From assembly GCA_020724945.1 (NCBI GenBank), contig DYFX01000003.1, positions 1 through 36,223 on the forward strand: a stretch of DNA of 36,223 nt, read 5' to 3'. This stretch comes from Candidatus Paceibacter sp. GTDB taxonomy: Bacteria > Patescibacteriota > Patescibacteriia > SG8-24 > DYFX01. Below the pieces are notes generated by a model that was given only the letters and a program-made list of their open reading frames with translations, was not told where the DNA came from and did not search any database. Position numbers and translations under genes: made by a program. Shown piece after piece: positions 1 to 36,223 of the stretch; positions within the stretch are counted from its first letter, which is position 1; every line of letters starts with the position of its first letter.

Positions 1-113
1 GCACCGACAACGCCGCCATGATCGCCATGGCCGGATATTTCCGCCTCTCCAAGAAGAAGCAGGACGGCTGGAAGGGCATCGCGCCCGACCCGTCCTGGGA
101 ACTCGGCCGTTGA
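1..113 (+). CDS. tsaD: tRNA threonylcarbamoyladenosine biosynthesis protein TsaD, C-terminal fragment (5' truncated by window)
   Basis: Translation from base 3: TDNAAMIAMAGYFRLSKKKQDGWKGIAPDPSWELGR*; the TDNAAMIA motif is typical of the TsaD/Gcp C-terminus; tsaE follows immediately. Confidence 0.8.
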   Translation, partial: TDNAAMIAMAGYFRLSKKKQDGWKGIAPDPSWELGR

Positions 114-114
114 T

Positions 115-576
115 ATGGAACGCCACATCACCTCGAAACCTGGAGAGACCGCGAAGATCGCCGCCGCGCTGGCCAAGCGCATGAAGGGCGGCGAAGTCCT
201 GGCGCTCATCGGGAATCTCGGCGCCGGCAAGACGACCTTCGCGCAGGCGTTCGCCAGGACCCTCGGCGTCCGCCACCGCATCCAGAGCCCGACCTTCATC
301 TTCATGCATGAGCACCGTCTGGACCGGAAAAGCGACCCCGCGTATTTCGTGCACGCCGACGCCTACCGCGGCGGCGTCGCGGAACTGCGCTCCATCGGCC
401 TCGCGGAATACTTCGGCCGACCGGACGCCGTCGTCCTCGTCGAATGGGCCGACCGCGTGAAGTCGATGCTTCCCAAGAAGACGATCACGGTCCGCTTGAA
501 GCATCTCGGAGGCGACCGGCGCGAAGTGACGATCGCTGGGGCGCCGGCCGCGGCGAACCGGAGGCCGAGGGGTTGA
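115..576 (+). CDS. tsaE: tRNA threonylcarbamoyladenosine biosynthesis ATPase TsaE
   Basis: Walker A GNLGAGKTTFAQAFA, SPTF, LVEWADR motifs. Confidence 0.93.
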   Translation: MERHITSKPGETAKIAAALAKRMKGGEVLALIGNLGAGKTTFAQAFARTLGVRHRIQSPTFIFMHEHRLDRKSDPAYFVHADAYRGGVAELRSIGLAEYFGRPDAVVLVEWADRVKSMLPKKTITVRLKHLGGDRREVTIAGAPAAANRRPRG

Positions 577-601
577 ACGATCCGGCCGGAAGTGCTAGCT
601 T
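573..601 (+). promoter_or_regulatory. Sigma70-like promoter TTGAAC-N17-TAGCTT overlapping the tsaE stop codon, driving the 643 ORF
   Basis: -35 573-578, -10 596-601, then SD AAGGAGG at 631-637. Confidence 0.6.
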
Positions 602-642
602 CGTAAGGAGTCCTTTTCACCGACCGTACGAAGGAGGAAACC

Positions 643-2172
643 ATGGGCAAGTACCTGCGGATCAAGAACCGCGGGGAGTGCCCGCGGCTCTATCTGACCC
701 TGCTCGGAGCGACGACCAAGGGCGACAGGATGGACGACCCGTCCCAGGGCGGATGGTTCGGCTCGGGGACGAAATTCGCCCCCGTGGCCGCGCTCAACCT
801 GGGCATCAGCGTCGCCGTCGCCTCGCGCGACGAGGGAGGCCGGTACTTCATCCAGTACCTCGCCGAGAAGCGCAAGCTGCCGGGCAAGACGATCAAGCAG
901 ATCGTCCTGCGCACCACCCTGCCGGATCGGAGCTTCGTCACGCGCGATACGCCGTTCACGCTCGACGCCTGCAAGAACTGGAAGGAGCCGATCGGCGACG
1001 ACGGCATGAAGGCCTTCCGCGTCCTGCGCGAGTACCTGCGCAACGCCGTCGATGCGGATCCGCAAGGCTACGCGATCGAGGAGTGCGACGAGCTCCAGTG
1101 GCCGCCGGAGGGATGGACCTATGTCTACCTCTCGGTGTCGGCGGAGATCCGCGCGATGCTGGCGGCCCCCGCCCGCTACTTCAAGTATGTCGCGCCGGAG
1201 CGTAATCCGCCGCCGCTCGCGTACTTCAAGAACGGCGCGGCCTACGCCCGCTCCGATCCGGAGCGCACGCGCCTCTTCTCGCTCGGCACGCTAGCCTTCT
1301 GCAGCGCGCACCCCCGGTATCGGGCGCGCTATGACTACAGCGTCGACGTGAAGACCGGTACCCAGGGACGCCCGCTCCTCGCCGAGGAACGGACCTTCTC
1401 GGACATGAGCCTGGTCTACTGCGAGGTCAAGAAGATGCTCGCGGCCTGGAAGGATGTCGCCGCGCTCACCGGACTGATCACGGCCATGATCGACGGCGAC
1501 GCCTCGTTCGAGGCGGAAGCGATGGGGTATCTGGACAACACGCCCAAGCTCCTCGCCGCCGCGCCGGAGTGGCTCGCCGCCTGGCGACGGGCCTACGGCG
1601 ACGACGCCGTCATCTCCTCGAACCCGTACGCGGACGAGCTCGCGCGCTACAGCTTCCGGAAGACCTCCGTGACCGTCCTGCAGCAGGGCGTCCGAAGCTT
1701 CCTGAAGGCCTGCGGCGTCCCCGAAGCCGCCGAGTGCATCCCGGGGATGGTCGTGGGACAGGAATACCGCCCCGTCGCCGACCTCGAGGATTGGGAACGC
1801 GAGCGCCTGGCGATCGCGTGCGCCATCATGCACGAGGAGTTCCCCGAATCGAAGGGCTTCGCGCTCTGCGTCTACGAGCCGATGACGGAACGGATGAAGC
1901 CGACCCTCGGCTTCGCCCGCTACGACACGGCCCAGCCCATCCTCTTCGTGCAGCGCGCCTGCATCCGCTCGTGGGACACCCTGATCGCGACGCTCGTCGT
2001 GCACGAGTGCCGCCACGCCCGCACCAAGGTCGACGACACCAAGCGCGACTTCATCGACCGGGCGGACCGCGACCTCGCGGACCTGCTCATCGAGAAGCAC
2101 GGCCTCGAGCACGAGCCCGAGGTGAGGCCGGAGGACATCAGCCTGCCCTCCGTCATCGTCGCGAAACCGTAA
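643..2172 (+). CDS. Hypothetical protein with HExxH motif (HECRH), putative zinc metallopeptidase-like
   Basis: 509 aa ORF, SD AAGGAGGAAACC, own promoter and terminator, LIATLVVHECRHARTKVDD segment. Confidence 0.85.
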   Translation: MGKYLRIKNRGECPRLYLTLLGATTKGDRMDDPSQGGWFGSGTKFAPVAALNLGISVAVASRDEGGRYFIQYLAEKRKLPGKTIKQIVLRTTLPDRSFVTRDTPFTLDACKNWKEPIGDDGMKAFRVLREYLRNAVDADPQGYAIEECDELQWPPEGWTYVYLSVSAEIRAMLAAPARYFKYVAPERNPPPLAYFKNGAAYARSDPERTRLFSLGTLAFCSAHPRYRARYDYSVDVKTGTQGRPLLAEERTFSDMSLVYCEVKKMLAAWKDVAALTGLITAMIDGDASFEAEAMGYLDNTPKLLAAAPEWLAAWRRAYGDDAVISSNPYADELARYSFRKTSVTVLQQGVRSFLKACGVPEAAECIPGMVVGQEYRPVADLEDWERERLAIACAIMHEEFPESKGFALCVYEPMTERMKPTLGFARYDTAQPILFVQRACIRSWDTLIATLVVHECRHARTKVDDTKRDFIDRADRDLADLLIEKHGLEHEPEVRPEDISLPSVIVAKP

Positions 2173-2201
2173 ACCCCGCACCTTCCGGTGCGGGGTCTTT
2201 T
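2173..2201 (+). terminator. Rho-independent terminator
   Basis: ACCCCGCACC-TTCC-GGTGCGGGGT then CTTTTCG. Confidence 0.85.
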
Positions 2202-2206
2202 CGTCT

Positions 2207-3919
2207 CTATTCCGCGGCGGCGAGCACCTCGTCGACCGTCGTGAGGCCGTCGAGCGCCTTCAGGATGCCGTCCTGCGCCATCGTGACCATGCCCTGCTTC
2301 ACGGCGAGCTCCTGCATCTGGTACTCGGAGACGTTGCCCGTGAGGAGCAGCTTCTCGATCTCGGGGCTCATGGTGAAGATCTCGTAGATGCCCAGCCGGC
2401 CCTTGTAGCCGGAGTCGCCGCAGGTCTTGCAGCCCTTGCCCTTGTAGAACTTGGCGGCGTCGAGGTCCGGCTTCTCGCCGGCGTCGGGCGAGAGCGTCGC
2501 CATGATGTCCTTCACCTTCTTCAGCTGCTCCGGCTCGAGCTTCACCTCCTCCTTGCAGTCCTTGCAGATGCGGCGCACCAGGCGCTGTCCGATGACGGCG
2601 TTCAAGGCCGGCGCGAGGAGGAACGGCTTCACGCCCATCGAGAGGAAGCGCGGGATGGCGCCAGCCGCGCTGTTGGTGTGGATGGTGGAAATCATCAGGT
2701 GGCCGGTGAGCGCCGCTTGGATGGCGGTCTCGGCCGTCTCGAGGTCGCGGATTTCGCCGACCATGATGACATCCGGGTCCTGGCGCAGGATGGCGCGCAG
2801 GCCCTTGGCGAAGGTGTAGTCCTTGGAGAGATCGATGGGGGATTGGTTGATGCCCTCCAGGCTGTATTCGACCGGGTCTTCGAGCGTGATGATCTTCGTC
2901 TCCGCGTCGTTGAGCTTCTTCAGCGTGGCGTAGAGCGTGGTCGTCTTGCCGGAACCGGTCGGACCGGTCGTGATGATCATGCCGTTGGGGCGTTCCACCT
3001 GCGCCTTGAGCTGTTCGTACGCCTTGCCGCGGATGCCGAGATCGTCGAACGACAGGCCGATGGTCGAGGGCTTGAGGAGGCGCATCACGACGGATTCGCC
3101 GTAGGAAGTCGGGATGGTCGAGACGCGGACCTCGGTCTTCTTGCCGCCGATGAAGATGGTGAAGCGCCCGTCCTGCGGGATGTTGTTGACGTTGATCTTC
3201 AGCGCGGAGAACAGCTTGATGCGCGAGATGATGCGCGGCCAGACATCCTTGCCGAGGCGGGCGGCGTCCTGGAGCACGCCGTCGATGCGGTAGCGCACCA
3301 CGACATCCTTCTCCTCGGCCTCGATGTGCATGTCCGAGGCGTCGCCCTTGAGCGCGCCCGCGATGATGATGGTGACGGCGTCGGTGATGTCGGCGCCCTT
3401 CATCATGGCGTCCAGGTCCTTGAAGGACGCCATCTTGTCCTGGTACTTCTTCAGGTCCGCTTCGGTGATCTCGACGCCTTTCACGATCTTGCGGATCTTG
3501 GGGAGCGTGTCGTAGAGCTTCATGGCGTGGGCGAAGCTCTCCTCGGAGATGATGTACATCCCGACATTGGCGCGCGCCCGTTCGCCGACCTGATAGGCGG
3601 CTTCCTTCACCTCCGCGCGCCCCGGGTCGACGGAGGCGATGCGCACCTCGTCGCCGGTCTGCAGGAAGACGACCGTCTTGAGCTCCTTGGCCTGCTCCTG
3701 CGAGAGGAGCACGAGCGCCTCGGGCGAGATGGGGAAGCCTTTCAGGTTGATGTAGGAGACGCCCAAAAGCTGCCCGCGCTTGGCGGTCTCGCGCTCCTTG
3801 GCCTGCAGATCGAGCTCGCGCATCTTGGCGGAGAACTTCTCCTGCGCGTCCGGGGACGCGATGCTCGGCAGCTTCGATTTCTTCAGCAGGTCGTCGATCG
3901 TGGGATTGTCTCCAGGCAT
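2207..3919 (-). CDS. pilB: Type IV pilus assembly / type II secretion ATPase PilB/GspE-like
   Basis: GPTGSGKTTTLYATL, LEDPVEY, IMVGEIRDLETAETAIQAALTGHLMISTIHTN, CxxC zinc motif near the C-terminus. Confidence 0.93.
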   Translation of the reverse strand: MPGDNPTIDDLLKKSKLPSIASPDAQEKFSAKMRELDLQAKERETAKRGQLLGVSYINLKGFPISPEALVLLSQEQAKELKTVVFLQTGDEVRIASVDPGRAEVKEAAYQVGERARANVGMYIISEESFAHAMKLYDTLPKIRKIVKGVEITEADLKKYQDKMASFKDLDAMMKGADITDAVTIIIAGALKGDASDMHIEAEEKDVVVRYRIDGVLQDAARLGKDVWPRIISRIKLFSALKINVNNIPQDGRFTIFIGGKKTEVRVSTIPTSYGESVVMRLLKPSTIGLSFDDLGIRGKAYEQLKAQVERPNGMIITTGPTGSGKTTTLYATLKKLNDAETKIITLEDPVEYSLEGINQSPIDLSKDYTFAKGLRAILRQDPDVIMVGEIRDLETAETAIQAALTGHLMISTIHTNSAAGAIPRFLSMGVKPFLLAPALNAVIGQRLVRRICKDCKEEVKLEPEQLKKVKDIMATLSPDAGEKPDLDAAKFYKGKGCKTCGDSGYKGRLGIYEIFTMSPEIEKLLLTGNVSEYQMQELAVKQGMVTMAQDGILKALDGLTTVDEVLAAAE

Positions 3920-3958
3920 CGTTGCGTGTCGTTCCCGCGAGCGCGGGGAACCCGTACC

Positions 3959-4954
3959 TTACTTCAGGAACCGGTCGAACCAGCGGGCGAGCTTGGACCT
4001 TCCGGCATGGCCGCGCTGATGGAGCTTGGTGAAGAGGTGCACCCAGACCGCGTACTGGAACGAGGCGAGGAGGCCGCCGATGAGCGCGAGGAAGAGCACG
4101 GCCGCCAGGCCGGCGAGCGCGAGGATCACGGCCACGCCCACGCCGCCTTCGATCAACGAGGCGCCGACGAGCAGCGGCAGGAGCACGATGCCGGCCACGA
4201 CGGTGGCCGCGCCGATGCCCAGCGCGGCCAGCAGGTTCACGGCGAAGAGCGCGAGCGCCGTCTCGATGCTGATGAGCCAGTACTTGCGGAAGAGCGCGAC
4301 GGCGGACTCGATGGCGGCGATGACCGGCAGGCGCTGCAGCGTGACATAGCAGGCGGCGTAGATCGTCACGAAGCCGATGATGAGGGTGAGGGGGATGAGG
4401 AGGACGAAGCCGGCCAGGTAGGAGAACGAGCTCCAGAAATTGGCGTCGGCGAGATACAGCACCGTGAGCGACAGCATCAGGTAGAAGAAGGCCAGCGTCG
4501 CCAGGCGCGCGAGGAGGTTCAGGACGAACAAGGGCCAGGCGACCTCGTTGCCGGCCGCGAAGAGCGAACCGAAGGCGGTCTTGCGCCCCCGTTCGGCGTC
4601 GCGGGCTCCGGCGATGAGCCCGCCTTGCGCGGACACCACCACCCAGACGGCCGCGGCCGCGATCCCGATGATCGTCAGCGCGGTCAGCAGGAAGATGACG
4701 ATGCCCTGCGCGCCCGCGGAGGCGAGCGCCTCGCCGATGCCGCCGGCGTCGAGCGCTTGCCAGAGGCCGAAGAAGCCTCCGAAGTCCTCGTCGAGGCCCA
4801 GGCGCCCCGTGCCTTGGACGAGGATCTCGTAGACCCCGCCGTTGCCGAGGAACGAGACGAAGAAGCCCAGAAGCCAGAGCGCCTTGTTCGCGCGCACCGT
4901 CTTCCAGGCGTCCGCCAGGATGTGGCGGTAGAACGCGCCGGTCGGTTTGGTCAT
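3959..4954 (-). CDS. Multi-pass membrane protein, hypothetical
   Basis: Several hydrophobic helices; SD GGAGG before ATG at 4954; alternative in-frame upstream ATG at 4978. Confidence 0.8.
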   Translation of the reverse strand: MTKPTGAFYRHILADAWKTVRANKALWLLGFFVSFLGNGGVYEILVQGTGRLGLDEDFGGFFGLWQALDAGGIGEALASAGAQGIVIFLLTALTIIGIAAAAVWVVVSAQGGLIAGARDAERGRKTAFGSLFAAGNEVAWPLFVLNLLARLATLAFFYLMLSLTVLYLADANFWSSFSYLAGFVLLIPLTLIIGFVTIYAACYVTLQRLPVIAAIESAVALFRKYWLISIETALALFAVNLLAALGIGAATVVAGIVLLPLLVGASLIEGGVGVAVILALAGLAAVLFLALIGGLLASFQYAVWVHLFTKLHQRGHAGRSKLARWFDRFLK

Positions 4955-4987
4955 ATTTCCTCCGCGTGAGTCAAACATAGTGCCCTA

Positions 4988-4993
4988 AGTATA
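4988..4993 (-). promoter_or_regulatory. -10 element TATACT for the 4954/4978 membrane gene
   Basis: TATACT on the minus strand; weak -35 (TGGGCA) at 17 nt. Confidence 0.5.
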
Positions 4994-5019
4994 CAGGATT
5001 CCCGAGCGCCTGCCCACGC

Positions 5020-5048
5020 TTGACCGCGGCGCGGCGCGCTGGTAGGGT
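5020..5048 (+). promoter_or_regulatory. Promoter TTGACC-N17-TAGGGT
   Basis: -35 5020-5025, -10 5043-5048, upstream of ORF 5087. Confidence 0.6.
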
Positions 5049-5086
5049 GAACCGTCGTCACTCGCGACGGCAGGAAGGCGTCAGGC

Positions 5087-5932
5087 ATGGAGGAAACGCT
5101 GTTCGGGACCCGACTTTCCGTACCGGAAGATCCGGATCCGGCCGCGCCGGAGCTGATCGACGCGATGCATACCGCCTACCGCATCGGCCGCGACTTCCTG
5201 TGGGAGCGGCCGGACATCCCTCCGGCGCCGCCGGACGCCATCGGACGGCGGATCGAGAAGCTCTCCGGAGGATCGTCGTCGTCCTTCCACGCGGCGCTGG
5301 CCGCGTTCCATCTCGGCGCCGCGCGGCCCTCGGAGGGCTCGCGCCGGAAGTCGACGCCGCGCGTCGCGCACCTCGCCTCCGCCCAACAGGCGCTCACCCG
5401 TTCTTTCCTCGCGATGCACCGCGACGCGCTGGTCGAAGTGTTCAGCAAGAGCAAGCGCGTCGGGTTCGCCGATGTCGTCGCCTGGCGCACCACCCTCTCC
5501 GGCGCCATGGCCGTCGCCCGCGTCGCCCGCGTCCTGCATGACGCCGGAGCCCGGCTCTGGCTGCCGACGATCCGGATGGACATGCGCGACAAGATCGACC
5601 TCATCGCGGCCTTCGGCCCGGCGACGGGCGTCTGCCTCCAGGTCAAGAACGACCACGCCGCCGCCGCGACCGTCTGCACGCCCTGCGCGCCGGACGACCT
5701 CGCTACGCCCGCGGACTGTCCGCCGGAGTTCATGCGCGGCGTCCGCGACCATGCGCGGCGCGTCGGCGGCGCGTGGCACGGCCTCTTCGTCCGCGTCGGC
5801 AGCCGCGGCATCCCGTTCCAGGACCTGAAGCGGTGCCAGACCATCCGCCGCAGCCTGCTCGCCGCCGTGGCGGGACTGGTTCCCGAGGCGATCATGACCT
5901 CGGCGACCGAAACCTCGCCGCCCGCACCATAG
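5087..5932 (+). CDS. Hypothetical protein (281 aa)
   Basis: ORF with promoter, SD-like AGGAAGG, terminator directly after the stop. Confidence 0.75.
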   Translation: MEETLFGTRLSVPEDPDPAAPELIDAMHTAYRIGRDFLWERPDIPPAPPDAIGRRIEKLSGGSSSSFHAALAAFHLGAARPSEGSRRKSTPRVAHLASAQQALTRSFLAMHRDALVEVFSKSKRVGFADVVAWRTTLSGAMAVARVARVLHDAGARLWLPTIRMDMRDKIDLIAAFGPATGVCLQVKNDHAAAATVCTPCAPDDLATPADCPPEFMRGVRDHARRVGGAWHGLFVRVGSRGIPFQDLKRCQTIRRSLLAAVAGLVPEAIMTSATETSPPAP

Positions 5933-5959
5933 ACCGCGCCGCTCCCGGCCGGTCTTTTT
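5931..5959 (+). terminator. Rho-independent terminator (imperfect stem)
   Basis: AGACCG...CGGTCTTTTTCG. Confidence 0.65.
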
Positions 5960-5973
5960 CGTTCCGCCTCCGC

Positions 5974-6003
5974 TTGACCTCGTCTCCATCCGCGGACTAG
6001 CGT
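5974..6003 (+). promoter_or_regulatory. Promoter TTGACC-N18-TAGCGT
   Basis: -35 5974-5979, -10 5998-6003 upstream of ORF 6032. Confidence 0.5.
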
Positions 6004-6031
6004 GGAAGCAGGACCTTGAAAGGAGGCCGCC

Positions 6032-6679
6032 ATGATCGATTGCGTCGATGCCATCGCCGTCCCGCAGGCGGTCACGCCCTTCGTCCGCCCGAGCGCCTCC
6101 ATCTTCACCGTCGAAGGCGGGAAGGTCCGGATGCATGTCGTCCGCGGACGCGACGAGGCGCTGCGCGTCATCGCCGAAAAGCGCGCCCAGACCCGCGACG
6201 AACGCTATCGGCTGTGCCTCGACATCGTCGAGGCGTCCATGCTGCCGGAGCGCGCCGACGCCCCGACCGTCTCCATCGCGCCATGCGCCGCCGTCCTGCA
6301 GATGCTGGAAGCGACCTACGCGGTGATGCCGGAACTCGATCGGGTCGAGGATCTCGTCTATGCCGACGCGCCCGGCCTCGACGCCTTCCGTCTGCCGCGG
6401 TCGCCGGAAATCGATTCCGGGTATGCCGTCGTCCGCACGCGGACGGGCCCTCTGCTCGAGGTGTTCCATACGCGCGCGCACGCCTTCGCGTTCGCGGAGC
6501 GCCACGACGCGTTGTTCAGCGAGGACGACCGGCGTCTCATCGACGAGGCGTTCGGCGCGAGTCCGCTCGACGACCGATCCGTGCGCGCCTCCGAGGCCTT
6601 CGGAGGCTTCGCCGCCGCCGTCATCGGCGCCCACGACCGCCTCTTCCGCCTCCTCCGCGCCGCGGCCATCCGCCGCTGA
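6032..6679 (+). CDS. Hypothetical protein (215 aa)
   Basis: SD AAAGGAGGCCGCC-ATG, terminator after the stop. Confidence 0.78.
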   Translation: MIDCVDAIAVPQAVTPFVRPSASIFTVEGGKVRMHVVRGRDEALRVIAEKRAQTRDERYRLCLDIVEASMLPERADAPTVSIAPCAAVLQMLEATYAVMPELDRVEDLVYADAPGLDAFRLPRSPEIDSGYAVVRTRTGPLLEVFHTRAHAFAFAERHDALFSEDDRRLIDEAFGASPLDDRSVRASEAFGGFAAAVIGAHDRLFRLLRAAAIRR

Positions 6680-6685
6680 AACTCA

Positions 6686-6717
6686 AGACCGGCCCCTTTC
6701 GGGAGCCGGTCTTTTTC
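6686..6717 (+). terminator. Rho-independent terminator
   Basis: AGACCGGC...GCCGGTCTTTTTCG. Confidence 0.8.
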
Positions 6718-6719
6718 GT

Positions 6720-8534
<1,815 letters not shown>

Positions 8535-8597
8535 TGGGAGATGTGGTTCGGGCCGCGGGGTCCCTGCGGGATCCGAGGCGGCCGCGCCGCGAGGCGC

Positions 8598-9734
8598 TTA
8601 ACCCTTAGATTCTTCCGTCGGCGCCTCCGCCTTGTCGGAACCGCCCTCTTCCAGCGCCTTCAGCGAGAGGCCCAGGCGGTGCTGTTCCGGCTCGATCGAG
8701 ACGATCTTGAATTTCATGGTGTCGCCGATCTTGGCGATGTCGCTCACGCTCTTCACCGGCTTCTTGGAGAGCTCGGAGATGTGGGCGAGGCCGTGGATGT
8801 CGCGGTCCAGCTCGACGAAGAAGCCGAACGGGTTGACCTTGAGCACCTTGCCTTCGACCGTGTCGCCGACCTTGTACTTCTCGCCGACCGTCTTCCAGGG
8901 GTCCTGGATGAGCTTCTTCATGGAGAGGAAGATCTTGGAGCCCTCGATGCCGATGACCTCGGCCTTGACCGTCTCGCCGACCTTCACGAGGTCGCGCGGA
9001 TGGTCGATGCGCTGCCAGGCGATCTCGGAGATGTGGACGAGGCCTTCGAGGTTGTCGAACTTCACGAAGACGCCGAAGTCCGCGATGGCCGTGATGGCGC
9101 CTTCGACGACATCGCCGACCTTGTACTTGTCGAGCACGCCCTTCTGCGCCTCTTCCCAGACGGCCTTCTCGGAGACGATGAGCTTCTCCTCGCGCTCGTT
9201 CACATCGATGATCTTGACGCCCATCGACTGTCCGACGAAGCTCTTCAGCTTCTCGAGGATCTTGATCTTGTCGCCGCCGGAGACGCGCGGGTAGTTGTCG
9301 GGGGAGAGCTGGGAGACCGGGAGGAAGCCGTTCACGTGGTTCACGCGGACGAGCAGGCCGCCCTTGTTGGCCTCGACGATCTTGGCCGGGATGACTTCGC
9401 CCGTGTCGATCATCTTGCGGAGGGTTTCCCAGGCGCGCTGCTGGCCGGCGTAGCGGAAGGAGAGCTCCACTTCGCCGAGCTCGTTCTCGAGCTCGATGAC
9501 GGTGGCTTCGACCTCGTCGCCGGGCTTCAGGCCGTCGTACTCGCCGGCTTCCGCGTAGATCTCGCGGCCGCGGACGACGCCGGTCTTGTAGCCTTCGATA
9601 TCGACGCGGATCTCGTTCTTGGCGATGGAGATGACCTTGCCTTTGACGACATCGGCGACCTTCGGAATCTTCAGCCAATCCTTGTCGGCAAGGAGGGTCT
9701 TCAGGTCGACGGCCGCGGTTTTGGTGTTGGACAT
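8598..9734 (-). CDS. rpsA: 30S ribosomal protein S1 (four S1 domains)
   Basis: Repeated S1 RNA-binding domains, e.g. GDVVEGAITAIADFGVFVKFDNLEGLVHISEIAW. Confidence 0.93.
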   Translation of the reverse strand: MSNTKTAAVDLKTLLADKDWLKIPKVADVVKGKVISIAKNEIRVDIEGYKTGVVRGREIYAEAGEYDGLKPGDEVEATVIELENELGEVELSFRYAGQQRAWETLRKMIDTGEVIPAKIVEANKGGLLVRVNHVNGFLPVSQLSPDNYPRVSGGDKIKILEKLKSFVGQSMGVKIIDVNEREEKLIVSEKAVWEEAQKGVLDKYKVGDVVEGAITAIADFGVFVKFDNLEGLVHISEIAWQRIDHPRDLVKVGETVKAEVIGIEGSKIFLSMKKLIQDPWKTVGEKYKVGDTVEGKVLKVNPFGFFVELDRDIHGLAHISELSKKPVKSVSDIAKIGDTMKFKIVSIEPEQHRLGLSLKALEEGGSDKAEAPTEESKG

Positions 9735-9830
9735 ACTGATTTAGCTTAAGAATTAGCCTTTTAATACTTAAAATCGGGCTGGGTTAAGAGTTACGGGAGC
9801 CGCCCGTGGCTCCATATAAAAGGCACGGGG

Positions 9831-9859
9831 AGTATAGGGAAAAGCCGTTTTTTTGGCAA
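9831..9859 (-). promoter_or_regulatory. Promoter TTGCCA-N17-TATACT for rpsA
   Basis: -35 9854-9859, -10 9831-9836 (minus strand); ~90 nt leader to rpsA ATG. Confidence 0.7.
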
Positions 9860-9874
9860 GTCCAGGCCGAAATC

Positions 9875-9903
9875 TTGACGCGGCGCCGGAATCGGGGTAG
9901 AGA
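9875..9903 (+). promoter_or_regulatory. Promoter TTGACG-N17-TAGAGA, divergent to rpsA
   Basis: -35 9875-9880, -10 9898-9903. Confidence 0.55.
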
Positions 9904-9934
9904 TGGGCGCAGTCCCTTCCACCGCGAGGTTCCG

Positions 9935-10324
9935 ATGCGCTCTGCCATCACGACGCTTGCGCTTTGCCTGGCCGCCACCGCCTGCCGAACGGACACGGAG
10001 CCGAAACTCCAGGGTCCGGACCCGGATCCGATACTTCATACGGAGACGCTGTCGAACGATCTCTTCATCGTCGTCGCGACCGCCCCCTTCGGTCACCAGG
10101 ACCGGCTCGCGCTGGCCGTCGCCGAAGACGGCAGCGGCGCGTGCGCGACTTTCGTCGTGCCTTCCGACATGGCCCTGAAAAAGGGCGATGTCTTCAAGGT
10201 GCACCGCCTCTGTTACCGCGCGCGGGAGGCGCGCCGTGGAAGCGAAGGCGTGACCGCCCTCGACGCCTGCACGGATGTCGTCATCCCGTATCGGCTCCCG
10301 ACGCCGGAAGCGGAGCCGAAGTGA
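9935..10324 (+). CDS. Putative small lipoprotein
   Basis: N-terminus MRSAITTLALCLAATAC with lipobox-like LAATAC. Confidence 0.7.
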   Translation: MRSAITTLALCLAATACRTDTEPKLQGPDPDPILHTETLSNDLFIVVATAPFGHQDRLALAVAEDGSGACATFVVPSDMALKKGDVFKVHRLCYRAREARRGSEGVTALDACTDVVIPYRLPTPEAEPK

Positions 10325-10384
10325 CCGCGGCGAGCCGTTCGCCCGGTATCCGGAAACCCCGATCCTCATCGTGAAGGAGTCTTC

Positions 10385-10675
10385 GTGAGTTCCACCGACC
10401 CGTCCGTCCATTGCGACTGCCGCGCCGTCAGCGTCCGTCGCGCCATCGTCGTCTCCATCGTCGTCGGCCTCGCCGCCGCCGTCGCCCGGAGCGCCGTCTT
10501 CCGCGACGCGCCGGCCGCCCAAGCCGCCTGCGGGACCGTCGCCGGCCTCGCCGTCGCCGCGTACGGCATCGCGCGCCTGTACGACCGCGACCGCCGCCTG
10601 CCCGCGTGGGTCTACGCCGCCGTCGTCCTCGCCGGCACGACGCTCGCGACGCTCTGGACCGTCCGCCTCTTCTGA
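10385..10675 (+). CDS. Hypothetical small membrane protein (96 aa), GTG start
   Basis: AAGGAG SD upstream of GTG; hydrophobic helices; terminator overlaps the stop codon. Confidence 0.65.
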   Translation: MSSTDPSVHCDCRAVSVRRAIVVSIVVGLAAAVARSAVFRDAPAAQAACGTVAGLAVAAYGIARLYDRDRRLPAWVYAAVVLAGTTLATLWTVRLF

Positions 10676-10697
10676 CCCTCCTCGCGAGGGTCTTTTT
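10674..10697 (+). terminator. Rho-independent terminator overlapping the stop codon
   Basis: GACCCTC-CTCGC-GAGGGTCTTTTTCG. Confidence 0.8.
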
Positions 10698-10710
10698 CGT
10701 CCGTCGCCCC

Positions 10711-10739
10711 TTGCCCCGACGCTCTTGCGATGCTACGCT
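10711..10739 (+). promoter_or_regulatory. Promoter TTGCCC-N17-TACGCT
   Basis: -35 10711-10716, -10 10734-10739 upstream of the MBL gene. Confidence 0.5.
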
Positions 10740-10805
10740 GACCCCGTAAAACAGCCCCCGTACGCGGCCCTCGCCGCCGCGGGGCAAGCATCACTGCCGC
10801 ACCAC

Positions 10806-11456
10806 ATGACCATCCAGTTCCTGGGCGTTTCCTGCTTCAAGATCGCGACGAAAATCGGCAACGACGAGGTGACCATCGTGACCGATCCGTATTCCGACAA
10901 GGTCGGGAAGCTGCCGCGCAACCTTTCGGCCGACATCGTCACCATGAGCCGCCGCACGCACGAGCATCACAACAATCTCGAGGCGGTCGCCGCGGGCGCG
11001 TTCGTCATCGAGCATCCGGGCGAATACGAGGTGAAGGGCATCCCCATCTACGGCACGCCGGCGTCGCACGAGAAGCCCGAGCCGAAGGACTATCACAAGA
11101 ATGTCATCTTCCAGTTCACCGTCGACGACATGCGCATCGCGCACCTCGGCGGCCTCGACAAGCCGCTCACCGACGACCAGCTCGCCCAGCTCGGCGAGGT
11201 CGATGTGCTGATGATCCCCGTCGGCGGGGGAGACGTGCTCTCCGCGCAGGCCGCGGCCGATCTCGTGAGCCGCATGGAACCGCGCATCGTCATCCCGATG
11301 CATCATAAGATGAAGGACCTCGCGCTCTCCGCCGGAGCCGTCGAGCCGTTCGTGAAGGAAGTCGGCGCCAAGACCATCGAGACCGACAAGTGGAAGGTCC
11401 TGAAGAAGGACCTGCCCCAGGAGGAGACCTTCATCGTCCTCTTGTCCAAAGCCTAA
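10806..11456 (+). CDS. Metallo-beta-lactamase-fold protein (UPF0173-like)
   Basis: MTIQFLGVSCFKI..., VIEHPGEYEVKGIPIYG, LGEVDVLMIPVGGG, IVIPMHHK. Confidence 0.85.
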   Translation: MTIQFLGVSCFKIATKIGNDEVTIVTDPYSDKVGKLPRNLSADIVTMSRRTHEHHNNLEAVAAGAFVIEHPGEYEVKGIPIYGTPASHEKPEPKDYHKNVIFQFTVDDMRIAHLGGLDKPLTDDQLAQLGEVDVLMIPVGGGDVLSAQAAADLVSRMEPRIVIPMHHKMKDLALSAGAVEPFVKEVGAKTIETDKWKVLKKDLPQEETFIVLLSKA

Positions 11457-11464
11457 GACTCCCG

Positions 11465-11884
11465 ATGCCGCACGCGACGCACAAGGCCCGAAGGATCCAG
11501 ACGAGCGATGTCCCGCACGCGCCCGTTCGGCGTCGTCGCAGCCGCTTCGAGCAGCAGGCCCTGCTGGCGCTCGCGGTCGGCATCACGATGACGGCCATCG
11601 TCGGCCTGTATGCGGCGTCGTTCCGGTCGCGGTATCCCGTGATGCGCCTCGCGTCGGACACGCCCCGATGGTCGCTCCTCGACGAGGATCTCCTGGACCG
11701 CGCGGCGCCCGTCTATCGCGATTTGAGCGGCGTGAAAGCCTCGCTGCTGCGGCTGACGAGCGCCGGCAAGACGCACGCGGACGCCGCCGTCATCCTGAAA
11801 GCCAAGGTCCAGGAACGCGCCCGCGCCGCCGCGAGCGGAACCCCCGAGACCTCCGAACCCCCTGCTACTCCGGAAACGCCCTGA
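11465..11884 (+). CDS. Hypothetical single-pass membrane protein
   Basis: Basic N-terminus then [22 protein letters not shown] helix; lies between the MBL gene and gyrA in the same direction. Confidence 0.6.
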
Positions 11885-11894
11885 AGCTCCCCAT

Positions 11895-14369
<2,475 letters not shown>

Positions 14370-14370
14370 C

Positions 14371-15141
14371 ATGAAAGCCTTCTTCGCCTGGATCCGGCAG
14401 TGGGCCCGCACGGCCTTCGAGGCCGCGAGCGACATCGCCTTCTACCGCCGCCTCGAAGGCCGGAAGACGGGCGAGGCGGTCGGCTACCTCGCGATGTTCG
14501 CGGTGGTCTGGACCGTCCCGCTCGCGGTGATGTTCTTCGTCGGGCTTCGCGACGCGGTGACCCGTTTCGCCGAAGGCGTCCGGACGGAAATCCCGCCCGG
14601 CACGGTCTTCGAGATGAAGGACGGCAAGCTCTCGAACGATCTCCAGGAACCGCTCGTCATCCGCGGCAGCGATGCCGTGATCGTCGTGAACACCGCCACC
14701 TCGACGCTCGGACTCCAGGAGGGGGAGAGCGGACTCGTCGTCGGCGCCGACGGCATCGAGCCGAGTCCCGATGTCGGGGCCGACCGCGTGGACTTCGCGC
14801 GCGCCCCCGACTTCCGCGTCGACCGCGAGGGCCTGATGGGATGGATCGCGCGCTGGGGGCCGTTCCTGCTCTTCCTCGCGTCGCTGGCCACCCTCGTCCT
14901 CATGTTCCTGGCGTTCTGGGCGGGCTTCCTGCTGAACGCGCTGGTGCACGGTTTCGCGCTGTGGCTCGTCCTCAAGCTGATCAGGCGCCCGCGCCGCTGG
15001 CGCGCGTCGTTCGTCGCCGCCGCCTATGCCGGCACGGCGCCGATCGTCCTGGGGATGCTGTTCAACGGCGTCGAGGCGCTCGCCTTCGTGCCCGGCATCG
15101 TCTACTGGGGCTTCGTCGCGTGGATCGCGTACGACGCCTAG
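14371..15141 (+). CDS. DUF1189-like membrane protein
   Basis: Membrane helices around a VFEMKDGKLSNDLQEPLVI-type extracytoplasmic domain. Confidence 0.6.
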   Translation: MKAFFAWIRQWARTAFEAASDIAFYRRLEGRKTGEAVGYLAMFAVVWTVPLAVMFFVGLRDAVTRFAEGVRTEIPPGTVFEMKDGKLSNDLQEPLVIRGSDAVIVVNTATSTLGLQEGESGLVVGADGIEPSPDVGADRVDFARAPDFRVDREGLMGWIARWGPFLLFLASLATLVLMFLAFWAGFLLNALVHGFALWLVLKLIRRPRRWRASFVAAAYAGTAPIVLGMLFNGVEALAFVPGIVYWGFVAWIAYDA

Positions 15142-15157
15142 AAGAAGGGAGGTCCGC

Positions 15158-15478
15158 ATGAGCCGAAAGAAGCCGTCGACCGCCCTCATGGCGATCGACA
15201 GGATCCTGCCTGAAGCCGCCGCCCGCGCGATGTACGATTGGCGCCGCGCCTTCGGCACGCCGCCGACGCAGATGCGTCTCGGCGTGGACGCGCGCGGGAA
15301 CCTCGCGATCGATCTCGCCGACCCGAAGGCCGTCCGGCCGGGGGAGTCCTACCTCGTGGTCGAGTCGCTCACGAGCCGCATCGTCGGCGTGCTCCGCGAC
15401 GGCGCGCTCGACGCCGAGCCGCAGCACCTTCCGCCGTCGAGCGCCGCCTGCACGCTCTTCCGCGCCGCGAAAGCCTAG
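15158..15478 (+). CDS. Hypothetical protein (106 aa)
   Basis: SD GGGAGGTCCGC-ATG, terminator at the stop. Confidence 0.65.
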   Translation: MSRKKPSTALMAIDRILPEAAARAMYDWRRAFGTPPTQMRLGVDARGNLAIDLADPKAVRPGESYLVVESLTSRIVGVLRDGALDAEPQHLPPSSAACTLFRAAKA

Positions 15479-15506
15479 GCCCTCCCTTGCGCGGAGGGCC
15501 TTTTTT
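15478..15506 (+). terminator. Rho-independent terminator
   Basis: GGCCCTCC-CTTGCGC-GGAGGGCC-TTTTTT. Confidence 0.9.
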
Positions 15507-15544
15507 CGTCTAAGGTGCGGGCAGTTCCTTGGAAGGAGGCCGTC

Positions 15545-16645
15545 ATGGCCGAAGGACTCGTTTCACGGTTCCAGAAGCGCCGCGCCGAGAAGCGCGTGAA
15601 GAAGATCGCCATGTTCGGCAACGCCAAGAAGGCGGGGTTGGGCATGGACCGCGAGAAGCTCAAGGCGGATGTCGAGAAGACGCTCCGCAAGCATTTCCCG
15701 ACCAAGCCTGTCCTGGGCCACTCCGCCTATGTCGAGCTGAACCTGACGCGCGATCTCGACGAGCTCGCCGAGGCCAAGGAGCGCACGATGCGGGACGACC
15801 CGCCGGAGATCGTCGTCCTCTTCGGCGGCGACGGCACGACGCAGAAGACGCTGGGCGAGGACGAGGAGTTCCTCCGCTACCTGACGCATGATCCGGAGCG
15901 CGCTCCGGAAGTCATCGTCATCGGCGGCGGCACCAAGAATGTCGTCCCGACGGCGCTGAAGCTCCTCGGCCGCGACCCGATCGCCGCGCTCGATGTCATC
16001 TGCCAGAAGATCAACCGCGGTTTCCCGCGCGAGGTCCGTCCGTGCCCGATCCTGCGCATCAACGACCGCCACGGTTTCATCTACGGCGCGGGCCTGCCCG
16101 TCAACGCGCTCGACGAGTACTACCGGCACGAGGCCGGCCGTTGGCGCGCGAGCAAGGCCGGCGCCTCGATCCTGTGGCGCGAGACGCTGGGGCGCCTGTC
16201 GCCCTGGCGGCGCCCGTCGGTCTTCCGGAAGTTCGGAGCGACCGTCTCCACCCGCGGCGCGGACGGAGGCGACGGCGCGATCGCGATGACGAGCTTCAAC
16301 GCGGTCATCGCCTCGTCGCTCCGCGAGATCCACTCGGTGCTCAAGGTCACCCATCGCGCCGGAGAGCGCCTCGCGTGCTTCCACGCCGTCTGCAACAGCA
16401 ACGGCTTCCTGCGCAGCGCCATGAACCTGCCGGCGTTTTTCAGCAAGGACTTCCCGCTGCTCGGCTCCGCGGAGGAGGTTGTCACCGACCGCATGGTCAT
16501 CCGCTACAAGGAGCCGATGCGGCACACCATCGATGGCGAGATCTACGACTCCACGGCCAAGCTCGGCAGGTCAGTCCTGTCCGAGGAGGGCGAGGAGGTC
16601 GTCGTCATCGAGACCGGACCGTACATCAAGTTCGTCCGCGCCTGA
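15545..16645 (+). CDS. Diacylglycerol kinase catalytic-domain-like protein
   Basis: EIVVLFGGDGTTQKTL (GGDGT motif), IGGGTKNVVPTAL; SD GGAAGGAGGCCGTC. Confidence 0.75.
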   Translation: MAEGLVSRFQKRRAEKRVKKIAMFGNAKKAGLGMDREKLKADVEKTLRKHFPTKPVLGHSAYVELNLTRDLDELAEAKERTMRDDPPEIVVLFGGDGTTQKTLGEDEEFLRYLTHDPERAPEVIVIGGGTKNVVPTALKLLGRDPIAALDVICQKINRGFPREVRPCPILRINDRHGFIYGAGLPVNALDEYYRHEAGRWRASKAGASILWRETLGRLSPWRRPSVFRKFGATVSTRGADGGDGAIAMTSFNAVIASSLREIHSVLKVTHRAGERLACFHAVCNSNGFLRSAMNLPAFFSKDFPLLGSAEEVVTDRMVIRYKEPMRHTIDGEIYDSTAKLGRSVLSEEGEEVVVIETGPYIKFVRA

Positions 16646-16672
16646 TCCCGGCCCTCGCGCCGGGATTTTTTT
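16645..16672 (+). terminator. Rho-independent terminator
   Basis: ATCCCGG-CCCTCGCG-CCGGGAT-TTTTTT. Confidence 0.9.
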
Positions 16673-16715
16673 AAGGCGAAACGGCGTCGCGGAGGCTTGC
16701 GAGGAGGGGGAGGGC

Positions 16716-16744
16716 TTGCCAAAACCCCGGAGTGCCGCTACACT
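16716..16744 (+). promoter_or_regulatory. Promoter TTGCCA-N17-TACACT upstream of rpmF
   Basis: -35 16716-16721, -10 16739-16744; a second TATACT at 16762-16767. Confidence 0.6.
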
Positions 16745-16771
16745 GCCCGTGTCATTTATCGTATACTGACT

Positions 16772-16960
16772 ATGGGTCTCCCCGGACATCGCCGGACTTC
16801 CTCGCACAAGCGCCGCCGCGCCGCTCACTTCGCCCTCGGCAAGAAGCAGCTCACGGAATGCGCCAAGTGCAAGAAGCCGGTCCAGCCCCACAAAGCTTGC
16901 GCCTTCTGCGGCACCTACAAGGGCCGCCAAGTGCTCAAGACCAAGGCTTCCAAGAAATAG
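16772..16960 (+). CDS. rpmF: 50S ribosomal protein L32 (zinc type)
   Basis: [39 protein letters not shown]. Confidence 0.95.
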
Positions 16961-16994
16961 ATGTACTTTCAGTGAGGTAACGCGTCAGCCCTTT

Positions 16995-17513
16995 ATGTCC
17001 AACCGCCATCTCGCCCGGACCGTCGCCATGCAAACCCTGTATGAACGGGATTTTCACGGCGGCAAGATGGAAGATCCCGACGCCGCCTGCGCGCGCAACT
17101 TGGAAGAGTTCGCGCCTGGCCTCGACGACAAGGGCTTCGCCAAGGAGCTCGTGGTCGGCGTGTTGAAGCATCAGAAGGACATCGACGCGACCATCACCAA
17201 GTACGCCCCTGCGTGGCCGTTGCCGCAGATCACGATCGTCGATCGGAACATCCTCCGTATCGGCGTTTTTGAACTCAAGCATTCGGACACCGTCCCCTCC
17301 AAGGTCGCCATCAACGAGGCCATCGAGATGGCCAAGACCTTCGGCGGCGAATCCTCCGGCAAGTTCGTGAACGGCGTCCTCGGCGCCATCTTCAAGGACA
17401 TGATCGCGAGCGGCTCCATCAAGGAGGTCGACAAGCAGGAACCGAAGAAGAAAGAGGAGGGCGACGAGGCGGACAAGAAGGAGGAAAAGGCTCCTGCCGC
17501 CGAAGAGTCCTGA
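16995..17513 (+). CDS. nusB: Transcription antitermination factor NusB
   Basis: [68 protein letters not shown]. Confidence 0.93.
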
Positions 17514-17603
17514 TCGCGACTTAACTCACCGCGTTTCTGCGGCGATGCGTGCCTGTCGATCCCGACGGGACTTGTCGCTACGGAAAGGCGCGCACCGCGC
17601 ACC

Positions 17604-18296
17604 ATGAAAGACTTCTCCAAGTTCGAGGAGAAGATCGGCGTCCAGTTCAAGGACCGGGATCTTCTCGTCCAGGCGTTCGTCCACCGTTCCTATCTCAACG
17701 AGCATCCGGATTTCCGGCTCGGGCACAACGAACGGCTCGAGTTCCTCGGCGACGCCGTCGTCGAGCTCGTCGTCACCGAATACCTCTACGCCAACTATCC
17801 GAATCCCGAAGGCGAGCTGACCAACTGGCGCGCCGCCTTGGTCAACGCCAACACGCTGGCGCTCATCGCGCAGCACGACCTCGGGATGGAGGAATACCTG
17901 TACCTCTCGCGCGGCGAGGCGAAGGACTCCGGTTCCAAGGCCCGCTCCTACATCCTGGCCAACGCCATCGAGGCGCTCATCGGCGCGATGTACCTCGACC
18001 GGGGGATGGATGTCGTCAGCGACTTCATCAGGCGCTTCGTCCTCTCCAAGCTCGACGAGATCCTGGAGAAGAAGCTCTACATCGACCCCAAGAGCCGCTT
18101 CCAGGAAGCCGCGCAGGAGAGCTCCGGCGTCACGCCGTCGTACCGCGTGCTCTCCGAGACCGGACCCGACCATGCCAAGGAGTTCGATGTCGGCGTCTAC
18201 CTCGGTTCCGAGCTCGTCGCCACCGGCAAGGGCTCCTCCAAGCAGGACGCGCAGATCGAAGCCGCGCGGAAGGCGCTGGAAGTGAAGGGGTGGTAG
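17604..18296 (+). CDS. rnc: Ribonuclease III
   Basis: HNERLEFLGDAVVELVVTEYL signature plus C-terminal dsRBD. Confidence 0.96.
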   Translation: MKDFSKFEEKIGVQFKDRDLLVQAFVHRSYLNEHPDFRLGHNERLEFLGDAVVELVVTEYLYANYPNPEGELTNWRAALVNANTLALIAQHDLGMEEYLYLSRGEAKDSGSKARSYILANAIEALIGAMYLDRGMDVVSDFIRRFVLSKLDEILEKKLYIDPKSRFQEAAQESSGVTPSYRVLSETGPDHAKEFDVGVYLGSELVATGKGSSKQDAQIEAARKALEVKGW

Positions 18297-18300
18297 GCGC

Positions 18301-18327
18301 AGGGGCCGGTCATACCGGCCTCTTTTC
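18301..18327 (+). terminator. Rho-independent terminator
   Basis: AGGGGCCGGT-CAT-ACCGGCCTCTTTTCG. Confidence 0.8.
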
Positions 18328-18335
18328 GTTTGTAG

Positions 18336-18341
18336 TATACT
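18336..18341 (+). promoter_or_regulatory. -10 element TATACT for pilT (probable leaderless start)
   Basis: TATACT 8 nt upstream of the pilT ATG; no convincing -35. Confidence 0.55.
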
Positions 18342-18349
18342 GGGCCCAT

Positions 18350-19393
18350 ATGCTCACCGCTCCCTCGTTGTTCGGCGCCGCCGCGCAGAAAGGCGCGTCG
18401 GACCTGCACCTGCTCGTCGGACACCGGCCGATCCTCCGCGTCACCGGAGAGCTCTTCGACATCGAAGCCGAGGAGGTCCTGACGGACGCCGCGATGGAGA
18501 AGATCATCCGGCAGGTCGCCACGCCGGAGCAGTTCGAGCGCTTCCGCATCGAGAAGGAGCTCGACCTCGCCTACGGCGTCGAGGGCGCGCGTTTCCGCGT
18601 GAACCTGCACTGGGAGAAGGGGCACATCGGCCTGGCCGCGCGTACCATCCCCCAGGAGATCCCGACGATGCAGCAGCTCGGACTGCCGCCGGTCATCCAG
18701 GGCTTCACCGACCTGCCGCACGGGCTCATCCTCGTGACCGGCCCGACCGGCGCCGGCAAGTCCACCACGCTCGCCGCCAAGGTCGACTACATCAACGAGA
18801 GCCGCCGCGTGAACATCATCACGCTCGAAGACCCCGTCGAGTTCCTCTTCACGCCCAAGCAATCCATCATCCGCCAGCGCCAGCTCGAATCGGACATGGT
18901 CACCTTCGCCGAAGGCCTGAAGCATGTGCTGCGCCAGGACCCGGATGTCGTCATGGTCGGCGAGATGCGCGACCTCGACACCATCGCCACCACGCTGACT
19001 CTCGCCGAGACGGGCCACCTCGTCTTCGCCACGCTCCACACCTACTCGGCGCCGCAGACCATCTCGCGCATCATCGATGTCTTCCCGCCGTTCCAGCAGA
19101 CGCAGATCCGCCTCCAGCTCGCCATGACGCTCCGCGGCGTCGTCTCCCAGCAGCTCCTGCCGCGCGTCGGCGGAGGCCTGATCGCCACGCGCGAGGTGCT
19201 GGTCAACACGCCGGCCTGCGCCAACCTCATCCGCGAGAACAAGGTGGAGCAGATCAAGAACGTCATCCAGACCGGCGCCGCCGTCGGCATGGTGTCGTAC
19301 GCGCAGGACATCAAGCGCATGGTGAAGGAGGGCCTCATCACCGCCGAGACCGCCGAGAACTACCTGATCGCCAGCAACGAGAACCAGAAGTGA
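18350..19393 (+). CDS. pilT: Twitching motility ATPase PilT
   Basis: GASDLHLLVGHRPILRVTGEL, GPTGAGKSTTLAA, VGEMRDLDTIATTLTLAETGHLVFATLHT. Confidence 0.95.
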   Translation: MLTAPSLFGAAAQKGASDLHLLVGHRPILRVTGELFDIEAEEVLTDAAMEKIIRQVATPEQFERFRIEKELDLAYGVEGARFRVNLHWEKGHIGLAARTIPQEIPTMQQLGLPPVIQGFTDLPHGLILVTGPTGAGKSTTLAAKVDYINESRRVNIITLEDPVEFLFTPKQSIIRQRQLESDMVTFAEGLKHVLRQDPDVVMVGEMRDLDTIATTLTLAETGHLVFATLHTYSAPQTISRIIDVFPPFQQTQIRLQLAMTLRGVVSQQLLPRVGGGLIATREVLVNTPACANLIRENKVEQIKNVIQTGAAVGMVSYAQDIKRMVKEGLITAETAENYLIASNENQK

Positions 19394-19400
19394 CGCGCGA

Positions 19401-19432
19401 AGAGGCCCGGACATCCCGGGCCTCTTGCTTTT
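19401..19432 (+). terminator. Rho-independent terminator whose T-tract runs into the next -35
   Basis: AGAGGCCCGG-ACATC-CCGGGCCTCT TGCTTTTGACG. Confidence 0.75.
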
Positions 19433-19459
19433 GACGCGGAGGCGGCAGGCGGGTAGGGT
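19431..19459 (+). promoter_or_regulatory. Promoter TTGACG-N17-TAGGGT
   Basis: -35 19431-19436, -10 19454-19459. Confidence 0.65.
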
Positions 19460-19488
19460 AGAGCCGCTCTTTCCACCTGGAGGTCCGC

Positions 19489-20697
19489 ATGCGCCGCTTC
19501 ATCGCTTTGACCGCCCTCGCGTTCGCCGCCTGCGGCGACAACGACCGCCTTTCCGACCCGATCGACATGGTCTATCGCGTCACCGTCACGGAGTTGGAGG
19601 ACAGCTGCGACGACGGCTCCCTGGCGGGGCCCGAGACCGCCTTCGTCGACGCGCGCCTGCATGCCGACGGCACGGTCGAGCTGGTCGAGCGCAGCCTCTG
19701 GATCCCCGGACCCGGAGCGTACCCGTCCATCCGCGTGCACGGCGGCGTCGTCGACTACGACGCCCAGCGCGCGTCGGCCTACACCGAGAAGGTGTTCCCA
19801 TACCATATCGGAGGGACGCTCACGACGGAGGCGATGGACCTGACGCTCACGGAGCATTGGTACCGCCAGCCGGATTTCACCGACTGCGTGCGCATCGTGC
19901 GCATGCGGGGCGCGCCGCGCGGGTTCCTCGATCCCGCGGACCTCGACGGCATCTACGAGATCGATGTCGCCTATTACGGCGAGATCTGCGGAAGCGATCC
20001 GCTCCCGTCCGTCCCGGAGGGCCGCCAGGTCCTCCTGCTCGACGCCGATCCGCGCCCTGACACGCTGACGCTGTGGATCGAGTCGTACATCGGCATGAAC
20101 GCCGATCTTCCCGGCGGCGACGGCCGCATCGACTGGGACGGTCCGATGACCGTCTCGACCATCGAAGGCTATGTCGGGACGACCGGCGGCCTGCACGGCC
20201 GGTTCGGACCCGCCGAGGTCGACGCCGAACTGTCGTTCCGCCTCCCGGGACAGGCGGCGGACTGCGCGTATCGCTACGCGCTCACGGGCGCCAAGCGCCC
20301 GTCGACCGCGACGGAGCCGCAAGGCGACTACCGCGTCGTCTTCCGCGTCCGCGACGGCTGCGAAGGCCGCACCGAGACGCGCGAGTCCCATGTCACGCTC
20401 GTCCGCCAGCGCGCCGACCTCATGGAAGTCCGCGACAGCTTCGGCCTCTGGTTCATCCCGATCGACGGCGACGCCCTTTCCGCGACCGATTCCGGACCGG
20501 GCGTCGTCGCGACCTTCGAAGGCGCGGCGACGCCGCCGTACCTCTCGTACACCGTCGCGTTCACCTACGGCGAAGGCGCCGACGCCTGCACCTACGCCTG
20601 GGATGTCGACGGCGTCGCCCGCTACCATCCGCACGAGCCGTGGGAACCCGCCTTCCCGCCCGATCCGACCCGCACCGCGCCCGACCTCGACCCGTGA
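19489..20697 (+). CDS. Putative lipoprotein with three diverged internal repeats
   Basis: MRRFIALTALAFAAC lipobox; three segments each with a Cys pair. Confidence 0.8.
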   Translation: MRRFIALTALAFAACGDNDRLSDPIDMVYRVTVTELEDSCDDGSLAGPETAFVDARLHADGTVELVERSLWIPGPGAYPSIRVHGGVVDYDAQRASAYTEKVFPYHIGGTLTTEAMDLTLTEHWYRQPDFTDCVRIVRMRGAPRGFLDPADLDGIYEIDVAYYGEICGSDPLPSVPEGRQVLLLDADPRPDTLTLWIESYIGMNADLPGGDGRIDWDGPMTVSTIEGYVGTTGGLHGRFGPAEVDAELSFRLPGQAADCAYRYALTGAKRPSTATEPQGDYRVVFRVRDGCEGRTETRESHVTLVRQRADLMEVRDSFGLWFIPIDGDALSATDSGPGVVATFEGAATPPYLSYTVAFTYGEGADACTYAWDVDGVARYHPHEPWEPAFPPDPTRTAPDLDP

Positions 20698-20760
20698 CCT
20701 CCCCGGTCGCGGGCTTTTCTTTTGGAACGAAAAACACGCCCGTTCAGGGCATGTCATTCA

Positions 20761-20836
20761 TGGTGCGTCGGCTGGGGGTCGAACCCAGGACCTTAGGCTT
20801 AAGAGGCCTCTGCTCTACCGGCTGAGCTACCGACGC
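20761..20836 (-). tRNA. tRNA-Lys(CTT), CCA encoded
   Basis: Minus strand GCGTCGG TA GCTC...GAGC A GAGGC CTCTTAA GCCTA AGGTC CTGGG TTCGACC CCCAG CCGACGC A CCA. Confidence 0.93.
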
Positions 20837-20891
20837 ACGGACGATTTCCACAAACGGATACTATACGGCCCCGCGAAAAGAATCAAGACCC

Positions 20892-20966
20892 TGGTGCGGG
20901 CGGAGGGAATCGAACCCCCATAGCCGGTTCCGAAGACCGGTGCTCTATCCGTTGAGCTACGCCCGC
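20892..20966 (-). tRNA. tRNA-Arg(TCG), CCA encoded
   Basis: Minus strand GCGGGCG TA GCTC AACGGATA GAGC A CCGGT CTTCGGA ACCGG CTAT GGGGG TTCGATT CCCTC CGCCCGC A CCA. Confidence 0.93.
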
Positions 20967-21029
20967 CAGCCAGGGAACGATAGCGGATTTGAACGGGATT
21001 TTCAAGTCCGGGACGAAAAAAACCGCCGG

Positions 21030-21605
21030 TCAGGCGGTTTCGGAATACGGACGGAGGATGCGGAGGACATCTTGGATGCAGTCTTCCAGGTATCCGTGCC
21101 GGTTCGTGACGACATGATCGCACTCGACGGCGGCGGCGATCTCGCCGGGGGCGGCGGCCAGGCGCTTCGCGATGTCCTCCTCCTTCATCGGCGGGACGCG
21201 GGCGCGGAGGCGCGGCTCGAGGTCCCCGAAGTCGCCGGGCCTGATGAAGATCGCCACGGCTTCGGGCATCAGCTTCTTGATGATGCGGGCGCCCTGGATC
21301 TCGACGATCTTGATGGCGAGGGGAGAGGCTTCCAGCGCGCGTCGGAGGCCGGAACGCGAGGTCCCGTACCAGTGCTGCGAGTACTGTGCGTGCTCGAAGA
21401 AGTCGCCTTCCGCGGCCTTCCGCTGGAACTCCTCGCAGGAGAGGAAGTGCATGTCGACGCCGGGCGTCTCCTTCGTGCGCGGGGCGCGGCAGGTGGTGGA
21501 GAGCACATGGATGGCGTCGGGACGCCGCGCGAGCACCTCCGCGAGGACGGAGCTCTTGCCGACCGCGGTCGGCCCGATGATCAGGACGAACGTTCCGATC
21601 GGCAT
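21030..21605 (-). CDS. gmk: Guanylate kinase
   Basis: LIIGPTAVGKSSVLAEVL, TCRAPRTKETPGVDMHFLSCEEF; SD AAAGGAGGCCGCC. Confidence 0.9.
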   Translation of the reverse strand: MPIGTFVLIIGPTAVGKSSVLAEVLARRPDAIHVLSTTCRAPRTKETPGVDMHFLSCEEFQRKAAEGDFFEHAQYSQHWYGTSRSGLRRALEASPLAIKIVEIQGARIIKKLMPEAVAIFIRPGDFGDLEPRLRARVPPMKEEDIAKRLAAAPGEIAAAVECDHVVTNRHGYLEDCIQDVLRILRPYSETA

Positions 21606-21644
21606 GGCGGCCTCCTTTCAATGAGCCGCCAGGAGCTTACCACA

Positions 21645-21673
21645 TTGAATTCCCGTCCTGATTCCGCTACACT
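21645..21673 (+). promoter_or_regulatory. Promoter TTGAAT-N17-TACACT
   Basis: -35 21645-21650, -10 21668-21673. Confidence 0.6.
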
Positions 21674-21685
21674 GTGGACAAGTCT

Positions 21686-21883
21686 ATGAGGACCAAGCTT
21701 CTGAAATGCAGCGATTTCGGCCTCGAGTGCGACGCGGAATTCCGCGGCGCGACGGTCGAGGAGGTCTTGGAGCAGGTCAAGAAACACGGCATGGAGGCCC
21801 ACGGGCAGACCGCCGAGCAGGTCAACTCCGAGGCCGTGATGCAGATCGCCGCGACCAAGACCCGCGACGAGGACGGTTCCTGA
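21686..21883 (+). CDS. Small DUF1059-like protein
   Basis: MRTKLLKCSDFGLECDAEFRGATVEEVLEQVKKHGMEAHG resembles the DUF1059 pattern (C...G..C.....A.t.eE...h...H..HG); alternative GTG start at 21674. Confidence 0.75.
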   Translation: MRTKLLKCSDFGLECDAEFRGATVEEVLEQVKKHGMEAHGQTAEQVNSEAVMQIAATKTRDEDGS

Positions 21884-21930
21884 ACCGCGCTCCCGGCCGC
21901 GCTCCGTGACCGCGATGCGGTTTCACGGAG

Positions 21931-21959
21931 TTGACAAAGCCGGGGCTTCAGGCTATCTT
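21931..21959 (+). promoter_or_regulatory. Promoter TTGACA-N17-TATCTT for typA
   Basis: -35 21931-21936, -10 21954-21959. Confidence 0.75.
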
Positions 21960-22012
21960 GAGGCGTCGAGAATCCGACCCTGTCGGATTTTCATTTTCGC
22001 CGAAAACACCCT

Positions 22013-23818
<1,806 letters not shown>

Positions 23819-23825
23819 GGAAGAC

Positions 23826-23860
23826 GACGGCCGCCCTTGACGGGGCGGCCGTCTTGCGTT
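23826..23860 (+). terminator. Terminator hairpin with -35-like loop TTGACG
   Basis: GACGGCCGCCC-TTGACG-GGGCGGCCGTC then TTGCGTT. Confidence 0.7.
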
Positions 23861-23882
23861 CTGCTGTCATGCAGGAGGAAGC

Positions 23883-24410
23883 ATGAGACGGAAACCGAAG
23901 ACGCCCGAAGGGATGATCGTCGCCGCCACGACGCGCGAGGAACCGCCGCCGCGGCCCGATCCGACCGACACGCTCGCATGCGTCGGGGAGTCGGGCTGGA
24001 AGGTGAAGTTCGCCTGCGGTCACAAGGCGCCGAGGCGGTTCAAGATCGATTTCTACGGCGAGGTGCGCGAACCCGCCAAGGAGGTCCTCAAGCGGCGCGA
24101 GCGCTGCGGCCCGTGCGCCGCGGCATGGCTGAAGGACATCTCCATCCGCTGCGCGCTCTGCGGCTGCGCCATCCTCCCGGGCGAAGGCGTCGCGGCGTAT
24201 GCCGACGATCCTTCCTACAAGGAGGCGTGGAAGACGCGCATCGGCTCGGACAAGGACGGCGTCCTCGGATGCATGGGGTGGGACTGCTGCCCCTCCGGCG
24301 GCTTCTTCGCCGGACACTGGACGCTGGACGGGTTCCGCCCGGCCTACGCCCACGGCTCGGCCATGTCCGAGGCCATCGCCACCGGCAAGCCCGTCATCGG
24401 CAACGCCTGA
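23883..24410 (+). CDS. Cys-rich putative zinc-binding hypothetical protein
   Basis: SD CAGGAGGAAGC; CGH, CGPC, CALCGC and CMGWDCC clusters. Confidence 0.75.
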   Translation: MRRKPKTPEGMIVAATTREEPPPRPDPTDTLACVGESGWKVKFACGHKAPRRFKIDFYGEVREPAKEVLKRRERCGPCAAAWLKDISIRCALCGCAILPGEGVAAYADDPSYKEAWKTRIGSDKDGVLGCMGWDCCPSGGFFAGHWTLDGFRPAYAHGSAMSEAIATGKPVIGNA

Positions 24411-24437
24411 CCGCCCCGCACCACGGGCGGTCTTTTT
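24409..24437 (+). terminator. Rho-independent terminator
   Basis: GACCGCCC...GGGCGGTCTTTTTCG. Confidence 0.82.
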
Positions 24438-24498
24438 CGTCTCCGGCTTCGATGGACGAAAATGCGTCAGCTGACGCAAAACGGTACACGAGGGTTTC

Positions 24499-24527
24499 TT
24501 GACCCCGCACCCGTTTCCCCATAAAGT
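24499..24527 (+). promoter_or_regulatory. Promoter TTGACC-N17-TAAAGT for proS
   Basis: -35 24499-24504, -10 24522-24527; ATG 9 nt after the -10. Confidence 0.7.
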
Positions 24528-24536
24528 AGGCGTGCT

Positions 24537-25805
24537 ATGCGCTACTCCCACCTCTTCGGAAAGACTTCCAAGAACGCCCCGTCGGACGCCGATTCGCCGA
24601 ACGCCCGCCTGCTCGAGCAGGGCGGCTTCGTCGAGCATGTGATGGCCGGCGTCTATTCGTGGCTCCCGCTCGGGCTCTCCGTCCTCCGCAAGGTGGAGCA
24701 GATCGTCCGCGAGGAGATGGACGCGCTGGGCGGCCAGGAGATCTTCATGCCGTCGCTCCATCCGAAAGAGTACTGGGACACGACCGGCCGCTGGGACAAG
24801 GTCGACATCCTCTTCAAGCTGAAGTCGCAGACGGACAAGATGTACGCCCTCGGCTGCTCGCACGAGGAAGTCGTCACGCCGCTCGCGCAGAAGTTCACGC
24901 GCTCGTACAAGGAGCTGCCCTTCGCGCTCTACCAGATCAACACCAAGTTCCGCGACGAACTGCGCGCCAAGTCCGGCGTCCTGCGCGGCCGCGAGTTCCG
25001 GATGAAGGACATGTACAGCTTCCACACGGACCAGGCCGACCTGGAAGCGTTCTACGCGAAGGCGCTCGAGGCGTATGTCCGCGCCTTCAAGCGCTGCGGC
25101 CTCGATGTGAAGGTCGTGCAGGCTTCCGGCGGCATCTTCACCGACAAGATCTCGCATGAGTTCCAGGCGCTCACCGAATCCGGCGAGGACACCATCCTGG
25201 CCTGCGAGACCTGCCGTTTCGGCCAGAACCTCGAGGTCGCGACCCTCAAGGAAGGGGACGCCTGCCCCAACGGCGACGGCAAGCTCGTGAAGGTGAAGGG
25301 TATCGAGGTCGGCAACATCTTCGACCTCGGCACCAAATATTCGGACGCCTTCGGCTTCGACTTCATGAACGAGGAAGGCAAGCATGAGCGCATCCTGATG
25401 GGCTGCTACGGCATCGGCACCTCGCGCCTCGTCGGCGCCATCGTCGAGGCCTACAACGACGACAAGGGCATCGTCTGGCCCAAGGCCGTGGCGCCGTTCC
25501 ATGTCCATCTCGTGCCGCTCAAGTCGAAGGATGAGGAGAAGCGGAAGCTCATCGATGCGGCCGTCTCCGCGATCGAGACGGACCTTGCCGAGCGGCATAT
25601 CGAAGTCCTGGTCGACGACCGCGACAAGGGCGCCGGCGAGAAGTTCGCCGACGCGGACCTGATCGGCGCCCCGCTCCGCCTCGTGCTCTCCGAGAAGTCC
25701 CTCGCCGCCGGCGGCGTCGAATGGAAGGAGCGCGCCGCGGCCGAAGCCAAGAGCGCCCCGCTCGAGGGCCTCGGCGCCGAAATCGCGCGCTGGTTGAAAG
25801 CCTAG
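24537..25805 (+). CDS. proS: Prolyl-tRNA synthetase, short form without a large INS editing domain
   Basis: RYSHLFGKTSKNAPSDADSPNARLLEQGGFVEHVMAGVYSWLPLGLSVLRKVEQIVREEMDALGGQEIFMPSLHP, FRDELRAKSGVLRGREFRMKDMYSF; 422 aa. Confidence 0.95.
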   Translation: MRYSHLFGKTSKNAPSDADSPNARLLEQGGFVEHVMAGVYSWLPLGLSVLRKVEQIVREEMDALGGQEIFMPSLHPKEYWDTTGRWDKVDILFKLKSQTDKMYALGCSHEEVVTPLAQKFTRSYKELPFALYQINTKFRDELRAKSGVLRGREFRMKDMYSFHTDQADLEAFYAKALEAYVRAFKRCGLDVKVVQASGGIFTDKISHEFQALTESGEDTILACETCRFGQNLEVATLKEGDACPNGDGKLVKVKGIEVGNIFDLGTKYSDAFGFDFMNEEGKHERILMGCYGIGTSRLVGAIVEAYNDDKGIVWPKAVAPFHVHLVPLKSKDEEKRKLIDAAVSAIETDLAERHIEVLVDDRDKGAGEKFADADLIGAPLRLVLSEKSLAAGGVEWKERAAAEAKSAPLEGLGAEIARWLKA

Positions 25806-25812
25806 ATTCCCG

Positions 25813-25842
25813 AAGGCGGCCTTGACTGAAGGCCGCCTTTTT
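25813..25842 (+). terminator. Terminator hairpin with TTGACT in the loop region
   Basis: AAGGCGGCC-TTGACTGAA-GGCCGCCTTTTT. Confidence 0.85.
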
Positions 25843-25898
25843 GGTTCAGTGGACGCAGTCTCGCCCTTCCGACCCGATCCACCTGCCAGGAGGATACG

Positions 25899-26177
25899 AT
25901 GCGCCGATTGCTGCTCTGGATGTTCACCAGCACGCCGGAAACCGGCTTCTCCGAGCACCTGAACAAGATCGCCGCGCGGCTGATCCTGCTCATGACTCCG
26001 ATCCTGCTGACGCTCTACTGCGGAAGCGTGGGCTTCGGCTGGGGCGTCTGCGCCGGGATGCTCCTCTTCGCCGGCGCGGCCTTCATCAGCACGACCTGGT
26101 ACCGATGGAACGTGATCGAGGCTCCCCGGCTCGACGAGCTGGCCCGCGCCCGCGCGCTCCGCGGTCTCCGTCGCTGA
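25899..26177 (+). CDS. Hypothetical small membrane protein (92 aa)
   Basis: SD CAGGAGGATACG; two hydrophobic helices. Confidence 0.7.
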   Translation: MRRLLLWMFTSTPETGFSEHLNKIAARLILLMTPILLTLYCGSVGFGWGVCAGMLLFAGAAFISTTWYRWNVIEAPRLDELARARALRGLRR

Positions 26178-26216
26178 ACGCAAAACGCCCCAGCATCGTC
26201 GGAGCGTCTTTTCTTT

Positions 26217-26501
26217 TTACGCCTTGCCCTTCAGCGAGTCCTTGAGCGTCTTTCCGGCCTTGAACTTCGGGACGCGGACTTCGGGGATGGTGATCTTCTC
26301 GGTGGGGTTCTGCGGGTTCACGCCCATGCGCGAGGCGCGCGTGCGGGCGGAGAAGGCGCCGAAGCCGGCGATCGTGACCTCGCCGCCGTTCTTGAGCTCG
26401 GCGATGATGAGGTCCGTCAGCGTCTCGACGATCTCTTCGCCGCGCTTCTTGGGGAGGTCGAGCTTCTCGGCGAGCTTCACGGCCAATTCGGCTTTGTTCA
26501 T
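26217..26501 (-). CDS. hup: HU family DNA-binding protein
   Basis: MNKAELAVKLAEKLDLPKKRGEEIVETLTDLI, GGEVTIAGFGAFSARTRASRMGVNPQNPTEKI. Confidence 0.95.
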   Translation of the reverse strand: MNKAELAVKLAEKLDLPKKRGEEIVETLTDLIIAELKNGGEVTIAGFGAFSARTRASRMGVNPQNPTEKITIPEVRVPKFKAGKTLKDSLKGKA

Positions 26502-26505
26502 ATGT

Positions 26506-27306
26506 TTACTCGATGATCTTTTGAATCTGGACGATCTTCACGGCCTTGCCGTCTTCTCCGACGGTCACGGCGACCGCGTTCAGGTCGACGGGGCCGGCCT
26601 CGGGGATCTCGAAGGCCTTCGCCTCGCCTTCGACGAACCGGCTGATCGGCCCTTCCGGCTCGACGCCGAGGATGGAGTGGCGCGCGCCGGTCATGCCGAT
26701 GTCGGTCAGGTAGGCGGTGCCCTTCGGCAGGATGCGGGCGTCGGCGGTCGGCACATGGGTGTGCGTGCCGGTCACCGAGGAGACGCGTCCGTCGAAGTGG
26801 ATGCCGAAGGCGATGCGCTCGGAGGTCGCCTCGCCGTGGAGATCCACGATGATGGCGTCGAGCTTCTCGCCCGCATGCCGCTTCAGGACGGATTCCATGG
26901 CGACGAAGGGGCTGCCGTACGGCTCGCCCATGAAGACCTGGCAGATCAAGTTTACCACGAGGACCCGTTTTTCGCCAAGTGTTAGCGTTTTTTCGCCGTC
27001 GCCGGCCGTCCCTTCGGGGAAGTTGGCGGGGCGGATGAGGAGATCCTTGAGCTCGGGGTCGGCCCAGACATCGTGCGGACCCTTCTGGTTCGAGAAGATA
27101 TGGTTGCCGGAGGTGAAGAAGTCCACCCCTGCGGCGTGCAGTTCGGCGATGATGGGGCGCGTCACGCCCTTGCCGTGCGCGAGGTTCTCGGCGTTCACGA
27201 TCGTCAGGTCGGGATTGAACTCCTCCTTCAAACGAGGAAGCGCTCGTTTGAGCGCTTCGCGTCCGATCTTGCCGACGACATCTCCGAAGACGAGGAATGT
27301 CATCAT
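26506..27306 (-). CDS. ymdB: YmdB family metallophosphoesterase
   Basis: FLVFGDVVGKIGREALKRALPRLKEE, NAENLAHGKGVT, TSGNHIF, GTHTHVPTAD. Confidence 0.93.
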   Translation of the reverse strand: MMTFLVFGDVVGKIGREALKRALPRLKEEFNPDLTIVNAENLAHGKGVTRPIIAELHAAGVDFFTSGNHIFSNQKGPHDVWADPELKDLLIRPANFPEGTAGDGEKTLTLGEKRVLVVNLICQVFMGEPYGSPFVAMESVLKRHAGEKLDAIIVDLHGEATSERIAFGIHFDGRVSSVTGTHTHVPTADARILPKGTAYLTDIGMTGARHSILGVEPEGPISRFVEGEAKAFEIPEAGPVDLNAVAVTVGEDGKAVKIVQIQKIIE

Positions 27307-27312
27307 ACGGGT

Positions 27313-28842
27313 CTAGCGCGCGTATTCGATCGCGCGCATCTCGCGGATGACGTTGATCTTGATCTCGCCGGGGTACTGGAGCTCCTGCTCGCACTTCTTG
27401 GCGATGTCCTTGGCGAGCTGCCAGGCGCCGAGGTCGTCGATGCGCTGGGGGGAGACGAAGACGCGGATCTCGCGGCCGGCCTGGATGGCGTAGGCGCGGT
27501 CGACGGCTTCGAAGGAGGTGGCGACCTTCTCGAGGTCCTCGAGGCGCCGGACATAGTTCTCGAGCGTGTCCTTGCGGGCGCCGGGGCGCGATCCGGAGAT
27601 GGCGTCGGCGGCCTTGCAGAGGTAGCCCTCGATGTTGCGCGGCCGGTCCTCGTGGTGCGAGAGCGAGTGGTAGGCGATCTCCTCGGGGAAGCCGAACTTC
27701 TTCATGATGTTGTAGCCGATCTCCGGGTGGGCGCCGGGGACATCATGGTCGACGGCCTTGCCGACATCGTGGAAGAGCCCGCCCTTGAGCAGGACCGCGG
27801 CGTCGGCGCCGACTTCCTTGGCGAGGAAGTTGCCGATCAGCGCGACCTCGATGGAGTGGCGCAGGACATTCTGGCCGTAGGAGGTGCGGTACTTCAGGCG
27901 GCCGAGGATGGAGATGAGCTTGGGGTCGACCGAGCCCAGCGGGATGCCGCACTCGATCATGGCGTCCTCGCCGGCCTTCTTGATGTCGAGCGCGAGCGTG
28001 CGCTTGGCCTCCTCGATGGCCTCCTCGATCTTGGTCGGCTGGATGCGGCCGTCCTTGATGAGGCTCTCGAGCGCGAGGCGGGCGACCTGGCGGCGGATGG
28101 GGGAGAAGCCGGAGACCGTGATGGCGTTCGGCGTGTCGTCGACGATGATCTCGGTGCCGGTCAGCTGCTCGAGCGACTTGATGTTGCGGCCCTCCTTGCC
28201 GATGATGCGGCCCTTCATGTCGTCGGAGGGGAGCTGGACCTGGGTCGTGGTCGTCTCGGCGCAGTGCGAGGAGGCGACGCGGGAGATGACGGCGGAGAGG
28301 ATGTTGCGGGCCTTCGTCTCGTACTCGTCGGTGCCGGCGCGCTCGATCTTGCGGATGCGCGAGAGGATCTCGTCCTGGGCCTCGTCCTCGATGGCCTTGA
28401 AGAGCTGCTCCTTGGCGACTTCGCGGGGGAGTTCGGCGACCTTCTCGAGCTTCTCGCGCATGTCCGCCTTGAGCCGCTCGATCTCGGCCTTGGCGGCCTC
28501 GATCTCCTTGGCATGCTCGTCGCTCTTCCGGGTCTTCTCCTGGAGCTCGAGAAGCTGCTTGTCGAACATCGATTCGCGCTTCTCGAGGCGCTGCTGGACG
28601 GCGTTCAGCTCCTTGCGGCGCTCGGCCTCGTCGCGCTTGGCCTCGTCGAGCATCTGGACGGACTTCTTCTTGGCCTGGAGCTCGATCTCCTGGGCCTTGG
28701 CCTTGGCGTCGTTCACGGTCGCCTCGGCCTTGGCTTCGGCGGACGCGATCTTGTCGGCGGTGACTTTCTTTTGGATGTAATAGCCGGCGCCCAGACCGAC
28801 CGCCAAGGCGGCCAGGGCGAGGAGCAACAACGGGACGGACAT
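27313..28842 (-). CDS. rny: Ribonuclease Y
   Basis: N-terminal TM helix, coiled coil, KH domain MKGRIIGKEGRNIKSLEQLTGTEIIVDDTP, HD domain FHDVGKAVDHDVPGAHPEIG. Confidence 0.96.
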   Translation of the reverse strand: MSVPLLLLALAALAVGLGAGYYIQKKVTADKIASAEAKAEATVNDAKAKAQEIELQAKKKSVQMLDEAKRDEAERRKELNAVQQRLEKRESMFDKQLLELQEKTRKSDEHAKEIEAAKAEIERLKADMREKLEKVAELPREVAKEQLFKAIEDEAQDEILSRIRKIERAGTDEYETKARNILSAVISRVASSHCAETTTTQVQLPSDDMKGRIIGKEGRNIKSLEQLTGTEIIVDDTPNAITVSGFSPIRRQVARLALESLIKDGRIQPTKIEEAIEEAKRTLALDIKKAGEDAMIECGIPLGSVDPKLISILGRLKYRTSYGQNVLRHSIEVALIGNFLAKEVGADAAVLLKGGLFHDVGKAVDHDVPGAHPEIGYNIMKKFGFPEEIAYHSLSHHEDRPRNIEGYLCKAADAISGSRPGARKDTLENYVRRLEDLEKVATSFEAVDRAYAIQAGREIRVFVSPQRIDDLGAWQLAKDIAKKCEQELQYPGEIKINVIREMRAIEYAR

Positions 28843-29069
28843 AGGGTGATAGTCCGTCGCTCCGATCCTGGTTGTTCGAGCGTCGAAAAGCCGGAAAGCC
28901 TTAGGCTTTCTTCTGTGCGCGCGCGGATTCTCTCATTTCTACCGGAAACTGGGGCAAAAGTCGCATGGGGGTGGGGCGCAGCTCTTCGGGCTCAACCGGG
29001 ACGGAACGAGCGGATCGCTAATGATGAACTGGTTCGACCATATCACGGGGAGGTGCCTCCGGCAAGGTG

Positions 29070-29075
29070 TATACT
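29070..29075 (+). promoter_or_regulatory. -10 element TATACT, probable leaderless start
   Basis: TATACT 6 nt upstream of ATG 29082. Confidence 0.5.
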
Positions 29076-29081
29076 GCCCCC

Positions 29082-30590
29082 ATGATGAAACGCCCGTATT
29101 CGCTGGTCTTCGCGCTTTCCGCCGCCTTTTTCGCGTGGATCCACTTCGTTCCGGGCTTCGGCGACCCCGACGCCTACTACCATCTGCGGATGACGCGCCT
29201 GACGATGGAGTCCGGGCCCGTCGCGGCCTTCCCGTGGCTGCCGCAGACCACGCTCGCCGACGCGTTCGCCGACCATCACTTCCTCTATCACATCGCGCTC
29301 GCGCCCTTCCTCGCCGCGTTCGGGGATTTCCACGGAGCGAAGATCGCCACGGTCGTCTTCGCGGCGCTCGCGGTCGTCGCCGTCGCATACCTCCTGAAGG
29401 GCTATGGCGTGCGGCGGCCGCATCTTTGGGCGCCGCTCCTGTTCTTCGCTCCGGGATTCGTCTTCCGGCTGCTGCTCACCAAGGCCACCGCGCTCGCGCT
29501 CGCCGCGCTCTGCCTCTTCCTCGTCGCGCTCCGGCGCCGGCATCGCGGCGCGGCGTTCGCGATCGCCTTCGCGTATGTCTGGCTGCATGGCGGGTGGCCG
29601 CTCCTTCTCGTGGCCGCTGCGATCGACGCGCTCGTGCGCCGCTCGGCGCGGATGTTCGTCGCGACCGCGCTCGGATCGGCGGCCGGACTCGTCCTGAACC
29701 CGTTCTTTCCGGCGAACCTCCTCTTCTACGGCGAGCAGATCCTGCAGATCGCCGTGCTCGGGCGCCCCGATCCCGCCGTGCTCGTCGGCGACGAGTGGTA
29801 TCCGCGCGAGTTCGCGACGATCTTCATCGGGAACATCGGCGCGTTCCTGCCGATGCTCGCCGCCGCGGCCGCCGCGGCCGCCGCCGTGCTGACCGGCGCG
29901 CGCCCGCGCCCCGTGCGCGTCGACCTGTCGCGGCGCTTCGACATGCTTTTCGCCGGATCGTTCGCCGCGATCCTGCTGCTCATGACGCTCCGCCAGGCGC
30001 GGCATCAGGAGTACCTCGTGCCGATGGCCCTCCTCGCCGGCGCGCTCGTCGCGGAGACGGCGCTCGCCGCCATCGACCTGCGCGCGCTCGCCGCGCGGGC
30101 GAAGGCGCGGTTCGGCCGCGCGGCCGTCCCGGCGACGGCGGCGCTCGTCGTGGCGTGCGCGGCCGCCGCCGTCTGGCTGCTCTGGATCCCGCGCCGTTCC
30201 TACGAGGATCGTCCGCCGGCGTCGCGGTACGCCGATGCCGGCGCTTGGGTGCGCGCACATGTGCCGGCGGGGGAGACGATCTTCCACGCGCGCTGGGACG
30301 ATTTCCCCCAGCTCTGGTACCGCTCTCCGGAGCATCGCTACATCGCCGGCCTCGACGCGCTCTTCTCCTACCGCAAGGATCCGGCGAAGTACTGGCTCTG
30401 GCGCGACATCGGCGAAGGCCGCCGCCGCGAAGGGCTGGCCGAGCTGATCGTCGAGGAGTTCGGCGCGCGGCATGTCTTCCTGCGCATGGGCCCCGACCCG
30501 CTCCGTTCGCTCATCAAAAAAGACCCGTCGTTCGAACGGGTCTACGCGGACATCGAGGCGGAGGTCTGGAGGATCAGAGACGCACGATGA
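29082..30590 (+). CDS. STT3/oligosaccharyltransferase-like polytopic membrane protein
   Basis: Many TM helices; FGDPDAYYHLRMTRL and ADHHFLYH motifs after TM1. Confidence 0.65.
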   Translation: MMKRPYSLVFALSAAFFAWIHFVPGFGDPDAYYHLRMTRLTMESGPVAAFPWLPQTTLADAFADHHFLYHIALAPFLAAFGDFHGAKIATVVFAALAVVAVAYLLKGYGVRRPHLWAPLLFFAPGFVFRLLLTKATALALAALCLFLVALRRRHRGAAFAIAFAYVWLHGGWPLLLVAAAIDALVRRSARMFVATALGSAAGLVLNPFFPANLLFYGEQILQIAVLGRPDPAVLVGDEWYPREFATIFIGNIGAFLPMLAAAAAAAAAVLTGARPRPVRVDLSRRFDMLFAGSFAAILLLMTLRQARHQEYLVPMALLAGALVAETALAAIDLRALAARAKARFGRAAVPATAALVVACAAAAVWLLWIPRRSYEDRPPASRYADAGAWVRAHVPAGETIFHARWDDFPQLWYRSPEHRYIAGLDALFSYRKDPAKYWLWRDIGEGRRREGLAELIVEEFGARHVFLRMGPDPLRSLIKKDPSFERVYADIEAEVWRIRDAR

Positions 30591-30960
30591 GCGTCACGAC
30601 GCCGGAGCGGCGCGCCTCGTCGTGCCAGCGCCAGGCGCGCTCGCAGTCGAGGCCGCGCATGGCCAGGTAGCCGGCGCAACAACCCCAGACGGCGGCCGCC
30701 ACATCGGCGGAAAGGTCGTCGTCCTTGGTGTCGACGAGATCGATCGTCGCGCGGTCGGCGCCGTCGAGGACCGCGTCGCGCAGGCCATCGAACACGCGAT
30801 CGAGGTAGGGGACGGCGAAACCGTTCCCCGCCTTCTCGAACTCCGCGGGCGCGTCGTCGCGCAGGGGCTTGAGGTGAAGCTCGACTTCCTTGGCGAGCTT
30901 GGCGCGGACCGATCGGCAGCCGTTGCGGATGCCCGTGAGCGTCGTGCGGATCTGCGGCAT
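30574..30960 (-). CDS. Hypothetical protein (128 aa)
   Basis: SD AAGGAGATCCTTC-ATG on the minus strand; convergent 17-nt 3' overlap with the STT3-like gene. Confidence 0.65.
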   Translation of the reverse strand: MPQIRTTLTGIRNGCRSVRAKLAKEVELHLKPLRDDAPAEFEKAGNGFAVPYLDRVFDGLRDAVLDGADRATIDLVDTKDDDLSADVAAAVWGCCAGYLAMRGLDCERAWRWHDEARRSGVVTLIVRL

Positions 30961-31033
30961 GAAGGATCTCCTTGTCGTCCGGGTGATCCGGAAAGCGACG
31001 CAGGAGCGTAGCAGGGATCCGCCGCCGCGTCAA

Positions 31034-31699
31034 TCAGGGCGTGAAGAGGCGTTCCGGCGCGACGCCTTCTTTCGTCACCGCGTCCTTCACGTCGAAGCTC
31101 CCGATGCGCGTGCGCCGCAGTTCCTCCAGGTACGCGCCGCAGCCGAGCGCCCTGCCGATGTCGTCTGCGAGCGCGCGGATGTAGGTGCCGCTCGAGACGC
31201 GCGTGCGGATCTTGGCGATGGGCCAGGCGTAGTCGGCGAGCGAGAGCTCGTGGATCGTCACGCGGACGGGTTTCCGCTCGATTTCCTTCCCCTCGCGCGC
31301 CAGTTCATACAATTTCTTGCCGCCGACCTTCTTGGCGGAGTACATCGGCGGCACTTGGTCGATCTCGCCGCGGAACTTTTCCAGCGCGGCTTCGAACGCC
31401 TCGCGGGAAACCGGCGCGCAATCCTTTCGTTCGGTGACGGCGCCCGTGCGGTCCATCGTGTCGCTCGTCGCGCCGAGGCGGAGCGTCGCTTCGTAGGTTT
31501 TGTCGAGGCCGACGAACCGGGAAATCTCCTTCGTCATCTTCCCGACGGCCAGGATGAGGAGTCCTGAAGCGAACGGATCGAGCGTTCCCGCGTGGCCGAT
31601 CTTCCGGGTGCGCAAAACGCGCCGCGCGGCGTCGACGATGTCGTGCGAGGTCGGGCCGACGGGCTTGTCGATCAGCAGGAATCCGGAGGGGGCGTCCAT
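31034..31699 (-). CDS. truB: tRNA pseudouridine(55) synthase TruB
   Basis: GFLLIDKPVGPTSHDIVDAARRVLRTRKIGHAGTLDPFASGLLILAVGKMTK. Confidence 0.96.
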   Translation of the reverse strand: MDAPSGFLLIDKPVGPTSHDIVDAARRVLRTRKIGHAGTLDPFASGLLILAVGKMTKEISRFVGLDKTYEATLRLGATSDTMDRTGAVTERKDCAPVSREAFEAALEKFRGEIDQVPPMYSAKKVGGKKLYELAREGKEIERKPVRVTIHELSLADYAWPIAKIRTRVSSGTYIRALADDIGRALGCGAYLEELRRTRIGSFDVKDAVTKEGVAPERLFTP

Positions 31700-31702
31700 A
31701 GG

Positions 31703-31730
31703 TTGACAATCTGGGATTTCGTGCTAGGTT
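31703..31730 (+). promoter_or_regulatory. Promoter TTGACA-N16-TAGGTT
   Basis: -35 31703-31708, -10 31725-31730; lies just upstream of the divergent truB start. Confidence 0.65.
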
Positions 31731-31771
31731 GAGCTTAGTCCGCCCCGCCCTTTCAGACAACAGGAGGCCCC

Positions 31772-32662
31772 ATGAGTTCCGAGGAGAACAAGAAGCCTCC
31801 CGGCAACGGGGGGCCGCGCGTGCTCGGCGACGCGCCGGACGACGCTTGCGAGATCGTGATCGACTGCGAACCGCCCGCGCTCATGCTCACCTCGAAGGCC
31901 AAGCAGGCCCACGAGGAGCTGCGCGACATCATGCGCGAGCGGAAGGACCGCTGGTTCACCGCCTTCGCGCGGAATCTCGCCCGCAACGGCAAGAAGCTCC
32001 CGCGCATCATCGTGCATGTCGTGACCGGCGGCGTCGTGACCATCGCGGTCACGGCCGCGACCGGCGACCCCGTGACCGGCCTGGCCGCCGGCACGGCGGT
32101 CGGCGTCACCGGTCCGCCGGCGCTCTCGACCACGCGCCTGCGCCGCAGCCGCCTCGCCGAGCACCGCCGTTCCTACCCCGATGTCCCGGAGTTCCACGAT
32201 CTCTGGGCGGTCACCGCCTACGAGTTTTGCCTCATCGTCCGCGGCTACGAGCTGCGACAGCAGGCCATCCACCGCCTCCGCAAGCTCGCGCGCCAGTTCC
32301 GGCATGACGAGCGGCGGGCCGCCGCGGCGCTCCGCACGGCCGACGGGTTCGCGAACTTGCTGTGCGGCTATTACGCCGACCTGGTCGAGATCGATCGCGT
32401 GCTCCTCGAGTATCAGGACGATTCCATCGAACGGTACGCCGACGAGGAAGGCCAGGCCGCCATCCGGCAGATCCAGCCCTTGAAGGAAGGACAGTACGAC
32501 TGGCTCATCCTCGAGCCGGAAGTCATCGTCCCCGGCAAGGAGCAGGAGCTGCTCGAGCGCGACCTCCAGGAGATCGCGAGCTACCGCGACATGGCCGATG
32601 CCATCGACCCGTACGAGGCCATGCGCCGCGAACAGGAAGAGCACGAAGGTTCCGAAGACTGA
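31772..32662 (+). CDS. Hypothetical protein (296 aa) with a hydrophobic central segment
   Basis: SD CAGGAGGCCCC; own promoter and terminator. Confidence 0.8.
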   Translation: MSSEENKKPPGNGGPRVLGDAPDDACEIVIDCEPPALMLTSKAKQAHEELRDIMRERKDRWFTAFARNLARNGKKLPRIIVHVVTGGVVTIAVTAATGDPVTGLAAGTAVGVTGPPALSTTRLRRSRLAEHRRSYPDVPEFHDLWAVTAYEFCLIVRGYELRQQAIHRLRKLARQFRHDERRAAAALRTADGFANLLCGYYADLVEIDRVLLEYQDDSIERYADEEGQAAIRQIQPLKEGQYDWLILEPEVIVPGKEQELLERDLQEIASYRDMADAIDPYEAMRREQEEHEGSED

Positions 32663-32695
32663 CCCCCGCCCGCGGCGCCGCGGCGGGGCTTTTTC
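32663..32695 (+). terminator. Rho-independent terminator
   Basis: CCCCGCC...GGCGGGGCTTTTTC. Confidence 0.82.
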
Positions 32696-32696
32696 A

Positions 32697-32725
32697 TTGA
32701 CAGATATGCGGAAGTCCCGTATCCT
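32697..32725 (+). promoter_or_regulatory. Promoter TTGACA-N17-TATCCT for infB
   Basis: -35 32697-32702, -10 32720-32725; ATG 9 nt after the -10. Confidence 0.75.
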
Positions 32726-32734
32726 CCGACATAC

Positions 32735-34756
32735 ATGAACATCACCGAAATCGCGCGCCGCCTGCGCGTCACGCCCGACGAACTCCGCGAGAAGCTCCCG
32801 ACCCTCGGGTTCGACATCGGGCGCAAGGCGATCAAAGTCGATCATCGCGAGGCCGAGCGCATCATCCGCCGCTGGCAGGAGAACGCCTGGAAGCAGAAAC
32901 AGCTGGCCGACGAGAAGGCCAAGATGGAACTGCGCCGCAAGATCCAGGCCGGCGAAGTCACGGCCGACCGCAAGATCCAGATCCCGCCGTCCATCACCGT
33001 CCGCGAGCTGGCCGACAAGCTCCAGCGCCCCGTCACGGATGTCATCCGCGAACTGATGAAGGGCGGCATCTTGGCGTCCATCAACGAACGCGTCGACTTC
33101 GACACGGCCGCCATCATCGCCGAGGATCTCGGCTACCAGGCCGTGAAGCAGGACGAGGGGCAGAAGGAAGAGACCGTCTCCTCCGCGCTCGACCAGCTCA
33201 AGGAAGCCGTCCTCTCGGAGGACGACGGGAAGCTGCAGCCGCGTCCGCCGGTCGTCGTCGTCATGGGCCATGTCGACCACGGCAAGACGACGCTGCTCGA
33301 CGCCATCCGCGCCACCGCCGTCGCCACGGGCGAGTCCGGCGGCATCACCCAGCACATCGGCGCCTATCAGGCCGTGAAGAACGGGCGCTCCATCACCTTC
33401 ATCGACACCCCGGGCCATGAGGCCTTCACCATGATGCGCTCGCGCGGCGCCCGCGTCGCCGATGTCGCCATCCTGGTCGTCGCCGCCGACGACGGCGTCC
33501 AGCCGCAGACGGTCGAAGTCGTCCGCATCATCGAGGCGGCCAAGCTCCCGTATGTCGTCGCCATCAACAAGATGGACAAGGAAGGCGCCAACCCCGACCA
33601 GGTCAAGCGCCAGCTTTCCGATCTCGGCATGATTCCCGAGGACTGGGGCGGCAAGACCGTCATGGTCCCGATTTCCGCGAAATCGAACACCGGCATCGAC
33701 GGCCTGCTCGACACCATCCTGCTCGTGGCCGACATCGAGAAGGACAAGATCCGCGCGAACCCCGACCGCCGCGCCATCGGCACCATCATCGAGTCGCATG
33801 TCGACAAGGGCGAAGGCCCCGTCGCGACCGTCCTCATCCAGGGCGGCACCTTGAAGCGCAACGACATCCTCGGCATCGGCGGCGTGAACTACGGCCGCGT
33901 CCGCGCCATGAAGGACTGGACGGGCAAGCTCGTCGACGAGGCGCCGCCGGGCATGCCGGCCAAGATCCTCGGCTTCAAGCTCGCGCCGACGGTCGGCGAT
34001 GTCATGGAGGTCCCGGAACGCCCCCAGGATCTCAAGGACTGGAAGGAGATCAAGCACGCGCAGAGCTCCACCCAGCCGACCGTCTCCGGCTCGTCCTCGC
34101 CCTCCGCTTCCGGCGACGAGGGTTCCGCCAAGGAGAAGGACTGGGTCAATGTCATCGTCCGCGCCGACGTGCTCGGCTCGCTGGAAGCCATCCTCGGCGC
34201 GCTCGAGCGCATGACGCATCCCGATGTCGGCGTGCGCATCGTCGGCAAGGGCCTCGGCAATGTCAGCGACTCCGACATCCTCGCGGCCGAATCGAACGGC
34301 GCGCTCGTCCTCGCCTTCCATGTCAACCCGACATCGAGCGCGGCCGCCCTGGCGCGCGACAAGGACATCCCCGTCCGCCAGTACAAGGTCATCTACGACC
34401 TCCTCGACGACGTGAAGGAGGAACTGAAGAAGAAACTCAAGGCGGAAGTCATCCGCACCGACCTCGGCAAGCTCGAGATCAAGGGCGTGTTCCGTTCCGG
34501 CAAGGACGGCCAGATCGTCGGCGGCGTCTGCACCGACGGAAAGGTCATCCGCGGCGCGCTCGCCCAGGTCTTCCGCGCGGGCGTCCCGGTCGCCTCCGGC
34601 AAGATCGCCGACCTCCAGAGCCACAAGCAGTCCGTGGCGGAAGTCTACGGCGGCCAGGAATGCGGCATCCGCTTCGAAGGCCGCGGCCAGATCGAGCTCG
34701 GCGACATCCTGGAGATCTACAGCGAGGAGAAGCGCGAGAAACAGCTCGGCTTCTGA
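32735..34756 (+). CDS. infB: Translation initiation factor IF-2
   Basis: [65 protein letters not shown]. Confidence 0.97.
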
Positions 34757-34761
34757 CATGC

Positions 34762-34792
34762 GCGGACCGCCCTTCACGGGCGGTCCGCTTTC
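34762..34792 (+). terminator. Terminator hairpin with TTCACG in the loop
   Basis: GCGGACCGCCC-TTCAC-GGGCGGTCCGC then TTTCG. Confidence 0.75.
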
Positions 34793-34801
34793 GTCTACGA
34801 T
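34773..34801 (+). promoter_or_regulatory. Candidate terminator-embedded promoter TTCACG-N17-TACGAT for trxA
   Basis: -35 34773-34778 in the hairpin loop, -10 34796-34801. Confidence 0.4.
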
Positions 34802-34887
34802 GGAGGCGCTTCGTCCCGCGAGCCCGACCGCCTGGCGGCGCGTCCGGCGGCGCCGACGACGGATCGACGCGAATTCAACCAACACCT

Positions 34888-35208
34888 ATGGAACTCGTCA
34901 TCACCGAAGAGAATTTCGAAAAGGAGGTCCTGAAGTCCGATGCGCCCGTGCTCGTCGACTTCTGGGCGCCCTGGTGCGGCCCCTGCAAGATCATGGGCCC
35001 GATCATCGAGGAGGTCGCCAAGGAGCTCGAAGGCAAGCCGGTCAAGATCGGGAAGATGAATGTCGACGACAACCCGGAGACGCCCGGGAAGTTCGGCATC
35101 ATGAGCATCCCGACCATCATCATCTTCAAGAACGGCGAGGCCGTGGAGCAGATGGTCGGCGTGCAGGCCAAGGAGAAACTGATCGAGAAACTCACCGCGC
35201 AGATGTAA
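34888..35208 (+). CDS. trxA: Thioredoxin
   Basis: VLVDFWAPWCGPCKIMGPIIEEVAKE; FGIMSIPTIIIFKNGE. Confidence 0.95.
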   Translation: MELVITEENFEKEVLKSDAPVLVDFWAPWCGPCKIMGPIIEEVAKELEGKPVKIGKMNVDDNPETPGKFGIMSIPTIIIFKNGEAVEQMVGVQAKEKLIEKLTAQM

Positions 35209-35213
35209 GCGAG

Positions 35214-35243
35214 AGCCCGCCCGGACGGGCGGGCCTCTTCTTC
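35214..35243 (+). terminator. Intercistronic hairpin between trxA and trxB, possible weak terminator
   Basis: GCCCGCCC-GGAC-GGGCGGGC then CTCTTCTTCC (poor T-tract). Confidence 0.5.
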
Positions 35244-35245
35244 CT

Positions 35246-36193
35246 ATGGAAAAGACCATCATCATCGGCGCCGGCCCGGCCGGCTACACCGCGGGCATCT
35301 ACGCCTCGCGCGCCAACCTGGAACCCCTGCTCTTCGCCGGCCCCCAGCCGGGCGGCCAGCTCACCACCACCACGGAGGTCGAGAACTGGCCAGGCGAGGA
35401 CAAGGGCGTGATGGGGCCCGAACTCGTGCTGAAGCTCAAGGCGCAGGCCGAGAAGTTCGGCACGCGCGTCGTCGAGGAGACCGTCACGGCCGTCGACTTT
35501 TCCGCCAAGCCGTACAAGGTCATGACGGACGCCGGCAAGACCTACGAGGCCGAGACCGTCATCGTCGCGACCGGCGCCTCCGCGCGCCGCCTCGGTCTCG
35601 AATCCGAGAAAGCGTTGTACGGTAAGGGCGTCTCCGCCTGCGCGACCTGCGACGGCTTCTTCTTCAAGAACAAGGAAGTGGTCGTGGTCGGCGGGGGAGA
35701 CTCCGCCATGGAGGAGGCCACCTTCCTCACCAAGTTCGCATCCAAGGTCACCATCTTGAACCGTACCGACAGGTACAAGGCGTCGGTCCCGCTGCTCGAG
35801 CGCGCCAAGGCCAACCCGAAGATCTCCTTCATCGAGAATGTCGAGGTCGCGGAGATCCTGGGCGTCGATGTCGGGCATGTCACCGGCGTGAAGCTGAAGG
35901 ACGCCAAGACCGGCGAGGTGTCGGAGCTGAAGGTCGACGGGGTCTTCGCCGCCATCGGCCATGTGCCCAACACCGAGTTCCTGAAGCCGTGGATCGAATG
36001 CGACAAGGTCGGCTATGTGGTCACCAAGGGCCCGGGCGATGTCACCACCAAGTACGAAGGCGTCTTCGTCTGCGGCGATGTCATGGACAGGCGCTACCGC
36101 CAGGCCATCACCGCCGCCGGCACCGGCTGCATGGCCGCGCTGGAAGCGGAACGCGTGCTGACGCACCGGAGCTTCGGCGCGAACAACGGCTGA
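35246..36193 (+). CDS. trxB: Thioredoxin reductase-like flavoprotein
   Basis: IIIGAGPAGYTAGIYASRANLEPLLF, CATCDG redox motif, GGGDSAMEEATFLTKFASKV. Confidence 0.93.
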   Translation: MEKTIIIGAGPAGYTAGIYASRANLEPLLFAGPQPGGQLTTTTEVENWPGEDKGVMGPELVLKLKAQAEKFGTRVVEETVTAVDFSAKPYKVMTDAGKTYEAETVIVATGASARRLGLESEKALYGKGVSACATCDGFFFKNKEVVVVGGGDSAMEEATFLTKFASKVTILNRTDRYKASVPLLERAKANPKISFIENVEVAEILGVDVGHVTGVKLKDAKTGEVSELKVDGVFAAIGHVPNTEFLKPWIECDKVGYVVTKGPGDVTTKYEGVFVCGDVMDRRYRQAITAAGTGCMAALEAERVLTHRSFGANNG

Positions 36194-36201
36194 ATCCCGA
36201 A

Positions 36202-36223
36202 CGCCTCCCTTGACGGGGAGGCG
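36202..36223 (+). terminator. Hairpin after trxB with loop TTGACG (T-tract beyond window)
   Basis: CGCCTCCC-TTGACG-GGGAGGCG. Confidence 0.6.

What the first reader, a model, noticed from the sequence alone, without database searches (positions are those of the whole stretch)
23826..23882. Terminator loop is a -35 box: CCC-TTGACG-GGG after typA
The 11-bp perfect stem (GACGGCCGCCC/GGGCGGCCGTC) after typA exposes exactly the hexamer TTGACG (23837-23842) as its loop. TTGACG is also a -35 used by free-standing promoters in this window (19431, 9875). The 17-nt spacer then consists of the 3' stem plus tail, leads to TCTGCT (23860-23865), and is followed by a strong SD and the Cys-rich ORF at 23883. 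One ~60-bp element may therefore be both the typA terminator and the promoter of the next gene. RNA and DNA roles would be physically coupled, because the same bases form the RNA loop and the sigma-contact site. The poor -10 (3/6) is the weak point.
Basis: partly seen in the sequence, partly recalled or inferred. Interest (0 to 1): 0.72.

Follow-up and report, generated by a model that had tools for sequence, protein, structure and literature searches.

The report
Terminator loop doubling as promoter -35
In a small-genome bacterium of the Patescibacteria, the hairpin that ends one gene's message often carries in or around its loop the exact DNA letters that help start the next gene, so one roughly 60-base stretch seems to be both stop and start signal; the copy reported behind typA is real but is one of the weaker examples on the promoter side.

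Summary
The genome (1.07 Mb, 66% GC, Patescibacteria) has very clean promoters: TTGAC-N18-TANNNT 162 times, reversed control 1. In this species and a congener, hairpins with a T-run span the -35 more often than in shuffles. In those 16, chosen without looking downstream, similarity to TATAAT peaks at exactly 17 nt. Some elements are kept in the congener with paired stem changes while TTGAC and the -10 stay (clearest before bL25). At typA the congener keeps a hairpin with TTGAC in the loop, but the -10 is poor in both species (TCTGCT, TCTCCT), may instead be the arm of a hairpin over the ribosome-binding site, and the U-tract here is weak. Verdict: a real, recurring terminator/promoter fusion; the promoter half at this locus is unproven. 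No transcript data exist.

The parts
22013..23818 (+). typA/bipA, 601 aa, upstream gene
   Evidence: ORF; TypA/BipA C-terminal domain and GTP-binding domain in Pfam; 90% identical in the congener
23826..23853 (+). hairpin: 11-bp perfect stem with TTGACG as loop; inferred terminator of typA
   Evidence: fold z -4.7; orthologous hairpin of about 14 bp in the congener
23837..23842 (+). TTGACG, loop and candidate -35
   Evidence: TTGACG-N17-TANNNT 62 times in the genome, control 0; TTGACA in the loop of the congener
23854..23862 (+). weak U-tract TTGCGTTCT
   Evidence: not accepted by the T-run criterion
23860..23865 (+). TCTGCT, candidate -10 at spacer 17; alternatively part of the 5' arm of a small hairpin next to the SD
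   Evidence: background P 0.008 with the genome's own matrix; folds
23873..23878 (+). AGGAGG Shine-Dalgarno sequence
23883..24410 (+). Cys-rich ORF, 175 aa, downstream gene; order typA - this ORF - proS kept in the congener
   Evidence: proS domains
25813..25850 (+). second element of the same kind in the window, behind proS: hairpin AAGGCGGCCTT-GACTG-AAGGCCGCCTT, T-run, TTGACT-17-TTCAGT
36202..36223 (+). third hairpin with TTGACG loop: CGCCTCCC-TTGACG-GGGAGGCG, cut by an assembly gap right after the window's end

Best explanation
The element behind typA belongs to a recurring class of fused terminator/promoters in this Patescibacteria genus. In RNA, the hairpin plus T-run ends the upstream transcript; in DNA, TTGAC in or at the loop is the -35 of a sigma70-type promoter, the 3' arm and T-run are its 17-nt spacer, and the -10 follows directly. 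The existence of the class is shown by sequence statistics and conservation; termination and initiation themselves are inferred from textbook anatomy. At typA itself the promoter half is probably weak: good -35, correct spacing, poor -10, with the terminator part kept in the congener.
For: 162 strict promoters against 1 control. Fused examples with all parts, e.g. L311:2443 before bL25. 12 promoters with an enclosing hairpin of -16 kcal/mol or better and T-run vs 2.3 in shuffles; in the congener, on blindly chosen stretches, 9 vs 1.6 at -14. TTGAC at loops 16/210 with a co-directional gene, 0/140 without. -10 similarity peaks at spacer 17 in terminators selected without it: 3.31 matches vs 1.06 and 1.19 at 16 and 18. 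Paired stem changes with loop and -10 kept. Conserved TTGAC loop at typA.
Against: At typA: no A at position 2 of the -10 in either species; weak U-tract here. Several elements are not fused in the congener. High GC alone produces many hairpins (null 6.7 of 19 at -12). No transcript data.
Confidence: 0.72

Rival explanations
1. At typA the hairpin is only a (leaky) terminator; TTGACG in its loop is a relic or chance, and the Cys-rich ORF is read from typA read-through.
For: Poor -10 in both species although the genome's promoters are strict; weak U-tract in this genome.
Against: TTGAC kept in the loop in the congener, where the U-tract is strong and no other promoter is visible in the gap; TCTGCT at exactly 17 nt has background P 0.008.
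Confidence: 0.4
2. The conserved TCTNCT is not a -10 but the 5' arm of a small hairpin that covers the Shine-Dalgarno sequence, so that read-through messages are poorly translated.
For: Congener: CTCCTG-TGTG-CAGGAG perfect stem over the SD; window: CTGC/GCAG next to it in the longer fold.
Against: In the window the short leader folds otherwise; z only about -2; it does not exclude a -10 role for the same bases.
Confidence: 0.3
3. The fusions are mere economy of space: stop, terminator and promoter pile up in short gaps, without any functional coupling.
For: Median co-directional gap (of at least 20 bp) 83 bp; -10 boxes often follow terminators closely in three of the four genomes; the stop codon lies inside the -35 at some sites.
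Against: Nothing here speaks against it; shuffles exclude chance overlap but not economy.
Confidence: 0.6
4. TTGAC is favoured in loops because C-UUGAC-G makes a stable RNA loop, independent of promoters.
For: CUUG-type loops are known to be stable (own knowledge).
Against: 0/140 in terminators without a co-directional gene after them; -10 signal at exactly 17 nt.
Confidence: 0.04

Closest known systems
Intrinsic (rho-independent) terminator
   Same: GC-rich stem, short loop, T-run, right after a stop codon
   Different: TTGAC in or at the loop, a -10 directly behind the T-run
sigma70-type promoter
   Same: TTGACN, 17-nt spacer, TANNNT in most copies
   Different: spacer made of a terminator's 3' arm and T-run; at typA the -10 is poor
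RNAP recycling and reinitiation after intrinsic termination (PMC6978380, PMC11347151)
   Same: links a terminator to a promoter nearby; efficiency said to depend on their distance
   Different: shown in vitro with E. coli RNAP on separate terminators and promoters; overlap of the two is not described in the passages read
Clostridium saccharoperbutylacetonicum sol operon / Assolrna (PMC9402939)
   Same: the Assolrna terminator overlaps a promoter region, and a predicted terminator stem loop is drawn on the Assolrna promoter
   Different: one sense/antisense pair, not a recurring co-directional element with the -35 as loop

Membership tests
Intrinsic terminator (typA site) | stable GC-rich stem with short loop after the stop codon | tested here: met
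Intrinsic terminator (typA site) | U-tract behind the stem | tested here: inconclusive
   TTGCGTTCT, weak; strong in the congener's orthologue
Intrinsic terminator (typA site) | transcripts end there | not testable with these tools
   no transcript data
sigma70-type promoter (typA site) | -35 close to TTGACA | tested here: met
   TTGACG, common -35 of this genome
sigma70-type promoter (typA site) | spacer of 16-18 nt, 17 in this genome | tested here: met
   17 nt to TCTGCT
sigma70-type promoter (typA site) | -10 of the form TANNNT | tested here: not met
   TCTGCT; background P 0.008 with the local matrix. Therefore not filed as a proven promoter
sigma70-type promoter (typA site) | transcription start | not testable with these tools
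   no 5'-end data
Fused terminator/promoter class (defined here) | hairpin plus T-run enclosing the -35 more often than in shuffles | tested here: met
Fused terminator/promoter class (defined here) | TTGAC at loops only where a co-directional gene follows | tested here: met
   16/210 vs 0/140, p=0.0002
Fused terminator/promoter class (defined here) | stem pairing kept through paired changes while TTGAC and -10 stay | tested here: met
   clear for bL25; partial for L313/L340; two species only, no formal covariation test

The most novel reading that the evidence does not exclude
The fused element is a relay: a polymerase that terminates in the T-run already sits within the spacer of the next promoter, keeps or regains sigma, slips back a short way and restarts on the loop's -35, so that neighbouring genes are transcribed in series without a shared message.
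Probability: 0.12. Interest if true: 0.85.

Novelty: new variant of a known kind. Interest (0 to 1): 0.6.

Why it matters
Terminators and promoters are usually annotated as separate parts. Here the same bases appear to serve as RNA loop and as sigma contact, repeatedly and with signs of selection, in a phylum for which I found no transcript-end maps. It gives an annotation rule for such genomes (promoters hide inside terminators, at times with the stop codon inside the -35), and a natural system for asking whether polymerase restarts where it has just terminated.

Tried and rejected
A perfect-stem test with the loop forced onto the -35 gave few hits because stems with mismatches or larger loops were missed; thermodynamic tests replaced it. 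The first gene-finder run chose antisense ORFs; it was reseeded with known genes. Origin as copies of a mobile repeat rejected: stem sequences differ between elements. Phylum scan: this genome leads 382 (9 vs 0 control) and most others have 0 or 1, so the CC-TTGACR-G form is not a phylum-wide hallmark. Ten genomes of other phyla: 3 matches vs 7 in the control. Before bL25, relatives outside the genus show no clear fusion. Paper searches found no description of this architecture (empty results), in an open-access library only.

Full report
What is there. The window lies in a 1.07 Mb, 91-contig genome. Its nearest named relative is CP129476.1, 'Patescibacteria group bacterium isolate cMAG.20' (TypA 90% identical), which matches G001, a genome of the same genus and the same length. 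Seven nt after the typA stop codon stands GACGGCCGCCC-TTGACG-GGGCGGCCGTC, then TTGCGT, TCTGCT, AGGAGG and the ATG of a 175-aa Cys-rich ORF without Pfam family. The fold is far more stable than shuffles.

Is TTGACG a -35 in this organism? By sequence statistics, yes. TTGAC-N18-TANNNT occurs 162 times, the reversed pattern once; TTGACG-N17-TANNNT 62 times against 0. In G001 the first pattern gives 169 against 11. Against such strict promoters the -10 at typA, TCTGCT, stands out as poor. A matrix learned from the hexamers 17 nt after intergenic TTGAC gives it a background probability of 0.008; the congener's TCTCCT has 0.07 with its own matrix.

Is the typA case isolated? No. CC-TTGACG-G followed by N14-16 and TANNNT occurs 8 times in the genome, control 0. 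Among 113 strict promoters at hand, 39 have a T-run in the spacer and 27 of these a hairpin abutting it, for example CCCGCCCC-TTGACG-GGGGCGGGC TTTGTTTG TATCAT (before bL25), GACCGCGCC-TTGACG-GGCGCGGTC TTTCGTCT TACGGT, GGCGCCCC-TTGACG-GGGCGCC TTTTCGGTCG TATGCT. Hairpins arise easily in GC-rich DNA, so shuffles matter: with a hairpin of -16 kcal/mol or better enclosing the -35, 12 observed against a mean of 2.3 (maximum 5 of 60 shuffles); at -12, 19 against 6.7. The 113 are not a random draw, since loci fetched for TTGACG promoters are among them. The G001 stretches were chosen blindly and give 12 against 2.95 at -12 and 9 against 1.6 at -14.

In stretches of four Patescibacteria (this genome, G001, G025, G088), terminators were called from stem and T-run alone. 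TTGAC lies in or within 6 nt of the loop in 5/51, 8/119, 2/27 and 1/13 of those followed by a co-directional gene, and in 0/31, 0/71, 0/24 and 0/14 of those that are not: 16/210 against 0/140, Fisher p=0.0002. In the 16, matches to TATAAT average 3.31 at spacer 17, against 1.06 and 1.19 at 16 and 18. A loop kept only for RNA stability would show neither. Gene calls come from a home-made finder, so the class labels carry some error, and the typA hairpin of this genome is not itself among the 16 (its orthologue in G001 is).

Conservation. For 24 elements I looked for the orthologous gap in G001 stretches. The element before ribosomal protein bL25 (Pfam L25p) keeps TTGAC, the 17-nt spacing and TATCAT, while stem pairs change on both sides. 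The element before a DHH-family protein (L222/L339) keeps stem and promoter, with TAAGGT/TATTGT. That before an ABC-transporter membrane domain (L313/L340) has a rewritten stem with one mismatch. L311:652 keeps a fusion with a large loop. At typA the congener has a long hairpin with TTGACA in its loop. Others (L324, L307, L305, L055, L201, window 25822) are not clearly fused in G001, so the class turns over. Outside the genus the bL25 gap shows no clear fusion.

The typA site. For a promoter: TTGAC in the loop in both species, right spacing, a start codon 46 nt on from the -35 (others lie 35-189 nt away), order typA - Cys-rich ORF - proS kept, and no other promoter seen in the gap. Third codon positions of typA are 72% identical between the two species, so five kept bases are weak evidence alone. 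Against: no A in the -10 in either species, a weak U-tract here, and TCTNCT can pair next to the ribosome-binding site (strongly in G001, CTCCTG-TGTG-CAGGAG; weakly here). My judgement: about even odds for a working promoter here, about 0.8 for a terminator, about 0.85 that the fused class is real.

How it may work. Shown: overlap, statistics, conservation. Inferred: termination and initiation themselves. A terminating polymerase stops in the T-run, which is inside the spacer of the next promoter. In vitro work shows that E. coli RNAP often stays on DNA after releasing RNA, often with sigma, and can restart at nearby promoters; its authors expect the effect to depend on terminator-promoter distance (PMC6978380). 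Most E. coli and all B. subtilis termination sites surveyed lie within about 1 kb of a start site (PMC11347151). Whether overlap makes a relay or is mere economy of space cannot be told from sequence.

Novelty. Both parts are standard. Their recurring fusion, with the -35 as loop, is a new variant as far as an open-access library shows. Ten genomes of other phyla show no excess of the pattern, and this genome leads 382 Patescibacteria.

Noticed in passing
L055:8160(+), L039 (minus-strand position 12746), L041:10090(+); G001: L168, L182, L186: The TGA inside TTGAC is the stop codon of the upstream gene, so stop codon, terminator hairpin and -35 lie on the same bases.
   Followed up: partly
window 25813-25850: A second element of the kind behind proS, TTGACT-17-TTCAGT with an 11-bp stem and T-run; not kept in the congener.
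   Followed up: partly
window 36202-36223 and L003: A third hairpin with TTGACG loop ends at an assembly gap (run of N), so its -10 cannot be read.
   Followed up: no
L049 (minus-strand position 7230) and G001 L180:17090: A strong hairpin directly upstream of a TTGACA promoter, similar in both species (z -3.7 and -5.7); terminator or operator.
   Followed up: no
L048:11737: Palindrome AAAAGTGTCA-AGACCT-TGACACTTTT over a -35, operator-like rather than terminator-like.
   Followed up: no
G000:C21:7059 and G001:C1:164973: Promoter spacers contain TTAGCACTC, the half-site of the CIRCE heat-shock operator as I recall it.
   Followed up: no
window 23883-24410; L300, L301, L302: Cys-rich protein family without Pfam match, found in 4 of 13 relatives; in G001 and G005 the frame begins with a hydrophobic stretch.
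   Followed up: partly
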